DNA of 64,000 nt from Pseudomonas versuta (GTDB taxonomy: Bacteria; Pseudomonadota; Gammaproteobacteria; Pseudomonadales; Pseudomonadaceae). The DNA is taken from positions 558,001 through 622,000 of the forward strand of contig NZ_CP012676.1 of assembly GCF_001294575.1 (NCBI RefSeq), read 5' to 3'. The notes below the pieces were generated by a model. It did not search any database. It was not told the origin of the DNA and saw only the letters and a program-made list of their open reading frames with translations. Shown one piece after another: positions 1 through 64,000 of this stretch (positions are counted from its first letter, which is position 1; each line of letters begins with the position of its first letter). Made by a program: the position numbers and the translations under genes.

Positions 1-537
1 TTCCCCACGGGCGATCTGTATGCGCCGCTGGACGTACCTCGCTTGAGCGAAGAGCAGGTCAAGGTGCGCTGGGATGAGATCAAGGCCGAGGAGCGAGCAG
101 AAAAGTCCACGGCCCCCGAGCAGTTGTCCTTGCTCGATGACGTGCCTGTGGCCTTGCCTGCCTTGTCCCGGGCCGCCAAGTTACAAAAGCGGGCGGCGCA
201 GGTGGGGTTTGACTGGCCGGCGGCCTTGCCGGTACTGGACAAGGTGCGTGAAGAGCTGGACGAAGTGCTCGAGGCCATGGCGGACAACGATTCGGTGGCA
301 ATCCATGATGAGATTGGCGACCTGCTGTTTTCGGTAGTGAACCTGGCGCGGCATCTTAAAGTTGACCCCGAAACGGCCTTGCGCGGTGCCAATGCTAAAT
401 TTGATCGACGTTTCCGGTTTATTGAGCAGGCATTGCGCGATACCCTGCGTCCCATTGAAAATTGCACCCTTGAAGACCTGGACGCCCTGTGGGGCGAAGC
501 CAAGCGTCAGGAAAAGAATTTACCCAGCTGCGGCTGA
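1..537 (+). CDS. mazG: Nucleoside triphosphate pyrophosphohydrolase MazG (C-terminal part; 5' end outside window)
   Basis: The frame is open to the first base of the window, so this is the last 178 residues of a protein that is usually about 275 residues. The visible part holds the second MazG domain, with the metal-binding helix motif EELDE (about nt 250-264) followed by DEIGD (about nt 307-321). MazG hydrolyses NTPs to NMP and pyrophosphate, cleaning the nucleotide pool, and in E. coli it lowers (p)ppGpp during starvation. In pseudomonads the gene follows relA, which would lie just outside the window. An internal TTG at 43 could be mistaken for the start, but coding sequence continues upstream of it. 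Confidence 0.93.
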   Translation, partial: FPTGDLYAPLDVPRLSEEQVKVRWDEIKAEERAEKSTAPEQLSLLDDVPVALPALSRAAKLQKRAAQVGFDWPAALPVLDKVREELDEVLEAMADNDSVAIHDEIGDLLFSVVNLARHLKVDPETALRGANAKFDRRFRFIEQALRDTLRPIENCTLEDLDALWGEAKRQEKNLPSCG

Positions 538-559
538 GTTTGCCTAAGTGAGTAAGTAG

Positions 560-1105
560 ATGAGTATTTCCCTACGCGACCAGTTGCTCAAAGCCGGACT
601 GGTCAACGAGAAGCAGGCCAAACAGGCCGGCAAAGAAAAGCAAAAACAGCAACGCTTGGTACACAAAGGCCAGATTGAGCAGGACGACACTCAACAGCGT
701 CTGGCCGCCGAAGCCAAGGCCGAGAAGGTCAAGCGCGACCAGGAGCTCAATCGCCAGCAGCAGGAAAAGGTCGAGCAAAAGGCCCGTGCAGCACAGATCA
801 AGCAATTGATCGAAGTCTCGCGTCTGCCCAAGCTGACCACCGAGGATTACTACAACTTTGTAGACGACAAGAAGGTCAAGCGCCTGTCGGTCAACACCTT
901 GATGCGCAACAAGCTGGCCAATGGTGCGTTGGCGATTGTGCAGCACCAGGGTGGCTATGAAGTGATTCCGCGTGAGGCGGCATTGAAGATCCAGGAGCGC
1001 GACCCGCGTCGTATTGTCCAGCTCAACATCCTGACCGAGGTCAAGACGCCGGAGGAGGACGACCCGTACGCGGCCTATCAGATCCCTGACGATCTGATGT
1101 GGTAA
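560..1105 (+). CDS. DUF2058 family protein (YaiL-like)
   Basis: This 181-residue soluble protein matches the DUF2058/YaiL family in length and pattern. Residues 15-95 are very rich in Lys, Glu, Gln and Arg and should form a long charged helix or coiled coil. The C-terminal third is a small compact domain with the conserved stretches YYNFVDDKKVKRL and YEVIPREAA, and it ends in a short acidic tail. The family is annotated as nucleoprotein or polynucleotide-associated, but no biochemical role is firmly known. It sits 22 nt after mazG and is probably cotranscribed with it; a terminator follows at 1180-1211. Confidence 0.85.
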   Translation: MSISLRDQLLKAGLVNEKQAKQAGKEKQKQQRLVHKGQIEQDDTQQRLAAEAKAEKVKRDQELNRQQQEKVEQKARAAQIKQLIEVSRLPKLTTEDYYNFVDDKKVKRLSVNTLMRNKLANGALAIVQHQGGYEVIPREAALKIQERDPRRIVQLNILTEVKTPEEDDPYAAYQIPDDLMW

Positions 1106-1108
1106 GGC

Positions 1109-1132
1109 TGTAGGAGCGAGCTGCTCGCGATC
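1109..1132. repeat. REP palindrome, single copy
   Basis: The bases TAGGAGCGAGCTGCTCGCGA form the core of the Pseudomonas REP family, with a short GCGAGC/GCTCGC hairpin. It lies just after the DUF2058 stop codon. Confidence 0.65.
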
Positions 1133-1179
1133 TTTCAAGATCAAATGCTGCGAGCAAGTATTTGCAGTCTCAGATACGA

Positions 1180-1211
1180 CAAACCCCGCTTCGGCGGGGT
1201 TTGTGTTTTTC
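1180..1211 (+). terminator. Rho-independent terminator after mazG-DUF2058
   Basis: The stem ACCCCGC-TTCG-GCGGGGT is followed by TTGTGTTTTT. The tetraloop and T-run are typical. It also faces the end of the small reverse-strand gene at 1232. Confidence 0.88.
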
Positions 1212-1231
1212 AAGTCTGTAGTTTCAGTGAT

Positions 1232-1414
1232 TCATGCCTGAAGTTTCTGCGCTTCCAGCTTTTCCAGCTCTGCCTTATAGCTTTGAGCGTCGCTTTCGCG
1301 GTGGAACATACCAACCAGCACGTCTTCCTGGTGCACGTCCCACAGGTGAACACCGTGGGCCACAAGCTGGTGGAACATACGTGAATCGTCGCGTTCAGTT
1401 ACTTTGATAGTCAT
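1232..1414 (-). CDS. Small conserved hypothetical protein
   Basis: A 60-residue soluble protein starting MTIKVTERDDSRMFHQLV and ending in a charged helix, KAELEKLEAQ. I chose the ATG at 1414 because GGAGC lies a few bases upstream; the frame stays open for 32 more codons, but that extension has no ribosome site and unlikely composition. The central part (HGVHLWDVHQEDVLVGMF) resembles a small alpha/beta fold of the kind found in short stress-response proteins, but I recognise no named family. It is transcribed convergently with the DUF2058 gene. Function unknown. Confidence 0.7.
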   Translation of the reverse strand: MTIKVTERDDSRMFHQLVAHGVHLWDVHQEDVLVGMFHRESDAQSYKAELEKLEAQKLQA

Positions 1415-1690
1415 CTGCTTGCTCCAAATTCTGATGGGGATCTGCGGCAAGGCGTCGCAGGCCTTCTTTATAGAATTTGTTAGCTTCCTAAGTAAATAGC
1501 CAATTGTCATGCTGTCATGTCGTTAAAAACGCCTAAACGCTGCAGCCCTTTAACGACGGGGTGTTTACGTAATTGGCCGATAGTTTTATGACAAAAGTTT
1601 CATGTTCGAAGGCTTTTTTGATGGCAGGAGAGGTTTGCATCAGCTCCTACGGGGGGAGCGCTTTTGCACTCAGATATGACGCTCAGAAAC

Positions 1691-1719
1691 GAAAAAACCT
1701 CGCCGAAGCGAGGTTTTTG
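1691..1719 (-). terminator. Terminator after DUF3108-purN-purM side
   Basis: The stem CCTCGC-CGAA-GCGAGG is flanked by A-run and T-run, so it can work in both directions. It lies 20 nt past the stop of the reverse-strand DUF3108 gene. Confidence 0.85.
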
Positions 1720-1739
1720 TCGTGAAGCCAGTTGCTAAC

Positions 1740-2453
1740 TCAATTGCCTTTGACGGTTTTGCCATTCACCGTGCCGTCCAGCAGCATGATGTTGTATTCC
1801 TTGCCGTCTTTTTCAACCTGACGCAATTTTACCAGCAGGCCATCCCAGTTCTTGGCGAACCACATTTCAGTGATGCGCTTGTTCTGGGACGGATCGCGAA
1901 CACGTTCAACCTTGATCGCATCTACCTTGCCGGCTTTGGTGTCGACTACTTCCGGGCCAATGACGCGGAAGTCATAGGTGTCTACGTCATTGCCGTCGAC
2001 GACTTGATAGCTCATCGATTTTTTACCCGCAGCCACATCACGCTGCAGAGCCAGCTGGTAGGTCGACTTGTCGAGCATGCCGGTCAGCAGCTTCACGTTC
2101 ACCGGATCTTTGTTGTCGGTGCCCGTGACAGTCATGTCGGACCAGTCGAATTTAAGGTCGACGTTTTTAGCCTTGCCCAGACCGCCACGTTCAAAGTGGT
2201 AGGTCAGGGGAACCGGCTGGTCTTTTTCCAGCTTGAGGGTGCTTTCTTCGTTCAGGCTGGCCACCAGCATCGAGGCCTTGAAGTTCAAGGTCCAGTTGCC
2301 GTCGCTGTTTTTAGTCAGGCTACGCTCGGCAGAACCGCTCATTGGCAACTGTTTCCAGTCTGCGGTGTAGCTGGCGTTGAAAGGCTGAAGATCGGCCGCC
2401 TGCACTGCTGGAATAGTCAGCAGGCTGAGGGCGAGGAGCAGGGCACGACGCAT
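1740..2453 (-). CDS. DUF3108 domain periplasmic protein
   Basis: The 237-residue product begins with a Sec signal peptide (MRRALLLALSLLTIPAVQA, probable cleavage after AQA-like site near residue 19). The rest is a beta-rich DUF3108 domain opening with the family's typical 'Y-A-W/D' start (FNASYTADWKQLPMSGSAE) and a conserved TEMWF segment near the end. The domain resembles lipid-binding or outer-membrane-associated beta folds, but the function is not established. The gene follows purN on the same strand after a short gap, as in P. aeruginosa, and ends at a clear terminator. Confidence 0.88.
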   Translation of the reverse strand: MRRALLLALSLLTIPAVQAADLQPFNASYTADWKQLPMSGSAERSLTKNSDGNWTLNFKASMLVASLNEESTLKLEKDQPVPLTYHFERGGLGKAKNVDLKFDWSDMTVTGTDNKDPVNVKLLTGMLDKSTYQLALQRDVAAGKKSMSYQVVDGNDVDTYDFRVIGPEVVDTKAGKVDAIKVERVRDPSQNKRITEMWFAKNWDGLLVKLRQVEKDGKEYNIMLLDGTVNGKTVKGN

Positions 2454-2461
2454 AATGTCTC

Positions 2462-3112
2462 CTAGGTTCGTATCAAGTGGCCGCTGGCCGCAAGTAATTG
2501 ACCGTCTAATAATGCGCCTTGCTCGTCAAGTGACAAACGACCTTCGGCAAACCAGCGCACTGCAAGCGGATAAATCCGGTGTTCCTGGGTGTGAACCCGT
2601 TGCGCCAGACTGTGTGGCGAGTCGTCTGGCTTTACCGGCACTACTGCCTGTACGACCAGAGGCCCGCCATCGAGTTCCTCGGTCACAAAGTGCACGCTGC
2701 AGCCATGCTCGCCATCACCCGCATCCAGCGCGCGCTGATGTGTATGCAAGCCTTTGTACTTGGGCAGCAACGAGGGATGGATATTGAGCAGGCGACCCTG
2801 ATAGTGGCGTACGAAATCTGCACTGAGAATGCGCATGAATCCGGCCAGAACCACCAGGTGCGGTTTGAAAGTGTCAATGACTTCGATCAGTGCAGCATCG
2901 AAGGCCTCGCGGCCCTCGAATGCTTTGTGATCCAGTACGCGGGTATCGATACCTGCGTCTTTGGCGCGTTGCAGGCCGTAGGCATCTGCGCGGTTGGAAA
3001 TTACCGCGCGGATTTTAGCCGGGCTGTCCTTGATGTCATTGCTGTCGATCAAGGCTTGCAAGTTGCTGCCGGTGCCGGAAAGCAGCACCACTACATCACA
3101 GGTGTCAGGCAT
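2462..3112 (-). CDS. purN: Phosphoribosylglycinamide formyltransferase
   Basis: This 216-residue enzyme transfers a formyl group from 10-formyltetrahydrofolate to GAR, the third step of de novo purine synthesis. The nucleotide-binding loop SGTGSNLQA lies at residues 12-20. The catalytic set is visible: Asn110 and His112 in the NIHPSLLPKYKG motif and Asp148 in EELDGGP. Its ATG overlaps the purM stop by one base (TAATG), so translation of the two genes is coupled. The length is normal for the family. Confidence 0.97.
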   Translation of the reverse strand: MPDTCDVVVLLSGTGSNLQALIDSNDIKDSPAKIRAVISNRADAYGLQRAKDAGIDTRVLDHKAFEGREAFDAALIEVIDTFKPHLVVLAGFMRILSADFVRHYQGRLLNIHPSLLPKYKGLHTHQRALDAGDGEHGCSVHFVTEELDGGPLVVQAVVPVKPDDSPHSLAQRVHTQEHRIYPLAVRWFAEGRLSLDEQGALLDGQLLAASGHLIRT

Positions 3113-4170
3113 TAGTGCGCCTTGAGGTTTTGCAGCTCAACTTGTGGCGCGCCTTCGGCGGCCGTTTCGATATGGCCGATCACCCATGGCTGCTCGCCCG
3201 CTTCGCGCAGTACGTTCAGGGCGGTCTCTACGTCGGCCTGGGCTACGCAGATCACCATGCCTACGCCGCAGTTCAGCACGCGGTGCATTTCGGTTTCGGC
3301 CACGTTGCCTTTTTCCTGCAACCAGTCGAATACCGCCGGGCGCTGCCAGCTGGCAACGTCAACCACCGCTTGAGCACCCTTGGGCAGGACGCGCGGGATG
3401 TTGTCGAGCAGGCCGCCACCGGTGATGTGGGCCATGGCTTTGACAACGCCGGTGTCTTTGATCAGCTTGAGCAGCGGCTTGACGTAGATACGGGTCGGCG
3501 CCATCAGTAGGTCGGTCAGCGGCTTGCCGTCGAGCTGGATGTTTTCGATATCGGCACCGGACACTTCGATGATCTTGCGGATCAGCGAGTAGCCGTTGGA
3601 GTGCGGGCCCGAAGACGGCAAGGCGAGCAGGGCGTCACCGGCAGCAACCCGGGAGCCGTCGATGATTTCGGACTTCTCTACAACACCGACGCAGAAACCT
3701 GCGAGGTCGTAGTCTTCGCCTTCGTACATGCCAGGCATTTCAGCGGTTTCGCCGCCAACCAGCGAGCAGCCGGACAGTTCACAGCCAGCGCCGATACCGG
3801 TAACCACTTGGGTCGCGGTTTCTACGTTGAGCTTGCCGGTGGCGTAGTAGTCGAGGAAGAACAGTGGCTCGGCGCCGCACACGATCAGGTCGTTAACGCA
3901 CATGGCAACCAGGTCGATGCCGATGCTGTCGTGTTTGTTCAGGTTCAGTGCCAGGCGCAGTTTGGTGCCTACACCGTCGGTGCCGGAAACCAGAACAGGC
4001 TGCTTGTAGCCAGCCGGAATTTCGCAGAGGGCGCCAAAACCGCCGAGGCCGCCCATCACTTCCGGGCGTGCAGTGCGCTTGGCCACGCTCTTGATGCGTT
4101 CGACCAATGCTTCACCGGCGTCGATGTCTACACCGGCGTCTTTGTAGCTCAGGGATGGTTGCTTGCTCAT
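3112..4170 (-). CDS. purM: Phosphoribosylformylglycinamidine cyclo-ligase
   Basis: PurM closes the imidazole ring of FGAM using ATP, giving AIR in purine synthesis. The 352-residue form starting [15 protein letters not shown] is the usual family start; the frame extends 28 codons upstream to 4254, but that part is not conserved in type. Visible family blocks are the [11 protein letters not shown] segment, [13 protein letters not shown] (ATP/substrate binding) and the [12 protein letters not shown] loop. It is first in a purM-purN-DUF3108 unit. In many pseudomonads the divergent neighbour is the same DUF2066 gene seen here. Confidence 0.97.
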
Positions 4171-4550
4171 AATCCAGGCCTTTAGGGGGGATTCGGGGGT
4201 ATCGACCGAGTTCAGAGGGCTGGCTTGCACGTGCTCAGGTATGGAACGGAGCATTTACATGGCGCCCGGCTGTTGCCGGTCTGCGAAGGCGCGCGATTTT
4301 ATCAGGCTTGAAGGGCAGCGGCCATCCTCGGGCCGACAGGCAGGGTTATATCTGTCTAAAAAAACCTTTTTTAGTCGTACTAGGGTCTGTGCTCGGGCCT
4401 GTATAAGGTATAGATGTTGCGTTTTGATTTTTTATCACCGAATAAAACTGCAAGGCGGGAGGTGAATGATTTGGCCGTGGCCCTGTCTGAACCCCTGTCG
4501 AGTATTTTTATACGGCTTTTCATACTGCCTTTTGCCGTCGGGAATTTTTC
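4171..4550. other. Divergent intergenic region between purM and the DUF2066 gene
   Basis: This 380-nt stretch has no convincing gene. It must hold the outward promoters of purM and the DUF2066 gene. An AT-rich inverted repeat, CTAAAAAAACCTTTTTTAG, lies at 4356-4374 (8-bp arms, 3-nt loop), and a TATAAGGTATAG segment near 4399 could include a -10 element. I cannot assign a regulator. Confidence 0.5.
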
Positions 4551-5558
4551 ATGCGTTTTCACCAATTTTTAGCTGTGGGCTGTCTGTCATTTTTTAGCCT
4601 GGCCAGTCATGCCGAAATCCTGACCGGTCTGTATCAGGTGCGTGAGCCGGTAAGTAGTCAAACCCCGGAGGAGCGTACCCAGGCCACGCAAAAGGCTCTG
4701 GAAACCCTGGTTTTGCGTCTGACGGGTGATGCCAAGGCTGTGCAAAGCCCGGCACTGGAAGCCATCCGCAAAGACCCCCAACAAATCATCAGCCAATACG
4801 GTTATGACGCGGGCCCGCCAGAAAGTCTGCAAGTGGACTTCGATCCCGTGAGCACTGATCGCGCCCTGCGCCAGGCCGGGTTGTCGTTGTGGGGTACCAA
4901 CCGTCCGGCACTGCTCGGCTGGTGGTTGAATGATTCGGTGGACGGCTCGAGCCTGGTCGGTGATGGCCAGTCTGCCGCCGAGCCTTTGCGTCTGGCAGCA
5001 CAACATCGTGGCTTGCCGTTGCGCCTGCCGTTGGCTGACTTGAGCGAGCAACTGGTAGGCACTGCGGAAAATCTCGAGGGCAGTAACCCTGCGCCTTTGA
5101 AGGATGCTTCCGAGCGTTACGGCGCAGATGCCTTGCTGGCCGTGCATGCCCATGAAGATGAGGGTAAGTGGACTGCCAAGTGGCGTTTGTGGGTTGGCGA
5201 GCAGCAAGAGCAAGGCAGTGCTGAAGCGCCCGATCAGGCCGCTCTGGCTGATGCAGTGATGCTGGCGGTGAGTCAGCGGCTGGCCCCGCGTTACGCGGTC
5301 AAGCCCGGTATTTCCACTGAACAGTTGCTGGAAGTGCAGGGCATGACGCTGGAGCGTTATGCGCAGTTGACGCGTTTGCTGGAACCGTTTGGCGGGCAGC
5401 TTAAAAGCGTTGACGGTGATCGTATTGTTTATCAGGTAAACGGTAGTGCCGATCAGTTACGCTCGCAGCTTGGCCTGGCCCAGTTGCATGAAGTGGCCGC
5501 TGACCAGGCGCCTGGCGCAACTGCTGCATCGGGCGCGCAACTACACTTTCGCTGGTAG
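4551..5558 (+). CDS. DUF2066 domain periplasmic protein
   Basis: A 335-residue exported protein. Residues 1-22 form a signal peptide (MRFHQFLAVGCLSFFSLASHA), and the mature part opens with LTGLYQVREPV, the hallmark start of DUF2066. The family is found almost only in gamma-proteobacteria beside purM and a PerM-type permease, and has no assigned function. It is 34 nt upstream of the permease gene and very likely in one operon with it, which hints at a role at the envelope. Confidence 0.88.
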   Translation: MRFHQFLAVGCLSFFSLASHAEILTGLYQVREPVSSQTPEERTQATQKALETLVLRLTGDAKAVQSPALEAIRKDPQQIISQYGYDAGPPESLQVDFDPVSTDRALRQAGLSLWGTNRPALLGWWLNDSVDGSSLVGDGQSAAEPLRLAAQHRGLPLRLPLADLSEQLVGTAENLEGSNPAPLKDASERYGADALLAVHAHEDEGKWTAKWRLWVGEQQEQGSAEAPDQAALADAVMLAVSQRLAPRYAVKPGISTEQLLEVQGMTLERYAQLTRLLEPFGGQLKSVDGDRIVYQVNGSADQLRSQLGLAQLHEVAADQAPGATAASGAQLHFRW

Positions 5559-5592
5559 GTTTTTCTCTTCTATATAAAAGGATGGGCAGTTC

Positions 5593-6666
5593 ATGGCAGA
5601 TTCGCGGCAATGGGTGTGGTGGGGCGTTGCGGTAGCAGCGGCTTTGTTCGTGTACTTTTTGCATCCAATACTCACGCCGTTCCTGGTCGCGATTGTCCTG
5701 GCCTACATGTTCGACCCTATTGTTGATCGCCTGGAAAAATTCGGCTTTTCAAGAACCTGGGGTGTGGTAACGGTTTTCGCGGTATTCACCGTCATTTTGA
5801 TGACGTTACTTCTGGTGTTGGTGCCGTTGCTGGCAAAGCAGTTGATGAAACTTTATCAATTGGCACCCCAGGTACTGGACTGGTTGCAACACACGGCCAT
5901 GCCGTGGGTACAAACCAAATTCGGCCTGGGTGACGGTTTCTGGAATTTTGACAAGATCAAGGCGGCGATCACCGAGCACATGGGGCAGGCAGGCGACATT
6001 GTCGGGGTAGTGCTGTCGCAGGCGACTGCTTCAAGTCTGGCGCTGGTGGGGTTTCTGGCCAATCTGGTACTGATCCCGGTGGTGGCGTTTTATCTGCTGC
6101 GCGACTGGGACATCATGCTGGCCAAAATCCGCAGTTTGCTGCCACGTGATCGTGAAGAGCGGATCGTCTCGCTGGCCAAAGAGTGCCACGACGTGCTTGG
6201 TGCGTTTGTGCGTGGTCAGTTGCTGGTGATGCTCGCGCTGGGGGTGATTTACTCGGCGGGGCTGATGCTGGTCGGTCTGGAGCTGGGTCTGTTGATCGGG
6301 CTGATGGCCGGTTTGGCAGCCATCGTGCCCTACATGGGCTTTATCATCGGGATCGGCGCGGCCCTGACTGCGGGCCTGTTCCAGTTTGGCGGCGACCTGT
6401 ATCCGATGCTCGGCATTGTTGCGGTATTCATGGTCGGACAGGCGCTGGAAGGCATGGTGCTCACACCATTATTGGTGGGGGACCGAATCGGTCTGCATCC
6501 GGTGGCGGTGATCTTTGCAATTCTGGCGGGTGGTGAATTGTTTGGTTTTACCGGGGTCCTGCTGGCGTTGCCGATAGCTGCCGTAATCATGGTGCTGGTG
6601 CGCCACATGCACGAGATGTACAAGGACTCGCAAGTCTATAAAGGCGATGAAGACCCCCAGTTGTAA
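5593..6666 (+). CDS. AI-2E family transporter (PerM/UPF0118-like permease)
   Basis: The 357-residue integral membrane protein has about eight predicted transmembrane helices: two near the N-terminus (residues 8-45), one at 60-85, a long soluble or amphipathic part at 90-145, and a cluster from 150 to 340. The PxxxG-type region near LPIAAVIMVLVRHMHEMYK at the end is typical of the AI-2E/PerM family. Members include autoinducer-2 exporters and Na+/H+ antiporter-like permeases, so the substrate cannot be told from sequence. AAAGGA in 5577-5582 gives a good ribosome site. Confidence 0.9.
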   Translation: MADSRQWVWWGVAVAAALFVYFLHPILTPFLVAIVLAYMFDPIVDRLEKFGFSRTWGVVTVFAVFTVILMTLLLVLVPLLAKQLMKLYQLAPQVLDWLQHTAMPWVQTKFGLGDGFWNFDKIKAAITEHMGQAGDIVGVVLSQATASSLALVGFLANLVLIPVVAFYLLRDWDIMLAKIRSLLPRDREERIVSLAKECHDVLGAFVRGQLLVMLALGVIYSAGLMLVGLELGLLIGLMAGLAAIVPYMGFIIGIGAALTAGLFQFGGDLYPMLGIVAVFMVGQALEGMVLTPLLVGDRIGLHPVAVIFAILAGGELFGFTGVLLALPIAAVIMVLVRHMHEMYKDSQVYKGDEDPQL

Positions 6667-6687
6667 CGGTACGAGGGTCTGAGAGAG

Positions 6688-6720
6688 GCTGGCTCATTTT
6701 GCGATGGGCCGGCCTTTTTT
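6688..6720 (+). terminator. Probable terminator after the AI-2E permease
   Basis: GGCTGGC pairs with GCCGGCC (one G-T type pair) across an AT-rich loop, followed by TTTTTT. It separates the permease from hda. Confidence 0.65.
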
Positions 6721-6893
6721 ATCGGCACGTCAATTTGCCTGCCCTCAAGAAAAAGCTCATGCAATCCAGTACGTTAACGCAAACCTTTGATTTTGTTCGT
6801 GGTCTGTTACATTGTGCGCCCGGCTACACGGGTATAAACTTTGCAAACTTTACACAGAGGCCACTAACGGTTCGTTTGAACTGTTCAGTCAGC

Positions 6894-7598
6894 ATGAAAC
6901 CGATTCAGCTGCCCCTAGGTGTGCGTCTGCGTGATGACGCTACCTTCATAAACTACTATCCAGGCGCCAATGCCGCTGCACTAGGCTATGTCGAACGTCT
7001 GTGCGAAGCCGACGCCGGCTGGACAGAAAGTCTGATCTATCTTTGGGGCAAGCAGGGCGTAGGCCGTACGCACTTGCTACAGGCGGCCTGCCTGCGCTTT
7101 GAACAGATGGGTGAGCCGGCCGTGTATCTGCCGCTGGCCGAGCTGCAGGATCGCGGCATTGAAATCCTCGACAACCTTGAACAGTACGAGCTGGTGTGCC
7201 TGGATGACTTGCAGGCGGTGGCCGGGCGTGCCGACTGGGAAGAAGCGCTGTTTCACCTGTTCAATCGTCTGCGTGACAGCGGGCGCCGCCTGTTGATCGC
7301 TGCTTCGGCGTCACCCCGTGAATTGCCGATCAAGCTGGCCGACCTCAAATCACGTCTCACCATGGCTCTGGTTTTCCAGATGCGCCCTTTATCTGACGAA
7401 GACAAGTTGCGCGCCTTGCAATTGCGTGCATCGCGCCGGGGGCTGCACCTGACGGATGAAGTGGGGCATTTTATCCTCACTCGAGGCACCCGCAGCATGA
7501 GCGCCCTGTTCGATCTGCTCGAGCGGCTCGATCAGGCGTCTTTGCAAGCGCAACGCAAGCTGACCATTCCCTTCTTGAAAGAAACCCTCGGCTGGTAA
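6894..7598 (+). CDS. hda: DnaA regulatory inactivator Hda
   Basis: Hda is a DnaA-like AAA+ protein that, with the DNA-loaded beta clamp, makes DnaA hydrolyse its ATP and so prevents re-initiation. The start at 6894 (MKPIQLPLGVRLRDD) gives 234 residues, the usual size, and places the clamp-binding QLPLGV motif at residues 5-10. An altered Walker A (GKQGVGRTH), the Walker B-like LVCLDDLQAV and a sensor-2 side domain follow. The frame is open 65 codons further upstream, but that stretch is not protein-like. No strong ribosome site is seen. Confidence 0.95.
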   Translation: MKPIQLPLGVRLRDDATFINYYPGANAAALGYVERLCEADAGWTESLIYLWGKQGVGRTHLLQAACLRFEQMGEPAVYLPLAELQDRGIEILDNLEQYELVCLDDLQAVAGRADWEEALFHLFNRLRDSGRRLLIAASASPRELPIKLADLKSRLTMALVFQMRPLSDEDKLRALQLRASRRGLHLTDEVGHFILTRGTRSMSALFDLLERLDQASLQAQRKLTIPFLKETLGW

Positions 7599-7824
7599 CA
7601 CGGCCCCTGCAGTTTTTTCGCTGTTTCAGGGTGTTTAGACAACTTTCAGGCGCCAGAAAACCGCGCCGTACAGGGGCTGTACGCGCAAAATCGATTGTCA
7701 GGGGTGTAAAGCCTTAGATGTCATGACAAAACCACCAAGTCACATTTGGATCGATTGAATTTGCAAATGAGGATCATAGAAGGCATAGTCTCGGCTACTT
7801 TTCTTACAAGCCACGGTCGTGCCC

Positions 7825-8448
7825 ATGCTAAAGCGCTTCGCACCCCTCGTGCCTCTCGCACTCGTTACCCTGTTGTTTGGCTGCGCTGCTCACACGCCAG
7901 TGTCACAGCAAGTTGTCGATCAGCAGGTTCAAAAGTCATCTTCATCCCGGTCTTCCGCTATTTATCAGGAAGAACTGGCGACTGAAAAAGAACTGGCCCA
8001 GTTCTCTGCCAACAACAAACCTTACGAATTGCCAGCCCTGGCTGACAGCATTCTTGAGCGTGGCATGTCCTTGATCGGTACCCGTTACCGTTTTGGCGGC
8101 ACCTCTGAGGCGGGCTTTGATTGCAGCGGGTTCATCGGATACCTGTTCAAGGAAGAAGCGGGCATGCAATTGCCGCGTTCTACCCGCGAAATGATCAACG
8201 TAAATGCACCGCTGGTCGCACGAAATAACCTTAAGCCGGGTGATTTGCTGTTCTTCAGCACCAATGGTCGTGGCCGGGTCAGCCATGCCGGGATTTACCT
8301 GGGCGATGACCAGTTTATCCACTCCAGCAGCCGCCGCAGCGGTGGGGTCCGGATAGATAGCCTGGGCGATACCTACTGGAACAAGACCTTTATTGAAGCC
8401 AAGCGTGCATTGGCGATGGCGCCTTCAAGCGTAGTTGCGCGCAAGTAA
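7825..8448 (+). CDS. NlpC/P60 (C40) peptidoglycan endopeptidase, lipoprotein
   Basis: The product of about 207 residues starts with a lipoprotein signal (MLKRFAPLVPLALVTLLFGC), the Cys being lipidated. After a Ser/Gln-rich linker comes an NlpC/P60 domain with catalytic Cys in GFDCSGFIGYLF and the first His in SHAGIYLG, followed by FIHSS. Such enzymes cut D-Glu/DAP or DAP cross-link bonds in the wall. A GTG at 7819 could also start it. It resembles MepS/Spr and the P. aeruginosa pair PA1198/PA1199, which are substrates of the CtpA protease. The next gene is a paralogue. Confidence 0.92.
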   Translation: MLKRFAPLVPLALVTLLFGCAAHTPVSQQVVDQQVQKSSSSRSSAIYQEELATEKELAQFSANNKPYELPALADSILERGMSLIGTRYRFGGTSEAGFDCSGFIGYLFKEEAGMQLPRSTREMINVNAPLVARNNLKPGDLLFFSTNGRGRVSHAGIYLGDDQFIHSSSRRSGGVRIDSLGDTYWNKTFIEAKRALAMAPSSVVARK

Positions 8449-8593
8449 AGTTAAAGTCTTACTTGAAGTTTGGCATCTAAGGTCTAGAATTCGGTCGCAT
8501 AGTTAAATTCCTGAAGCCGCGAAGGTGTCCCCTCTCGCGGCTTTGGGTTTCGCGGCCACAGTAGCCGTATCCAGAATCAGGAACATTCTGTTT

Positions 8594-9133
8594 ATGTCGA
8601 CCATGGCCCGCGTTGCCCTTTTGACCTTAGCATCACTGCTTGGTGCCTGTGCCAGCCACACACCGCCACCCCCCGTGGTTCAAAAGCAGGTCGTATTCTC
8701 CAACACCCCTGAAGACACTTCGCCGATTGCCGCGGATGTACTGTTTCGCGCCTTGGGTCTGGTGGGCACGCCCTATCGCTGGGGCGGTAATACCCCGGAC
8801 TCAGGTTTTGATTGCAGTGGATTGATCAAGTACGTCTACAACGACGCCGCCGGAATTTCTTTGCCGCGCACCACCCGCGAGATGATCGTGATGCGGGCGC
8901 AGAGTGTGGGCAAAGACAAGTTGCAAACCGGTGACCTGCTATTTTTTGCCACCAGTGGTGGTTCGCAGGTCAGTCATGCGGGGATTTATGTGGGGGAGGG
9001 CCGCTTTGTGCATGCGCCTGCAACGGGCGGCACGGTCAAGCTGGACAGTCTGAACAAAGCCTACTGGCAGAAAGCTTATCTGAACGCCAAGCGCGTACTG
9101 CCGACTGAGCAGCATCTGGCGCACAACCCGTAA
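8594..9133 (+). CDS. NlpC/P60 (C40) peptidoglycan endopeptidase, lipoprotein (second copy)
   Basis: The 179-residue protein opens with MSTMARVALLTLASLLGAC, a short lipoprotein signal, then a Pro-rich linker (HTPPPPVV). The NlpC/P60 domain has Cys in GFDCSGLIKYVYN, His in SHAGIYVGEGRF and a third polar residue after it. It is a clear paralogue of the preceding gene with a shorter linker. An upstream extension to 8525 is possible but would bury the signal peptide. The 145-nt gap between the two holds an AT-rich segment that may be a separate promoter, so the copies may be expressed independently. Confidence 0.92.
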   Translation: MSTMARVALLTLASLLGACASHTPPPPVVQKQVVFSNTPEDTSPIAADVLFRALGLVGTPYRWGGNTPDSGFDCSGLIKYVYNDAAGISLPRTTREMIVMRAQSVGKDKLQTGDLLFFATSGGSQVSHAGIYVGEGRFVHAPATGGTVKLDSLNKAYWQKAYLNAKRVLPTEQHLAHNP

Positions 9134-9148
9134 TCGAAAGCCGAACCT

Positions 9149-9188
9149 GCAGGAGCGAGCTTGCTTGCCAGCAACCCCGCTCCTGCTG
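9149..9188. repeat. REP-like palindrome between convergent genes
   Basis: GCAGGAGCGAGC at the left pairs with CGCTCCTGC at the right across a short loop. It fills the 57-nt gap between the NlpC gene and the convergent dehydrogenase gene and could act as a terminator for both. Confidence 0.65.
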
Positions 9189-9190
9189 TT

Positions 9191-10498
9191 TTATTTCCCT
9201 GACACGCGCCAGATCTTGTTGCCGACATCATCTGCTACCAGCAGATCCCCCTGTTTATCAATCACGACTCCCACCGGACGGCCCATGGCTTTTTCATCGG
9301 CATTGAGAAAACCGGTCAGCACGTCCACCGGCAGGCCTTTGGGTTTGCCATCAGCGAACGGTACGAAGATCACTTTATAACCACTGTGGGGTTTACGGTT
9401 CCAGGATCCGTGCTGGCCAATAAATGCGCCTTGCGTAAATCCGGGCAGTTTGCTGCCTTCAGCAAAGCTGAGCCCCAGTGAGGCTGTATGCGGACCTACG
9501 GCATAGTCCGGTGCAATGGCTTTGGCCACCAGCTCCGGGTTTTGCGGGTTGACCCGTGCATCCACGTGTTGCCCGTAGTAGCTGTAAGGCCAGCCATAAA
9601 AGCCGCCATCCTGTACCGAAGTGATGTAGTCAGGCACCAGATCGCTGCCGATTTCGTCGCGCTCGTTAACCGCGGTCCAGAGTTTGCCGGTCACGGGCTC
9701 CCAGTCCATGCCGTTGGGGTTGCGCAAGCCTGAGGCGAAGATGCGGTGACTGCCGGTAGCAGGGTCCACTTCCCAGATCGCGGCGCGACCTTCTTCCTTG
9801 TCCAGGCCGTTCTCACCCACGTTGCTGTTGGAACCCACGCTCACATACAGTTTTTTGCCGTCGCGGCTGGCGATGACGTTCTTAGTCCAGTGATGGTTCA
9901 ACGGGCCGCCGGGCAGATCGACGACTTTGACCGGCTGGGCGGTGATGGATTGCTCTGCGGCTTTATACGGGAAACGCAGTAGCTTGTCGGCGTCAGCGAC
10001 ATACAGATCATTACCCACCAGGGTCATGCCGAACGGGGAGTTAAGGTTGTCGATGAACACTGTGCGAGTGTCCGCCACACCGTCATGGTTGCTGTCGCGC
10101 AGCAGCGTGATCCGGTTGGCGCTCGGGACAGCGGCACCGGCCCGGCCCATGACTTTCTCCATCACCCAGCCACGGATACCTTTGCTGTCATCCGGCTTGG
10201 GCGGTGCATTGGTTTCTGCCACCAGCACATCACCGTTAGGTAATACGTAGAGCCAGCGTGGATGGTCGAGGCCTTCGGCGAAGGCGGTAACTTTCAGGCC
10301 CTGGGCAGCAGTCGGGGTGGCGCCCTCGGCCCAGCCTATGGCTGGCGCGATGTTGACCGTCGGAATCAGCGTCTTGTTCGGCTCCGGCAGTTTTGGCGAA
10401 GGGCCGGTGCCATCGACCACTTGCAGGGTCGAGCTCTCGCCGCAGGCGGCCAATCCTGCTGCAAGTATGATGACAACAGCGTGCTGGCGCTTGAGCAT
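9191..10498 (-). CDS. PQQ-dependent sugar/sorbosone dehydrogenase family lipoprotein
   Basis: This 435-residue protein belongs to the soluble glucose/sorbosone dehydrogenase beta-propeller family. The start at 10498 has GGAG eight bases upstream; an upstream in-frame codon at 10510 is less likely. Residues 1-19 form a lipoprotein signal ending LAAGLAAC. Propeller blocks include [28 protein letters not shown] and [12 protein letters not shown], which in relatives line the PQQ and Ca2+ site. It probably oxidises an aldose or related sugar in the periplasm. The substrate cannot be assigned. It is transcribed away from the cob riboswitch. Confidence 0.9.
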
Positions 10499-10617
10499 GA
10501 AAATCTCCATTGGTTCTTGGGCTTGTTAGTCATAGAGGAGCGTAGCTGCTCAAAGGTTCAAGTCGCTGCAGCCAGCTTTAATTGACGCTCCACCCCCAAC
10601 CCTCTAACCTTCGCGGC

Positions 10618-10843
10618 TTGTTTCAGGTGCTCTGTGGCCACAGGTCGACAGGGTGAAACAGGGAAGCCGGTGAGGGCGTGTTTGATCCACACAACCGCTT
10701 TGATCCCGGCGCTGCCCCCGCAACGGTAAATGAGTAAAAACTGCGCTCAATGTCACTGTGTTTGCACACGGGAAGGCGCGTGGTCAGGGTTGCTCTGTTC
10801 AGGAGTATCCCGCTTGTGAGCCCGGAGACCGGCCTGATCCATC
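10618..10843 (+). ncRNA. Cobalamin riboswitch
   Basis: The leader carries the B12-aptamer signature: an upstream stem around GGTGCTCTGTGGCC, GGGAAGCCGGTG, the internal GCTGCCCCCGCAACGGTAA segment (about 10711-10729), GAAGGCG, and the B12 box GAGCCCGGAGACCGGCCTGA (10818-10837). Binding of adenosylcobalamin would stabilise the downstream terminator and stop expression of the cob operon. Confidence 0.95.
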
Positions 10844-10844
10844 C

Positions 10845-10876
10845 AACACCTCGCGGCGGGCGATGGTGTGCTTTTT
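10845..10876 (+). terminator. Riboswitch-controlled terminator before cobO
   Basis: ACACCTCGC pairs with GCGATGGTGT (one bulged base, loop GGCGG), followed by GCTTTTTG. It begins within a few bases of the B12 box, as expected for a transcriptional expression platform. Confidence 0.85.
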
Positions 10877-10931
10877 GTTGCAATGTCCCCCGCCTCCCGT
10901 TTGCATGATTGAGCCCCAACGGAGAGCTGCC

Positions 10932-11543
10932 ATGAACGAATCCCCCGAACGCGACGAACGTCATCAGGCGCGCATGCTGCGCAAAAAAGCCGTTATGGAT
11001 GAGCGCATTGCCAGCGCCCCTAACGAATGTGGGTTGCTGCTGGTACTGACCGGCAACGGCAAAGGCAAAAGCAGTTCGGCCTTTGGCATGCTGGCACGGG
11101 CCATGGGCCACGGCATGCAGTGCGGCGTGGTGCAGTTTATCAAGGGTCGCAACAGCACCGGCGAAGAGATTTTCTTCCGCCGTTTCCCTGAGCAAGTGCG
11201 CTACCACGTAATGGGCGAAGGCTTTACCTGGGAAACCCAGGACCGCCAGCGTGATATCGCCGCTGCCGAGGCCGCATGGGAAGTGTCCCGCGAGATGCTG
11301 CGCGACCCGTCCATCGGTCTGGTGGTGCTGGATGAACTGAATATCGCGCTCAAGCACGGCTATCTCGACCTGGAGCAAGTGCTGAGCGATCTGCAAGCCC
11401 GCCCGCCGATGCAGCATGTACTGGTCACCGGACGCGGCGCTAAACCCGAACTGATAGACCTGGCCGATACGGTGACTGAAATGGGTGTGATCAAACACGC
11501 CTTCCAGTCCGGTATCAAAGCCCAGAAAGGCATCGAATTGTGA
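10932..11543 (+). CDS. cobO: Cob(I)yrinic acid a,c-diamide adenosyltransferase
   Basis: CobO transfers the 5'-deoxyadenosyl group of ATP to the cobalt of reduced corrinoids. The 203-residue protein starts at 10932 with GGAGAG upstream; the frame is open into the riboswitch but that part is non-coding. A P-loop, TGNGKGKSSSAFG, begins at residue 40, and VVLDELNIALKHGYL is the Walker B-like block of the BtuR/CobO family. It is the first gene behind the B12 riboswitch and leads a ten-gene run. Confidence 0.97.
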   Translation: MNESPERDERHQARMLRKKAVMDERIASAPNECGLLLVLTGNGKGKSSSAFGMLARAMGHGMQCGVVQFIKGRNSTGEEIFFRRFPEQVRYHVMGEGFTWETQDRQRDIAAAEAAWEVSREMLRDPSIGLVVLDELNIALKHGYLDLEQVLSDLQARPPMQHVLVTGRGAKPELIDLADTVTEMGVIKHAFQSGIKAQKGIEL

Positions 11544-11553
11544 GTGTTCAAGC

Positions 11554-12867
11554 ATGAGAGAGTCGCGTCATTGCCCGGCGGTATTGATCGCCGCACCGGC
11601 CTCGGGCCAGGGCAAGACCACCGTCACCGCCGCCCTGGCCCGATTGCATCGCAATCAAGGGCGCAAGGTACGGGTATTCAAGTGTGGTCCGGATTTTCTC
11701 GATCCCATGATCCTCGAGCGCGCCAGCGGAGCGCCGGTATATCAGGTGGATTTGTGGATGGTGGGCGCCGATGAAAGTCGCCGCTTGCTGTGGGAAGCCG
11801 CAGGGGAAGCGGACCTGATTCTGATTGAAGGGGTCATGGGTCTGTTCGACGGTACGCCGTCCAGCGCTGATCTGGCACGTCATTTTGGCGTGCCGGTGTT
11901 GGGCGTGATCGATGGCACTGCCATGGCCCAGACCTTTGGCGCGCTGGCACTGGGCCTGGCGCGCTATCAGCCGGACTTGCCGTTTGCCGGCGTGCTGGCC
12001 AACCGTGTCGGCACCGTGCGCCATGCGCAGTTGTTGGAGGGGAGCCTGACTGAAGGCTTGCGCTGGTACGGCGCACTGTCTCGTGAAACCGCCATCGAAC
12101 TGCCAAGTCGGCATCTGGGCCTGGTCCAGGCCAGCGAGTTGAATGATCTGGATGCGCGCCTTGATGCGGCGGCCGATGCCCTGGCCAGCACCTGTGAGGT
12201 AGCGCTGCCACCGGCGGTGGCGTTCGCTGCACCGCAGCTGGTAACAGCCGAGCCGTTATTGGCCGGGGTGCGCATTGCCGTGGCGCGCGATGAGGCTTTC
12301 GCCTTCACCTATGGCGCGAGCCTGGCGCTGTTGCGTGACATGGGCGCCGAACTGCTGTTCTTCTCGCCGATTCACGATGAGCGCTTGCCCGAGGTCGACA
12401 GTCTGTATTTGCCGGGCGGTTACCCTGAACTGCATCACCTTGAGTTGTCGCGCAATACGCCGATGCTGGAGGCTATTCGCGCGCACCACGGGGCGGGCAA
12501 GCCATTGCTCGCCGAGTGTGGCGGGATGCTCTATTTGCTGGATGCCCTGACCGACGTTGAAGGCCAACGTGCCGAGCTGGTGGGGCTGCTGGCCGGTGAA
12601 GCAACCATGCAAAAGCGTCTGGCAGCGCTGGCGCTACAGGCTGTCGAGATGCCCGAAGGCTTGCTGCGCGGTCACACCTATCATCACTCGCTGACCACCA
12701 CCGACCTTGTACCGATCGCCCGGGGGCTGAGCCCCAATGGCGGGCGTGGCGCTGAAGCGGTGTATCGCGACGGGCGGATGACCGCGTCTTATGTGCACTT
12801 TTACTTTCCGTCCAATCCCCAGGCCATTGCCGCGTTGTTCGCGCCCTGTGCCGTGAAGGTGCCATGA
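11554..12867 (+). CDS. cobB: Cobyrinate a,c-diamide synthase
   Basis: CobB amidates the a and c side chains of (hydrogeno)cobyrinate using ATP and glutamine. In the 437-residue protein a P-loop (SGQGKTT, residues 17-23) opens the dethiobiotin-synthetase-like domain. The C-terminal glutamine amidotransferase domain carries the nucleophile Cys322 in AECGGMLYL and the closing HTYHHS motif. It begins 10 nt after cobO. The long form and the presence of cobO point to the aerobic-route naming used in Pseudomonas. Its stop overlaps the bluB start by four bases. Confidence 0.96.
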   Translation: MRESRHCPAVLIAAPASGQGKTTVTAALARLHRNQGRKVRVFKCGPDFLDPMILERASGAPVYQVDLWMVGADESRRLLWEAAGEADLILIEGVMGLFDGTPSSADLARHFGVPVLGVIDGTAMAQTFGALALGLARYQPDLPFAGVLANRVGTVRHAQLLEGSLTEGLRWYGALSRETAIELPSRHLGLVQASELNDLDARLDAAADALASTCEVALPPAVAFAAPQLVTAEPLLAGVRIAVARDEAFAFTYGASLALLRDMGAELLFFSPIHDERLPEVDSLYLPGGYPELHHLELSRNTPMLEAIRAHHGAGKPLLAECGGMLYLLDALTDVEGQRAELVGLLAGEATMQKRLAALALQAVEMPEGLLRGHTYHHSLTTTDLVPIARGLSPNGGRGAEAVYRDGRMTASYVHFYFPSNPQAIAALFAPCAVKVP

Positions 12868-13514
12868 GCGACAACGCATTTAGTCCTGATGAGCGAGCTG
12901 CTGTTTATCGAGCCATAGCCGAGCGACGCGATATGCGTCACTTCAGCGGTGGCACGGTGGCTCCTCAACTGTTATCACGTCTGCTTGAAGCCGCGCATCA
13001 GGCGCCCAGTGTGGGCCTGATGCAACCCTGGCGGTTTATCCGCATCAGCGACCGCCAGTTGCGCGGCAAGGTCCAGGCTCTGGTCGAAGAGGAGCGGGTG
13101 CGCACCGCTCAAGCGCTGGGTGAGCGTTCCGATGAATTCATGACCCTCAAGGTCGAGGGCATCAACGATTGTGCCGAGGTGTTGGTGGCCGCGTTGATGG
13201 ACGATCGCGAGAAGCACATCTTCGGTCGCCGGACGCTGCCGGAAATGGACATGGCATCGTTGTCGTGTGCGATCCAAAACCTGTGGCTGGCCGCCAGGGT
13301 CGAGGGGCTGGGCATGGGCTGGGTGTCGCTGTTTGATCCTTTGGCGCTGGCTGACCTGCTGGGTTTACCCGCTGGTGCCAAGCCGCTGGCCGTGTTGTGT
13401 CTGGGCCCGGTCGAGCGCTTTTATCCAGCACCTATGCTGGTGATGGAGGGATGGGCGAAAGCGCGTCCACTGAGCGAACTGGTTTATGAGAATTATTGGG
13501 GAGTGAGTCCATGA
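12864..13514 (+). CDS. bluB: 5,6-dimethylbenzimidazole synthase
   Basis: BluB is a nitroreductase-fold enzyme that breaks down FMNH2 with oxygen to make 5,6-dimethylbenzimidazole, the lower ligand of B12. The 216-residue protein has the flavin-binding [14 protein letters not shown] start (here [11 protein letters not shown]), the [13 protein letters not shown] block and the [10 protein letters not shown] block that distinguish BluB from ordinary nitroreductases. It overlaps cobB (ATGA) and the next gene (ATGA). Its place here means the organism makes its own lower base and does so only with oxygen. Confidence 0.96.
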
Positions 13515-14419
13515 GTGTGGCGTTGCTGTGCGTTGCCGGGGTGGCGCTGGATGCGTTGTTCGGTGAGCCCAAACGCTGGCATCCGCTGGTTGCGTTTGGC
13601 CGGATGGCTGACCGTATCGAGCAACGTTTCAATTCCGGCGGTCGTGGCTGGCGCAGCCATGGCGTGACAGCCTGGGTGCTGGCAGTGCTGCCGTTGACGA
13701 TTCTGGCAACAGCCTTGTCATGGCTGCCTTATATCGGCTGGCTGGTGGACATTCTGGCGCTGTATTGCGCGCTGGGCATGCGCAGTCTGGGTGAGCACGT
13801 GCAGCCGGTGGCGCAAGCCCTGCGCAGCAATGACCTGGAAGAGGCCCGTACCCGGGTCGGCTACCTGGTCAGTCGCCAGACCAGCGAACTGGACTCCACG
13901 CAAGTGGCCCGCGCGGCCACGGAATCGGTCCTGGAGAACGGCAGTGATGCAGTGTTCGCCGCCCTGTTCTGGTTTGTCGTAGCCGGCGCACCGGGGGTAG
14001 TGCTCTATCGTTTGAGTAATACGCTGGATGCGATGTGGGGCTATCGCAACGAACGCTTTGAGCGTTTTGGCTGGGCGGCTGCGCGGATCGACGATGTGCT
14101 GAATTATATTCCGGCACGGTTGGTGGCGTTGACCTACGCCGTGTTGGGTAATACCCGGCTGGCCTTGAAATGCTGGCGCAAGCAGGCGCCGCAATGGGAC
14201 AGCCCCAATGCGGGCCCGGTTATGGCCTCGGGCGCGGGGGCTCTGGGGGTGGAGTTGGGCGGCCCGGCGATTTACCACGGCGAACTGCATGAACGCACGC
14301 AATTGGGCGAAGGTCCTCAGGCGGATGCCGACGCGATTGATCGCGGCTGGCAGTTGGTGCAGCGTGGCGTATGGCTGTGGTTATTGATCCTGTGTGTAGG
14401 GAGTGAATTCTATGCTTGA
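13511..14419 (+). CDS. cobD: Adenosylcobinamide-phosphate synthase (CbiB/CobD)
   Basis: This 302-residue inner-membrane protein attaches aminopropanol phosphate (or threonine-derived amine) to adenosylcobyric acid. It has several hydrophobic spans (about residues 3-15, 55-85, 150-170, 205-225 and 280-300). Family blocks are [17 protein letters not shown] at the N-terminus, [12 protein letters not shown] and [26 protein letters not shown] start it at 13511, where ATGA overlaps the bluB stop, instead of five codons earlier. It is called cbiB in enterics. Confidence 0.95.
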
Positions 14420-15404
14420 GCACGGCGGACGTTTACGTCAGGCAGTTCTGAACTACGGCATTGCCGAGGCGGACTGGCTGGACTTGTCCAGTGGCCTGGC
14501 GCCCTGGCCGTTTGCGATTCCTGCGATTGATGAGCGGGCCTGGGCGCGCTTGCCGGAAACCGACGACGGGCTTGAGCACGCAGCTTGCGCTTATTACGGG
14601 GCACCGAACGTGTTGCCGGTGCCGGGTTCGCAGTGCGCTATTCAGTTGCTGCCGCGCTTGCGGCGTGCGGGCAAGGTCGGTGTGTTGTCGCCCTGCTACG
14701 CCGAGCACGCCGAGGCGTGGCGCCGTAGCGGGCACATCGTGCGCGAGATCATGGAGCAGGAAGTCGATTTCTACCTCGATACGCTGGATGTGCTGGTGGT
14801 GGTTAACCCCAATAACCCTACCGGCTTGAGCCTGACTGCCGAGCGGTTGCTGGAGTGGCACGCAAGACTGGCCCCGCGCGGAGGTTGGCTGGTGGTGGAC
14901 GAGGCCTTCATGGACAACACGCCAGATTTGAGCCTGTCGGCCCAGAGCTGGCGTACCGGGCTGATTGTGCTGCGCTCTTTCGGCAAGTTCTTTGGTCTGG
15001 CCGGGGTCCGGCTTGGCTTTGTTCTGGCAGAACTCAAGTTGCTTAAATTGTTGGCCGACCAGGTCGGCCCATGGGCCGTCAGCGGCCCGACCCGGGCTGT
15101 AGGCCAGGCTTGTCTGCTCGACACCGCCGCCCAGGAGTTTCAGCGCGAGCGCAGCGAATTGGCCAGCGGCCGGTTGGAGCGATTGCTGGGCCTGCATGAT
15201 TTGCCGCCCCAGGGCGGGTGCGCGCTGTTTCAGTGGTTGATTACCCCCCACGCCGACCGTCTTTACGAATTTATGGCCCAGCGCGGTATTTTGCTGCGTC
15301 TGTTTGCCCATAACAGCAGCGTACGTTTTGGCCTGCCTGCTACCGACGCTGACTGGCTGCGGCTGGAACAAGCGTTGCTGGCGTATACCAAGGAACATTC
15401 ATGA
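14412..15404 (+). CDS. cobC: Threonine-phosphate decarboxylase (CobC/CobD type)
   Basis: A PLP-dependent fold-type I enzyme of 330 residues that makes (R)-1-amino-2-propanol phosphate for the B12 nucleotide loop. The Schiff-base lysine is Lys192 in [12 protein letters not shown]. The upstream NPNNPTG and VDEAFMD blocks bind the cofactor. The first ATG of the frame is at 14403, but MLEHGGRL at 14412 fits the family start and overlaps the preceding stop. Pseudomonas annotations call this cobC; enteric ones call it cobD. Confidence 0.93.
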
Positions 15405-16852
15405 GCACGCTGATGGTGCAGGGCACTACATCCGATGCGGGTAAAAGTACTCTGGTCACGGCATTGTGCCGCTGGCTGACCCGCGAGGGTGTGCGTGTGG
15501 TGCCGTTCAAGCCGCAGAACATGGCGCTCAACAGTGCCGTCACCGCAGAGGGCGGCGAGATCGGTCGGGCCCAGGCAGTCCAGGCCCAGGCGGCCGGTCT
15601 TGCGCCCCACACAGACATGAATCCGGTGTTGCTCAAGCCCAACAGTGACACCGGCGCGCAGGTGATTATTCATGGGCGTGCCGTAACCAGCATGAACGCG
15701 GTGGCTTATCACGACTACAAGGCCATCGCCATGCAGGCGGTGCTGGCCTCGCACCAACGCTTGAGCGCCGAGTACCCGGTGGTGATGGTCGAGGGCGCGG
15801 GCTCGCCTGCCGAGATCAATCTGCGTGCCGGCGACATCGCCAACATGGGCTTTGCCGAGGCGGTGGATTGTCCGGTAATCCTGATCGCCGACATCAATCG
15901 CGGCGGCGTGTTTGCGCATCTTGTCGGCACTCTTGAGTTGCTGTCAGAGACCGAGCAGGCGCGGGTCAAAGGCTTCATCATCAACCGTTTTCGGGGCGAC
16001 ATTGCCTTGCTCCAGCCTGGTCTCGACTGGCTTGAACAGCGCACGGGCAAGCCGGTGATCGGTGTATTGCCGTATGTGATGGATTTGCATCTTGAGGCTG
16101 AAGACGGCATTGACCAGCGCCAGACCGACAAGGTAGATCAAGTGCTCAAGGTGGTTGTGCCGGTACTGCCGCGTATCAGTAACCACACCGACTTCGATCC
16201 GCTGCGTTTGCACCCGCAAGTGGACTTGCAGTTTGTCGGGCCGGGCCAGCCTGTCCCTGCTGCGGATTTGATTATCCTGCCGGGCTCCAAAAGCGTGCGC
16301 AGCGATCTGGCCTATTTGCGCGGCAATGGCTGGGAGGCGGCAATCAACCGTCACTTGCGCTATGGCGGCAAGTTGCTGGGGATTTGTGGCGGTTTGCAGA
16401 TGCTCGGCGAACAGGTTCACGACCCGCTGGGGCTCGAAGGCGCGGCGGGGTCGAGCCCCGGTCTGGGGTTGCTGGCATTGAGCACCGAGCTTGCCGCCGA
16501 GAAGCAACTGCGCAATGTACGCGGGCATCTGACCCTGGAAAACGCTGCAGTCAGTGGCTACGAAATCCATGCCGGCGTGACTAGCGGCGTGGCGCTGGAG
16601 CGGCCGGCGGTGCAGTTGGAAGATGGCCGGTGTGATGGCGCCCAGAGTGAAGACGGGCAAATTTTCGGCACGTACTTGCATGGTTTGTTCGAGTCACCTG
16701 CGGCCTGCAGTGCCTTGTTGCGCTGGGCCGGTTTGCAGGACGTGCAAACGGTGGACTACCACGCCCTGCGTGAGCGGGACATCGAGCGCCTGGCGGACCT
16801 GGTGCAAAACCATCTTGATACCGGGTTGCTGCGTCAATTATGCGGGCTCTGA
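15401..16852 (+). CDS. cobQ: Cobyric acid synthase
   Basis: CobQ (CbiP) amidates side chains b, d, e and g of adenosylcobyrinate diamide. The 483-residue enzyme has an N-terminal P-loop domain (TSDAGKST at residues 10-17; [13 protein letters not shown] further on) and a C-terminal triad glutamine amidotransferase with Cys329 in [10 protein letters not shown] and GTYLHGLFE near residue 430. It overlaps the previous gene by four bases. The 68-nt gap after it contains a small GCCGC/GCGGC hairpin and is the longest gap inside the cob run. Confidence 0.97.
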
Positions 16853-16920
16853 TCCTCTGCCATACGGGCCGCTCTTGCGGCTTCCACACAGATGAAGCCG
16901 CCTTCTAGAGGTTTTAAAAC

Positions 16921-17442
16921 ATGCTGCAACTGATTCTGGGTGGCGCCCGGTCGGGTAAAAGCCGCCTGGCCGAGAAGCTCGCGGCCGAGTCCGCTCTGGC
17001 CGTCATCTACATCGCCACCAGCCAGCCGCTGGACGGTGAGATGAACGAGCGCGTGCGCCACCATCGTGAGCGCCGCCCCGGGCATTGGGCGCTGGTAGAA
17101 GAACCGCTGGAGCTGGCCCGGGTACTGCGCGATAACGCCGGGGCAGAGACTTTTTTGTTGGTAGATTGCCTGACGTTATGGCTGACCAACCTGCTGATGC
17201 TTGAGGACCCGCAGCGCCTGGACGCCGAGCGTGATGCGCTGCTGGCGTGCCTGGCTGAACTGCCGGGTGAAATTGTATTTGTCAGCAACGAAACCGGAAT
17301 GGGTGTCGTGCCGCTGGGCGAATTGACTCGCCGCTATGTCGATGAAGCCGGTTGGTTGCATCAAGCCTTGGCCGAGCGCTGTCAGCGAGTAGTGCTGACG
17401 GTGGCGGGCCTGCCTCTGACGTTGAAAGGAACTGCACTATGA
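16921..17442 (+). CDS. cobP: Adenosylcobinamide kinase / adenosylcobinamide-phosphate guanylyltransferase
   Basis: CobP (CobU) phosphorylates adenosylcobinamide and then adds GMP. The 173-residue protein has the P-loop [12 protein letters not shown] (residues 7-18) and the [10 protein letters not shown] stretch, where one of His47/His48 is the residue that carries [14 protein letters not shown] and [12 protein letters not shown] are strong family signatures. The start ATG follows AGAGG; its stop overlaps cobT (ATGA). Confidence 0.96.
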
Positions 17443-18494
17443 ATACCCCGTGGTGGCTGACCCCGTGCAAGCCGGTTAATCATGAAATATCGATGGCGGC
17501 AGCCGGGCGTCAGCATCAATTGACCAAACCGGCAGGCTCGTTGGGCCAGCTGGAAGCGCTGGCCGTGCAGCTGGCCGGGTTGCAGGGGCGGCTCAAGCCG
17601 CGTGTCGATCAACTGTGGATTGCGATTTTTGCTGGCGATCACGGTGTGGTGGCAGAGGGCGTATCGGCTTACCCGCAAGCGGTCACCGGGCAAATGTTGC
17701 ACAACTTTGTCAGCGGCGGCGCGGCGATCAGCGTGCTGGCCCGCCAGTTGGGCGCGCAACTGGATGTAGTAGACCTGGGCACTGTGACACCCATGCTCAA
17801 TCTGCCGGGGGTGCGGCACCTGGAGCTGGGAGCAGGCACGGCCAACTTTGCGACGGGCGCGGCGATGACCGACAGTCAGGGCTTAAAAGCCCTGCAGGCG
17901 GGGCGTGACAGTGTGTTGCGGGCACTGGCAGCGGGCAGCGAGTTATTTATTGGCGGCGAAATGGGCATTGGCAACACGACGTCAGCCAGTGCCGTGGCCT
18001 GTGCCTTGCTGGATTGCCCGGCCTCGCACCTGACTGGGCCGGGAACCGGTCTGGACGCAGCGGGTGTGAGCCATAAAGCGCAAGTCATTGACCGGGCGCT
18101 GGCGTTTCACGACGGGCTGCTGGATGACCCGCTGCAGACCCTGTTCCGCCTGGGCGGCTTTGAGATTGCAGCTTTGACCGGCGCCTATGTGGCTTGCGCG
18201 CAGCAAGGCATCGTGGCGTTGGTTGATGGCTTTATTTGTACGGTTGCAGCCATGGTGGCGGTACGTTTGAACCCGCAGTGCCGCGAGTGGCTGGTGTTCG
18301 CCCATCGCGGTGCCGAGCAGGGGCATCGCCATGTGCTGGAAAGCTTGCAGGCACAGCCGTTGCTCGACCTCGGCTTGCGCCTGGGCGAGGGCAGCGGTGC
18401 CGCACTGGCGGTGCCGTTGATGCGTCTGGCCTGCGACCTGCACGGGCAGATGGCGACTTTTGCCGAGGCCGCCGTGGCGGACCGACCTGCATGA
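17439..18494 (+). CDS. cobT: Nicotinate-nucleotide-dimethylbenzimidazole phosphoribosyltransferase
   Basis: CobT activates dimethylbenzimidazole with nicotinate mononucleotide to give alpha-ribazole phosphate. The 351-residue protein starts at 17439, just after AAAGGA and overlapping cob[11 protein letters not shown] near the N-terminus, [16 protein letters not shown] and GEMGIGNTT are conserved. The catalytic base is Glu317 in RLGEGSGAA, the same position as in the Salmonella enzyme. BluB upstream supplies its substrate. Longer upstream open frame is shadow of cobP. Confidence 0.97.
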
Positions 18495-19066
18495 CGGTGC
18501 AACTGGATCTGTTGCGCCATGGCGAAACCGAGCTGGGGGGTGGACTGCGTGGCAGTCTCGATGATGCGCTGACGGCCGTGGGCTGGGAGCAGATGCGTGA
18601 AGCGGTTAAAGGCCGCGGTCCGTGGGATCGTATCGTCAGCTCACCGTTGCAGCGTTGTGCCCTGTTCGCACGGGAGCTGAGCCAGCAGCTGGCGTTACCG
18701 GTGTCTTTCGACAAGGACCTGCAGGAACTGCATTTTGGCGAATGGGAAGGGTGCAGTCCTGCGGCGCTGATGGAAACCGACGCCGAGGCGCTGGGGTTGT
18801 TCTGGACTGACCCCTACGGCTTTACTCCGCCGCAAGGTGAGCCTGTGCCGGAGTTCTCGGCGCGGGTATTGTCCGCAGTCAGCCGTTTGCAGCAACAATT
18901 TGCCGGGGAACGGGTACTGGTGGTGTGCCACGGCGGGGTGATCAAGCTGCTGCTGGCCCGGGCCCGGGGTTTGCCCCGCGAGCAATTGTTGCAGGTGCCG
19001 GTGGTCAATGGTGCGCTGTTCGGGTTGCGTGTTGCAGCCCACGGCCTAGTAAGCGAAGAGGGCTGA
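18491..19066 (+). CDS. cobC: Alpha-ribazole phosphatase, histidine phosphatase family
   Basis: This 191-residue protein has the histidine phosphatase signature LLRHGETE, with Arg9 and phospho-acceptor His10, and the second catalytic His in VVCHGGVIK. Placed between cobT and cobS it most likely removes the 5'-phosphate of alpha-ribazole or of adenosylcobalamin phosphate. The ATGA overlap with cobT sets the start. The name cobC here follows the enteric usage and differs from the decarboxylase given the same symbol earlier in this run. Confidence 0.93.
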
Positions 19067-19068
19067 GC

Positions 19069-19806
19069 ATGCTGCCATTCTGGATCGCCCTGCAATTTTT
19101 GAGCAGCTTGCCGATTCGCCTCTCCGGTATGCCTGCGCCTCAAGAGCTTGGGCGTTCTCTGCTGTGCTATCCGTTGGTAGGTGCGCTGTTCGGCCTGCTG
19201 CTTTGGGGGCTCAATGGCTTGCTGGGCAATGCCCCTTTAATGCTGCATGCGGCCTTGCTGCTGACGGCATGGGTGCTGCTCAGTGGCGGGTTGCACCTGG
19301 ATGGTCTGGCTGACAGTGCCGATGCCTGGCTGGGCGGCTTTGGCGATCGTGAGCGCACCCTGAGCATCATGAAAGACCCGCGCAGCGGACCGATTGCCGT
19401 CGTGACGCTGGTCTTGGTGTTATTGCTCAAATTTTGCGCGCTGCTGGCGCTGGTTGAGCAGCAACAGGGGATGGCCTTGCTGATTGTGCCGCTGATCGGC
19501 CGCAGTGCATTGCTCGGTGTGTTTCTCACCACGCCTTATGTGCGTGCGGGTGGCCTGGGGCAAGCGCTGGCGGACCACTTGCCGCGCAAGACCGGGTGGC
19601 AGGTGCTGGGGCTCAGTGCGCTGGCGTGTGTAGTGGTGGCCGGTTATGCAGGTTTGTGGGCGCTGGTGCTGGCGGCCCTTGGGTTTGTATGGCTGCGCAG
19701 AGTGATGATGCGTCGCCTGGGTGGCACCACAGGTGATACTGCCGGGGCCTTGCTTGAATTGCTTGAGGTTCTGGTATTGGTGGGGTTGGCGCTTATTTCA
19801 GCGTGA
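19069..19806 (+). CDS. cobS: Adenosylcobinamide-GDP ribazoletransferase
   Basis: CobS (CobV) joins adenosylcobinamide-GDP and alpha-ribazole (phosphate), the last step of B12 assembly, in the inner membrane. The 245-residue protein has five to six hydrophobic spans. The family's acidic motif is clear: HLDGLADSADAWLGG followed by KDPRSGPIAV. It starts two bases after the phosphatase stop. The end segment RRLGGTTGDTAGALLELLE is also typical. This closes the riboswitch-controlled operon. Confidence 0.96.
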   Translation: MLPFWIALQFLSSLPIRLSGMPAPQELGRSLLCYPLVGALFGLLLWGLNGLLGNAPLMLHAALLLTAWVLLSGGLHLDGLADSADAWLGGFGDRERTLSIMKDPRSGPIAVVTLVLVLLLKFCALLALVEQQQGMALLIVPLIGRSALLGVFLTTPYVRAGGLGQALADHLPRKTGWQVLGLSALACVVVAGYAGLWALVLAALGFVWLRRVMMRRLGGTTGDTAGALLELLEVLVLVGLALISA

Positions 19807-19812
19807 CCAGCT

Positions 19813-19860
19813 CTGCAGGAGCGTGCTTGCTCGCGATGGCAAGCTGGCTCCCGCCAGGGC
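19813..19860. repeat. Degenerate REP element
   Basis: GCAGGAGCGTGCTTGCTCGCGA is followed by GGCTCCCGCC. This is a decayed REP doublet right after cobS and may end the cob transcript. Confidence 0.6.
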
Positions 19861-19883
19861 GGCGGTGGCGTTTTTTTTAAATC

Positions 19884-19912
19884 TTGATTCCAGTTTATTG
19901 CGGGTATATACA
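19884..19912 (+). promoter_or_regulatory. Promoter and operator of the marR-type gene
   Basis: A -35 TTGATT (19884-19889) and -10 TATACA (19907-19912) are 17 bp apart, which would place the RNA start at or next to the ATG at 19919. The block TGCGGGTATATAC (19899-19911) overlaps the -10 and matches, on the opposite strand, the palindrome in front of the MFS gene. This supports autorepression. No ribosome site is present, so the mRNA may be leaderless. Confidence 0.6.
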
Positions 19913-19918
19913 TACAAA

Positions 19919-20332
19919 ATGTTACCAACCCAGTGTTTATGCACCAATCTGCGTCGCGCTTCGCGTGGCATCAGCAGGCATTACGACGGCGCTCTTGATG
20001 GCTTCGGAATCAACGTTGCCCAGTATTCCTTGCTGTGCAATCTCAAGCGTCTGGATCAACCGAGTATTTCCAGCCTGGCTGAAGCCATGGGGCTGGACCG
20101 CAGTACGTTAGGGCGCAACTTGCGGGTGCTGGAGAATGCAGGCTTGGTGAAGCTGGCTGAGGGCGAGGACCACCGTAATCGCCTGGTATGCCTGACCAGG
20201 GCCGGGGAGGAGCGGCTTGAGGCAGCGTTGCCGGCCTGGGAGGCTGCGCAGCAGCAATTGATTGATCGTTTGGGGGAAGATCGGCGCGAGCAATTGCTGC
20301 AGCTTCTGGATGACTTGGCGGGCCCGGATTAA
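19919..20332 (+). CDS. MarR family transcriptional regulator
   Basis: The 137-residue protein is a winged-helix MarR-type dimer. The recognition part is SISSLAEAMGLDRSTLGRNL followed by the wing EGEDHRNRLVCLT. I choose ATG 19919 (MLPTQCLCTNLRR), as the frame upstream runs back into cobS and the REP. Cys residues at positions 6 and 8 near the N-terminus could sense oxidants, a guess based only on position; the nearby glutathione peroxidase gene fits it loosely. It probably represses itself and the MFS transporter gene next door. Confidence 0.93.
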   Translation: MLPTQCLCTNLRRASRGISRHYDGALDGFGINVAQYSLLCNLKRLDQPSISSLAEAMGLDRSTLGRNLRVLENAGLVKLAEGEDHRNRLVCLTRAGEERLEAALPAWEAAQQQLIDRLGEDRREQLLQLLDDLAGPD

Positions 20333-20355
20333 GGGCCCTTTTAACGAATAAAAAT

Positions 20356-20367
20356 GGGTATATACCC
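20356..20367. promoter_or_regulatory. Palindromic operator before the MFS gene
   Basis: GGGTATATACCC is a perfect 12-bp palindrome 18 nt ahead of the MFS start codon, and with its right flank GCAT it repeats the block seen at the regulator's own promoter. It is the likely MarR binding site. Confidence 0.7.
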
Positions 20368-20384
20368 GCATCAGGAGAATAAAA

Positions 20385-21593
20385 ATGACATCGGTGTGGC
20401 GTACCAGCGGGTGGGTGCTTTTGGGCAGTGCATTGATTTTGGCGCTGTCTTTGGGGGTAAGGCATGGATTCGGGCTGTTTCTGCCGCCGATGAGTGCTCA
20501 GTTTGGTTGGGGGCGCGAGGTCTTTGCGTTTGCTATTGCTCTGCAGAACTTGATCTGGGGCTTGGCGCAACCGTTCACCGGTGCACTGGCTGATCGCTTT
20601 GGCGCCGCCAGAGTCGTGATCGTGGGTGGCATTTTGTATGCCGCAGGTTTGATCCTGATGGGCATGTCAGACTCGTTGATGACCTTATCGCTGAGTGCGG
20701 GTTTGTTGATCGGTATCGGGCTGTCCGGTACTTCCTTCTCGGTGATTCTGGGTGTGGTAGGGCGCGCCTTGCCTGCGCAAAAGCGCAGCATGGGCATGGG
20801 GATTGCCAGTGCGGCGGGGTCGTTCGGTCAGTTCGCCATGTTGCCCGGCACACTGGGTCTGATTGGCTGGCTCGGCTGGTCGTCGGCGTTGCTGGTTTTG
20901 GGGTTGCTGGTGGCGTTGATCGTGCCCTTGGTGAGCATGCTCAAAGATCGTCCGCTGCCGAGTCTGGGTGGCGAGCAAACGCTCAGGCAAGCGCTGCGTG
21001 AGGCCTGCTCGCATTCCGGGTTCTGGCTGTTGTCCTTCGGCTTTTTTGTCTGCGGGTTTCAGGTGGTGTTTATCGGGATTCACCTGCCGGCCTATCTGGT
21101 GGATCAGCATTTGCCTGCCACCATTGGCACGACGGTGCTGGCGCTGATTGGTCTGTTCAATATATTCGGCACCTACACTGCCGGCTGGCTGGGCGGCCGT
21201 ATGTCAAAGCCGCGCTTGCTGACCAGTCTGTACCTGGCGCGAGCAGTGGTTATCGTGTTGTTCCTGTGGGCGCCGGTGACGCAGTTTAGTGCCTACCTGT
21301 TCGGTATGAGCATGGGCTTTTTGTGGTTGTCGACAGTGCCGCTGACCAATGGCACGGTCGCTACCATGTTTGGTGTGCGTAACTTGTCAATGCTGGGCGG
21401 GATCGTGTTCCTGTTCCATCAGCTGGGTGCATTCCTCGGCGGCTGGCTGGGGGGTGTGGTCTATGATCGAACCGGTAGTTACGATTTGATCTGGCAGGTT
21501 TCGATCTTGTTGAGTCTTTTGGCGGCTGCCCTGAACTGGCCGGTGCGCGAGCGCCCTGTCGCCCGGTTGCAGGCGCAGGGGAGTATTGCGTGA
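20385..21593 (+). CDS. MFS transporter
   Basis: The 402-residue protein has 12 predicted transmembrane helices and the MFS loop motif GALADRFGAARVV between helices 2 and 3 (about residues 66-78). The opening GVRHGFGLFLPPMS and overall pattern resemble the oxalate/formate antiporter or monocarboxylate-type subfamily (OFA/NarK-like Pseudomonas members), but the substrate is unknown. AGGAG lies 8 nt before the ATG. The gene is preceded by a palindromic operator and by the MarR gene, so it is probably induced by the regulator's ligand. Confidence 0.93.
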   Translation: MTSVWRTSGWVLLGSALILALSLGVRHGFGLFLPPMSAQFGWGREVFAFAIALQNLIWGLAQPFTGALADRFGAARVVIVGGILYAAGLILMGMSDSLMTLSLSAGLLIGIGLSGTSFSVILGVVGRALPAQKRSMGMGIASAAGSFGQFAMLPGTLGLIGWLGWSSALLVLGLLVALIVPLVSMLKDRPLPSLGGEQTLRQALREACSHSGFWLLSFGFFVCGFQVVFIGIHLPAYLVDQHLPATIGTTVLALIGLFNIFGTYTAGWLGGRMSKPRLLTSLYLARAVVIVLFLWAPVTQFSAYLFGMSMGFLWLSTVPLTNGTVATMFGVRNLSMLGGIVFLFHQLGAFLGGWLGGVVYDRTGSYDLIWQVSILLSLLAAALNWPVRERPVARLQAQGSIA

Positions 21594-21712
21594 GTCCGGC
21601 ATGGCTATGGTGGGTGGGATTGGGCGGCGGTTTATTACTGCTGACCCTGGCGTGGTGGGGCTGGCATCAAGGCGGGCTGGCACTGATGCAGTTGGGCATG
21701 GGTGCTTGCTAG
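21590..21712 (+). CDS. Small hydrophobic membrane peptide coupled to the MFS gene
   Basis: A 40-codon frame starts with GTG at 21590, overlapping the MFS stop codon (GTGA). It encodes MSPAWLWWVGLGGGLLLL followed by TLAWWGWHQGG and a short amphipathic tail ending in GAC. One transmembrane helix rich in Trp, Gly and Leu is evident (about residues 5-25). The overlap would couple its translation to the transporter. It could be a small subunit or stabiliser of the transporter; that role is inferred from position alone. I recognise no named family. Confidence 0.6.
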   Translation: MSPAWLWWVGLGGGLLLLTLAWWGWHQGGLALMQLGMGAC

Positions 21713-21767
21713 CGGGTTGTCGGGGCGAGTAAGTTCTGTGTCTGTCTCTATTTAAAGGACTTTGATA

Positions 21768-22319
21768 ATGCTAAAGCGCTGGATTGCAATGCCCGTATTG
21801 TTGTTGGTTTGCACCGGTTCTGTATGGGCGGCGCAGTGTCCGCCGCTACTGGAAGGCTCATTGCCAAAGTTGCGGGCCAAAGAATCTATCGATCTGTGCC
21901 AGCGCTTCGCCGCAAAGCCGCTGTTGATCGTTAATACTGCGAGCTTTTGTGGCTTTGCCCCTCAGTTCAAAGGGCTTGAGGCATTGCATCAGCGTTTTAA
22001 AGGGCAGGGGCTGGAGTTGATTGGCGTGCCGTCCAATGACTTTAAACAAGAGGCCAAGGACGGCGAAGAAACAGCCAAGGTCTGTTACGTTAATTACGGT
22101 GTAACGTTCACCATGATTGATCCGCAACATGTTCGTGGTCCTGACGCAGTGCATTTGTTTAAAGTGCTGGCTGAGCAGAGCAGTGCGCCGAAGTGGAATT
22201 TCTACAAATATGTTGTAGATCGCAAAGGCAATGTCATTGCCAACTTTTCGAGTCTGAGTAAACCCGACAGCCCCGAATTGATTGAGGCGATAGAAAAAGC
22301 CATTGCTTCAACACCCTGA
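21768..22319 (+). CDS. Exported glutathione peroxidase family protein
   Basis: The 183-residue protein has a Sec signal peptide ([21 protein letters not shown]) and so acts in the periplasm. The peroxidase fold is shown by the peroxidatic Cys in [12 protein letters not shown], the Gln in DFKQEAK and Trp-Asn in [11 protein letters not shown] second Cys in [12 protein letters not shown] stands where BtuE-type enzymes keep the resolving Cys, so thioredoxin-like reductants are more likely than glutathione. The usual PCNQF block is PSNDF here. ATG 21768 follows AAAGGA; a TTG two codons earlier is less likely. Confidence 0.92.
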
Positions 22320-22330
22320 ATGTCACTCAT

Positions 22331-22374
22331 TAAAAAATCCCCGTCTCGGTAACGAGAACGGGGATTTTTTTAAT
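22331..22374. terminator. Bidirectional terminator between the peroxidase and FadL genes
   Basis: ATCCCCGTTCTCG-type stem: AATCCCCGTCTCG pairs with CGAGAACGGGGATT around a GTAA loop, flanked by A-run and T-run. It serves the two convergent genes. Confidence 0.9.
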
Positions 22375-22406
22375 TCAGTCGGCGAGCCCTTCAGGCTCGC
22401 GATGAA

Positions 22407-23690
22407 TCAGAACTTGTAGGTTGCGCCTACTGCAAAGCCGTTAGCGCTGTTTTCATATTTGGCGCTGTAGCTGTTAAGAGCGTTCGAGTCATTAACTTTG
22501 ACTGATTCTTCTTTCAGGTAAGAGTAAGCAACGTCAATGGCCAGGTTTTCGTTAACTGCATAACCCGCACCCAGGCTGAAGACTGTACGGTCACCGGTAG
22601 GGATACGTGGTGAACGGTTCTCGTTGTTGGTTGGCGACTGATCCCAGGTCAGGCCGGTACGCAGTACCCACTGCTTGTTCAGCTGGTATGAAGTACCGAT
22701 TGCATAGGCCCAGGTATCGTGCCAGTTCTGTTCTTCCTTGATCGAGCCGAACAGTTGCGAACCTACCGCCCCCGAAGCTGCAGGGCTTACACCGTCGTTA
22801 TTGATGGTGATGTCTTTCAGGCGGCTCCAGCGAGTCCAGGTCGAACCTGCATAGACTTTCCAGGCATCGGACAGGTCTTGAGTCACAGACAGGTCGTAGG
22901 ATTCTGGAGTGTCGATGGACAGCGAGGCGTCATAGCGATTGCTTTTCATCAATGAAGCCGGGGTATTGGCCCCCGCCGTAACATTGGTGTGGCCTTCAAG
23001 CTTGTAGCTCACTTTGGAGTGATAGGTAAGACCAATACGAGTGGTGTCTGTCGCTTGCACCAGAACACCGATATTGAAGCCCAACGCGGTATCAGTTCCT
23101 TTAACTTTTACATTGGTATCGCCGAAAGCCGGATTGAGGACCGTGAGGTCAGACTCAAGTGCGCCGGAGATACGGTTAATGGTTGGGCCGAAACCCACCG
23201 AGACCTTGTCGTTAAAGGCATAGCTGACTGTCGGTTGCAGCGTAATAACCTTTACTTCACTCTTTTTGCCGAAGGCTCGGCCCTGGAAGCCGCCTTCATA
23301 ATCGGTAACGAGCCCGAAAGGTGCATAAACACCGAAACCTACAGCCCACTGGTCATTGAGCTTGTTGGTATAGAAACCCATCGGAACGCCAGTGAATGGC
23401 ACCATGTCACCTTTATTGGTGCCAGGGTATTTACCTTGCGCATCTTTAATATCGGTCGAAGCGTCGATAACAGCGATGCCACCGGTTACTTGCTGACCAT
23501 TTAAGCGGGACATGCCGGCAGGGTTACCAAATACGGTACTTGCATCGTCGGCTGAAGATGAACGACCTGCGAAACCGGTCCCCATACCGCTAACGCTTTG
23601 TTCGTTGAGGGCGAAGCCACTTGCGAAAATCTGGCTGGAAGCCAAGGTTACGGCGAGGCCAAGTGTGGTCTTGAGCATTACTTTTTTCAT
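22407..23690 (-). CDS. FadL-family outer-membrane transport protein
   Basis: A 427-residue outer-membrane beta-barrel for long-chain fatty acids or other hydrophobic compounds. After a signal peptide (residues 1-23) the mature protein begins SGFALNEQSVSGMGTGFAG, the N-terminal hatch motif of FadL. The NPAGMSRL stretch near residue 55 is the NPA motif of the family, and it ends in an aromatic residue (VGATYKF), typical for barrel insertion. AAGGAG lies 8 nt upstream of the ATG. The substrate is not certain; aromatic hydrocarbon porins share this fold. Confidence 0.93.
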   Translation of the reverse strand: MKKVMLKTTLGLAVTLASSQIFASGFALNEQSVSGMGTGFAGRSSSADDASTVFGNPAGMSRLNGQQVTGGIAVIDASTDIKDAQGKYPGTNKGDMVPFTGVPMGFYTNKLNDQWAVGFGVYAPFGLVTDYEGGFQGRAFGKKSEVKVITLQPTVSYAFNDKVSVGFGPTINRISGALESDLTVLNPAFGDTNVKVKGTDTALGFNIGVLVQATDTTRIGLTYHSKVSYKLEGHTNVTAGANTPASLMKSNRYDASLSIDTPESYDLSVTQDLSDAWKVYAGSTWTRWSRLKDITINNDGVSPAASGAVGSQLFGSIKEEQNWHDTWAYAIGTSYQLNKQWVLRTGLTWDQSPTNNENRSPRIPTGDRTVFSLGAGYAVNENLAIDVAYSYLKEESVKVNDSNALNSYSAKYENSANGFAVGATYKF

Positions 23691-23836
23691 TATTAGAACT
23701 CCTTTTGATCACCGGACGAAAACTACCAACATTTTTGTTTAAGCGCTATAGGCTAAATCGCAGAAGTTAACGTTGTTTTGTAGGACAATCCGACCGGTTT
23801 TCGATCATTTAAATATTATTGTGTGTGGACGAATTC

Positions 23837-24316
23837 TCAAGCGACATGATTGAGAGGAGAAACAAAGTTGTTCCACGCGTGAGTGAAATCACGCAAACGT
23901 CCTTGTGGTTCAAAGGCTTGGCGCCAAATTCTTGCCATACCGAGCAGGTCATCTGCAGCGGGGATGATTACTTGTTGCTGTTCAATCAGCAGCCACGCAA
24001 TGGCCGTTGCGTAACGTAAATTAACCGTGAGTTCCAAATGGGGGCTGCACAAGAATGCATGCTGACTGGCCAGTCCGCGAATCAGGCTGGCCAGATCGGG
24101 GTCTTGCGCCAGATACCGGTCCCACAAAGCTGCGTGGCTGGCTTCGCGAATGCAGTACAGGCCATGACCGCGCCGGTCGTGCAGGGCAGAGCCCAGGCTT
24201 GACTGGCTGGCAGCAATACCCAGCAACAAAGCTTCTGCATCCGGATTGTTCTGGCCCAGATACCTCAATGTTGGCCGAATGACATAAAGAGACAACTCTC
24301 TGGCAGCGATACCCAT
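23837..24316 (-). CDS. Conserved hypothetical protein
   Basis: A 159-residue, mostly helical soluble protein without signal peptide. The ATG at 24316 (MGIAARELSLYVIRPTLRYLG) has GAGGA just upstream; the next in-frame ATG at 24352 lacks a ribosome site. The segment GHGLYCIREASHAALWDRYL, with the following LASLIRGLASQHAFL, recalls structural or tail-associated lysozyme-helper proteins of phages and pyocins, but this resemblance is weak. In P. aeruginosa a similar gene follows the FadL-type gene. Function unknown. Confidence 0.75.
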   Translation of the reverse strand: MGIAARELSLYVIRPTLRYLGQNNPDAEALLLGIAASQSSLGSALHDRRGHGLYCIREASHAALWDRYLAQDPDLASLIRGLASQHAFLCSPHLELTVNLRYATAIAWLLIEQQQVIIPAADDLLGMARIWRQAFEPQGRLRDFTHAWNNFVSPLNHVA

Positions 24317-24530
24317 ATCGTCCTCGACGGCTGAAATGGCCGGCGTGCCCATTTGCTTGGCAGCAGTGAGTCGGGAGGGCTCGCCGGAAGCGGATTAGCC
24401 GCTTGAGTTGAAGTGTAGTGTCATATATTTGCTCTAAAGGACTGTTTTTAAAACATTAGTGGCTTCGAGTTGTGCGCTATATATCCGCAGGTAATTAAAC
24501 AATGCAGGATATTTCTTAAATTTTTAGCAA

Positions 24531-24568
24531 TAAAAAGCCCTGCGGATCAGGCAGGGCTTGTTGTGTTG
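24531..24568 (-). terminator. Terminator after the small reverse-strand gene
   Basis: AAGCCCTGC pairs with GCAGGGCTT; read on the reverse strand the stem is followed by TTTTTA. It sits 13 nt past the stop of the 24581-24805 gene. Confidence 0.85.
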
Positions 24569-24580
24569 TCGCTTATCAGA

Positions 24581-24805
24581 TCAGGCAATAAGTGCCTGAC
24601 GAGTACGCTCGATCACAGCTTGCAGAGGTGCTGCGCTGGAATATTGATCGGGGTACAGGCGTTCGCTGTGACGAGCGATACCGTGTTCGTTGACCAGAGT
24701 GAAGCTGAAGCATCCTTTGCGAGCGGCCATAATCAGGCAGTTCATTGGAGCAAAGGCGTTGGTTAGGGTGCGAATGGCATCCTGAGTATGGATTTGAGTA
24801 GACAT
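24581..24805 (-). CDS. Small conserved hypothetical protein
   Basis: A 74-residue protein starting MSTQIHTQDAIRTLTNAFAP. It shows a helix, then strand-like FSFTLVNEHGIARHSERLY, then a second amphipathic helix (LQAVIERTRQALIA), which fits a compact alpha-beta-alpha fold. Two Cys (in MNCLIM and KGCFSF) are notable. A weak ribosome site, AGGA, lies 13 nt upstream. A good terminator follows, supporting a real transcript. I recognise no named family. Confidence 0.65.
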   Translation of the reverse strand: MSTQIHTQDAIRTLTNAFAPMNCLIMAARKGCFSFTLVNEHGIARHSERLYPDQYSSAAPLQAVIERTRQALIA

Positions 24806-25756
24806 AGTTATTAGGTGTTCCTACAAATGACACAGCTTAGAGCTGTGCAGCGTTAAAACGTTCCAGTGACGTCGAGCCATCTTTGGCTGGACGAAGAACC
24901 TGACTGGAACAAAGCCGCCAGTTGGAGCGCATTAATTATGTGGCGCTTGGGCTGGCAGGTAGGTACTTAGGAGGGCAGGCAATCACAACTGGAGCTAAGG
25001 TTCCGTGCTCCGGGTGAAGATCCTGATCAATTTGCAGGTTGGTTCGGTCAGAGTAAAAACTTCGCGGTACCCTTTGCTTTTCAAAGGCAGTATCGTCGCA
25101 AGATTTACCTGGAAACCATCGAGGGGGTCGATCCCGTTTTGTCAGCATGTCTTCATTTATGGAAGAGTGCTTGAGGGATTTGTTCGGCCCGAATTGACTT
25201 TCAGCTTGGTACTAACGCTGCGGATAATAACGGGTTGAAAATTTAAACGCAAGTGTGCTAGCAAAAAATACGTTATTTAGCCCTCTGCAGCGATTATCGG
25301 CACCAGTGCGCAACGGCATGGGCAGGTGGGCGATATAGCCCGTTTCTACTGGAATGCCAGACCTTGATCGGCAGCTTATCGGGGTTCTGAGGAGGTTTTG
25401 CCGTTGCTCAATACAGGTGCGCTTGCCTAGAGTTTTTGCTCTGTATCAGACCTGTTTCCTGGGGCGGGTGTGAACTTGTGCACATTTTAGGTGCTGCGCA
25501 TTGAATCACTGCACGGGCCAGAGAACATGCGCTCCTAGCCTGCTAGCTAAATTTAAGTCAATGAAAAACATCGTTTTTTTTAATTGGTGAAAAAATCGTC
25601 AGTTTGACCCGAGGCCCCGCAGGGTGGGCGTTTGCGGGGGTTAAATGTGGGTTGTCCACTGACTTATCCACAGGATCTGTGGATTGTCCCGTGCACTTGC
25701 TCTAGATCGCGGGTGTAGTGTTTTTCGGCTTTACCCTCACGAAAAAAGGAGTAAAG
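24806..25756. other. Gene-poor region upstream of the Sel1-like gene
   Basis: About 950 nt with no frame that looks like protein: the longest candidates (for example 25005-25238 and 24936-25148) have unlike composition and no ribosome sites. The stretch 25545-25600 is strongly AT-rich, followed by a G-rich run (25607-25640) and then a group of DnaA-box-like motifs (listed separately). A small RNA or a degraded gene could be here; I cannot point to one. Confidence 0.5.
25652..25686. promoter_or_regulatory. Cluster of DnaA-box-like motifs
   Basis: A perfect DnaA box, TTATCCACA (25664-25672), is flanked by TTGTCCACT (25652-25660, 7 of 9 matches) and, on the reverse strand, CAATCCACA (25678-25686, 7 of 9). 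An AT-rich stretch lies 60-110 bp upstream. This is a motif match only; the main origin of Pseudomonas is at dnaA, not here. Confidence 0.45.
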
Positions 25757-26113
25757 TTGCGCGCCTTCTGTTCTGCCCTACAGTGTCATATGAAGTTTCG
25801 TACAGCTACTTCCTCCGTTACTCGCCCCAATACTCCATCAGACCCCCCAAAACGCTTTTCTCTGCGGGTGGCCATCTGGTTACTGGATAACCCTCGATTG
25901 GGCGCCAAGCCCAGCGTCAAGCACGTTGCCGGCCATTTGCTGAAACAACCTGCACGACAAGGTGTGGTTCTGGCCCAGAGTCGGCTTGGGCAATTGATGT
26001 GCCGTGATTGCGGGAGTGCCCGGGATCAGCGGATCGGTCATGAGCTCTTGCGCCAGGCTGCCCGTGCCGGAGATCGCGTCGCGCAACAGGAACTGAGCAA
26101 AATAGAAGACTGA
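25757..26113 (+). CDS. Sel1-repeat-like small protein
   Basis: A short basic protein of 118 residues if started at TTG 25757, which has a perfect AAGGAG six bases upstream, or 107 residues from ATG 25790, which has none. The body is helical, with GVVLAQSRLGQLMCRDCG and RIGHELLRQAARAGDRVAQQEL forming Sel1/TPR-like helix pairs. A CxxC pair (MCRDCG) might bind metal. Sel1 repeats usually mediate protein contacts. It lies 58 nt upstream of rmuC and may be cotranscribed with it. Confidence 0.75.
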   Translation: MRAFCSALQCHMKFRTATSSVTRPNTPSDPPKRFSLRVAIWLLDNPRLGAKPSVKHVAGHLLKQPARQGVVLAQSRLGQLMCRDCGSARDQRIGHELLRQAARAGDRVAQQELSKIED

Positions 26114-26171
26114 GCTGTCTTCGCTCCTGTTGCTTGGTTACCCTTGCTCTTTTATCTAGTGCGGAGGGGCT

Positions 26172-27650
26172 ATGGCCCTGGATTTGAGCAGCATTTTGCT
26201 GGGCCTGGCCTTGGCGGGCATACCGCTGTTGGCAGTTTTATGGCAGGTGCAGCGTCGCGCCAGTGCCCTTCATGCTGAACTGGCGATGCTCAATGAGCGT
26301 TTGAATACGGCGCAGTTGGCTCAGGAAGGTCTGAGCGCCCAACTGGAGGCCAGTCGTGATGAAATCAGTGATCTGGGCCAGGCCAATGCTGCCAAGCAGG
26401 CAGAGCTGGCAGCCTTGCGGCGAGAGGTCGAGTTGTCGCAACTCGAACGCGACAATGCGCGCGATGCAGCGCATGCCTGGAGTCTGGAGCGCAGCCAGAA
26501 AGAGGCCGAATTGCGTCGCCTGGACGCTCATGCGGCGGCGTTGGCGGCTGAGTTGCGCGAGCAACAAGACAGTCATCAACAACGGTTAAGCGACCTGCAA
26601 GGCTCGCGTGATGAGCTGCGGGCTCAGTTTGCAGAGCTTGCCGGCAAGATTTTCGATGAGCGTGAGCAGCGTTTCGCCGACACCAGCAGCGAGCGCCTGG
26701 GGCAGTTGCTCGACCCTTTAAAGGAGCGCATTCAGTCGTTTGAAAAGCGTGTCGAAGAAAGCTATCAGCAAGAAGCCCGGGAACGATTTTCGCTGGGTAA
26801 AGAGCTGGAGCGCCTGCAGCAACTCAATCTGCGCCTGAGTGATGAAGCCACCAACCTGACCCGCGCCCTCAAAGGCCAAAAAACCCAGGGTAACTGGGGT
26901 GAGTTGATTCTGGAGCGGGTGCTTGAACACGCAGGGCTTGAGAAGGGCCGCGAGTACCAGACACAGGTCAGCCTCAAGGGGCCGGACGGCGAGCGTTTTC
27001 AACCGGACGTCCTGATCATGTTGCCGGGTGACAAACAGGTAGTGGTCGACTCCAAGGTCAGCCTCACGGCATATCAGCAATACGTAGGTGCCGATGACGA
27101 CGTCATTGGGCAGGCGGCACTCAAGCAGCATGTGCTGTCGTTACGCAATCATGTAAAAGGCCTGGCCGGTAAAGACTATAAGCGACTCGAAGGCCTGCAC
27201 AGCCTGGACTTCGTGTTGTTGTTTGTACCGATCGAAGCAGCTTTTTCCGCCGCATTGCAAGCCGAGCCTAACCTGTTCCAGGAGGCCTTTGACCGCAATA
27301 TTGTGATTGTCAGCCCCACCACCTTGCTCGCTACCTTGCGGGTAATTGACAGCCTGTGGAAGCAGGAACGACAAAGTCAAAACGCGCGGGAAATTGCAGA
27401 GCGGGCAGGCTGGCTGTACGACAAGTTTGTGCTGTTCATTCAGGACCTGGATGAAGTCGGTAATCGTCTGCAGCAATTGGATAAAGCCTACGCAGCTGCG
27501 CGTAACAAGCTGACAGAAGGCCGAGGCAACCTTGTCAGTCGCAGCGAGCAGCTCAAGCTGCTGGGCGCCAGGGCCAGCAAAAGCTTGCCCGCTGACCTGC
27601 TGGAGCGGGCGATGACGGATGTGGATGGCGTAGCGCATCCAGCTGAGTAA
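26172..27650 (+). CDS. rmuC: DNA recombination protein RmuC
   Basis: The 492-residue protein has an N-terminal membrane helix (residues 5-24), a long coiled coil (about 30-190) rich in Leu, Glu, Gln and Arg, and the RmuC nuclease-like domain (about 215-430). The domain shows GNWGELILERVLEHAGL, PDVLIMLPGDKQVVVDSKVSL and FVLLFVPIEAAF, whose acidic and Lys residues match the PD-(D/E)XK pattern. RmuC limits inversions at short inverted repeats in E. coli. This may matter in a genome rich in REP palindromes, though that link is inference. Confidence 0.95.
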   Translation: MALDLSSILLGLALAGIPLLAVLWQVQRRASALHAELAMLNERLNTAQLAQEGLSAQLEASRDEISDLGQANAAKQAELAALRREVELSQLERDNARDAAHAWSLERSQKEAELRRLDAHAAALAAELREQQDSHQQRLSDLQGSRDELRAQFAELAGKIFDEREQRFADTSSERLGQLLDPLKERIQSFEKRVEESYQQEARERFSLGKELERLQQLNLRLSDEATNLTRALKGQKTQGNWGELILERVLEHAGLEKGREYQTQVSLKGPDGERFQPDVLIMLPGDKQVVVDSKVSLTAYQQYVGADDDVIGQAALKQHVLSLRNHVKGLAGKDYKRLEGLHSLDFVLLFVPIEAAFSAALQAEPNLFQEAFDRNIVIVSPTTLLATLRVIDSLWKQERQSQNAREIAERAGWLYDKFVLFIQDLDEVGNRLQQLDKAYAAARNKLTEGRGNLVSRSEQLKLLGARASKSLPADLLERAMTDVDGVAHPAE

Positions 27651-27660
27651 GCACGCCAGG

Positions 27661-27690
27661 CCCGTAGCAGCCTGCGGCCGCTGCTACGGG
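27661..27690. terminator. Hairpin between rmuC and the hybrid kinase gene
   Basis: CCCGTAGCAGC and GCTGCTACGGG form a perfect 11-bp stem with an 8-nt loop. There is no clean T-run, but it lies between two convergent stop codons and likely ends both transcripts. Confidence 0.6.
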
Positions 27691-27707
27691 ATCCGCTTCT
27701 GCCTAGA

Positions 27708-30700
27708 TTACAGCGGCACATGCCGGCTCAGCAGAGCCCTCAAAACCGCAGGTTTTACCGGCTTGGGCAGGTATTCCAGGCCTGCTGCATGCACCTCGGC
27801 AATCATCTCCGGCCGTCCATCAGCGCTGATTACCACGCCCGGCACCGGTTCGCCCAATCGGGCACGCAGCCAGCGCATCAGATCGGTGCCGACTTCGCCG
27901 CCATCCAGATGGTAATCAACCAGCACCAGTTGCGGACGCACGCCCTCGTTGAGCAGGGCAGCGCATTCGTCGCGATTGCGTGCGGTCCAGACCCGGCAGC
28001 CCCAGCGTGTCAGTAAGCTCTGCATGCCGATCAGAATGCTGTCTTCGTTATCGATGCACAGCACTTGGGCGCCATTGATCGGCTGGCCGTTTTGTTCGGC
28101 AACCACGGGCTGAGGCGCCGTCTGGGTTTTGGCCAGTGGCACGCTGACGCTGAATACGCTGCCTTTACCCTGCCACGAGCGCACTTGCAGGGTATGCCCG
28201 AGCACGTGACACAAACCGTCTGCAATCGCCAGGCCCAGGCCCAGGCCTTTTTCGGCACGGGTCTGGTGGCTATCCAGGCGTTTGAACTCTTCAAAAATGA
28301 CTTGCAGCTTGTCGGCGGGAATACCCGGGCCCCGATCCCACACCTCAAGGCACAGCTCGCCACCCCGGCGACGCACACCCAACAGCACCGGTCCTTTGGC
28401 GTAGCGGAAGGCATTGGTCAGGAAGTTCTGCAGAATGCGTCGCAGCAGTTTGATGTCGCTACTGACCCGCAAACGGCTGCCGCGCACTCTGAAGCTCAAA
28501 CCTTGTTCCTGAGCCTGGGCGGTGAACTCATTCCCCAGGGTGTCAAACAGGTCATTAAGGGCAAAAGGCTTGATGTCCGGGGTTATCTTTCCGTTTTCCA
28601 GGCGTGAAATATCCAGCAGGTCACTGATCAGGTCTTCGGCTGAACGCAAGGAACTGTCCAGGTGCTGTACCAGTTTTTGCGCTTCCGGGTTAAGCCCCTC
28701 TTCTTGATGTGACAGGGCTGCGGAGAACAGGCGTGCGGCGTTCATGGGTTGCATCAAGTCATGACTGACAGCTGCCAGGAAGCGGGTTTTCGACTGGTTG
28801 GCCGATTCGGCCACCCCTTTGGCATCCGTCAGTGCCTGATTGAGCTGCGACAACTCATGGGTCCGCTCGGCCACCCGCTGTTCAAGCCCTTCGTTGGCCT
28901 CGGTCAGTGCCTGTTCGGCTTCGCGGAACGCGGTAATGTCAGTGAAACTCATGACAAAACCGCCCCCCGGCATGGGGTTGCCAATCAGTTCGATAACCCG
29001 GCCATTGGGGAACAGGCGTTCGGAGGTATGCGCTCGGCCCTGGCGCATCCAGTGCAGGCGACGGGCCACATGCACTTCGGCTTCCCCGGGGCCGCACAGG
29101 CCGCGTTCAGCATTGTGACGAATGATGTCGGCAATCGGGCGTCCTACGCTGATCAGTCCGTCCGGGTAGTTGAAGAGCTCCAGATAGCGACGATTCCAGG
29201 CCACCAGCTTGAGCGACTGATCGACCACGCTAATTCCCTGGGTGATGTTTTCAATCGCGCCCTGCAGTAGTGCACGGTTGAACTGCAATACTTCCGATGC
29301 TTCGTCGGCAATGCGCACCACATCTTCAAGCTGCATTTCCCGACCTTCAATGGCCGCCTTGACCACTGCGCGGGTCGAGGAAGCGCCGAGGACCCCGGCC
29401 AGCAGGCGTTCCGTATGGGCGATCCACTCGCCATTAGCGTTTTGATTAGGGTTAAAGCCTTTGCCCTGGCGATAAGCGAAACGAATAAAGCTCTGGTGGG
29501 CCCGCTCCTCACCGACAAAACGTGCGGCCAGTGTCAGCAAGTCGTTGATCTGTACCGCGAGCATGGAGCGCCCGCCCGGGTGGCTGCTCAGTTCCTGGCC
29601 AATAAAGCGCCCGGCTTGCCAGTGCTCCGAAACGCGGGTGCGAGACAGCACCGAGACCCAGGCAAACAGAGTGAAGTTACCGGCCAGCGATAACACCACG
29701 CCCTGGGTCAGTGGCGTGATCGACAGCCCCAGCGGGTTGCTGTGAAGCCAGGCCAGGCCCGGGAAGTGGCTTAAATTCCAGCCCACGCTGTGGGCGATAA
29801 GAGGCAGCACCAGGGTGTAGAACCAGATGAAGGTCCCGGTAGCCAGGCCGGCAAATACCCCCCGGCGGTTGGCTTGCTTCCAGTACAGGGCGCCGAGCAT
29901 GGCAGGGGCCAGTTGGGTGACTGCAGCAAAGGCAATCTGGCCGATGGTAGCGAGGCTGGCGGTCGAACCCAGCAGGCGGTAGCTGACATAAGCCAGCAGC
30001 AGAATCACAACAATCGACACGCGGCGTACCGAAAGCATCCAGTGGCGGAACACTTCGAACGGACGTTCGGCGTTTTTATGCCGCAGCAGCCAGGGCAGCA
30101 GCATGTCGTTGGAAACCATGGTCGACAGCGCGACGCTGGCCACAATCACCATGCCGGTGGCGGCCGATGCGCCGCCAATGAATGCCAGCAATGCCAGTGC
30201 CGGATGAGCCTGGGCCAGTGGCAGGCTGATCACGAACGAGTCAGGCAGGACCGAACTGGGCAGCAGCATCTGCCCGGCCAGCGCAATCGGTACCACGAAC
30301 AGGCCCGCCAGAATCAGGTAGGCCGGGAACACCCATTTGGCCAGTTGCAAGTCGCGTGGCTCGATGTTTTCAACCACAGTGACGTGAAACTGCCGGGGTA
30401 GGCAGATGATTGCCATCATGGCGACACCGGTCTGCACCACCATCGAAGGCCAGTTGATGGTTTCTTGCCAGTACTGCTCCAGGCGCGGCGCGAGCATCGC
30501 CTGATTGAACAGGTCGTCGAAACCGTCATACAGGCCGTAGGTTACAAAGGCGCCGACGGCGAGAAAGGCGAACAGTTTGACCAGCGACTCGAAGGCAATC
30601 GCCAGCACCATGCCGCGGTGGTGTTCGGTGGCATCGAGGTTGCGCGTGCCAAATACAATGGTAAACAGCGCCAGCACCAGTGACACAATCAATGCGGTGT

Positions 30701-31178
30701 CTTGGGCACTGGTGCCTGTTGCATCCGCCCCGGCCCCTATCAGCAGATTGACGCCGAGCACAATGCCCTTTAGCTGCAGGGCGATGTAGGGCAATACGCC
30801 CACCAGACAGATCAGCGCCACCACAATCGCCAGTGACTGGGACTTGCCGTAGCGTGCGGCAATAAAGTCAGCAATCGAGGTGATGTTCTCCTGCTTGCTG
30901 ATCAGCACCATCTTTTGCAGGACCCAGGGCGCGCACACCAATAGCAGCACCGGCCCCAGGTAGATAGGCAAAAACGCCCAAAGCTGTTCGGCGGCCTGGC
31001 CTACAGCGCCGAAGAACGTCCAGCTGGTGCAGTACACCGCCAGCGACAAGCTATAGACCCATGCGCGAACCCGCGGCGGCAGCGGTTTGCTGCGCCGGTC
31101 ACCATAAAAGGCAATGGCAAACATGATGGCCATATAGGCCAGGGCGACGGCGGCAATGAGCCCGCTGGACAGCGACAT
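27708..31178 (-). CDS. Transporter-linked hybrid sensor histidine kinase (CrbS/MxtR-like)
   Basis: This 1156-residue protein joins a sodium:solute symporter-like (SLC5) unit of about 13 helices (residues 5-500) to a STAC-like linker, a PAS domain (near 640-750), a coiled coil, a kinase and a receiver. The kinase has His806 in VSHDLMQP, an N-box (NFLTNAFRYAKG), WDRGPGIP and GLGLGLAI. The receiver phospho-acceptor is Asp1088 in LVDYHLDGG. This order matches CrbS/MxtR, which with the regulator CrbR/ErdR controls acetyl-CoA synthetase, and differs from CbrA, which lacks the receiver. The start at 31178 has AGGAG nearby. The partner regulator is not in this window. Confidence 0.92.
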   Translation of the reverse strand: MSLSSGLIAAVALAYMAIMFAIAFYGDRRSKPLPPRVRAWVYSLSLAVYCTSWTFFGAVGQAAEQLWAFLPIYLGPVLLLVCAPWVLQKMVLISKQENITSIADFIAARYGKSQSLAIVVALICLVGVLPYIALQLKGIVLGVNLLIGAGADATGTSAQDTALIVSLVLALFTIVFGTRNLDATEHHRGMVLAIAFESLVKLFAFLAVGAFVTYGLYDGFDDLFNQAMLAPRLEQYWQETINWPSMVVQTGVAMMAIICLPRQFHVTVVENIEPRDLQLAKWVFPAYLILAGLFVVPIALAGQMLLPSSVLPDSFVISLPLAQAHPALALLAFIGGASAATGMVIVASVALSTMVSNDMLLPWLLRHKNAERPFEVFRHWMLSVRRVSIVVILLLAYVSYRLLGSTASLATIGQIAFAAVTQLAPAMLGALYWKQANRRGVFAGLATGTFIWFYTLVLPLIAHSVGWNLSHFPGLAWLHSNPLGLSITPLTQGVVLSLAGNFTLFAWVSVLSRTRVSEHWQAGRFIGQELSSHPGGRSMLAVQINDLLTLAARFVGEERAHQSFIRFAYRQGKGFNPNQNANGEWIAHTERLLAGVLGASSTRAVVKAAIEGREMQLEDVVRIADEASEVLQFNRALLQGAIENITQGISVVDQSLKLVAWNRRYLELFNYPDGLISVGRPIADIIRHNAERGLCGPGEAEVHVARRLHWMRQGRAHTSERLFPNGRVIELIGNPMPGGGFVMSFTDITAFREAEQALTEANEGLEQRVAERTHELSQLNQALTDAKGVAESANQSKTRFLAAVSHDLMQPMNAARLFSAALSHQEEGLNPEAQKLVQHLDSSLRSAEDLISDLLDISRLENGKITPDIKPFALNDLFDTLGNEFTAQAQEQGLSFRVRGSRLRVSSDIKLLRRILQNFLTNAFRYAKGPVLLGVRRRGGELCLEVWDRGPGIPADKLQVIFEEFKRLDSHQTRAEKGLGLGLAIADGLCHVLGHTLQVRSWQGKGSVFSVSVPLAKTQTAPQPVVAEQNGQPINGAQVLCIDNEDSILIGMQSLLTRWGCRVWTARNRDECAALLNEGVRPQLVLVDYHLDGGEVGTDLMRWLRARLGEPVPGVVISADGRPEMIAEVHAAGLEYLPKPVKPAVLRALLSRHVPL

Positions 31179-31416
31179 GGTGACTCCTGGAGGTGTAAGG
31201 CCGCAGCAATCCTGCTGCGGCAGGCTAGTCTCGCATGATGTCTGAAGCACGTCAGTGTCGACTATGGTCTGAGCGTGGCCATGTGTCGCGGTGGTTGAAC
31301 CCAGGGATTGAGTGATTATCTATAAAGCAGATAACAGTTAGAGAAATTACCCGTTATATAGATATTCGATTTGGTTCTACTCTAGGGTCACCTCATACGA
31401 GGGACAGGAGGAATCC

Positions 31417-32568
31417 ATGATTTGCCCAAATAAAGCCAAGCCCGGTTTGAGGCCGTTCAGCCAATTGCAGCACCCCCGTGAGGTGATCCGCCAGTTCACG
31501 CCTAACTGGTTTGCAGCGACCATGGGGACGGGAGTCCTGGCATTGGCATTGGCCCAGCTGCCGGTGCATATCCCTGGCATACATGTGTTTGCCGAAGGGT
31601 TATGGCTGTTCAATATTGTCTTGTTCATTCTGTTCAGCGTGCTTTATGGCGCGCGCTGGGTGCTGTACTTCGACGAAGCGCGGCGTATTTTCGGGCATTC
31701 CACTGTGTCGATGTTTTTCGGCACCATTCCCATGGGGCTTGCGACCATCATCAATGGTTTTCTGGTGTTTGGAGTGCCGCGTTGGGGCAGCGACATGGTG
31801 CAGGTGGCCGAGCTGTTGTGGTGGATTGATGTCGCCATGGCCCTGGGTTTCGGGGTGCTGATTCCTTACCTGATGTTCACCCGGCAGGACCACAGCATCG
31901 ATCAAATGACCGCGGTGTGGTTGTTGCCAGTCGTGGCGGCGGAGGTAGCCGCGGCCAGCGGCGGGCTGCTGGCGCCCCATTTGAGCGACACCCTCGCGCA
32001 GTTTCATGTGTTGATTACCAGCTATGTGCTGTGGGCGTTCTCGGTGCCGGTGGCATTCAGTATTCTGACTATTTTGATTCTGCGCATGGCACTGCATAAA
32101 TTGCCCCACGAAAGCATGGCCGCCTCAAGCTGGCTGGCTTTGGGACCAATTGGCACCGGCGCCCTGGGTTTGCTGCTGTTGGGGGCCGATGCTCCAGCGA
32201 TCTTTGCGGCCAATGGCCTGGGGCGGATCGGTGAAATAGTCGAGGGCATGGGCCTTATCTCCGGGGTGATTCTGTGGGGCGTTGGCTTGTGGTGGATCGT
32301 GATGGCATTAATGATCACGGCACGCTATTTCCGTGCAGGCATCCCGTTCAACCTGGGGTGGTGGGGCTTTACCTTCCCGCTGGGCGTTTACTCATTGGCC
32401 ACCTTGCGTCTGGGCAGTGTTCTGCACCTTGCCTTCTTTGATGTGGCGGGTTGCGTGCTGGTGATGTTGTTGGCGCTGATGTGGTTGATCGTGGGCACGC
32501 GAACCGTGCAGGGGGCCTACCGTGGCGAGTTGTTTGTGTCGCCCTGCATTGCCGGGCTGAAGAAGTAG
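31417..32568 (+). CDS. TDT family transporter (SLAC1/TehA-like)
   Basis: The 383-residue protein has about ten transmembrane helices and belongs to the tellurite-resistance/dicarboxylate (TDT) or voltage-dependent anion channel family. The opening FTPNWFAATMGTGVLALAL, with its conserved Trp-Phe and Gly-Thr-Gly, and the LGWWGFTFPLGVYSLAT segment late in the protein are characteristic. The transported ion could be C4-dicarboxylate, sulfite or another small anion. It is divergent from the acetate-type kinase, so a link to organic-acid uptake is possible but unproven. GGAGG lies six bases before the ATG. Confidence 0.92.
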   Translation: MICPNKAKPGLRPFSQLQHPREVIRQFTPNWFAATMGTGVLALALAQLPVHIPGIHVFAEGLWLFNIVLFILFSVLYGARWVLYFDEARRIFGHSTVSMFFGTIPMGLATIINGFLVFGVPRWGSDMVQVAELLWWIDVAMALGFGVLIPYLMFTRQDHSIDQMTAVWLLPVVAAEVAAASGGLLAPHLSDTLAQFHVLITSYVLWAFSVPVAFSILTILILRMALHKLPHESMAASSWLALGPIGTGALGLLLLGADAPAIFAANGLGRIGEIVEGMGLISGVILWGVGLWWIVMALMITARYFRAGIPFNLGWWGFTFPLGVYSLATLRLGSVLHLAFFDVAGCVLVMLLALMWLIVGTRTVQGAYRGELFVSPCIAGLKK

Positions 32569-32575
32569 GTCTGGC

Positions 32576-32630
32576 GCTCAGGTTCTGCACCAAACGGCTG
32601 AACAGGCTGTTTTTGGTACAGAACCTGAGC
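32576..32630. repeat. Long inverted repeat after the TDT gene
   Basis: GCTCAGGTTCTGCACCAAA pairs with TTTGGTACAGAACCTGAGC (18 of 19 positions) around a 15-17-nt loop. It has no long T-run, and its arms are longer than a normal terminator. It may be a terminator or a remnant of a small mobile element. Confidence 0.7.
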
Positions 32631-32702
32631 AAGGTTGTGCCCTGAGTGATACAACGGCTCTCCAATGAGAAAGCCGTTCGGCGCAACGTGAGTACATGGA
32701 TG

Positions 32703-34577
32703 ATGAGTCACCCCTCGCAGTTCAGTTTGCTGAGGAAGCGCCGCTTCCTGCCGTTCTTCGTGACCCAGTCCTTGGGTGCACTCAATGACAACCTGTTTAA
32801 ACAGTCGCTGATTCTGGCCATCCTTTATAAGTTGAACATCGAAGGTGATCGCGGGATCTGGATCAACCTGTGTGCGCTGCTCTTTATAGTGCCTTTCTTT
32901 TTGTTCTCGGCACTGGCCGGACAGTTTGGCGAAAAGTACCCGAAGGATCGTCTGATCCGCCTAATCAAGCTGGGTGAAATTGCGATCATGGTCGTAGGCG
33001 CAATCGGTTTTGCCTTAGATCACCTGGCGTTGATGCTGGTCGCGCTGTTCGCGATGGGGACTCACTCGGCACTGTTTGGGCCGGTGAAGTATTCGATCCT
33101 GCCCCAGACCCTGCATGAGGATGAACTGGTGGGGGGTAATGGTCTGGTCGAGATGGGGACCTTCCTCTCGATTCTAGCCGGCACCATTGGCGCCGGGATC
33201 ATGCTCTCATCCAGTCACTACACGGTGGTCGTGTCCGTGGTGATCGTTTCGGTTGCGGTGCTCGGCTATCTGGCCAGCCGCGCAATTCCGCGGGCTGCGG
33301 CTGATACGCCGGATCTGAAGTTGAACTGGAATATCTTCCGCGAGTCCTGGGCTACCCTGCGAATGGGGCTGAACCAGACTCCTGCGGTCTCGCGTTCTGT
33401 CGTCGGAAACTCATGGTTCTGGTTTGTCGGTGCGATTTACCTGACGCAAATCCCGGCCTACGCCAAAGACTGGTTGTATGGCGATGAAACCGTAGTGACC
33501 CTGATTCTGACGGTGTTTTCGGTGGGTATTGCACTGGGCTCGATGCTGTGTGAAAAGCTCTCGGGGCGTAAGGTCGAGATTGGCCTGGTGCCCTTTGGCT
33601 CGTTTGGTCTGACCCTGTTTGGCCTGTTGTTGTGGTGGCATTCGGGGCACATGCCGCAAAACATTCAAGCCAATGACTGGCTGGGCGTTCTGGGCTTCAG
33701 CCAGGCCTGGTGGGTGTTGTTCGATATTCTCGGGTTGGGCGTGTTTGGCGGTTTCTACATTGTGCCGCTGTATGCGCTGATCCAGTCGCGCACGGCGGAA
33801 AACGAGCGGGCGAGGGTGATAGCTGCCAACAACATCCTCAATGCGCTGTTTATGGTGGTGTCTGCAATAGTCACCATTCTGCTGCTGAGCGTGGCCAAGC
33901 TGACGATTCCCGAGTTGTTCCTGGTGGTCTCGGTGATGAATATCGCGGTCAACACTTACATCTTCAAAATCGTTCCTGAATTCAGCATGCGCTTCATAAT
34001 CTGGCTGCTCAGCCATTCCATGTATCGCGTGGAGCACAAGAATCTGCAGCTGATTCCGGACGAAGGCGCCGCGTTGCTGGTGTGCAACCACGTTTCGTTT
34101 GTCGATGCGCTATTGATTGGTGGTGCTGTACGTCGGCCAATTCGCTTTGTGATGTATTACAAAATCTACGACCTGCCGGTTCTCAACTTTATCTTTCGTA
34201 CTGCGGGCACGATTCCGATTGCCGGGCGTGCTGAAGATGAAGCTATTTATGAAAAAGCGTTCAGCCGCATTGCCCGGTATCTGGAAGATGGCGAGCTGGT
34301 GTGCATCTTTCCCGAGGGCAAGCTGACCATCGACGGCGAGATTGGTGAGTTCAAGGCGGGTGTGACGCGGATTTTGGAGCGTACGCCGGTGCCGGTGATT
34401 CCGATGGCGTTGCAAGGGTTGTGGGGCAGCTTCTTCAGCCGGGATCCGCACAAGGGGTTGTTCCATCGACTCTGGTCGCGGGTGACGCTGGTGGCGGGTG
34501 AGCCGATACCGGCCAGGGAGGCCACGCAGCAGGTCTTGCGAGAAAGGGTCAGTGAGTTGCGGGCACAGAAGAGGTAG
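32703..34577 (+). CDS. MFS transporter-acyltransferase fusion (LplT-PlsC type)
   Basis: The 624-residue protein has an N-terminal MFS domain (about 12 helices, residues 10-400) close to the lysophospholipid flippase LplT (FVTQSLGALNDNLFKQSLIL). A C-terminal PlsC acyltransferase domain follows, with His463 and Asp468 in NHVSFVD and the FPEGKLTIDG block. The AMP-ligase domain of enteric Aas proteins is absent, so the acyl donor must come from elsewhere. It likely flips and re-acylates lysophospholipids at the inner membrane. ATG 32703 fits the family start; ATG 32700 is adjacent. Confidence 0.9.
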   Translation: MSHPSQFSLLRKRRFLPFFVTQSLGALNDNLFKQSLILAILYKLNIEGDRGIWINLCALLFIVPFFLFSALAGQFGEKYPKDRLIRLIKLGEIAIMVVGAIGFALDHLALMLVALFAMGTHSALFGPVKYSILPQTLHEDELVGGNGLVEMGTFLSILAGTIGAGIMLSSSHYTVVVSVVIVSVAVLGYLASRAIPRAAADTPDLKLNWNIFRESWATLRMGLNQTPAVSRSVVGNSWFWFVGAIYLTQIPAYAKDWLYGDETVVTLILTVFSVGIALGSMLCEKLSGRKVEIGLVPFGSFGLTLFGLLLWWHSGHMPQNIQANDWLGVLGFSQAWWVLFDILGLGVFGGFYIVPLYALIQSRTAENERARVIAANNILNALFMVVSAIVTILLLSVAKLTIPELFLVVSVMNIAVNTYIFKIVPEFSMRFIIWLLSHSMYRVEHKNLQLIPDEGAALLVCNHVSFVDALLIGGAVRRPIRFVMYYKIYDLPVLNFIFRTAGTIPIAGRAEDEAIYEKAFSRIARYLEDGELVCIFPEGKLTIDGEIGEFKAGVTRILERTPVPVIPMALQGLWGSFFSRDPHKGLFHRLWSRVTLVAGEPIPAREATQQVLRERVSELRAQKR

Positions 34578-34611
34578 ATATTGCCTGCTCTGGGTCGGAG
34601 CTGGATTGCCA

Positions 34612-34642
34612 GCGATGGCATCGAGCGGGTCTATGCCATCGC
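34612..34642. repeat. REP-like inverted repeat between convergent genes
   Basis: GCGATGGCAT and ATGCCATCGC form a perfect 10-bp stem with an 11-nt loop. The bases match the 'GCGATGGCATC' class of Pseudomonas REP doublets, and it may also terminate both flanking genes. Confidence 0.65.
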
Positions 34643-34659
34643 GTGCAAAGGGTGCCTGC

Positions 34660-34974
34660 TTAAGCGCTCATTTTGAGGCCGACCAGGCCGGCAATGATCA
34701 GCGCAACACTGGCCAGTCGGAACAGCGCCATGGATTCGCCAAACAGGATGATCCCGGCGATCACGGTGCCGACTGCGCCAACCCCGGTCCAGATTGCATA
34801 GGCAGTGCCCAGTGGCAGCTCTTTCATGGCCAGCCCGAGCAAGCCGAGGCTGATAATCATGGCGCCTACGGTCAGCGCCGTAGGGAGTGGGCGACTGAAG
34901 CCGTCGGTGTATTTCAGGCCGACGGCCCAGCCAACTTCAAACAGGCCAGCAAAAAACAGAATAATCCAGGACAT
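34660..34974 (-). CDS. sugE: SMR-family guanidinium exporter (Gdx/SugE)
   Basis: A 104-residue small multidrug resistance protein with four helices. Glu13 in [14 protein letters not shown] is the proton- and substrate-binding residue, and the neighbouring Gly and Trp pattern is that of Gdx/SugE and not of EmrE. Gdx exports guanidinium in exchange for protons. ATG 34974 has GGAG eight bases upstream; an in-frame ATG at 34989 falls too near the riboswitch. The leader carries a guanidine-II riboswitch, which strongly supports guanidinium as substrate. Confidence 0.95.
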
Positions 34975-34992
34975 GGCAATCTCCATCAACTG

Positions 34993-35043
34993 ATGGGGTC
35001 GTCCCCGGAGTAATCACTCGATGAGTCGCGAGGTCGTCCTCGC
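34993..35043 (-). ncRNA. Guanidine-II (mini-ykkC) riboswitch
   Basis: On the reverse strand there are two hairpins, GCGAGG-ACGA-CCTCGC (35028-35043) and GGGG-ACGA-CCCC (34995-35006), each with the ACGR tetraloop that defines this class. They are 21 nt apart, and the second stem ends about 12 nt before GGAG of the exporter gene, as in known translational guanidine-II switches. Confidence 0.93.
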
Positions 35044-35092
35044 AGTGCGCAGTATATTGCACATGATTAATCTGGCAGACAACCCCGAAGTG

Positions 35093-36058
35093 TCATTCTG
35101 TAGCCGCTTTTTGTGCCGCGATGCGGTCTTCCTTCTCGCTCATGCGTCGGAAATACGTCGAAAGCAGTGCCCCGGAGATGTTGTGCCACACGCTAAACAG
35201 TGCGCTGGGTACTGCCGCCAGGGGCGAGAAGTGCGCACTGGCCAATGCGGCCCCCAGGCCCGAGTTCTGCATGCCGACTTCCAGTGCCAGGGATTTACGC
35301 TGGGCCAGGGGCAGCTTGAACAGGCGACCGGTAAAGTAACCCAGTAAATAGCCGAAGCTGTTGTGCAGGATTACCACGGCCATGATCAGCAAGCCTGACT
35401 TGGCGATCTGCGCCTGACTGGCCGCGACCACGGCGGCGACGATAATCACAATACTGATCACCGAGACCAGCGGCAGTACGTCAACCGCGAAGCGCACCCG
35501 TGCCCCCAGCAATCGTTGAGCCAGAACGCCCAGCACGATCGGCAGCAGCACTACCTGCAGAATCGACCAGAACAGTTCCATGAAGGAAACCGGTAGCCAC
35601 GCCGATGCCAGCAACCAGATCAGCGCCGGCGTCAGCAGCGGAGCGAGCAGGGTGGTAACAGCGGCAATGGCGACGGACAGGGCCAGATCGCCCCGTGCCA
35701 GCCACGTCATGACATTGGAAGAAGTGCCGCTTGGGCAGCAGCCGACGAGAATCACGCCAACGGCAATTTCCGCTGGCAGGTGGAAGACCTGGCAAAGCAA
35801 CCACGCCACGCCGGGCATGATCACGAAATGAGCGATGACGCCCAGTGCCACGCGCCATGGGTGGCGGGCGACCTCGGCGAAATCTTCGAGTTTGAGGGTC
35901 AGGCCCATGCCGAACATCACCAGGCCCAGCAGGGGCACGATGAAGCCTTTAAGGCCGAAGAACCAGGCCGGTTCAAGAAACGCCAGTACGGCGAATATCA
36001 GTACCCAATAAGCGAAGGTATTACCGACAAAGCGGCTTAAAGCAGCAAGTGCACGCAT
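35093..36058 (-). CDS. Bile acid:sodium symporter (BASS) family transporter
   Basis: A 321-residue membrane protein with nine to ten helices. The conserved LGLVMFGMGLTLKLEDF and LVGCCPSGTSSNVMTWLARGD segments are signatures of the BASS family (YocS/PanS type in bacteria), where the latter forms part of the sodium site. Bacterial members move pantoate-like or other organic anions with sodium; the substrate here is unknown. It ends about 50 nt from the guanidine riboswitch but its 3' end faces it, so the two transcripts are tandem on the reverse strand. Confidence 0.92.
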   Translation of the reverse strand: MRALAALSRFVGNTFAYWVLIFAVLAFLEPAWFFGLKGFIVPLLGLVMFGMGLTLKLEDFAEVARHPWRVALGVIAHFVIMPGVAWLLCQVFHLPAEIAVGVILVGCCPSGTSSNVMTWLARGDLALSVAIAAVTTLLAPLLTPALIWLLASAWLPVSFMELFWSILQVVLLPIVLGVLAQRLLGARVRFAVDVLPLVSVISIVIIVAAVVAASQAQIAKSGLLIMAVVILHNSFGYLLGYFTGRLFKLPLAQRKSLALEVGMQNSGLGAALASAHFSPLAAVPSALFSVWHNISGALLSTYFRRMSEKEDRIAAQKAATE

Positions 36059-36091
36059 GGTGTTCCTTTATTGTGATTATTAGATATCCCT

Positions 36092-36120
36092 CTACAGGAG
36101 CGAGCTTGTTCGCGAGATCT
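36092..36120. repeat. REP palindrome, single copy
   Basis: TACAGGAGCGAGCTTGTTCGCGAGAT is a one-sided REP upstream of the BASS transporter gene and downstream of rdgC. Confidence 0.6.
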
Positions 36121-36167
36121 TCGTTGCAGCATTGAAAAAGCTCGCGCCTGCAGCAGATATGGATGGA

Positions 36168-37088
36168 TCAGATTCCCTGCGGAATCTCTTCACCACCCAG
36201 TGCTTCGAACAGCTGGGGCAAGAACTCGCCAAAAGTCAGCATCATCAGGGTGAAGCTGGCGTCCTGCTGGCCCAGATCGTCGTCTCCGCCGTCCTGTTCT
36301 GCCTGATCTTGCAGCAGGTCTTCAAACTTGAGGCGTTTGACTACCAGTTTGTCGTCCAGTACGAACGACAGCTTGTCTTGCCAGGCCAGTGACAGCTGAG
36401 TCACAACCTTGCCGGTGCTCAGGTGCAGCTGAATTTCGTCGCTGGTCAGGTCCTGACGCTTGCAGCGGATGATGCCGCCATCTTCGTGGGTATCGCGCAA
36501 CTCGCATTCATCAAGGACAAAGAAGTTGTCGGCAGCTTTTTGGGTTTTGACCCATTCAGTCATGACCGCGCTTGGAGCCATTTTCACAGCCAGAGGGCGA
36601 ACCGGCAGCGAGCCGATGACTTCACGCAGGGTCGACAGCAAGTCTTCGGCGCGTTTAGGGCTGGACGCATTGACCAGGATCAGGCCCTGTTTAGGTGCGA
36701 TGGCCGCAAAGGTTGCCGAGCGACGAATAAAGGCGCGGGGCAAGAAGGCCTGGATGATTTCATCCTTGAGCTGATCGCGTTCCTTCTTATAGACCTTGCG
36801 CATCTGTTCGGCTTCGATCTCTTCGACCTTGTCCTTTAATGCATCACGTACAACGCTGCCCGGCAGGATGCGTTCTTCTTTACGGGCCGCGATCAGCAGG
36901 AAGTCCTGGCTGACGTGAACCAGCGGTGCGTCCTCACCTTTGCCGAAAGGGGCAACGAAACCGTAGGTGGCTAATTCCTGGCTTGAACACGAGCGGGCCG
37001 GTTTGGTGGCCAGTGCAGTTTCCAGCACCTGCGCATCAAAAGGCAGATCTTGGGTCAGGCGATAGATAAGCAGGTTTTTGAACCACAT
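36168..37088 (-). CDS. rdgC: Recombination-associated protein RdgC
   Basis: RdgC forms a ring-shaped dimer that binds double-stranded DNA and limits RecA activity. The 306-residue protein starts at 37088 with [18 protein letters not shown], the classic family start; a longer open frame to 37148 is not used. Visible blocks are [33 protein letters not shown] and [15 protein letters not shown]. The end is acidic. Together with rmuC in the same window it protects the genome, but the two are not in one operon. Confidence 0.96.
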
Positions 37089-37248
37089 GGGGTGAATCAC
37101 TCCTATATACAAAGCAGGCATTATTCGCTTCATGGAGCCATAGGCCAACCCTGCGCTAACCCTTTGGCAGGCTTAGAAAAATTATTTTAAAAAGTGCTTG
37201 CCAGACTATAGGTCGCTACGTAGAATGCGCGCCACACCGAGAGTGAAA

Positions 37249-37324
37249 GGGTGATTAGCTCAGCTGGGAGAGCATCTGCCTTACAAGCAGAGGGTCGGCG
37301 GTTCGATCCCGTCATCACCCACCA
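37249..37324 (+). tRNA. tRNA-Val (anticodon TAC), copy 1
   Basis: A 76-nt cloverleaf with acceptor GGGTGAT/ATCACCC, D-loop AGCTCAGCTGGGAGAGC, anticodon loop CTTACAA and T-loop GGTTCGATCCC, ending in encoded CCA. Confidence 0.98.
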
Positions 37325-37343
37325 TTCGCTCACAGTGTTACGC

Positions 37344-37420
37344 GCAGCGGTAGTTCAGTCGGTTAGAATACCGGCCTGTCACGCCGGGGGTCGCGGGTTC
37401 GAGTCCCGTCCGCTGCGCCA
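37344..37420 (+). tRNA. tRNA-Asp (anticodon GTC), copy 1
   Basis: A 77-nt cloverleaf with acceptor GCAGCGG/CCGCTGC, anticodon loop CTGTCAC and T-arm CGGGTTCGAGTCCCG, ending GCCA. It lies 19 nt after the tRNA-Val and is cotranscribed with it. Confidence 0.98.
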
Positions 37421-37459
37421 TATTTTAACCACAAGCCCTTGAACGCTTGTGGTCAGGGG

Positions 37460-37484
37460 AAGCCCGCTGAATGCGGGCTTTTTC
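37460..37484 (+). terminator. Terminator after the first tRNA pair
   Basis: AGCCCGC-TGAAT-GCGGGCT followed by TTTTC. Confidence 0.85.
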
Positions 37485-37638
37485 TTGAAAGGCTTCGATT
37501 TTGCAGTTCGCTGCAGGATCAAAGAGCAGGGCGTTGGAAACGGAAGTTTTTACCGGGTTTTGAAAAAAACCTGAATAAAAACAACCACTTACACAAAAAG
37601 TGTGAGAGAATGCGCCCCGCAACGAGAGTGAAGTGAAA

Positions 37639-37714
37639 GGGTGATTAGCTCAGCTGGGAGAGCATCTGCCTTACAAGCAGAGGGTCGGCGGTTCGATCCC
37701 GTCATCACCCACCA
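37639..37714 (+). tRNA. tRNA-Val (anticodon TAC), copy 2
   Basis: Identical in sequence to the copy at 37249-37324 over all 76 nt. It is preceded by the same GAGAGTGA...AAA leader, here with a few extra bases. Confidence 0.98.
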
Positions 37715-37733
37715 TTCGCTTTCAGTGTTACGC

Positions 37734-37810
37734 GCAGCGGTAGTTCAGTCGGTTAGAATACCGGCCTGTCACGCCGGGGGTCGCGGGTTCGAGTCCCGTC
37801 CGCTGCGCCA
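37734..37810 (+). tRNA. tRNA-Asp (anticodon GTC), copy 2
   Basis: Identical to the copy at 37344-37420. The spacer from the upstream tRNA-Val is again 19 nt and differs at only two bases (CAC versus TTC). Confidence 0.98.
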
Positions 37811-37851
37811 TATTAGAGTCACAAGCCCCTTGAACGCTTGTGACACGCAAT

Positions 37852-37877
37852 AAAGCCTGCCTTGTGCAGGCTTTTTT
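37852..37877 (+). terminator. Terminator after the second tRNA pair
   Basis: AAGCCTGC-CTT-GTGCAGGCTT followed by TTTTG. Confidence 0.85.
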
Positions 37878-37900
37878 GTGTGCGTGTGTTTTGCAGATCC

Positions 37901-37962
37901 GGTAGGAGCGAGCATTTCAACGCAGCAACGAAGGGCTCGCGAGCAAGCTCGCTCCTACAGGG
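37901..37962. repeat. REP doublet (REPIN)
   Basis: GGTAGGAGCGAGC at the left and GCTCGCGAGCAAGCTCGCTCC at the right are inverted REP units about 25 nt apart. They lie between the tRNA terminator and the receptor gene. Confidence 0.75.
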
Positions 37963-37996
37963 TTTGTATTGCAAAAATTTCAGGTCAGCCTGCTTT

Positions 37997-40432
37997 TTAG
38001 AAGTCCCAGCGGGTACTGACCATCACATTGCGCGGGTCACCGTAATACGACGAGTTATAGAAACCGATATTGGTGTAGTACGACTTGTCGAACACGTTGT
38101 TCAGATTGACGGTGGCCGATAGGTTTTTCGTAAGCTGGTAGCGAGCCATCAGGTCAACCAGCCAGTACGGATCTTGTGAAAACTTCTCCTCGACCCCGCC
38201 TTTATTCCAGTTGGTCAGCATTTGCCAGCCCGTACCCTGCCAGCGAACCCCGCCGCCCAGCGTCAGCTTGTCGAGGTCGCCGGTCAGCTTGTAGCTGGTG
38301 TACAGATTAATTTGATCCTCGGGCTCCCACGTCGATACCTTTTTACCGCTCTGATCACGGCTGATCTTGTGCGTGTAGCCCGCCTGCAACTGCCAGCCGG
38401 GCATAAGTTCGCCAGAAATTTCTGCTTCGTAGCCTCTGGTTTTGGCTTTGATGCCTTTATAGGCGTACTCAATGTCCGGATTGGTCGGATGGGCGTTATA
38501 GACAGTGTCTGCTTCTGGCCGGTTGTCCTGATGAACCTCGAAGTAGGCCAGGCTTGAATTCAGGCGGCCATCAAAGAACTCGCCTTTCAAGCCCAGCTCA
38601 TAGTTGGTGCCTTCATCGGGCTCAAGCATCTTGTTGTCGCGATCGCGGTAATAGGACTGCGGCAAAAAAATTTCGGTATAGCTGGCGTAGGCGGAAATAT
38701 TTTCGTTGATGTCGTAGATCACCCCGGCATAGGGCAGCACCTTACCGGTGTCTTTGGCATGGCTGGTGCCCGTCAGGGTGTAATCGGCCACGCGCGTACC
38801 GAGCATTAGCGTCAGATCATCGGTGAGACTGAAGCGCCCGGTCATGTAAGTACCGGTCTGGCGCGTTGTTTCATCGTTGTAGGAGGTTACGTTGCCCCAG
38901 TCCGGTTCGAGGCTGTCGCCATCCCAGTTGTAGTAGTCATAGGCGTTGTCGACCATTTTGGCGTTGGTGTAGTCCTTGCCGGTCCAGTGCGACTTCGCTA
39001 CCGAGCCGCCGATCACCAATTGATGTTCGCGCCCCAGCAAGCTGAATGGACCGCTGGCAAACAGGTCACCACTGTCGCTGACGTATTCGCCGGTGTACTT
39101 GCGGGCCAGCATTGGCGCCAGTCCGGTGTTCACGTCCGGGTCCAGCAGCGCGCCGAGCGGTGCGTTATAGCCGTTGACCTGGTGGTTGTACTGGCCTTTG
39201 AGTACCCAGCCGTTATCAAAGCTGTGCTCCAGGGTTGAAAAAACCGTGCGCGTGTATTGCTCCCAACTGCTCCATTTCGCGCCGTTGTTGAATGAGCGAG
39301 GGGTGCTGATGCGCTCGCCGGCGGAGTTGAACAGTGAGGCACTGCCCGACCAGCTGGAGCCTTTTGGGTGGTTGTTCTGATAATCGGCGCCAAGAGTCAG
39401 CAGGGTGTCCGGCGTCAGGTCCACTTCCAGGATGCCGTAGTAAACCTCGCTATCGCGCTTGTAGTGGTCCATGAACGAGTGTTTGTCCTGATAGGCCGCC
39501 ACGGCCCGGCCCCGCACATTGCCGCTTTCGGTCAGCGGCCCGCTGACGTCGATCCCCGAGCGGTAGTTGTCCCAGGACCCTGCGCCCACATCCACATGGG
39601 CCTTGAACTCGCGGGTCGGTTTTTTGCGCACCATATTGATGGTGCCGCCGGGGCCGCCTGCACCGGTGAGCAACCCGGTTGCACCCTTGAGAATTTCGAC
39701 CCGGTCGTAAATGGCAGTGTCAGTCAGGGTGTGCCCGGCAGAGTATTGCGGGTCTTGCAGGATCGGAATGCCGTCGTACTGAAAGTTCTTGATCGCAAAA
39801 CCGCGCGAATAGTAGCTGGTGCGATCACTGTCATAGGTTGCAACGGTGATGCCGGGGGTATGACGCATCACATCATCGATCGAGTTGAGACCGAAATCGT
39901 CCATTGCCTGGCGCGTGACCACCGATATCGACTGTGGGGTTTCGCGCGGCGTCAGCACCATGCGCGTGGCAGTAGCGATGCTGCCGGGCGTGTAGGAGCC
40001 CGAACCTTCTGTGATGGTGCCCAGCTGGTTGGCGCTGACTTGCGTGGCGCCCAGTTCCAGACTTCCGCCCGCCGCAGGCAACGCATCGAGCGTGTAGCCA
40101 TTGGCACTTTTAACGGCGGTATAGCCGCTGTCGTGCAACAAGGCTTCGAATCCGGAATGCTCGTTGTAGGTGCCGTGCAGCCCGGGTGTCGTCAGTCCGT
40201 CCAGGCTGGCGGACTGAAAAATAATCGCTACCCCGGCCTGTTGTGCAAAGCGATTCAGGGCACTGCTCAGCGGGCCGGATGGAATGTCATAGGTTTTCGA
40301 TGCCGACTGCGCCTGAGCGACGGTGCTGCACAGCACGCCACTCGCCGAAGCGACAATCAAGTGAATGGCCAGGGCCAGCGGGGTGCAGGCCCGCGGGCTA
40401 AAACGCCCGCGAGGGTGGGAGGAAGTCAGCAT
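37997..40432 (-). CDS. TonB-dependent siderophore receptor with signalling domain
   Basis: The 811-residue outer-membrane receptor has a signal peptide ending near AQA (about residue 42), an STN signalling domain (about 48-115, YDIPSGPLSSALNRFAQQAG), a plug (about 160-270) and a 22-strand barrel ending in aromatic Phe (VSTRWDF). The STN domain touches the FecR protein, passing ligand binding to the sigma factor encoded upstream. The overall pattern is that of ferric-hydroxamate, ferrioxamine or pyoverdine receptors; the exact siderophore cannot be read from sequence. No siderophore-synthesis genes are near, so it may take up foreign siderophores. Confidence 0.95.
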   Translation of the reverse strand: MLTSSHPRGRFSPRACTPLALAIHLIVASASGVLCSTVAQAQSASKTYDIPSGPLSSALNRFAQQAGVAIIFQSASLDGLTTPGLHGTYNEHSGFEALLHDSGYTAVKSANGYTLDALPAAGGSLELGATQVSANQLGTITEGSGSYTPGSIATATRMVLTPRETPQSISVVTRQAMDDFGLNSIDDVMRHTPGITVATYDSDRTSYYSRGFAIKNFQYDGIPILQDPQYSAGHTLTDTAIYDRVEILKGATGLLTGAGGPGGTINMVRKKPTREFKAHVDVGAGSWDNYRSGIDVSGPLTESGNVRGRAVAAYQDKHSFMDHYKRDSEVYYGILEVDLTPDTLLTLGADYQNNHPKGSSWSGSASLFNSAGERISTPRSFNNGAKWSSWEQYTRTVFSTLEHSFDNGWVLKGQYNHQVNGYNAPLGALLDPDVNTGLAPMLARKYTGEYVSDSGDLFASGPFSLLGREHQLVIGGSVAKSHWTGKDYTNAKMVDNAYDYYNWDGDSLEPDWGNVTSYNDETTRQTGTYMTGRFSLTDDLTLMLGTRVADYTLTGTSHAKDTGKVLPYAGVIYDINENISAYASYTEIFLPQSYYRDRDNKMLEPDEGTNYELGLKGEFFDGRLNSSLAYFEVHQDNRPEADTVYNAHPTNPDIEYAYKGIKAKTRGYEAEISGELMPGWQLQAGYTHKISRDQSGKKVSTWEPEDQINLYTSYKLTGDLDKLTLGGGVRWQGTGWQMLTNWNKGGVEEKFSQDPYWLVDLMARYQLTKNLSATVNLNNVFDKSYYTNIGFYNSSYYGDPRNVMVSTRWDF

Positions 40433-40508
40433 GGGAAGCGCAGTCCTTTAGGGTTCTATGTATCTACCTTGACGGCTGGCTCGAAAAAAGCGGAAGGAAT
40501 GCGAATAA

Positions 40509-41495
40509 TTATTTTTTAGATTGCTGTGGCTGACTGATCACCACCAGCCACGGGCTGTAGGTTCTAATCGTCACAGGCAGGGTTTCAGCAATCAATTGCA
40601 GAGCCCGATCGGTGTTATCCAGCGGCAATACGGCCGATACGCGCAAATTGGCCAGGGCCTGGCGGTCAAATTGAAGATGGCCGCGACGATGCCGGGAGAT
40701 TTCATCGAGCACCAGAGTCAGAGGCTGGTTATCGACCACCATTTGGTGGCGCCGCCATGCCTCATCAATGCTGGCGGGGTCGAGCGTACCTGACAGTTCT
40801 ACCGAGTCGCGGCGGATCAGCGCCCGGGAGCCAGTACCGACCTCCAGTGTCTGTTGTTCGTCAGCGCTTTGTGCGGCGACCCGCGACTGCAGCATGCTCA
40901 AAACAGTGGTGTCGGGCAGATGTTTGACCACGAAGCGGGTGCCCAGCGCACGCATGCTGCCCTCGTCGGTCTGCACGATAAAGGGGCGTGCGTTGTCGTG
41001 AGCAACTTCCACCAGCACTTCTCCTTGCAGTAACTCGATGCGCCGTTCCTGGTCGTTGAAATGCACATTCACTGCACTGGTACCGCTGAGGGTGATCGTT
41101 GAGTTGTCGGCCAGACGCAGGCTTTTCCAGTCATTGGGGCCGGTCCTGATATCGGCCATCCACTGCTTTGGATACTGGCTTTGCAATATCAGTGCGCTCG
41201 GTAATCCCAGGCAGCCGGCAATCAGTAGTGCGCGCAATACCCGCTTGCCTCGGCCAGCAGGTTTGCCCCTGCTAAAGGCGGCGGTGAGTGCGGCATTGGC
41301 CGGGGCGGATTGCCCGCGCAATGACTGCAGGCGACTGATCACATCTTGCATGCGCAAGGCAGCGGCAGCGTGCTGCGGACTTTGTCGCTTCCAGCACTCG
41401 AACTGCAGGCGCAGCGCATCATTGGTGCTTTCTTCATGCAGTTGAAGAATCCACTCGGCGGCTTGCTCGTCAATGGTCGGATGCGGCACGGGCAT
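40509..41495 (-). CDS. FecR-family anti-sigma factor / signal transducer
   Basis: The 328-residue inner-membrane protein has an N-terminal cytoplasmic part with the AAEWILQLHEESTNDALRL-like sigma-binding region and the DUF4880 pattern FECWKRQSPQHAAAA. One membrane helix follows (about 83-103), and then a periplasmic FecR domain (ADNSTITLSGTSAVNVHF; LLQGEVLVEVAHD). The C-terminal STN-like part receives the receptor's signal. It begins two bases after the sigma-factor stop and is followed by the receptor, giving the standard order sigma-FecR-receptor. Confidence 0.95.
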   Translation of the reverse strand: MPVPHPTIDEQAAEWILQLHEESTNDALRLQFECWKRQSPQHAAAALRMQDVISRLQSLRGQSAPANAALTAAFSRGKPAGRGKRVLRALLIAGCLGLPSALILQSQYPKQWMADIRTGPNDWKSLRLADNSTITLSGTSAVNVHFNDQERRIELLQGEVLVEVAHDNARPFIVQTDEGSMRALGTRFVVKHLPDTTVLSMLQSRVAAQSADEQQTLEVGTGSRALIRRDSVELSGTLDPASIDEAWRRHQMVVDNQPLTLVLDEISRHRRGHLQFDRQALANLRVSAVLPLDNTDRALQLIAETLPVTIRTYSPWLVVISQPQQSKK

Positions 41496-41497
41496 GG

Positions 41498-42016
41498 TCA
41501 GGTGTCCAGGCTATGGCTGCAGTGCAGCAAAGCCTGCATCAGGTACTTGCGCACCGTACGATCAGACAGCGCCAGTTGCCGGGCGATCTCGCTCTGTTTC
41601 AAGCCATCGAGGTAATACAGGACAAAGGCCTGGCGAACCTTGTCCTGCATACCTTCCAGAATGAACGCGATGTGTTCGAGTGCTTCCAGCGTGGTGAGGA
41701 TCTGCTCGGGTGATTGAAAGCCTTCGAGGGCGTGTGCGGTCAGCGCAAGTTCTTGCAGGTAGGCGTTTTCGATGTGTTTGCGCCGCACCTGATCAATGAT
41801 AAGGCGGCGTGCGGTCGTGCTCAAAAACGCCCGGGGCTCGCGCAGGGTGGCGACCGACTCGCGGGCGTTGAGAATTCGGGTAAAGGTGTCTTGTGCCAGG
41901 TCTTCGGCATTCCGGGCGCAGCCGAGTTTTCTTCGCAGCCAGCCAAACAGCCAGCCGTGATGCTCGCAGTACAGATTGGAAATCGCGGCCTGGAACGCAG
42001 GTTCACCCGTAGACAT
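41498..42016 (-). CDS. ECF sigma factor, FecI type
   Basis: The 172-residue sigma-70 relative has region 2 (NLYCEHHGWLFGWLRRKLG; NAEDLAQDTFTRIL) and region 4 (VRQAFVLYYLDGLKQSEIA; LALSDRTVRKYL) with a short linker. It should direct RNA polymerase to the promoter of the downstream receptor when the siderophore is bound. A Fur-box-like palindrome lies about 25 nt upstream of its start, so iron starvation is the probable on-switch. Confidence 0.94.
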   Translation of the reverse strand: MSTGEPAFQAAISNLYCEHHGWLFGWLRRKLGCARNAEDLAQDTFTRILNARESVATLREPRAFLSTTARRLIIDQVRRKHIENAYLQELALTAHALEGFQSPEQILTTLEALEHIAFILEGMQDKVRQAFVLYYLDGLKQSEIARQLALSDRTVRKYLMQALLHCSHSLDT

Positions 42017-42040
42017 AGGTTGTGGCTCAGACGTTATTGA

Positions 42041-42056
42041 GAATTATTACTAATTC
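42041..42056 (-). promoter_or_regulatory. Fur-box-like palindrome before the sigma factor gene
   Basis: GAATTA-TTAC-TAATTC has perfect 6-bp arms within an AT-rich promoter (42034-42060). It fits the general form of Pseudomonas Fur boxes, though not every consensus position is met. Confidence 0.55.
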
Positions 42057-42130
42057 TGAATGCAAGTCCGGGGTAAACGCAACTGCGAATGATTGCCGGG
42101 GCGCGCTGTCTGCAGGCGCGAGCTTATGGG

Positions 42131-42187
42131 CAGGAGCGAGCTTGCTCGCGGGCTTTTCAAGAGCTCGCGAGCAAGTTCGCTCCTACG
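42131..42187. repeat. REP doublet (REPIN)
   Basis: CAGGAGCGAGCTTGCTCGCG and GCTCGCGAGCAAGTTCGCTCC are inverted around a short TTTTCAAGA spacer. A third, decayed unit (GCAGGCGCGAGC) lies just to the left, and a run of nine to ten G follows at the right. Confidence 0.8.
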
Positions 42188-42200
42188 GGGGGGGGGCAGG

Positions 42201-42935
42201 TCAGTTTTTGGCGATCAGGTTGCCTGCGTGCAGGCCACATTCTTTTTGAGTTGCCTCTTCCCACCACCAGCGACCTTCGCGCTCGTGCTGGTTTGGCAGC
42301 ACCGGGCGGGTGCAGGGCTCGCAGCCAATGCTGATAAAACCACGCTCGTGCAGGCTGTTGTACGGCAACTCCAGCATGCGGATGTAGCCCCAGACTTCCT
42401 CGCTGGTCATTTGCGCCAGCGGGTTGAATTTGTACAGCGCTCGCTCGGGTGTGGAGAATGCGCCATCAATTTCCAGTGCCGCCACCTGGCTGCGGGTGCC
42501 CGGGCTCTGGTCGCGCCGCTGGCCGGTGGCCCAGGCCTTGACGGTCGACAGTTTGCGGCGCAGCGGCTCGATTTTACGCACGCCGCAGCACTCGCCGTGG
42601 CCATCTTTATAGAAGCTGAACAGGCCTTTTTCTTTGACGAACGGCTCAAGCCTGCTTTGATCCGGCGAGATCAGCTCGATCTGGATCTTGTAGTGCTCGC
42701 GCACCTGCTCGATAAACCGGTAGGTCTCAGGGTGCAGACGGCCGGTGTCGAGGCTGAAAACCTTGACGTTCTTGTTCAGCTTCCAGGCCATGTCCACCAG
42801 CACGACATCTTCGGCGCCGCTGAATGAGATCCAGAGTTCGTCACCAAAATGTTCAAAGGCTAGTTTGAGAATGTCCTGCGGGGACTTGCTGGCGTATGTC
42901 GCGGCGAGTTCGGCGACGTCGAACGGATGGCTCAT
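42201..42935 (-). CDS. cysH: Phosphoadenylyl/adenylyl-sulfate reductase
   Basis: CysH reduces activated sulfate to sulfite for cysteine synthesis. The 244-residue protein has the PP-loop substrate region ([16 protein letters not shown]) and the cofactor cysteines Cys116-Cys117 and Cys205/Cys208 (GCEPCTRP), which bind a [4Fe-4S] cluster. This makes it the APS-using form usual in Pseudomonas. The catalytic Cys233 lies in KECGLH near the C-terminus. It is a single gene here, without cysDN next to it. Confidence 0.96.
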
Positions 42936-43004
42936 CAGGCGGCTTCCTACAGTGAATGGCGCTGGGCGCTCTCTAGTGGTGGCGATGTTAGCAAAAACCG
43001 CGGG

Positions 43005-44348
43005 CTACAGGGTTTGCAGCGTATCAAGCAGCACTTTGACCTTGGTGATCGATTCCTCATATTCGTCCTGCCAGTGCGAGTCGGCCACTATCCCGCCACC
43101 GCCCCAGCAACTCGCTTGTCCGTCCTTGATCAGCAGGCTGCGGATAGCGATAGAGCTGTCCATTTCGCCGCGCACGTCGAGATACAGGAGCGAGCCGCAG
43201 TAAATGCTGCGTCTTGTCGGTTCCAGCTGATCAATGATTTGCATCGCGCGGATTTTCGGGGCCCCGGTAATTGAACCGCCGGGGAAACTGTCGCCAATCA
43301 AATCCAGTGCGTCTTTGCCTTCAGCCAACTGCCCGGTAACGCTGCTCACCAGGTGGTGAACGTTGGGGTAGCTTTCCAGGGCAAACAGCTGCGGTACGCT
43401 GACCGAGCCGGTACGGCAAGTACGGCCCAGGTCATTACGCAAGAGGTCAACGATCATCAGGTTTTCAGCGCGGTCTTTAGGACTGGCCAGCAGTTCGGCG
43501 GCGTTTGCTGCATCTTCGGCGCTGTCTTTGCCTCGCGGGCGGGTGCCTTTGATCGGGCGGGTTTCCACCTGGTTGTGGCTGACCCGCACAAAGCGTTCCG
43601 GTGACAGGCTCAAAATCGCGTTGTTTTGGGGCAGGCTCATAAAACCTGAGAACGGCGTCGGGCAGGCGGCGCGCAGTGCGCAATAGGCAGTCCAGCTGTC
43701 GCCCTGACACGGTGCGCTGAAACGCTGGGTGTAATTGACCTGATAGCAGTCGCCGGCCTGGATGTAGCGCTGAACCTGCTCCAGTGCCTGCTCATACTGG
43801 CGGGCGCTGATGTCCGGCTGCATGGGCCGTTTTAGCGAGAATGCCTGGTTCAGTGTTGGCGCCGGTTGGCTGAACAGCAGCAGCAAACGTTCACGTTCGC
43901 TGGCCGCCAGCGCGGGATGAAACACCAGTTGGCTGGTGAGTTGCTGGTGATCGCTGATCAATGCCCAGGCATACAGGCCCAGTTGTGCGTCCGGCAATTG
44001 CAGATCATCGCGGGACTGCGCGGGCAGTTGCTCAAGACGGCGCCCGAAGTCGTAACTCAAGTAGCCGATCAGCCCGCCGGCAAACGGCAGTTCGTAGTGG
44101 TCCGGCAGGCTGGCGTTACCGAGTTGCTTCAGACTGTCGCGCAGGCGCTGTAAAAAATGGCGTCCCGATTCCTCCGGTTGCACGCACAACTCTGCGAGCG
44201 GCCAGGCGCTGAGCAGGTCGTAACGGCCACGTTCGGCTGCAGGGCGACCGCTGTCCAGCAGCACGGCGCCGGGCGCATGGCGAATCGCCGCAAAATACTC
44301 GGCGGGATTGGCCTGGTAAGGCAGGGGATATACAGAGCAGGTCAACAT
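43005..44348 (-). CDS. pabB: Aminodeoxychorismate synthase component I
   Basis: PabB turns chorismate and ammonia into 4-amino-4-deoxychorismate, the first committed step to p-aminobenzoate and folate. The 447-residue form starts MLTCSVYPLPYQ at 44348; the frame runs 28 codons further, but those are not family-like. The chorismate-binding domain has KGTRPRGKD, DLLRNDLGRTC, FPGGSITGAPKIRAM and GGGIVADS, all typical. An ADC lyase or amidotransferase gene is not adjacent. No clear ribosome site was found. Confidence 0.94.
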   Translation of the reverse strand: MLTCSVYPLPYQANPAEYFAAIRHAPGAVLLDSGRPAAERGRYDLLSAWPLAELCVQPEESGRHFLQRLRDSLKQLGNASLPDHYELPFAGGLIGYLSYDFGRRLEQLPAQSRDDLQLPDAQLGLYAWALISDHQQLTSQLVFHPALAASERERLLLLFSQPAPTLNQAFSLKRPMQPDISARQYEQALEQVQRYIQAGDCYQVNYTQRFSAPCQGDSWTAYCALRAACPTPFSGFMSLPQNNAILSLSPERFVRVSHNQVETRPIKGTRPRGKDSAEDAANAAELLASPKDRAENLMIVDLLRNDLGRTCRTGSVSVPQLFALESYPNVHHLVSSVTGQLAEGKDALDLIGDSFPGGSITGAPKIRAMQIIDQLEPTRRSIYCGSLLYLDVRGEMDSSIAIRSLLIKDGQASCWGGGGIVADSHWQDEYEESITKVKVLLDTLQTL

Positions 44349-44436
44349 GCGAAGCCAATCAGCCATCGGAGCGGGGTGGCGATTGTAATCCTGTGCAAGG
44401 CAGCAACCAAGTCTTGAGGGAGCGGATGGCAAGAGC

Positions 44437-44512
44437 CTTGTGGGAGCCGGCTTGCCAGCGATGTTTTGATAAACGGCATTGATGCCATCGCGGGCAAGCC
44501 CGCTCCCACAAG
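44437..44512. repeat. REP doublet of a second subtype
   Basis: CTTGTGGGAGCCGGCTTGCC and GGGCAAGCCCGCTCCCACAAG are inverted across 35 nt, which itself contains GCGATG/CATCGC. This is the 'GTGGGAGC' subtype, unlike most other copies in the window, which are 'GTAGGAGC'. Confidence 0.8.
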
Positions 44513-44525
44513 TGTTGCCTGGGCT

Positions 44526-45509
44526 TTATTCGGTGGAGTGGATATGCCCGAACAACTCCTGGGCAAAGCGCACGCGTTCTTGCGCAGTTTCCTGGATGCC
44601 TTTGGCGGCCAGCTCTTCAAGGTGGGCTTCTACTGCGTGGGTGCGCAGCGTCAGACCGCAGTCGTTGGCAATCTGGATGTTCAGGCCCGGGCGGGCATTG
44701 AGCTCCAGAATCAGCGGGCCTTTCTCCTGGTCGAGCACCATGTCGACGCCGATGTAGCCCAGCCCGCACAGCTCATAGCAGCCGGCAGCCAGTTTCATGA
44801 AACCGTCCCAATTGGGCAGTTGCACGCCGTCTACCGCATTGGTGGTGTCGGGGTGTTTGCTGATGATGTTGTTCAACCAGGTGCCGCGCAGGGTCAGGCC
44901 GGTCGCCAGATCGACGCCGACCCCGATCGCGCCCTGGTGCAGGTTGGCCTTGCCGCCCGATTGACGGGTCGGCAAGCGCAGCATGGCCATCACCGGGTAG
45001 CCCATCAAAACGATGATGCGAATGTCCGGCACACCTTCATAGCTGATGCTTTTGAAGATCTGGTCCGGGATAACCCGGTACTCGATCAGTGCCCGGTCGC
45101 GGTGGCCGCCCAGGGAATAAAGGCCGGTCAGAATGCTTGAAATCTGATGTTCGATTTCATCGTGACTGATGATCTTGCCCGACACTGTACGAAAACGATC
45201 TTCGAAACGGTCGGCGATCACCAGAATGCCGTCGCCGCCCGCACCTTGTGCGGGCTTGATCACGAAGTCGTTACGGCCACCAATGATGTCGTCGAGTTTT
45301 TCGATTTCTTTCTCGGTGGAGATCACCCCGTACATTTCCGGTACGTGAATCCCCGCCTTGATGGCGCGCTCCTTGGTAATGATTTTGTCATCCACAATCG
45401 GATACAGGCTGCGCTTGTTGTACTTGAGTACGTAGTCCGCATTGCGCCGATTGATGCCCATGATGCCTCTGGCTTCCAGGGCCTTCCAGGTCTTCCAGAA
45501 GCCAAACAT
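44526..45509 (-). CDS. ATP-grasp alpha-L-glutamate ligase-like protein
   Basis: The 327-residue protein is an ATP-grasp ligase of the RimK-related subfamily (known as alpha-L-glutamate ligase-like). The ATP-binding part shows FVIKPAQGAGGDGILVI and the late LELNARPGLNIQIAN block with metal-binding Glu and Asn. Such enzymes join an amino acid or peptide to a carboxyl group; the substrate here is unknown. Its ATG overlaps the 7TM gene's stop by one base (TGATG), and the three genes form a tight operon transcribed right to left. Confidence 0.92.
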   Translation of the reverse strand: MFGFWKTWKALEARGIMGINRRNADYVLKYNKRSLYPIVDDKIITKERAIKAGIHVPEMYGVISTEKEIEKLDDIIGGRNDFVIKPAQGAGGDGILVIADRFEDRFRTVSGKIISHDEIEHQISSILTGLYSLGGHRDRALIEYRVIPDQIFKSISYEGVPDIRIIVLMGYPVMAMLRLPTRQSGGKANLHQGAIGVGVDLATGLTLRGTWLNNIISKHPDTTNAVDGVQLPNWDGFMKLAAGCYELCGLGYIGVDMVLDQEKGPLILELNARPGLNIQIANDCGLTLRTHAVEAHLEELAAKGIQETAQERVRFAQELFGHIHSTE

Positions 45510-47041
45510 CAGGAGTCAGCCTTCATGAAGGCCTTGAAACGGATCAGCTCGGTCAGGCGGTAGCCGCGATAGCGACCCATGGCCAGCATGAAGCCCACCA
45601 GAATCAGCAGAACGGCCGGGAACGTAAACACGAAGTACACCAGTTCCGGGATGCTCATGACCAGGTACGCCAGCGTCGCGGCGAACAGCGTTCCGATTGC
45701 GACTTTCATTGCATGGCCGCCACCACGTTCTTCCCACGTGATCGACAAGCGCTCGATGGTCATGGTCAGAATCACCATCGGGAACAGTGCCACTGACAGT
45801 CCGCGCTCCAGGCCCAGTTTGTGACTGAACAGGCTGATGGCAGCTATCAGTATCACCACGAAGGTCAGTACCACGGACAGTCGCGGCAGCATTTGCAGCT
45901 TCAGGTGCTCCAGATAGGAGCGCAACATCAATCCGAGTGCCGTTATCACCGTAAACAGGATGATGCCGAACTCCAGCTGGGTTTCGCGGAACGCCAGGGC
46001 AATCAGTACCGGGGTGAACGTGCCCAGGGTCTGCAGGCCGATCAGGTTGCGCAGGACCAGAATCACCAGCACACCAATCGGGATCATCACCATGATCATG
46101 AACGTTTGCTGGGTTTGCAGTGGCAGGCCGTACAGCGAGTACTCAAGGAAGTTGGCGTCGGTGTTCTCGTCCGTCAGCTTGGCCAGGCGGATGGCGTTCA
46201 TTTCACTGTTGTTCAGGCTGAACGTCACGTTCGGCTTCTTGCCACCATCCACGGTGACCATGGGTTCGTCACCGATCCACCACAGCAGGCGGTCGGACGG
46301 CAGGCCTTGCTCGCCTGTTTCCGGATTGAAATACAGCCAGTCATTCCCGTTGAAGCTGCGCAGCCACAGTTCAGGGTTCTGCGGCTGATCGGCTACCAGG
46401 CGGATGGTGTGGACTTTTTCCATCGGTACGTGGGCAATCGACAGCAACAGTTCGATGACCTGGGCTTTATGCGCGGTGGACGGGTCGCCGGCCAACAGCA
46501 GTTTGACGTTGTCATCATTGAGGTTGTTCACCCGTTTGATGGTTTCGCTGATAAAGGTCTCGACGTCGGCTGAGTGTTGGCGAATCGGTGCCAATAATGC
46601 CTCTGCAGCAATCTTTTCCGGGCCTTCAACGGCAATGCTGTCGCGGAAGACCGGGCCTTTGACCTTGGACTTGTCACCCGAATAGCGCTTGGTCAATACC
46701 AGGCGGTAGTAAAGGGTTTGCTTGCCGCTCACACGGCGTGCGGACCAGGTCACCTTGCGGTTGCCGTCAACCCGGTTGACGCTCACCCCGTAGTTATTGG
46801 AAATGAAGCTTTCGTTCAGGCTGACGTAGTCGCGGTTGAGAGGCGGCACGAACATCTGAATCTTGACCGGGTCTTTTGAGCTGGCAACAAACTCGACTTT
46901 GGCATCGATGTTCCACAGGTCGTCGGTTGCGTCTTCGGTCACAGGAATGCCGAGAGCAAAAATCTGATAGGCAGTAATCGAAATGCCCAGCACCACAAGG
47001 ATGGTGATCAAGATTTTCAGGTGAAGGGTTAGGGCGCGCAT
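45509..47041 (-). CDS. 7TM protein with inactive transglutaminase-like periplasmic domain
   Basis: The 510-residue membrane protein has one N-terminal helix (residues 8-28), a periplasmic transglutaminase-like domain (about 100-265) lacking an evident catalytic Cys-His-Asp set, and about seven helices from 310 to 500. This matches the families called inactive transglutaminase and 7TM-transglutaminase. It starts five bases after the protease gene and is overlapped by the ligase gene. It may present the ligase's product to the periplasm or act as a receptor for it; this is inferred from fused order and topology. Confidence 0.88.
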   Translation of the reverse strand: MRALTLHLKILITILVVLGISITAYQIFALGIPVTEDATDDLWNIDAKVEFVASSKDPVKIQMFVPPLNRDYVSLNESFISNNYGVSVNRVDGNRKVTWSARRVSGKQTLYYRLVLTKRYSGDKSKVKGPVFRDSIAVEGPEKIAAEALLAPIRQHSADVETFISETIKRVNNLNDDNVKLLLAGDPSTAHKAQVIELLLSIAHVPMEKVHTIRLVADQPQNPELWLRSFNGNDWLYFNPETGEQGLPSDRLLWWIGDEPMVTVDGGKKPNVTFSLNNSEMNAIRLAKLTDENTDANFLEYSLYGLPLQTQQTFMIMVMIPIGVLVILVLRNLIGLQTLGTFTPVLIALAFRETQLEFGIILFTVITALGLMLRSYLEHLKLQMLPRLSVVLTFVVILIAAISLFSHKLGLERGLSVALFPMVILTMTIERLSITWEERGGGHAMKVAIGTLFAATLAYLVMSIPELVYFVFTFPAVLLILVGFMLAMGRYRGYRLTELIRFKAFMKADS

Positions 47042-47046
47042 TTCAA

Positions 47047-47583
47047 TTACTCTGCGGTTTGAGCGTTAGCGACGCAGGCAGGTTTGCCAGCAGCGTATTT
47101 AAGACTTGGGTCGACCAGCGCATCAAAGCGCTTGAGTGCTTCGGAGCCGATCAATAACGGGTATTGGAACGCACTTCTATCAGTCAAGTTCACTTCTATG
47201 GTGCGTAAAGCCTTGCCCATGCAAATTTCCAGGGCAATCACAGGGCGCGAGGTGTAGTTCTTGTCAGCCTGGGGATCGTAGTCGCCCGAGCGGCGCTTGA
47301 TCTTGCTGACCCGCGCCAGTGGGCGTTCGATGGGGTGCGAATGGGCGTCATCAATGGCCAGATAGAAGCGTACCCAGCTCTCTCCGTCACGTTTGAAACG
47401 CTTTATGTCACGGGCACTGAGGGACGCGGTTTTGGCGCCGGTGTCGAGTTTGGCGGCCACTTGCAGATCAATGCCCGCCAGTTCGGCGTATTCATTGAGG
47501 CCGTACACGGTCTTTTCGCCACCAAGGCTCAAGCCCGGTACGCACAGCAGACAAAGGAGGGTATAGAGGGGGAAAAATTTCAT
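47047..47583 (-). CDS. Retropepsin-like aspartic protease (RimB/'ATP-dependent zinc protease' family)
   Basis: The 178-residue protein has a signal peptide (MKFFPLYTLLCLLCVPGLSLG) and a single-domain aspartic protease fold with Asp47 in KLDTGAKTASL and the later YPLLIGSEALKRF block. The common label 'ATP-dependent zinc protease' does not fit: no ATP or zinc motif is visible. It should act as a dimer in the periplasm. ATG 47583 is chosen over an in-frame codon at 47607, as it places the signal peptide at the N-terminus. First gene of the three-gene operon. Confidence 0.9.
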   Translation of the reverse strand: MKFFPLYTLLCLLCVPGLSLGGEKTVYGLNEYAELAGIDLQVAAKLDTGAKTASLSARDIKRFKRDGESWVRFYLAIDDAHSHPIERPLARVSKIKRRSGDYDPQADKNYTSRPVIALEICMGKALRTIEVNLTDRSAFQYPLLIGSEALKRFDALVDPSLKYAAGKPACVANAQTAE

Positions 47584-47778
47584 AAATCGGGGCGCGGTCT
47601 CTTGCAATCTTCAGTTCAAGGCACTGGCAGTACAGAGCAAGTTTCCTCGTGCGGCTGCCCCCGGAAGAGGGCAGGGCGGATGCGGGCGGCATTCTAACAT
47701 GAAGGTTACATGGCGCTAGCGTTGAGGCACTTTGACCGGGGCCTGCGGGCTGTCGATTCAACTAAGGTCGTACGGGCT

Positions 47779-47792
47779 GATTGTCGACAATC
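47779..47792. promoter_or_regulatory. GntR-type operator, upstream copy
   Basis: GATTGTCGACAATC is a perfect 14-bp palindrome, 12 nt before the -35 of the regulator gene. Confidence 0.65.
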
Positions 47793-47804
47793 TTTATTTA
47801 TACT

Positions 47805-47833
47805 TTGACTGTTAGCGCCAAAATCGCTAATTT
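47805..47833 (+). promoter_or_regulatory. Promoter of the GntR-prp operon
   Basis: TTGACT (47805-47810) and TAATTT (47828-47833) are 17 bp apart, predicting transcription from about 47840, some 25 nt before the ATG. Confidence 0.55.
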
Positions 47834-47854
47834 CAGGGCTATTGATTTGCAAGG

Positions 47855-47863
47855 TGTCGACAA
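47855..47863. promoter_or_regulatory. GntR-type operator, downstream copy
   Basis: TGTCGACAA repeats the core of the upstream palindrome and overlaps the region just before the start codon. The centres of the two copies are 73 bp apart, close to seven helical turns. Confidence 0.6.
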
Positions 47864-47864
47864 T

Positions 47865-48587
47865 ATGCTGCAAGCACTAGATCCCGCCGTCATCGCTGTG
47901 GACGATTCGGAAACCCTTTCCGAGAACGTCTTCCGGCGTATTCAGGCAGCTATTGTCAAAGGTGAAATCGCTCCCGGCAGCAAGATCTCCGAACCTGAAC
48001 TGGCTCGCACCTATGGCATCAGCCGCGGGCCATTGCGTGAAGCGATTCACCGTCTGGAAGGTCAGCGTCTGCTGGTGCGAATCCCTCATGTGGGCGCCCG
48101 GGTAGTGTCGTTAAGTCACGCCGAACTGATTGAGCTCTACGAAATTCGCGAGTCCCTCGAAGGCATGGCCTGCCGCCTCGCTGCCGAACGCATGAGCGAT
48201 GAAGACATCGCCGAGCTGCGTCGGGTGCTCGAAACCCATGAGCGCGATGAGGCGTTTCAAGCAGGTGTCGGCTACTACCAGCAGGAAGGCGACTTCGATT
48301 TTCACTACAAGATCATTCAAGGCAGCGGCAATCGCACCCTGACCCAAATGCTCTGCGGCGAGCTCTACCAGCTGGTGCGCATGTACCGCATCCAGTTTTC
48401 CACCACGCCCAATCGCCCGCATCAGGCATTCGCCGAGCACCACCGCATTCTCGATGCCATTGCCGATCGCGACGGCGAATTGGCCGAATTGTTGATGCGC
48501 CGCCATATCGGCGCCTCGAAACGCAATATTGCGCGTCACTACCAAGACAGCGCCCAGCAGACAGCCACTCCACGAGGTGAGTCATGA
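47865..48587 (+). CDS. GntR-family (FadR/FCD-type) regulator of the methylcitrate operon
   Basis: The 240-residue protein has a GntR winged helix (residues 20-85; [34 protein letters not shown]) and an all-helical FCD ligand domain with metal-binding Asp/His ([17 protein letters not shown]). It sits directly ahead of prpB and overlaps its start (ATGA), as in other pseudomonads, where a GntR protein replaces the sigma-54-type PrpR of enterics. It probably represses its own operon until methylcitrate or a related acid binds. ATG 47865 is chosen since the frame upstream runs through the promoter. Confidence 0.94.
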
Positions 48588-49471
48588 GCAATAAAAACAG
48601 TCCAGGCCAGCGTTTCCGTGATGCAGTCGCCAGTGAACATCCTTTGCAGGTTGTGGGTGCGATCAACGCCAACCATGCATTGCTGGCCAAACGTGCCGGT
48701 TTCAAGGCGATTTATCTGTCGGGTGGCGGTGTCGCTGCAGGCTCCCTGGGCGTGCCGGACCTGGGCATTACCGGCCTGGACGATGTACTGACCGATGTCC
48801 GGCGCATCACCGACGTGTGCGACCTGCCGCTGCTGGTGGACGTGGACACGGGCTTCGGCTCTTCGTTCTTCAACGTGTCGCGCACCGTCAAATCGATGAT
48901 CAAGTTTGGCGCGGCGGCGATTCACATCGAAGACCAGGTCGGTGCCAAGCGTTGTGGCCATCGTCCGAACAAGGAAATCGTCTCGCTGCAAGAGATGGTC
49001 GACCGTATCAAAGCGGCCGTTGATGCCCGGACCGATGACAGCTTCGTGATCATGGCGCGCACCGATGCCTTGGCGGTCGAGGGCCTGGAGTCGGCGCTGG
49101 AACGTGCTGCCGCCTGTGTTGAAGCCGGTGCCGATATGGTGTTCCCGGAAGCCATTACCGAGCTTGAGATGTACAAACTGTTCGCCAACCGGGTGAAAGC
49201 GCCAATTCTGGCCAACATCACCGAGTTCGGCGCCACGCCGCTGTACACCACCGAGCAACTGGCCGGTGCCGATGTATCGCTGGTGCTGTACCCGCTGTCG
49301 GCATTCCGGGCGATGAACAAGGCAGCTGAAAACGTCTACGGCGCCATCCGCCGCGACGGTACCCAGCAGAACGTGATCGACACCATGCAAACCCGTATGG
49401 AGCTGTACGACGCCATCAACTACCACTCCTTCGAGCAAAAACTCGACGCCGTGTTTGCCGCCAAGAAGTAG
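48584..49471 (+). CDS. prpB: 2-methylisocitrate lyase
   Basis: PrpB splits 2-methylisocitrate to succinate and pyruvate, the last step of the methylcitrate cycle. The 295-residue protein has the family's active-site KRCGH motif with Cys124, the metal-binding DVDTGFGS block, and EDQVGAK just before the Cys. It is smaller than isocitrate lyase, as is usual. It overlaps the regulator gene by four bases. Confidence 0.97.
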
Positions 49472-49478
49472 GCGCAAT

Positions 49479-49620
49479 ACCCGTAGTCGCTGTCGAGCCA
49501 TGCGAGGCTGTGATCGAGCGCGAAGCGGTCGCAAACCAGACGACGCGATCAGTCAGACATAGTGTGTTTTAAGGTTTACGACTGCTTCGCAGCCTCGCAG
49601 GGCTCGGCAGCGACTACAGA
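49479..49620. repeat. Inverted-repeat (MITE-like) element between prpB and prpC
   Basis: GTAGTCGCTGTCGAGCC-type left end (49483-49510) is inverted at CAGCCTCGCAGGGCTCGGCA near 49591-49617, spanning about 140 bp with GCGAAGCGGTCGCAAACCAG inside. This form is common in the P. fluorescens group as a scattered, non-coding repeat. It fills most of the 220-nt gap. Confidence 0.7.
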
Positions 49621-49691
49621 GTTTACGATCACCCCGTGATTACGTTTTAGAACTTGCCGAATCCCTAACAAATTCAAGATTGGAGAGCGCA

Positions 49692-50819
49692 ATGGCCGAA
49701 GCAAAAGTATTGAGTGGCGCCGGATTACGCGGCCAGGTGGCCGGGCAAACAGCCTTGTCCACCGTTGGCCAGGAAGGCGCGGGACTCACTTACCGTGGTT
49801 ATGACGTACGTGAGCTGGCAGCCGAAGCCCGCTTTGAAGAAGTGGCCTATCTGCTGCTGTACGGCGAGCTGCCGAACAAAACCGAGCTGGCGGCCTATAT
49901 GGGCAAGCTCAAAACCCTGCGCGACTTGCCGCAAACCCTGAAGGAAGTGCTGGAGCGCATCCCCGCCGACGCCCATCCGATGGATGTGATGCGTACCGGC
50001 TGTTCGTTCCTGGGCAACCTTGAGCCCGAGCTGGACTTCGCCCGTGAGCGCGACGTAACCGATCGGCTGCTGGCCGCTTTCCCGGCCATCATGTGCTACT
50101 GGTATCGCTTCAGCCATGACGGCCTGCGCATCAACTGCGTGACCGACGAAGAGTCCATTGGCGGTCACTTCCTGCACCTGTTGCACGACAAGAAACCGAG
50201 CGAGCTGCACGTCAAGGTGATGAACGTGTCGCTGATTCTGTATGCCGAGCACGAATTCAATGCCTCGACGTTCACGGCGCGGGTCTGTGCATCGACCTTG
50301 TCCGACCTGTACTCGTGCATCACGGCCGCGATCGGCGCGCTACGCGGCCCACTGCACGGTGGCGCCAACGAAGCGGCAATGGAAATGATCGAACGCTTCA
50401 GTTCGGCAGAAGAAGCAGTCCAGGGCACCCTCGATATGCTGGCGCGCAAAGACAAGATCATGGGCTTTGGCCACGCGATCTATAAAGACAGCGATCCGCG
50501 TAACGAAGTGATCAAGGGCTGGTCGAAAAAACTGGCTGACGAAGTGGGTGACACCACCTTGTTCCCGGTTTCCGAAGCCATCGACAAAACCATGTGGGAG
50601 CAAAAGATGCTGTTCCCCAACGCCGACTTCTACCATGCCTCGGCGTATCACTTCATGGGCATTCCCACCAAGCTGTTTACCCCGATCTTTGTCTGCTCAC
50701 GTCTGACCGGCTGGGCTGCGCACGTGTTCGAACAGCGTGCCAACAACCGCATCATCCGCCCGAGTGCCGAGTACATCGGCGTCGAACAGCGCAAGTTCGT
50801 GCCAATCGAACGCCGCTGA
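49692..50819 (+). CDS. prpC: 2-methylcitrate synthase
   Basis: PrpC joins propionyl-CoA and oxaloacetate to 2-methylcitrate. The 375-residue citrate-synthase-fold enzyme has catalytic His222 in LHGGANEAAM, a second His in MGFGHAIYKDSDPR and the Asp in that same area. Its length matches the short methylcitrate synthases rather than GltA. ATG 49692 follows GGAGAG; an in-frame ATG four codons earlier is inside the ribosome site. Confidence 0.97.
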   Translation: MAEAKVLSGAGLRGQVAGQTALSTVGQEGAGLTYRGYDVRELAAEARFEEVAYLLLYGELPNKTELAAYMGKLKTLRDLPQTLKEVLERIPADAHPMDVMRTGCSFLGNLEPELDFARERDVTDRLLAAFPAIMCYWYRFSHDGLRINCVTDEESIGGHFLHLLHDKKPSELHVKVMNVSLILYAEHEFNASTFTARVCASTLSDLYSCITAAIGALRGPLHGGANEAAMEMIERFSSAEEAVQGTLDMLARKDKIMGFGHAIYKDSDPRNEVIKGWSKKLADEVGDTTLFPVSEAIDKTMWEQKMLFPNADFYHASAYHFMGIPTKLFTPIFVCSRLTGWAAHVFEQRANNRIIRPSAEYIGVEQRKFVPIERR

Positions 50820-50848
50820 CCAGCAGGCTGCTTGAACCTGTCCACCCT

Positions 50849-50908
50849 GTAGGCGCGAGCTTGCTCGCGAGCTCTTTAAACAGCTCGCGAGCAAGCTCGC
50901 TCCTACAG
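50849..50908. repeat. REP doublet (REPIN)
   Basis: TGTAGGCGCGAGCTTGCTCG and GCTCGCGAGCAAGCTCGCTC are inverted around CTCTTTAAACAG. The stem could form in the mRNA between prpC and acnD and may stabilise the upstream transcript or reduce downstream expression. Confidence 0.8.
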
Positions 50909-50953
50909 CAGGGGTGAGTCGCCTCAGACCTAACCGTGATCGAGTCCCACGCC

Positions 50954-53545
50954 ATGAATACTGAATTTCGCAAAACACTACCGGGCACCCGGCTGGATTA
51001 TTACGACACCCGCGCGGCGGTCGATGCGATCAAGCCCGGTGCTTACGACACCCTGCCTTACACCTCCCGGGTACTGGCCGAAAACCTGGTACGTCGCTGT
51101 GACCCTGCGACCCTGAACGCCTCATTGAGCCAGTTGATCGAGCGCAAGCGCGACCTCGACTTTCCCTGGTTTCCGGCGCGTGTGGTGTGCCACGACATTC
51201 TCGGGCAGACCGCGCTGGTCGATCTCGCCGGTTTGCGCGACGCCATTGCCCTGCAAGGCGGTGATCCGGCGCAGGTCAACCCGGTGGTTCCGACCCAATT
51301 GATTGTCGACCACTCGTTGGCGGTGGAGCGTGACGGTAACGATCCCGAGGCGTTTGAAAAGAACCGCGCTATTGAGGACCGTCGCAACGAAGACCGCTTC
51401 CACTTTATTGAGTGGACCAAAAAAGCTTTCAAAAACGTCGACGTCATTCCGCCGGGCAACGGCATCATGCACCAGATCAACCTGGAGAAAATGTCTCCGG
51501 TGATCCAGGTGCGTGACGGTGTGGCATTCCCGGATACCTGCGTCGGCACCGACAGCCATACCCCGCACGTTGATTCCCTGGGCGTTATTGCCATTGGTGT
51601 GGGGGGGCTTGAAGCCGAGAGCGTGATGCTCGGCCGTGCTTCGTGGATGCGCCTGCCGGAAATCGTCGGTGTTGAGTTGACTGGCAAGCTGCAGCCGGGT
51701 ATCACGGCGACCGATATGGTGCTGGCGCTGACCGAGTACCTGCGCAAGCAAAAAGTCGTCGGCGCCTGGCTGGAGTTCTTCGGCGAAGGTGCTGCGGCGC
51801 TGACCCTGGGGGACCGCGCCACCATCTCCAACATGGCTCCGGAGTACGGGGCCACGGCTGCGATGTTCTACATCGACCAGCAAACCATCGACTACCTCAA
51901 GCTGACCGGTCGCGAAGACCAGCAAGTGCAGTTGGTCGAAAGCTACGCCAGGCTCACCGGCCTGTGGGGCGACAGCCTTAAACAGGCGCAATACGAGCGC
52001 GGCCTGAGTTTTGACCTGTCCAGTGTTGTGCGCAACATGGCAGGCCCGAGCAACCCCCACGCCCGCGTCGCCACCAGCGACCTTGCGGCCAAGGGGATTG
52101 CCGGTCAGTGGGATGACGTGCCGGGGCAAATGCCTGATGGCGCGGTGATCATTGCCGCCATCACCAGCTGCACCAACACCAGCAACCCGCGCAACGTGAT
52201 TGCGGCAGGCCTGATCGCCCGCAACGCCAACAGACTCGGTCTGACCCGTAAGCCATGGGTCAAGTCGTCACTGGCACCCGGCTCGAAAACCGTTGCCCTG
52301 TATCTGGACGAAGCCGGTCTGACCCAGGAGCTGGAGCAGTTGGGCTTTGGTGTGGTGGCCTTTGCCTGCACCACCTGCAATGGCATGTCCGGGGCGCTGG
52401 ACCCGGTCATCCAGCAGGAAATCATTGATCGTGATCTCTATGCCACGGCCGTGCTCTCGGGCAATCGCAACTTTGACGGGCGGATTCACCCGTACGCCAA
52501 GCAGGCATTTCTGGCTTCGCCGCCGTTGGTGGTGGCCTATGCGATCGCCGGTACCATCCGTTTCGATATCGAAAAAGACGTGCTGGGGCTGGATGCCGAC
52601 GGTAACGAAGTACGTCTGAAAGATATCTGGCCGAGCGACGAAGAAATCGACGCCGTGGTCAAGCGCTCGGTCAAGCCGGAGCAGTTCCGTCAGGTTTACA
52701 TTCCGATGTTTGCCATTCATGAAGACACCGGTCCTAAAGTCGAGCCGCTTTATAACTGGCGCCCGCAAAGCACTTACATTCGTCGTCCGCCGTATTGGGA
52801 AGGCGCTCTGGCCGGTGCGCGTCCGCTCAAGGGCATGCGCCCGCTGGCAGTGCTGCCGGACAACATCACCACCGATCACCTGTCGCCGTCCAACGCGATC
52901 ATGCTCGACAGCGCCGCCGGTGAGTACCTGGCAAAAATGGGCCTGCCGGAAGTCGACTTCAACTCCTATGCCACGCACAGGGGCGATCACCTGACCGCCC
53001 AGCGCGCCACTTTCGCCAACCCGAAACTGTTCAACGAAATGGTGATCGAGGACGGCAAGGTCAAGCAGGGTTCGTTGACCCGTCTTGAGCCTGAAGGCCA
53101 GGTGATGCGCATGTGGGAAGCCATCGAAACCTACATGGATCGCAAGCAGCCGCTGATCATCATTGCCGGTGCCGATTACGGTCAGGGCTCGTCCCGTGAC
53201 TGGGCTGCCAAGGGCGTGCGTCTGGCCGGGGTCGAAGCCATTGCGGCAGAGGGCTTTGAGCGGATTCACCGCACCAACCTGGTAGGGATGGGCGTGTTGC
53301 CGCTGGAATTCATGCCGGGTACCAATCGCAAGACCCTGCAGATCGACGGTAGCGAGACTTACGACGTGATCGGCGAGCGCACTCCGCGCGCCACGTTGAC
53401 GCTGGTGATTACCCGCAAAAACGGCGAACGCGTCGAGGTGCCGGTGATGTGCCGTCTGGACACTGCCGAAGAGGTTTCCATCTATGAAGCCGGCGGCGTG
53501 TTGCAGCGCTTTGCCCAGGACTTCCTTGAGTCGGCCACGGCTTAA
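50954..53545 (+). CDS. acnD: Fe/S-dependent 2-methylisocitrate dehydratase AcnD
   Basis: AcnD is an aconitase-type [4Fe-4S] enzyme that dehydrates 2-methylcitrate to a 2-methylaconitate isomer. The 863-residue protein has the cluster cysteines in SCTNTSNP and ACTTCNG, the substrate loop DTCVGTDSHTPH and the swivel-domain GSSRDWAAKG. The acnD form needs PrpF to give the usable isomer. ATG 50954 begins MNTEFRKTLPGT, the normal start; the frame extends six codons back. Confidence 0.97.
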   Translation: MNTEFRKTLPGTRLDYYDTRAAVDAIKPGAYDTLPYTSRVLAENLVRRCDPATLNASLSQLIERKRDLDFPWFPARVVCHDILGQTALVDLAGLRDAIALQGGDPAQVNPVVPTQLIVDHSLAVERDGNDPEAFEKNRAIEDRRNEDRFHFIEWTKKAFKNVDVIPPGNGIMHQINLEKMSPVIQVRDGVAFPDTCVGTDSHTPHVDSLGVIAIGVGGLEAESVMLGRASWMRLPEIVGVELTGKLQPGITATDMVLALTEYLRKQKVVGAWLEFFGEGAAALTLGDRATISNMAPEYGATAAMFYIDQQTIDYLKLTGREDQQVQLVESYARLTGLWGDSLKQAQYERGLSFDLSSVVRNMAGPSNPHARVATSDLAAKGIAGQWDDVPGQMPDGAVIIAAITSCTNTSNPRNVIAAGLIARNANRLGLTRKPWVKSSLAPGSKTVALYLDEAGLTQELEQLGFGVVAFACTTCNGMSGALDPVIQQEIIDRDLYATAVLSGNRNFDGRIHPYAKQAFLASPPLVVAYAIAGTIRFDIEKDVLGLDADGNEVRLKDIWPSDEEIDAVVKRSVKPEQFRQVYIPMFAIHEDTGPKVEPLYNWRPQSTYIRRPPYWEGALAGARPLKGMRPLAVLPDNITTDHLSPSNAIMLDSAAGEYLAKMGLPEVDFNSYATHRGDHLTAQRATFANPKLFNEMVIEDGKVKQGSLTRLEPEGQVMRMWEAIETYMDRKQPLIIIAGADYGQGSSRDWAAKGVRLAGVEAIAAEGFERIHRTNLVGMGVLPLEFMPGTNRKTLQIDGSETYDVIGERTPRATLTLVITRKNGERVEVPVMCRLDTAEEVSIYEAGGVLQRFAQDFLESATA

Positions 53546-53591
53546 TTGCAGTGCCGGGGCCCCGAGCCCCGGCCCTAAGGGGAACAGTGTT

Positions 53592-54782
53592 ATGGCCTAT
53601 GCAGCGCAAATCAAAATCCCTGCGACTTATATGCGCGGTGGTACCAGTAAAGGGGTGTTTTTCAGTCTGCTCGACTTGCCCGTCCTGGCTCAGGTGCCGG
53701 GCGCGGCCCGTGATGCCCTGTTGTTGCGGGTGATTGGCAGCCCGGACCCGTACGAAAAGCAGATTGACGGCATGGGCGCGGCGACCTCCAGCACCAGCAA
53801 AACCGTGATTGTCAGCAAAAGCCTGCGAGACGATCATGATGTCGACTATCTGTTTGGCCAGGTGTCGATCGACAAGCCGTTCGTAGACTGGAGCGGTAAC
53901 TGCGGCAACCTGTCGGCGGCTGTCGGTTCGTTTGCGATCAGCAGCGGTCTGGTGGACGCGGCGCGTCTCCCGCAAAACGGCACGGCCGTGGTGCGTATCT
54001 GGCAAGCCAACATTGGCAAGACCATCATTGCCCATGTGCCGATCACCGACGGCGCAGTTCAGGAAACCGGCGACTTTGAACTCGATGGCGTGACCTTTCC
54101 TGCCGCCGAGGTTCAGCTGGAGTTCCTTGACCCGGCTGCAGACGAGGAGGGCGCAGGCGGTTCGATGTTCCCTACCGGCAACCTGGTTGATGACCTCGAA
54201 GTACCCGGGGTCGGCACCTTGAAAGTCACCCTGATCAACGCAGGTATCCCGACCATATTCGTCAATGCACAGGCCATCGGTTATACCGGTACGGAATTGC
54301 AAAACGACATCAACAGCGACCCGAAAGCACTGGCCATGTTCGAAACCATTCGAGCCCACGGTGCGCTGCGCATGGGGTTGATCGACAGGCTCGAAGAGGC
54401 TGCCAAACGTCAACATACGCCCAAGCTGGCCTTTGTTGCCGGGCCGACCGATTACGTGTCATCCAGCGGCAAGCCGGTGCCTGCACAGAGCGTCGATTTG
54501 CTGGTGCGGGCATTGTCGATGGGCAAGTTGCACCACGCGATGATGGGGACTGCAGCGGTCGCGATCGGCACTGCAGCCGCGATCCCGGGCACTCTGGTTA
54601 ACCTTGCGGCGGGTGGCGAGTTGCGCAGCGCCGTGCGTTTTGGGCATCCATCGGGCACCTTGCGGGTAGGCGCGCAAGCGCAGCAAGTCAATGGTGAATG
54701 GACCGTCACCAAAGCCATCATGAGCCGCAGCGCGCGAGTCTTGATGGAAGGTTGGGTACGGGTGCCGGGCGATGCGTTTTAA
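53592..54782 (+). CDS. prpF: 2-methylaconitate cis-trans isomerase PrpF
   Basis: PrpF isomerises the AcnD product to cis-2-methylaconitate. The 396-residue protein has a diaminopimelate-epimerase-like fold with the MRGGTSKGVFF start, WSGNCGNLSAAVGSFAI carrying a key Cys, and HPSGTLRVGA near the end. Lys in TSKGV and the Cys are the known functional residues of the family. It follows acnD by 46 nt with AAGGGGA upstream. In most pseudomonads prpD comes next; here it does not. Confidence 0.97.
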   Translation: MAYAAQIKIPATYMRGGTSKGVFFSLLDLPVLAQVPGAARDALLLRVIGSPDPYEKQIDGMGAATSSTSKTVIVSKSLRDDHDVDYLFGQVSIDKPFVDWSGNCGNLSAAVGSFAISSGLVDAARLPQNGTAVVRIWQANIGKTIIAHVPITDGAVQETGDFELDGVTFPAAEVQLEFLDPAADEEGAGGSMFPTGNLVDDLEVPGVGTLKVTLINAGIPTIFVNAQAIGYTGTELQNDINSDPKALAMFETIRAHGALRMGLIDRLEEAAKRQHTPKLAFVAGPTDYVSSSGKPVPAQSVDLLVRALSMGKLHHAMMGTAAVAIGTAAAIPGTLVNLAAGGELRSAVRFGHPSGTLRVGAQAQQVNGEWTVTKAIMSRSARVLMEGWVRVPGDAF

Positions 54783-54807
54783 CGGCTGTTGTTGAAACGG
54801 CAGGCAT

Positions 54808-55018
54808 AAAAAACCCCGCATCGCTGCGCAATGCTGTTCACCTAAACGACTGCTATCTCAACTGTAGGAGCGAGCTTGCCTCGCGATGGTCTCGAAAACG
54901 CCGTGTTTAATCTGTTAACACGGCGTTTTCGTTAACAATCATCGCGAGACAGGCTCGCTCCTACAAAGGCAGGGGTTACTTCGGTGAACAGCTTTGCGCA
55001 TCGCTGCGGGGTTTTTTA
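54808..55018. repeat. Nested inverted repeats: terminator arms around a REP doublet
   Basis: The outer arms (54808-54842 and 54983-55018) match inversely at most positions (AAAAAACCCCGC, then TGTTCACC). Within lies a REP doublet, TGTAGGAGCGAGCTTGCCTC / GAGACAGGCTCGCTCCTACA, and inside that AAAACGCCGTG / CACGGCGTTTT. The outer arms end in T-runs that could terminate prpF and the convergent pyk. It looks like a REP inserted into an older terminator. Confidence 0.8.
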
Positions 55019-55036
55019 GTTCAAGTCTTGTGGGAC

Positions 55037-56488
55037 TTAAACCATTTTGTCGCCGACATGCAGAATCTTCATGCCGTTGGTGCCACCGATGGTGTGGTAG
55101 CTGTCGCCCTTGGTCAGGATGACCCAGTCACCATTTTCTACGACGCCACGCTTGAGCAGTTCGTCGATAGCCGCCTGGCTGACTTGTTCTGGCGGCAGTG
55201 AAGCCGGGTCGAACGGCACGGTGTAAACGCCACGGAACATGGCGGCACGAGCCTGGGTTTCACGGTGCGGGGAGAACGCGTAGATCGGCACCGAGGAACG
55301 GATGCGCGACATGATCAACGGCGTGTAACCGCTTTCGGTCAGAGCGATGATCGCCTTGACGCCAGGGAAGTGGTTGGCGGTGTACATGGCCGCCAGCGCA
55401 ATGCTCTGGTCACAGCTTTCGAAGACTTTACCGATGCGGTGGCTGGAGGTCTTGCTGGTCGGGTGCTTTTCAGCGCCGACACAGATCCGTGCCATGGCTT
55501 GTACCGCTTCCAGCGGGTAAGCACCGGCAGCACTTTCAGCCGAGAGCATCACGGCGTCGGTGTAGTCGAGAACGGCGTTGGCAACGTCGGACACTTCGGC
55601 GCGAGTCGGCATCGGGTTCTGGATCATCGACTCCATCATCTGGGTCGCCACGATTACCGCTTTGTTGTGGCGACGTGCATGCAGAATGATTTTCTTCTGA
55701 ATGCCCACCAGCTCGGCATCGCCGATTTCAACGCCCAGGTCGCCACGGGCAACCATGACTGCGTCACTGGCCTTGATCAGGCCGTCGAGGGTTTCGTCAT
55801 CCGCTACGGCTTCAGCGCGTTCAATTTTCGCGACCAGCCAGGCAGTACCGCCCGCTTCATCACGCAGTTGACGGGCGTATTCCATATCGGCGGCGTCGCG
55901 TGGGAACGACACGGCCAGGTAGTCGACTTCCATTTCGGCAGCCAGCTTGATGTCAGCCTTGTCTTTTTCAGTCAGGGCCGGTGCGGTCAGACCGCCACCA
56001 CGACGGTTGATGCCTTTGTGGTCAGACAGTGGGCCACCGATCAGCACGGTGCAGTGCAGAGCGTCATCGGTAGCGGTGTCTACGCGCATCACGACACGGC
56101 CGTCATCGAGCAGCAGCTCGTCGCCGACGCCGCAATCTTTGACCAGATCCGGGTAGTCGATCCCGACTACTTGCTGGTTGCCTTCAGTCAACGGATGGCT
56201 GGTGGAGAAGGTGAATTGATCACCGACCTTCAGCTCGATCTTCTTGTTGGCGAATTTGGCGATGCGAATTTTCGGGCCTTGCAGGTCACCCAGCAGGGCA
56301 ACAAAGCGGCCATGCTTGGCAGCGATTTCACGCACCAGCTTGGCACGAGCCTTATGCTCATCCGGGGTGCCGTGGGAAAAGTTCAGACGGGCGACGTCCA
56401 GGCCAGCGAGGATCAGCTGTTCCAGCATCTCCGGTGAATTGCTGGCAGGGCCAAGTGTGGCAACGATTTTAGTTCGACGAACGGACAT
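55037..56488 (-). CDS. pykA: Pyruvate kinase
   Basis: The enzyme converts phosphoenolpyruvate and ADP to pyruvate and ATP. The 483-residue protein starts MSVRRTKIVATLGPAS at 56488; ten extra codons upstream are unlikely. Signatures are LNFSHGTPDEHKAR, the active-site IERAEAVADDETLD region, VMVARGDLGVEIG and KAVIVATQMMESM. Together these fit the PykA-type (AMP-activated) form of Pseudomonas. It is a single gene on the reverse strand and convergent with prpF. Confidence 0.97.
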   Translation of the reverse strand: MSVRRTKIVATLGPASNSPEMLEQLILAGLDVARLNFSHGTPDEHKARAKLVREIAAKHGRFVALLGDLQGPKIRIAKFANKKIELKVGDQFTFSTSHPLTEGNQQVVGIDYPDLVKDCGVGDELLLDDGRVVMRVDTATDDALHCTVLIGGPLSDHKGINRRGGGLTAPALTEKDKADIKLAAEMEVDYLAVSFPRDAADMEYARQLRDEAGGTAWLVAKIERAEAVADDETLDGLIKASDAVMVARGDLGVEIGDAELVGIQKKIILHARRHNKAVIVATQMMESMIQNPMPTRAEVSDVANAVLDYTDAVMLSAESAAGAYPLEAVQAMARICVGAEKHPTSKTSSHRIGKVFESCDQSIALAAMYTANHFPGVKAIIALTESGYTPLIMSRIRSSVPIYAFSPHRETQARAAMFRGVYTVPFDPASLPPEQVSQAAIDELLKRGVVENGDWVILTKGDSYHTIGGTNGMKILHVGDKMV

Positions 56489-56644
56489 GCAAAGACTCCT
56501 GAGTTCAAGCGCAGCCAAAGGCTACTATGGTCTTTGGCTGTAGTCATTGTTCCTCTGCACTACTTTCGACTTAAGTTGTGGTGCATGGCAAAGGTCAAGA
56601 ATTTACCCGCTGGGCCGATACACTGTTCAGGACAGGAGATGCCC

Positions 56645-57022
56645 ATGCGATTTTTACTGGTTTTGTTGATGGTCGGCAGTGTGTCCGGCTGCACCCGCTG
56701 GTCGATGAATCACCACCTCAACAGTGCCTACCGTGCTTATGACCGGGGCAACTGCGAGGCGGTGATGCTGGAATTGTCCGAGGTTGACCGCGAAAGCCGC
56801 AGTCGCCCGTACATCTGGCCGCAGACCGCCATGTTGCGCGGGCTGTGTCTGGAGCGGACGAAGTTTTATCTGGATGCCGCCCAGACTTACCAATACATCA
56901 TCAACGAGTTCCCCAAGAGCGAGTATGCCTATCGGGCCAGGGCGCGGATTGAGACCTTGCGCATCCTGAAGTTCATCCCAAGCTCCGGCTTTGTTCCGGC
57001 GTTACCGGCAACTATTCAATGA
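56645..57022 (+). CDS. Small TPR-like lipoprotein
   Basis: The 125-residue protein begins MRFLLVLLMVGSVSGC, a lipoprotein signal with the Cys at residue 16. The mature part is helical, with YRAYDRGNCEAVMLELSEVD and FYLDAAQTYQYIINEFPKSEYAYRARARIETL, which pair like tetratricopeptide or BamD-type repeats. AGGAG lies seven bases before ATG 56645; an ATG two codons earlier overlaps that site. It is likely an outer-membrane scaffold, but no named family is certain. Confidence 0.82.
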   Translation: MRFLLVLLMVGSVSGCTRWSMNHHLNSAYRAYDRGNCEAVMLELSEVDRESRSRPYIWPQTAMLRGLCLERTKFYLDAAQTYQYIINEFPKSEYAYRARARIETLRILKFIPSSGFVPALPATIQ

Positions 57023-57203
57023 TGCGTGAACTGGCCGATGGCTATCTGCCATCGCTTTACTATTATCTGAGCGTGTTTACTACTTTTGCTTAACCGGGGC
57101 CCAAACTTTTTGCAGCGCTGTTCATCGGCGAACAATTGAAGTCCGAGGGCATTTCAAGCAGTAGCGGGGTCATGCTTAATGACTTTTCATAGTGATTTTC
57201 ATC

Positions 57204-57563
57204 ATGGTTACTGAGCGCCGCATCGAGCGTCATCAATTGGCGTATTTCTTGAGTGTGTTCAATCGGTTCACGGACAAGCCCATTGGCTATCTGGGCAATG
57301 TGTCCGAAGGCGGGTTGATGCTGATCAGCCGTTTGCCAATTTTGGTGGGGGCCGATTTTGAACTTCGGCTCAAGCTTCCTGACGCTAATGGATGCCGGCA
57401 AGTCATTGATCTGAGGGCACGTTGCCTGTGGTCACACGAAGACACCACGCCGTCTTTCTATGACACCGGTTTTATTCTGTATCAACCGCCAGAGGAGTAC
57501 GGGGCGCTGGTCAGTGCCTTGCGCCAATACTTCAGCTTTCACCCGTTAGAGGCTTCTGCATGA
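57204..57563 (+). CDS. PilZ domain protein
   Basis: The 119-residue protein is a single PilZ domain. The c-di-GMP-binding RxxxR motif is in ERRIERHQ (residues 4-11) and the (D/N)xSxxG motif is NVSEGGLML. Both are complete, so ligand binding is likely. Such proteins tune motility or exopolysaccharide in response to c-di-GMP; its partner is unknown. GTG 57192 would add four residues. No clear ribosome site. Confidence 0.9.
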   Translation: MVTERRIERHQLAYFLSVFNRFTDKPIGYLGNVSEGGLMLISRLPILVGADFELRLKLPDANGCRQVIDLRARCLWSHEDTTPSFYDTGFILYQPPEEYGALVSALRQYFSFHPLEASA

Positions 57564-57652
57564 CCTCCAATGCGCGCCGCAGACTTCGCAGGGCTGGTCT
57601 TGCCCGGGTTTGAACGCCTAGACTTGCGGGGTCTACTGCTCAGGAACACCCC

Positions 57653-59098
57653 GTGACCTCTATTTTTTGGTACGACTACGAAACCACCGGTATTAACCCG
57701 CGCTGCGATCGAGCGGTGCAGGTTGCCGGTATCCGCACTGATGTCGACCTCAATGAGATTGATCAGCCGCTCAATCTGTATTGCCAGCCCAGCGACGATA
57801 TTCTCCCTCACCCCATGGCTTGCCTAATCACCGGCATCACGCCTGGTCGCCTGGAAGACAAGGGCTTGGGCGAGGCTGAATTCATGACCCGCACCCACGC
57901 TCAACTGGCGATGCCCGGTACCTGTGGCGCGGGCTACAACTCTTTGCGTTTCGATGACGAGGTCACACGATACAGCCTGTACCGCAACTTCTTCGATCCT
58001 TACGCACGGGAGTGGCAGGGCGGTAACAGTCGCTGGGATTTGATTGACGTCGTGCGAGCCGCTTACGCCCTGCGTCCGCAAGGAATCGTCTGGCCTGAAG
58101 AAGACGGGCGCGTGACCCTCAAGCTCGAGCGGCTGACGGCGGCCAATGGCATTGACCATGGCCAGGCCCATGACGCTTTGTCCGATGTTCGGGCCACGAT
58201 TGCACTAGCGCGACTGATTCGCGACAAACAGCCCAAGTTGTATGAGTGGTTATTCAAGCTGCGTACCAAACAACGGGTGCTTGATCAAGTTCGGTTATTG
58301 CAACCGATGCTGCATATCTCGGGGCGTTTTTCGGCGGCCAGGCATTATGCGGGGGTGGTATTACCGCTGGCATGGCATCCGCAAAACCGCAATGCGCTGA
58401 TTGTCTACGATCTGCATTTTGATCCTCAGCAATTACTGGACATGGATGCAGAGTCTTTGCGCCAGATGCTCTATACGCGCCGCGAAGATCTGGCTGAAGG
58501 TCAGCAGCCAATTGCGCTCAAATTGATACACATTAATCGTTGTCCGGTGGTGGCGCCCTTGAATGTAGTGCGGGCGCAGGATCAAGAGCGCTTGCAAATG
58601 GACATGGCGCTATATCAATCACGCGCCGCCACGCTTATTGAGGCTCAGGAAGTTTGGCAGGATAAGTTATCCACTATTTATGGCAAGGAAGACTTCACCC
58701 CCAGTGGCGACCCCGAGCAACAGTTGTATGACGGATTTCTGGGCGAGCGTGACCGTCGGCTGTGTGAGCAAGTGCGGCTCAGCGATCCAGAGCAATTAGG
58801 GCGCGATACTTGGCCTTTTGATGACGAGCGGTTACCTGAATTACTCTTTCGCTACCGTGCCCGAAACTTTCCCCATACCTTGAACGCGCAAGAACAAGAG
58901 CGTTGGCAATTATTCTGTCGGCAGCGTTTGACCGATCCGGCCATGGGCGCCCCCCTGACCCTGGATGATTTCAGCCGTGCCGCTCAAGAGCTTTCTCGCA
59001 GTGCCAAGCCCGCCCAGTTGAAGCTGCTCAATGAATGGCAACACTATGCTCAGAGCTTGCGTCGGCGCGTGGGGATAGATGCGCAGACCGATAGTTGA
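57653..59098 (+). CDS. sbcB: Exodeoxyribonuclease I
   Basis: ExoI degrades single-stranded DNA 3' to 5' and feeds mismatch repair and recombination. The 481-residue DEDDh nuclease has Asp8 and Glu10 in YDYETTG, the NSLRFDDEVTRYSLYRNFFDPY block, and the closing HDALSDVRATIALA with catalytic His and Asp. It starts with GTG at 57653, with AGGAA upstream. No other gene overlaps it. Confidence 0.96.
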   Translation: MTSIFWYDYETTGINPRCDRAVQVAGIRTDVDLNEIDQPLNLYCQPSDDILPHPMACLITGITPGRLEDKGLGEAEFMTRTHAQLAMPGTCGAGYNSLRFDDEVTRYSLYRNFFDPYAREWQGGNSRWDLIDVVRAAYALRPQGIVWPEEDGRVTLKLERLTAANGIDHGQAHDALSDVRATIALARLIRDKQPKLYEWLFKLRTKQRVLDQVRLLQPMLHISGRFSAARHYAGVVLPLAWHPQNRNALIVYDLHFDPQQLLDMDAESLRQMLYTRREDLAEGQQPIALKLIHINRCPVVAPLNVVRAQDQERLQMDMALYQSRAATLIEAQEVWQDKLSTIYGKEDFTPSGDPEQQLYDGFLGERDRRLCEQVRLSDPEQLGRDTWPFDDERLPELLFRYRARNFPHTLNAQEQERWQLFCRQRLTDPAMGAPLTLDDFSRAAQELSRSAKPAQLKLLNEWQHYAQSLRRRVGIDAQTDS

Positions 59099-59115
59099 CG
59101 GTAAATAGAAGGCAA

Positions 59116-59147
59116 TAAAAAACGCCAGCAAGCTGGCGTTTTTTATT
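59116..59147. terminator. Bidirectional terminator between sbcB and mvaT
   Basis: AACGCCAGC-AA-GCTGGCGTT is flanked by A-run on the left and T-run on the right, serving both convergent genes. Confidence 0.9.
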
Positions 59148-59179
59148 GGCGGTGCACAGCAGCGCACGCGCGGGGGTAT

Positions 59180-59557
59180 TTAGTCGAGCAGAGTTGCCCA
59201 GCCTTCAACTACATCGCCGCCCCACTTGGCTTTCCACTCTTTCAGCGTCTTGTGGTTGCCACCTTTGGTTTCAATCACTTCGCCGTTATGTGGGTTTTTG
59301 TATTGTTTAACCTTACGGGCACGTTTGGTGCCGGTGGTTTTAACAACACCGCGGGGTGCTTTGCTTACTTTGGCTTCCGGATCCAGAAGGGCGATAATAT
59401 CGCGCAGCGATTTTTGGTATTCGCCCATCAGCGTACGCAGTTTGCCTTCGAATTCCAGCTCAGTTTGAAGTTTGTCGTCTTCCGACAGGTTTTTCAGGCG
59501 AGCTTGCAGTTCTTTGATAGCTTCTTCTGTTGCACGGTATTCGTTGATCAGGGACAT
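59180..59557 (-). CDS. mvaT: H-NS-family silencer MvaT
   Basis: MvaT coats AT-rich DNA and silences foreign and virulence genes. The 125-residue protein has the N-terminal oligomerisation coiled coil (MSLINEYRATEEAIKELQ; ELEFEGKLRTLMGEYQKSL) and a C-terminal DNA-binding domain with the AT-pincer region KQYKNPHNGEVIETKGGNHK. The start matches MvaT and not its paralogue MvaU. ATG 59557 has AGG close upstream. The 348-nt region before it is AT-rich, which fits self-binding. Confidence 0.97.
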   Translation of the reverse strand: MSLINEYRATEEAIKELQARLKNLSEDDKLQTELEFEGKLRTLMGEYQKSLRDIIALLDPEAKVSKAPRGVVKTTGTKRARKVKQYKNPHNGEVIETKGGNHKTLKEWKAKWGGDVVEGWATLLD

Positions 59558-59905
59558 GAGGATAACCTTATGTTGGAAAGGGTTTACAGGGATACAGTGG
59601 CGCAATAATAGTCAGACAGTTACAGCAAGTAAATATGCCAGCGCCGATTAATTCTAAAATTTAATTAATAACATTCTGACGTTCCTATATGAACGCTATT
59701 AAATAAGGCGATGTCAGGTGAATGTTAAAAATGATTAATAAATGTCTGGGTTCACCAATAAAAACCCTGGAAGCCTTGCCATGGAAGGCGGTCCTGGCAG
59801 GCTATGCGACCTATGGACACGCACAATAAGCCTCAAGGAAGACTGTCGTTTTGCTGCGCACTCGCTAGAATGGCGGCCTTAGTAAAGTTCTGGAGTTTTC
59901 CCCTG
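59558..59905. other. AT-rich divergent region between mvaT and purU
   Basis: No gene seen. The stretch 59640-59760 is clearly richer in A and T than the surroundings (AAAATTTAATTAATAAC; GATTAATAAATG), the type of DNA MvaT prefers. It must hold the mvaT promoter. A GTTAAAAATGATTAATAAATG segment at 59720-59745 is the most AT-rich part. Confidence 0.5.
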
Positions 59906-60754
59906 ATGCGCACTTTTCGGTTGGTGATCGCCTGCCCCGACGGCGTTGGCATTGTTGCCAAGGTCAGTAATTTCCTGGCCTCACACAACGGCTGGATCAC
60001 TGAAGCGAGCCACCACTCGGATGATCAAAGCGGCTGGTTCTTTATGCGTCACGAGATTCGTGCCGATTCCCTGCCATTTGGACTTGAAGCTTTTCGTGAG
60101 GCATTTGCCCCGATCGCCGAAGAGTTTTCAATGGTGTGGCGCATTACCGATACAGCACAAAAAAAGCGCGTGGTATTGATGGCCAGTCGCGAATCCCATT
60201 GTCTCGCAGACTTGCTGCACCGCTGGCACAGCGATGAGCTGGACTGTGATATCTCGTGTGTCATTTCCAACCACAATGACTTGCGCAGTATGGTCGAGTG
60301 GCACGGCATTCCTTTTTACCATGTGCCGGTTGACCCGAAAGATAAAGAACCCGCGTTCGCCGAAGTCTCGCGTCTGGTCAAACATCATGATGCCGAGGTC
60401 GTAGTACTGGCGCGCTACATGCAAATCCTGCCGCCCGATCTGTGCCGCGAATATGCTGGCCAGGTCATCAATATTCACCACAGCTTCCTGCCTTCGTTTG
60501 TGGGTGCCAAGCCGTATCACCAGGCTTCCCTGCGTGGTGTAAAGCTGATTGGCGCAACCTGCCACTATGTGACCGAAGAACTGGACGCAGGACCTATCAT
60601 CGAGCAGGACGTGGTGCGTGTCAGCCACAGCGACAGTATTGAAGACATGGTGCGTTTCGGTCGTGATGTCGAGAAGATGGTGCTGGCCCGTGGCTTGCGC
60701 TATCACCTGGAAGATCGGGTGCTGGTGCACGGCAATAAAACCGTAGTGTTCTGA
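59906..60754 (+). CDS. purU: Formyltetrahydrofolate deformylase
   Basis: PurU releases formate from 10-formyltetrahydrofolate, setting the balance of one-carbon units. The 282-residue protein has an N-terminal ACT domain (RLVIACPDGVGIVAKVSNFL) and a C-terminal formyltransferase-like hydrolase domain with INIHHSFLPSFVGAKPYHQA and EELDAGPIIEQDV, whose Asn, His and Asp are catalytic. ATG 59906 is the usual start; longer open frame upstream is not protein-like. Pseudomonads often carry several purU copies, and this looks like a housekeeping type. Confidence 0.95.
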   Translation: MRTFRLVIACPDGVGIVAKVSNFLASHNGWITEASHHSDDQSGWFFMRHEIRADSLPFGLEAFREAFAPIAEEFSMVWRITDTAQKKRVVLMASRESHCLADLLHRWHSDELDCDISCVISNHNDLRSMVEWHGIPFYHVPVDPKDKEPAFAEVSRLVKHHDAEVVVLARYMQILPPDLCREYAGQVINIHHSFLPSFVGAKPYHQASLRGVKLIGATCHYVTEELDAGPIIEQDVVRVSHSDSIEDMVRFGRDVEKMVLARGLRYHLEDRVLVHGNKTVVF

Positions 60755-60869
60755 TGCCGCAATGGATTTCAGGGGCCGGTAAGCCGGCTCCTGTATCGCA
60801 GTCTTCGTTCAGCAGCAGCGATTACCGGACGGTTAGCGCAACACAAAGCCTTTCAAAGGATTTTTTGCC

Positions 60870-61067
60870 ATGACCGATCCGTTCGATAAAGCCACTTCTA
60901 CCGCCCCTGCAACCTTGGGTGAAGGCTGTTTAAGCCGCTACGACCCACAAGCGTTGAGCCCACAGGACGGCACGGAATTTTCAGATGCGCGCGCCTTGTG
61001 GCTGGCGTTGCACCCGCAACTTCCCGCAGAACCCTCGCCGGATACGAACTCGCCAACGGATACCTGA
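60870..61067 (+). CDS. Small hypothetical protein
   Basis: A 65-residue acidic, Pro/Ser-rich protein starting MTDPFDKATSTAPATLGEG, with a short helical part (SDARALWLALHPQLPA). AAAGGA lies eight bases before the ATG. It has no membrane segment or known motif and converges on the deacetylase gene, seven bases away. It is either a small real gene or a lucky frame; the ribosome site favours the first. Confidence 0.55.
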   Translation: MTDPFDKATSTAPATLGEGCLSRYDPQALSPQDGTEFSDARALWLALHPQLPAEPSPDTNSPTDT

Positions 61068-61074
61068 GATCAAT

Positions 61075-61842
61075 TCATGCTGGCGACGTGCTTGCGGGCG
61101 CAGCTAAAGAGTCGAGCCATGCGCTTTTGGTAATGGGCCTGCGGCCGTCGTCAATCAGGCGCTTGAGGGTTTCAAGCCAGTAATCGCGGGAAAAGCGATG
61201 GCGCATATCGACAGGATGCAGCCCCAGTCGTATCAACGGTGCATTTTGCCAATGCCGCTCGCGCAGATCGCACACCACTTTTGACAGCCCCCGGCGCCAT
61301 GCACTGCCAGCACTCCAGACCAGCCCCGGCGCATCAATGGCTGTAAACCCGGGCAGGCGGTAAAGGTGCTGCGTATCACTGGTGTAACTCAAGGGCAATT
61401 GGCGCAGGGCCTGGCGTGTACCTTCGCTCATTAACCAGGCGGGGGCGACAAAGCCGCGCACCGGCCATTGATAGCGCTCAAAAACCTCAAGACCACGTTG
61501 TAGCCTGCTCAGCGCCTGCGCTTGGGACAGCTGGTAAAACTCGCCCTCCCAGGTATACACCCTGCGCATGAACCACTCTTTTGGGGTGCGCGGCGCAGGC
61601 ATGTCGTCGCTGTGGAAATAACCGTGGAGTACCAGTTCGTCACCCTTGGCGACGCGGGCGTCGAGCATTTTGCGCAAGGCGTCGGCACCGGCCAATGAGT
61701 TGCAATGATGAAAGTCCGGAACCACCAGCCAGGTGATCGGGATGGAGCCGATTGCATCCACGGCCTCGACAAAGGGCTGATAGTCGGGCCAGGTTTGCGG
61801 GGCCACATCATGCAGTACCAGAGCCACGCCCCGATCAGACAT
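61075..61842 (-). CDS. DUF2334-type polysaccharide deacetylase-like protein
   Basis: The 255-residue protein resembles the DUF2334 branch of the NodB/carbohydrate esterase superfamily. The expected metal-site residues are seen in LVLHDVAPQTW (Asp, His) and LVLHGYFHSDD (two His, Asp). FVAPAWLMSEG and LGLHPVDMRHR are further conserved blocks. No signal peptide is present, so it probably works on a cytoplasmic glycolipid or precursor. It overlaps the end of the glycosyltransferase gene by eight bases and is expressed after it. Confidence 0.85.
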   Translation of the reverse strand: MSDRGVALVLHDVAPQTWPDYQPFVEAVDAIGSIPITWLVVPDFHHCNSLAGADALRKMLDARVAKGDELVLHGYFHSDDMPAPRTPKEWFMRRVYTWEGEFYQLSQAQALSRLQRGLEVFERYQWPVRGFVAPAWLMSEGTRQALRQLPLSYTSDTQHLYRLPGFTAIDAPGLVWSAGSAWRRGLSKVVCDLRERHWQNAPLIRLGLHPVDMRHRFSRDYWLETLKRLIDDGRRPITKSAWLDSLAAPASTSPA

Positions 61843-62947
61843 GGGCAGGCACCGCCTGGTGGGTGCCGGTCAAGGCGTGATAATGAACCAGCAAGTCCTG
61901 TACGACGCGATCCCATGAGTAGTGCAGTTCGGCTCGTTGACGTGCCTGACGCCCCAGTTGGGCCGGGTGATTGGCAAACAGCTCACGTACGGCGTTGGCC
62001 ATCGCCTTAGGGTTGTTCGGTTGGCACAGCAGGCCCACTTCATCGTGCACGATTTCCCTGAACGCCCCGGCGTCCACGGCCACCACCGGAATACCGCTGG
62101 CCATGGCTTCGAGAATGACCAGGCCAAAGGTTTCCTGATCACCGGCATGCACCAGCGCATCGGCACTGGCCATGAGGCGGGCCAGCTGAGTCGCCGGGCA
62201 AAAGTCGTCGATGACGGTGACGTTATCCGGTACCAGTGTTGGCATTTGTGAGCCCACCAGCAACAGGTGCCAGGCATCACCCAAATCGCGCATGCAGTCG
62301 AGCAGAACGGGGAGGTTTTTTTCTTTAGAACCGCGCCCGGCAAAAATCAGTAGATGGGCGTCAGGATCTATCTGCAGTTCTGCGCGCAGATCGGGGTCGC
62401 GATGCTGAGGGCTGAAGGTCTGTAAATCAACGCCCAGGGGTTGTACGAATACATTGTCCACGCCCAGGCCAATGAGTTTGTTCGCCATGATCTGGCTCGG
62501 GGCCAGAACCCGGTCGAAATGCCGGTACAGCCGGCTGACATACGCTTCTACATTGGGTGTCAGCCATTTACCCATACGGTTGCGCACCAGCAGTGGCAGA
62601 TCGGAGTGATAAAAGCCTATGACCGGAACATCAAGTTGGCGTCGGGCATCGAGTGCGGCCCAGGCAGTGAGGTAGGGGTCGCCGACTTCGATCAGGTCCG
62701 GTTGCAGTTCTTGCAAAATATTGCACCAGGGCGCCAGGCGGATCGGGAAACGAAAGCCGCCACCAAACGGCAGGGCTGGAGAGGGGACCTGGTAAATGCC
62801 GTCGTGTTCCGTCCGGTTACTGCCGGGCACCAATAGACTGTGACGGGTATCCGGCAAACGGCTCAGACGTCGGTGTTTGGCATCCAGATAAGTGCGCACG
62901 CCGCCACTGGCGGGTGCATAAAACATGGTGATGTCAGCAATATGCAC
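61835..62947 (-). CDS. Glycosyltransferase, GT4 family
   Basis: The 370-residue enzyme has the GT-B fold with an N-terminal acceptor domain (YAPASGGVRTYLDAKHR) and a C-terminal nucleotide-sugar domain (LLIFAGRGSKEKNL; HAGDQETFGLVILEAMASG). The EXFGLxxxE motif is clear (ETFGLVILE). It starts with GTG at 62947, with AAGG upstream. With the overlapping deacetylase it may make and trim an amino-sugar glycolipid such as a membrane lipid sugar; the acceptor and donor are unknown. Confidence 0.92.
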   Translation of the reverse strand: MHIADITMFYAPASGGVRTYLDAKHRRLSRLPDTRHSLLVPGSNRTEHDGIYQVPSPALPFGGGFRFPIRLAPWCNILQELQPDLIEVGDPYLTAWAALDARRQLDVPVIGFYHSDLPLLVRNRMGKWLTPNVEAYVSRLYRHFDRVLAPSQIMANKLIGLGVDNVFVQPLGVDLQTFSPQHRDPDLRAELQIDPDAHLLIFAGRGSKEKNLPVLLDCMRDLGDAWHLLLVGSQMPTLVPDNVTVIDDFCPATQLARLMASADALVHAGDQETFGLVILEAMASGIPVVAVDAGAFREIVHDEVGLLCQPNNPKAMANAVRELFANHPAQLGRQARQRAELHYSWDRVVQDLLVHYHALTGTHQAVPAHV

Positions 62948-63077
62948 GGCCTTGAGCCCTTTAAATGTCTATCGTCCATGGGGTTGACCCTATTGGATGA
63001 TAGATGTTCGCAGGAATTGAGCCGGGCAAAACACCGCGTAATCCTCAAGTAGGGGTTACGCGGTGAGAGCAGGGTGC

Positions 63078-64000
63078 TCAGATGCGGAAACTGCCCACCA
63101 GTTGCTTGAGGCGCGCGGCTTGCTGTTCAAGGTCTGCACAGGCGCGCAGGGTTGACTGAAGGTTTTCTACACCTTCCTGATTCAGGGTGTTGATCTCGGT
63201 GATGTCCATGTTGATCGACTCGACCACCGAAGTCTGCTCCTCGGTGGCTGTCGCAACGGACTGGTTCATGCCGTCGATTTCGCCAATGCGCTCGGTGACG
63301 CTGATCAGGCGTTCGCCTGCCTGGTTAGCGATTTGTACGCTGTCCTGGCTGTGACGCTGGCTCTCTTCCATGGTGCTCACCGATTCGCGTGCGCTGATCT
63401 GCAATTCCTCGATCATTTTCTGTACTTGTTGCGCCGACTCCTGGGTGCGGTGAGCCAGGTTGCGCACTTCATCTGCAACCACGGCAAAACCGCGGCCGGC
63501 TTCACCGGCACGGGCGGCCTCAATCGCGGCGTTGAGTGCCAGCAGGTTGGTTTGCCGGGAAATGCTGGTGATCACTTCAAGAATCTGGCCGATATTCACT
63601 GTCTTGTTGTTCAGTGATTCGATATGACCGCTGGACGTGCCGAGCATTTGCGACAGTTGCTGCATCGAACCGATGCTGCGCTCAACCACTTGCTGGCCCT
63701 CTTCGGCCAGGCCGCGAGCGTCGCTGGCCTGATGTGACGCCTGGGCTGCGTTGCGGGCGATTTCCTGGGCTGCTGCGCCCAGTTCGTTGATCGCGGCTGC
63801 AACGCTGTTGGTACGGCTTGCCTGTTCATCGGAGTTGAGTATCGATGAGTTGGAAGCGCTGACCACCCGCAGGGCAACCTCGTTGACCTGTTCGGTAGCC
63901 GACGATACTTCGCTCATGGAGGTGTGAATTCGCTGAACAAAGCGGTTGAAAGCGCTGCCCAGGGTGCCGAATTCGTCGTTGGACTCAACCACCAGGCGAC
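63078..64000 (-). CDS. Methyl-accepting chemotaxis protein (C-terminal part; 5' end outside window)
   Basis: The frame is open to the window end, so only the last 307 residues are seen. They include the end of a HAMP domain ([15 protein letters not shown]) and the signalling hairpin with the tip [24 protein letters not shown] sequence (here [20 protein letters not shown]). Methylation helices flank the tip. The protein signals to CheA/CheW and ends at residues typical of the 40-heptad class without a CheR tether. The sensor domain is outside the window, so the ligand is unknown. Confidence 0.94.

Follow-up and report, generated by a model that had tools for sequence, protein, structure and literature searches.

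The rloABC operon of Pseudomonas versuta: RloC and RloB as a candidate membrane synthase-exporter of an acidic peptide

The three genes at 44526..47583 of the window analysed here, a stretch of 64,000 nucleotides of Pseudomonas versuta (contig NZ_CP012676.1, positions 558,001 to 622,000), are almost certainly the rloABC operon of Pseudomonas, and we put at about even the chance that two of its products, RloC and RloB, act together in the membrane to synthesize and export an acidic peptide, probably poly-alpha-glutamate, with the protease RloA then destroying it or an outer-membrane barrel secreting it. A sequence-only reading had presented the trio as the strongest candidate for an undescribed pathway; this does not hold, because rloA-rloB-rloC was published in June 2025 (PMC12239564) and existing NCBIfam models cover all three genes. 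What is new, from our survey of 45 RloB loci, are the export-type versions (RloB-RloC-TPR-barrel) and the fusions of the RloB-RloC core.

All three genes lie on the reverse strand and, as read from the genes alone, are tightly packed in the order secreted retropepsin, RloB and RloC. The first, rloA (47047..47583), encodes 178 residues from its ATG, an upstream TTG at 47607 being an alternative open start, and is followed by rloB (45509..47041; 510 residues) and rloC (44526..45509; 327 residues). The open reading frame coordinates agree with the gaps of 5 and -1 nt reported earlier, as rloA and rloB are 5 nt apart and rloB and rloC share 1 nt within TGATG, and the gene identities proposed at that time (aspartic protease, 7TM/transglutaminase-like protein and ATP-grasp protein) are confirmed by the family matches. 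Each product passed its NCBIfam cut-off: RloA1 (NF052262, 342.6 bits, cut-off 280), RloB (NF052267, 1071.8 bits, cut-off 900) and, for RloC, TIGR02291 (572.6 bits, cut-off 314.2). A scan for consensus promoters found 0, against 1.5 expected.

RloA is a retropepsin-like aspartic protease (PF05618, E 2.3e-46) whose N-terminus (47521..47583, reverse strand) reads by eye as signal-peptide-like and whose sequence holds KLDTGA, the DTGA motif lying at 47434..47445 on the same strand. In a search of solved chains, residues 21-178 matched PDB 9g58 at E 2.5e-87; this is the P. aeruginosa orthologue, described as a retropepsin-like protease (PMC12239564), and the earlier doubt about the 'zinc protease' label was well placed. 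Alignment showed that the catalytic Asp, D47 (D48 in P. aeruginosa), and the basic residues that contact poly-glutamate are all kept, K45, R91, R113 and R136 being, with the numbering one lower, the published contacts K46, R92, R114 and R137 (PMC12239564). According to the same source, RloA cleaves polyE of eight or more glutamates, also cuts the RimB substrate in vitro, and is thought by its authors to target polyE peptides or polyglutamated proteins. The two species thus share the three genes, their order and the poly-glutamate contacts, but differ in copy number: the P. versuta genome has three PF05618 genes (rloA, rimB adjoining rimK, and one further gene with a signal-like start), whereas P. 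aeruginosa is described as having three secreted RloA besides RimB (PMC12239564).

RloB is an inner-membrane protein for which hydropathy gives one N-terminal segment and six within the membrane domain. It matches Transglut_i_TM (PF14400, E 4.3e-47) over residues 25-184 (46490..46969, reverse strand) and 7TM_transglut (PF14402, E 7e-99) over residues 260-505 (45527..46264, reverse strand), so that the description of a 7TM protein with a transglutaminase-like part stands as regards the families; the Cys-His-Asp triad of that part is, however, lost, the aligned columns holding T, E and N. An AlphaFold model from 36 Pseudomonas sequences, the other 35 of which are 89-98% identical to P. versuta RloB, is of low confidence (pLDDT 38.9, pTM 0.22).

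RloC belongs to an alpha-L-glutamate ligase-like family of ATP-grasp proteins. It matches ATPgrasp_ST (PF14397, E 3e-97) and, more weakly, RimK (PF08443, E 5.8e-10; 39.5 bits, which passes the cut-off of 21), but does not pass the RimK family model TIGR00768 (50.5 bits, cut-off 143.4). Its ATP-grasp domain (44628..45449, reverse strand) is defined by the family match and by residues in common with RimK: K85, D162, R164, N189, L190, H191, D256, E269, N271, P274 and G275 are identical in the 27 aligned RloC rows, an alignment that leaves out the RloC of locus L013 and some overlapping frames, and in the RimK of the same genome, which encodes a separate rimB-rimK pair. The solved chains matched by RloC were two of RimK type only, with alignments of some 30 residues (E 7e-4 and 8e-4), and an AlphaFold model from 36 sequences is of low confidence (pLDDT 35.0, pTM 0.27). 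We found no report of measured RloC activity in the literature searched. RimK with RimB produces free chains of poly-alpha-L-glutamate, up to 28 residues long, or 36 at pH 9 (PMC11957791). The two systems are alike in pairing a retropepsin with an ATP-grasp protein of the glutamate ligase kind and in the ATP-grasp residues; RimB-RimK differs in being cytoplasmic, in its target, RpsF, and in having no membrane partner (PMC11957791).

Mutant phenotypes are published for P. aeruginosa PA14 (PMC12239564). In low salt, cells stripped of every secreted RloA do not survive, although sucrose helps in part, and deletion of either rloB or rloC restores the growth of such cells; an effect on the cell wall is suggested by their shape defects and beta-lactam defects. 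The rloB and rloC single mutants are themselves impaired, and the product is therefore not simply a poison. In P. aeruginosa the operon as a whole has a bearing on biofilm and beta-lactam tolerance as well as on survival in low salt.

In the mechanism that we propose, an acidic peptide, most probably poly-alpha-L-glutamate, would be assembled where the RloB membrane domain faces the cytoplasm, with RloC as the ATP-consuming cytoplasmic ligase. RloB would move the chain into the periplasm, gripping it by the transglutaminase-fold domain, and RloA, beside the second secreted-looking copy encoded elsewhere in the genome, would chop it to short pieces. Were RloA absent, long polyanions would accumulate between the membranes and, in low-salt medium, could retain a large number of counter-ions, so that the envelope would swell or be damaged; removal of RloB or RloC would stop the supply of chain. 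The epistasis and the polyE cleavage in P. aeruginosa count for this proposal (PMC12239564), as does, by analogy, the synthesis of poly-alpha-L-glutamate by RimK and RimB, members of the same wider superfamilies (PMC11957791). The ATP-grasp residues kept in the 27 RloC rows also point this way, as do the core fusions, the TPR and barrel partner genes and the distribution of the triad set out below.

The trio recurs in related genomes, as the sequence-only reading requires. In a sample of 143 genomes of the same class, PF14402 was matched in 26; one of these (G077) proved to be a sodium/proline symporter and was dropped, leaving 26 loci in 25 genomes. Matches to both RloA and RloC lay near RloB on the same strand at 19 of these loci, to RloC only at four, to RloA only at one (with RloC on another contig) and to neither at two, six of the 26 being judged from match coordinates alone. 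We judge this conservation to be far beyond chance.

The wider survey covered 45 RloB loci, among which divergent ones were favoured, and is not a random sample; a stretch of the symporter genome (L016) was left out, 32 of 48 matching genomes lie outside the survey of RloB surroundings, and one locus (L162) stops at a contig edge. The rloA-rloB-rloC trio is present in 29/45 loci, from several families. In 9/45, RloB and RloC are followed by a gene for a TPR protein, with no RloA beside them, and an outer-membrane barrel gene comes next in eight of the nine, the contig of the ninth (L130) ending inside the TPR gene. The first eight TPR-type RloB form one branch of the tree (support 100/100); L155 lies outside the tree, and its genome outside the genome-wide RloA search. 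When eight TPR-type genomes were searched with PF05618, five gave none, two gave RimB-like proteins only and one (G033) had both systems. RloB and RloC form a single reading frame in L155, where the TPR gene scores 41 bits and the barrel 85 bits, both low, and a 7TM and an ATP-grasp part form a single frame on a Halobacterium plasmid (L154), with no retropepsin annotated nearby. Two further loci (L133 and L134) combine a barrel-like gene with the 7TM part and RloC. In the TPR-type sister clade the core has an intact triad and adjoins genes for a TPR protein and a barrel of the outer membrane, so that the chain would there be secreted. The 64-kb window has no TPR or barrel export-type partner genes.

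Some observations count against a synthase-exporter, namely the RimK cut-off missed by RloC, the weak barrel matches, the low TPR and barrel scores of L155, several exceptional loci and the defects of the single rloB and rloC mutants in PA14. The barrel family matches were 5.9e-5 (below cut-off), 3.7e-9, 0.043 and 0.061, with none for L012; the candidates have signal-like starts, and 8/10 end in an aromatic residue. A TPR gene, without a barrel match, also follows rloC in the trio locus L159, and TPR and RloA are therefore not strictly mutually exclusive. L024 (G120) has RloB-RloC with the triad absent and a RimB-type protein as sole protease, and L014 and L015 have RloB without RloC. Charge as a pointer to an anionic cargo was set aside: the TPR proteins are net positive in 7/7, but the barrels are mixed, six of ten being basic and four acidic. 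The rimB-rimK pair adjoining L133 was likewise not used as evidence, because in G223, the genome of L134, the pair lies elsewhere. Among viral contigs, 31 pattern matches yielded no confirmed relative.

In a different role for the ligase, RloC would glutamylate one specific constituent of the envelope, be it a membrane protein, a lipid or a precursor of peptidoglycan, RloB would act as scaffold or flippase and RloA would strip the tag in the periplasm. RimK does tag a ribosomal protein, RpsF, and both the cell-wall-like defects of cells without secreted RloA and the authors' inclusion of polyglutamated proteins among RloA targets (PMC12239564) would suit such a tag. However, a secreted polymer agrees better than a tag with the TPR and barrel partners, and the 7TM/ATP-grasp frame stands alone on the archaeal plasmid; we regard this explanation as unlikely, if the most serious of the alternatives.

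The distribution of the triad bears on the function of RloB itself. The full Cys-His-Asp triad is found in 9/9 TPR-type RloB, beside which RloA is absent, whereas the Cys is missing from its column in 31/31 rows of the PF14400-bearing RloB type and also in two solo RloB. Sensors are commonly built as an inactive enzyme domain attached to membrane helices, and RloB might accordingly bind a periplasmic peptide by this domain and regulate RloC through its 7TM part, the product staying cytoplasmic, which would also suit the rescue of the same defect by rloB or rloC deletion in PA14 (PMC12239564). We think this improbable, as the full triad is kept in 9/45 loci, and in three others (L133, L134 and L154) the domain is missing while the membrane part and RloC stay together. 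The findings thus favour 'moves' over 'senses', between which the earlier proposal had left the 7TM protein, and its layout of cytoplasmic ligase, membrane protein and periplasmic protease fits the published epistasis, the fusions and the export-type neighbours. A mere stress operon of unrelated enzymes without a common substrate is very improbable: a biochemical link between RloB, RloC and RloA is absent from the literature searched, but the epistasis (PMC12239564), the trio in 29/45 loci of several families and the part fusions of RloB and RloC all speak against it.

A synthase-exporter of this kind would have parallels in known secretion systems. Alginate and PNAG secretion uses a TPR protein and an outer-membrane barrel, and in TPR-type loci these genes lie behind the candidate membrane synthase; the conserved set differs in having no glycosyltransferase. 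An ATP-grasp ligase would serve as the synthase, with a peptide as its product. In PgsBCA/CapBCA, an amide ligase and a small membrane protein export poly-gamma-glutamate; under the proposed model the two systems would work alike, with a ligase of another family than RloC. Comparison with CapC/PgsC started from what we took to be a motif resemblance to the RloB 7TM domain. Pfam scans of eight RloB gave no CapC match at E up to 10; the RloB membrane part reached E 0.044 and 0.047 against the CapC profile (PF14102) and 0.01 to 0.51 against single CapC rows, and of 21 control membrane proteins one symporter did better (0.0091) and the other 20 gave 0.072 or worse, a margin too slim for a claim of homology. 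A solved-structure search with a CapC protein returned no match, and a weak CapC match in G349 (E 6.5e-4) is by eye a heme A synthase-like frame.

More broadly, and more tentatively, RloB-RloC may be the core of an unrecognized family of ATP-grasp-driven synthase-translocases that thread a poly-amino acid, probably poly-alpha-glutamate, through the inner membrane, which Gram-negative bacteria would destroy in the periplasm by RloA or secrete via TPR protein and barrel; on at least one haloarchaeal plasmid the core is a single protein. The fusions and export-type loci reduce the role of RloB and RloC to one concrete question, whether the periplasm of cells without secreted RloA contains an acidic peptide that depends on RloC. 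If the proposal is true, the family would be to peptides what alginate-type secretion is to polysaccharides, bacteria would own another route of polyglutamate export besides PgsBCA, and the low-salt phenotype would gain a physical cause.

In the window, the operon comprises three genes on the minus strand: rloA (47047-47583; Pfam PF05618 and NCBIfam RloA), rloB (45509-47041; PF14400 and PF14402, NCBIfam RloB) and rloC (44526-45509; PF14397, NCBIfam alpha-L-glutamate ligase-like), the NCBIfam matches being above cut-off. rloA and rloB lie 5 nt apart, rloB and rloC overlap by 1 nt, and RloA aligns over residues 21-178 with the solved Pseudomonas aeruginosa chain 9g58 (E 2.5e-87). The sequence-only reading had the trio right in coordinates, spacing and family matches; its description of the system as undescribed is out of date, because the operon has been named rloABC by Lormand et al. 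(mBio 2025, PMC12239564). The operon in the window is genuine and conserved, and it has been published before. A pabB/trpE-type (chorismate-binding) gene follows 93 nt downstream on the same strand, and the divergent genes upstream encode a GntR regulator and a protein of the PEP-mutase/isocitrate-lyase type. Among the 80 loci listed, the RloB proteins of Pseudomonas paraversuta, P. psychrophila and a Pseudomonas sp. come closest, at 98% identity. The genome consists of one 5.15-Mb contig, in which a second PF05618 protease (G000:C1:4931521-4931946, locus L003) has a signal-like start and appears RloA2-like by eye, and the third PF05618 gene is rimB. In a neighbouring part of the window (37997-42016), TonB-type receptor, FecR-like and sigma-70-like genes stand in a row, as labelled by eye from translations.

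According to the available sections of PMC12239564, the RloA proteases are secreted retropepsins, so the earlier doubt over the common zinc-protease label was well placed. A mutant lacking all three RloA proteases does not grow in low-salt medium, and loss of rloB or rloC restores this growth fully and the other defects partly. RloA cleaves reporters with eight or ten glutamates and not those with six or fewer, and these sections report that no genome-encoded RloA substrate was found. A word search of the main text of the paper gave no word starting with transporter, TPR, export or capsule, and in the literature from 2023 onwards at least two of RloA, RloB and RloC were found together only there. 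Elsewhere, as far as the sections available extend, a Shewanella vesiculosa vesicle screen includes an inactive-transglutaminase gene (PMC12096838), a suppressor screen gave transposon hits in PA1766-PA1768 (PMC7314104), and the trio goes unmentioned in PMC3482391, PMC10318531 and PMC3597751.

In a sample of 143 genomes of the class, after removal of one symporter match, 26 RloB loci were found in 25 genomes. The trio is conserved among these relatives, with RloA and RloC both adjoining RloB at 19 of the 26 loci, so that the lack of conservation that would have refuted the sequence-only reading is not what is seen, and RloB is present in all 20 genomes with an RloC above the TIGR02291 cut-off. 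Locus types were then assigned, by profile searches over open frames, at 45 loci: the window, 19 of 20 stretches of a first set, 14 of 20 of a second, ten of a third and one plasmid locus; the other six stretches of the second set were taken for CapC instead. The RloA-RloB-RloC trio accounts for 29 loci, and RloB-RloC without RloA for one (L024). At nine loci (TPR-type: L011, L012, L013, L128-L132 and L155), RloB-RloC is joined by a TPR gene without RloA, with a barrel gene next in eight; at the ninth, L130, the contig ends inside the TPR gene. Two loci (L133 and L134) have a barrel-like gene, recognised by separate inspection rather than by the barrel profile, followed by a membrane part and RloC. 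At two more, L014 and L015, RloB occurs without RloC, L015 having a divergent RloA; the remainder are an archaeal fusion (L154) and a contig-edge locus (L162). At L159, which belongs to the 29 trio loci, a TPR gene (L159:3412-4749) directly follows rloC, with no barrel match, and this locus may be intermediate between the types. All three loci of family f187 (L139-L141) have a RimK-like ATP-grasp gene ahead of the trio; at L141, the one scanned, this gene is glutathione-synthetase-like and has a MATCAP-type carboxypeptidase gene before it. RloB and RloC relatives are also annotated on the Legionella adelaidensis plasmid NZ_LR134414.1, as seen in a listing. Loci L122-L125 encode proteins of roughly 1080 aa that combine two CapC domains with a long extra part; at L122, the one scanned, the preceding genes encode a CHASE2 protein and a response regulator, and Pfam matches neither of the two genes that follow.

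At seven complete TPR-type loci, the TPR frames span 626-667 aa and have a hydrophobic stretch close to the start; the barrel frames, of 392-403 aa, have signal-like starts. The L155 barrel has 372 aa, and the profile scores at this locus are 41 bits (TPR) and 85 bits (barrel). The last residue is aromatic in eight of ten barrels or barrel-like proteins (exceptions, L012 and L132). Pfam backing of the barrel assignment is modest: OMP_b-brl at 5.9e-5, below cut-off (L011), MtrB_PioB at 3.7e-9 (L013), SlipAM at 0.043 (L128) and BBP2_2 at 0.061 (L131), with no Pfam match for L012, and DUF481 at 0.026 and OMP_b-brl at 0.018 for the barrel-like genes of L133 and L134. Genes further out vary among the loci inspected. 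In the L133 genome (G266), an ftsK gene is followed by a rimB-rimK pair (L133:4674-6067), and the barrel-like gene, the membrane part and RloC come immediately downstream of this pair; in the L134 genome (G223), the rim pair lies elsewhere. The RloB-RloC-TPR-barrel loci, with their intact transglutaminase triad and no neighbouring RloA, are a possible peptide-polymer secretion system; at L130 a barrel gene, if there is one, would lie past the end of the contig. Iyer et al. (2009), in comparative work on amidoligases, may already have described some such neighbourhoods, and we therefore do not claim this version as new in print.

The transglutaminase Cys, His and Asp are kept in all nine TPR-type RloB proteins (eight in a first alignment, L155 in a second), and the Cys column lacks Cys in every PF14400-type row (22/22 and 9/9, respectively). 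The Cys is also missing in two RloB proteins without RloC, and the whole domain is absent from L133 and L134. In the RloB tree, the first eight TPR-type proteins form one branch (100/100), with the caveat that long branches connect them to the two RloB proteins without RloC. PF05618 was searched in 13 genomes, eight being TPR-type; it is absent from five of these eight (some incomplete), and two have RimB-like matches alone, none with a signal-like start. Both systems are present in the eighth, G033 (86% complete, 6% contamination). A neat exchange of triad for RloA has exceptions: in G120 (L024) the triad is lost and the only protease is RimB-type, the domain and a secreted RloA are both missing from the genomes of L133 and L134, and L159 combines RloA with a TPR gene.

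That RloC acts at the cytoplasmic side of RloB is suggested by two fusions that differ in composition. At L155, from another class of the same phylum, a single 833-aa frame joins an intact triad, the membrane part and the ATP-grasp, and the TPR and barrel frames come next. At L154, on a plasmid of Halobacterium sp. DL1, a 584-aa frame (L154:8812-10566) matches PF14402 (86.4 bits; cut-off 25) and PF14397 (201.9 bits; cut-off 31.4), with no transglutaminase match; the plasmid table has no annotated gene for it, and annotated transposases lie on both sides in the stretch. Because the ATP-grasp requires cytoplasmic ATP, the C-terminal end of the membrane part would face the cytoplasm. A simple hydropathy count placed one segment at the N-terminus of RloB and six in its membrane domain, against the seven helices of the family name; both AlphaFold attempts (RloB and RloC) yielded no usable model.

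According to the available sections of PMC11957791, RimK and RimB together make free poly-alpha-L-glutamate in vitro, with chains of up to 28 residues (36 at pH 9), and a little of it is found in cells. The ATP-grasp residues common to RloC and RimK are kept in 27 aligned RloC rows. This chemistry, the shared residues and the published epistasis favour a scheme in which RloC-RloB makes and exports an acidic peptide that RloA removes. The specificity of RloA in vitro, together with kinship, is the basis for a putative polyglutamate product. RloC-RloB would synthesise and export the chain, RloA would remove it once exported and, in the sister TPR-barrel systems, it would leave through the barrel. 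Without RloA, we infer, a trapped polyanion would raise counter-ion pressure in dilute medium, which would fit the low-salt death. The mechanism of the sequence-only reading, with a ligase product moved or sensed by the 7TM protein and trimmed in the periplasm, is partly supported, and narrows to a membrane synthase-exporter whose product would meet one of two fates, removal by RloA or secretion through a barrel.
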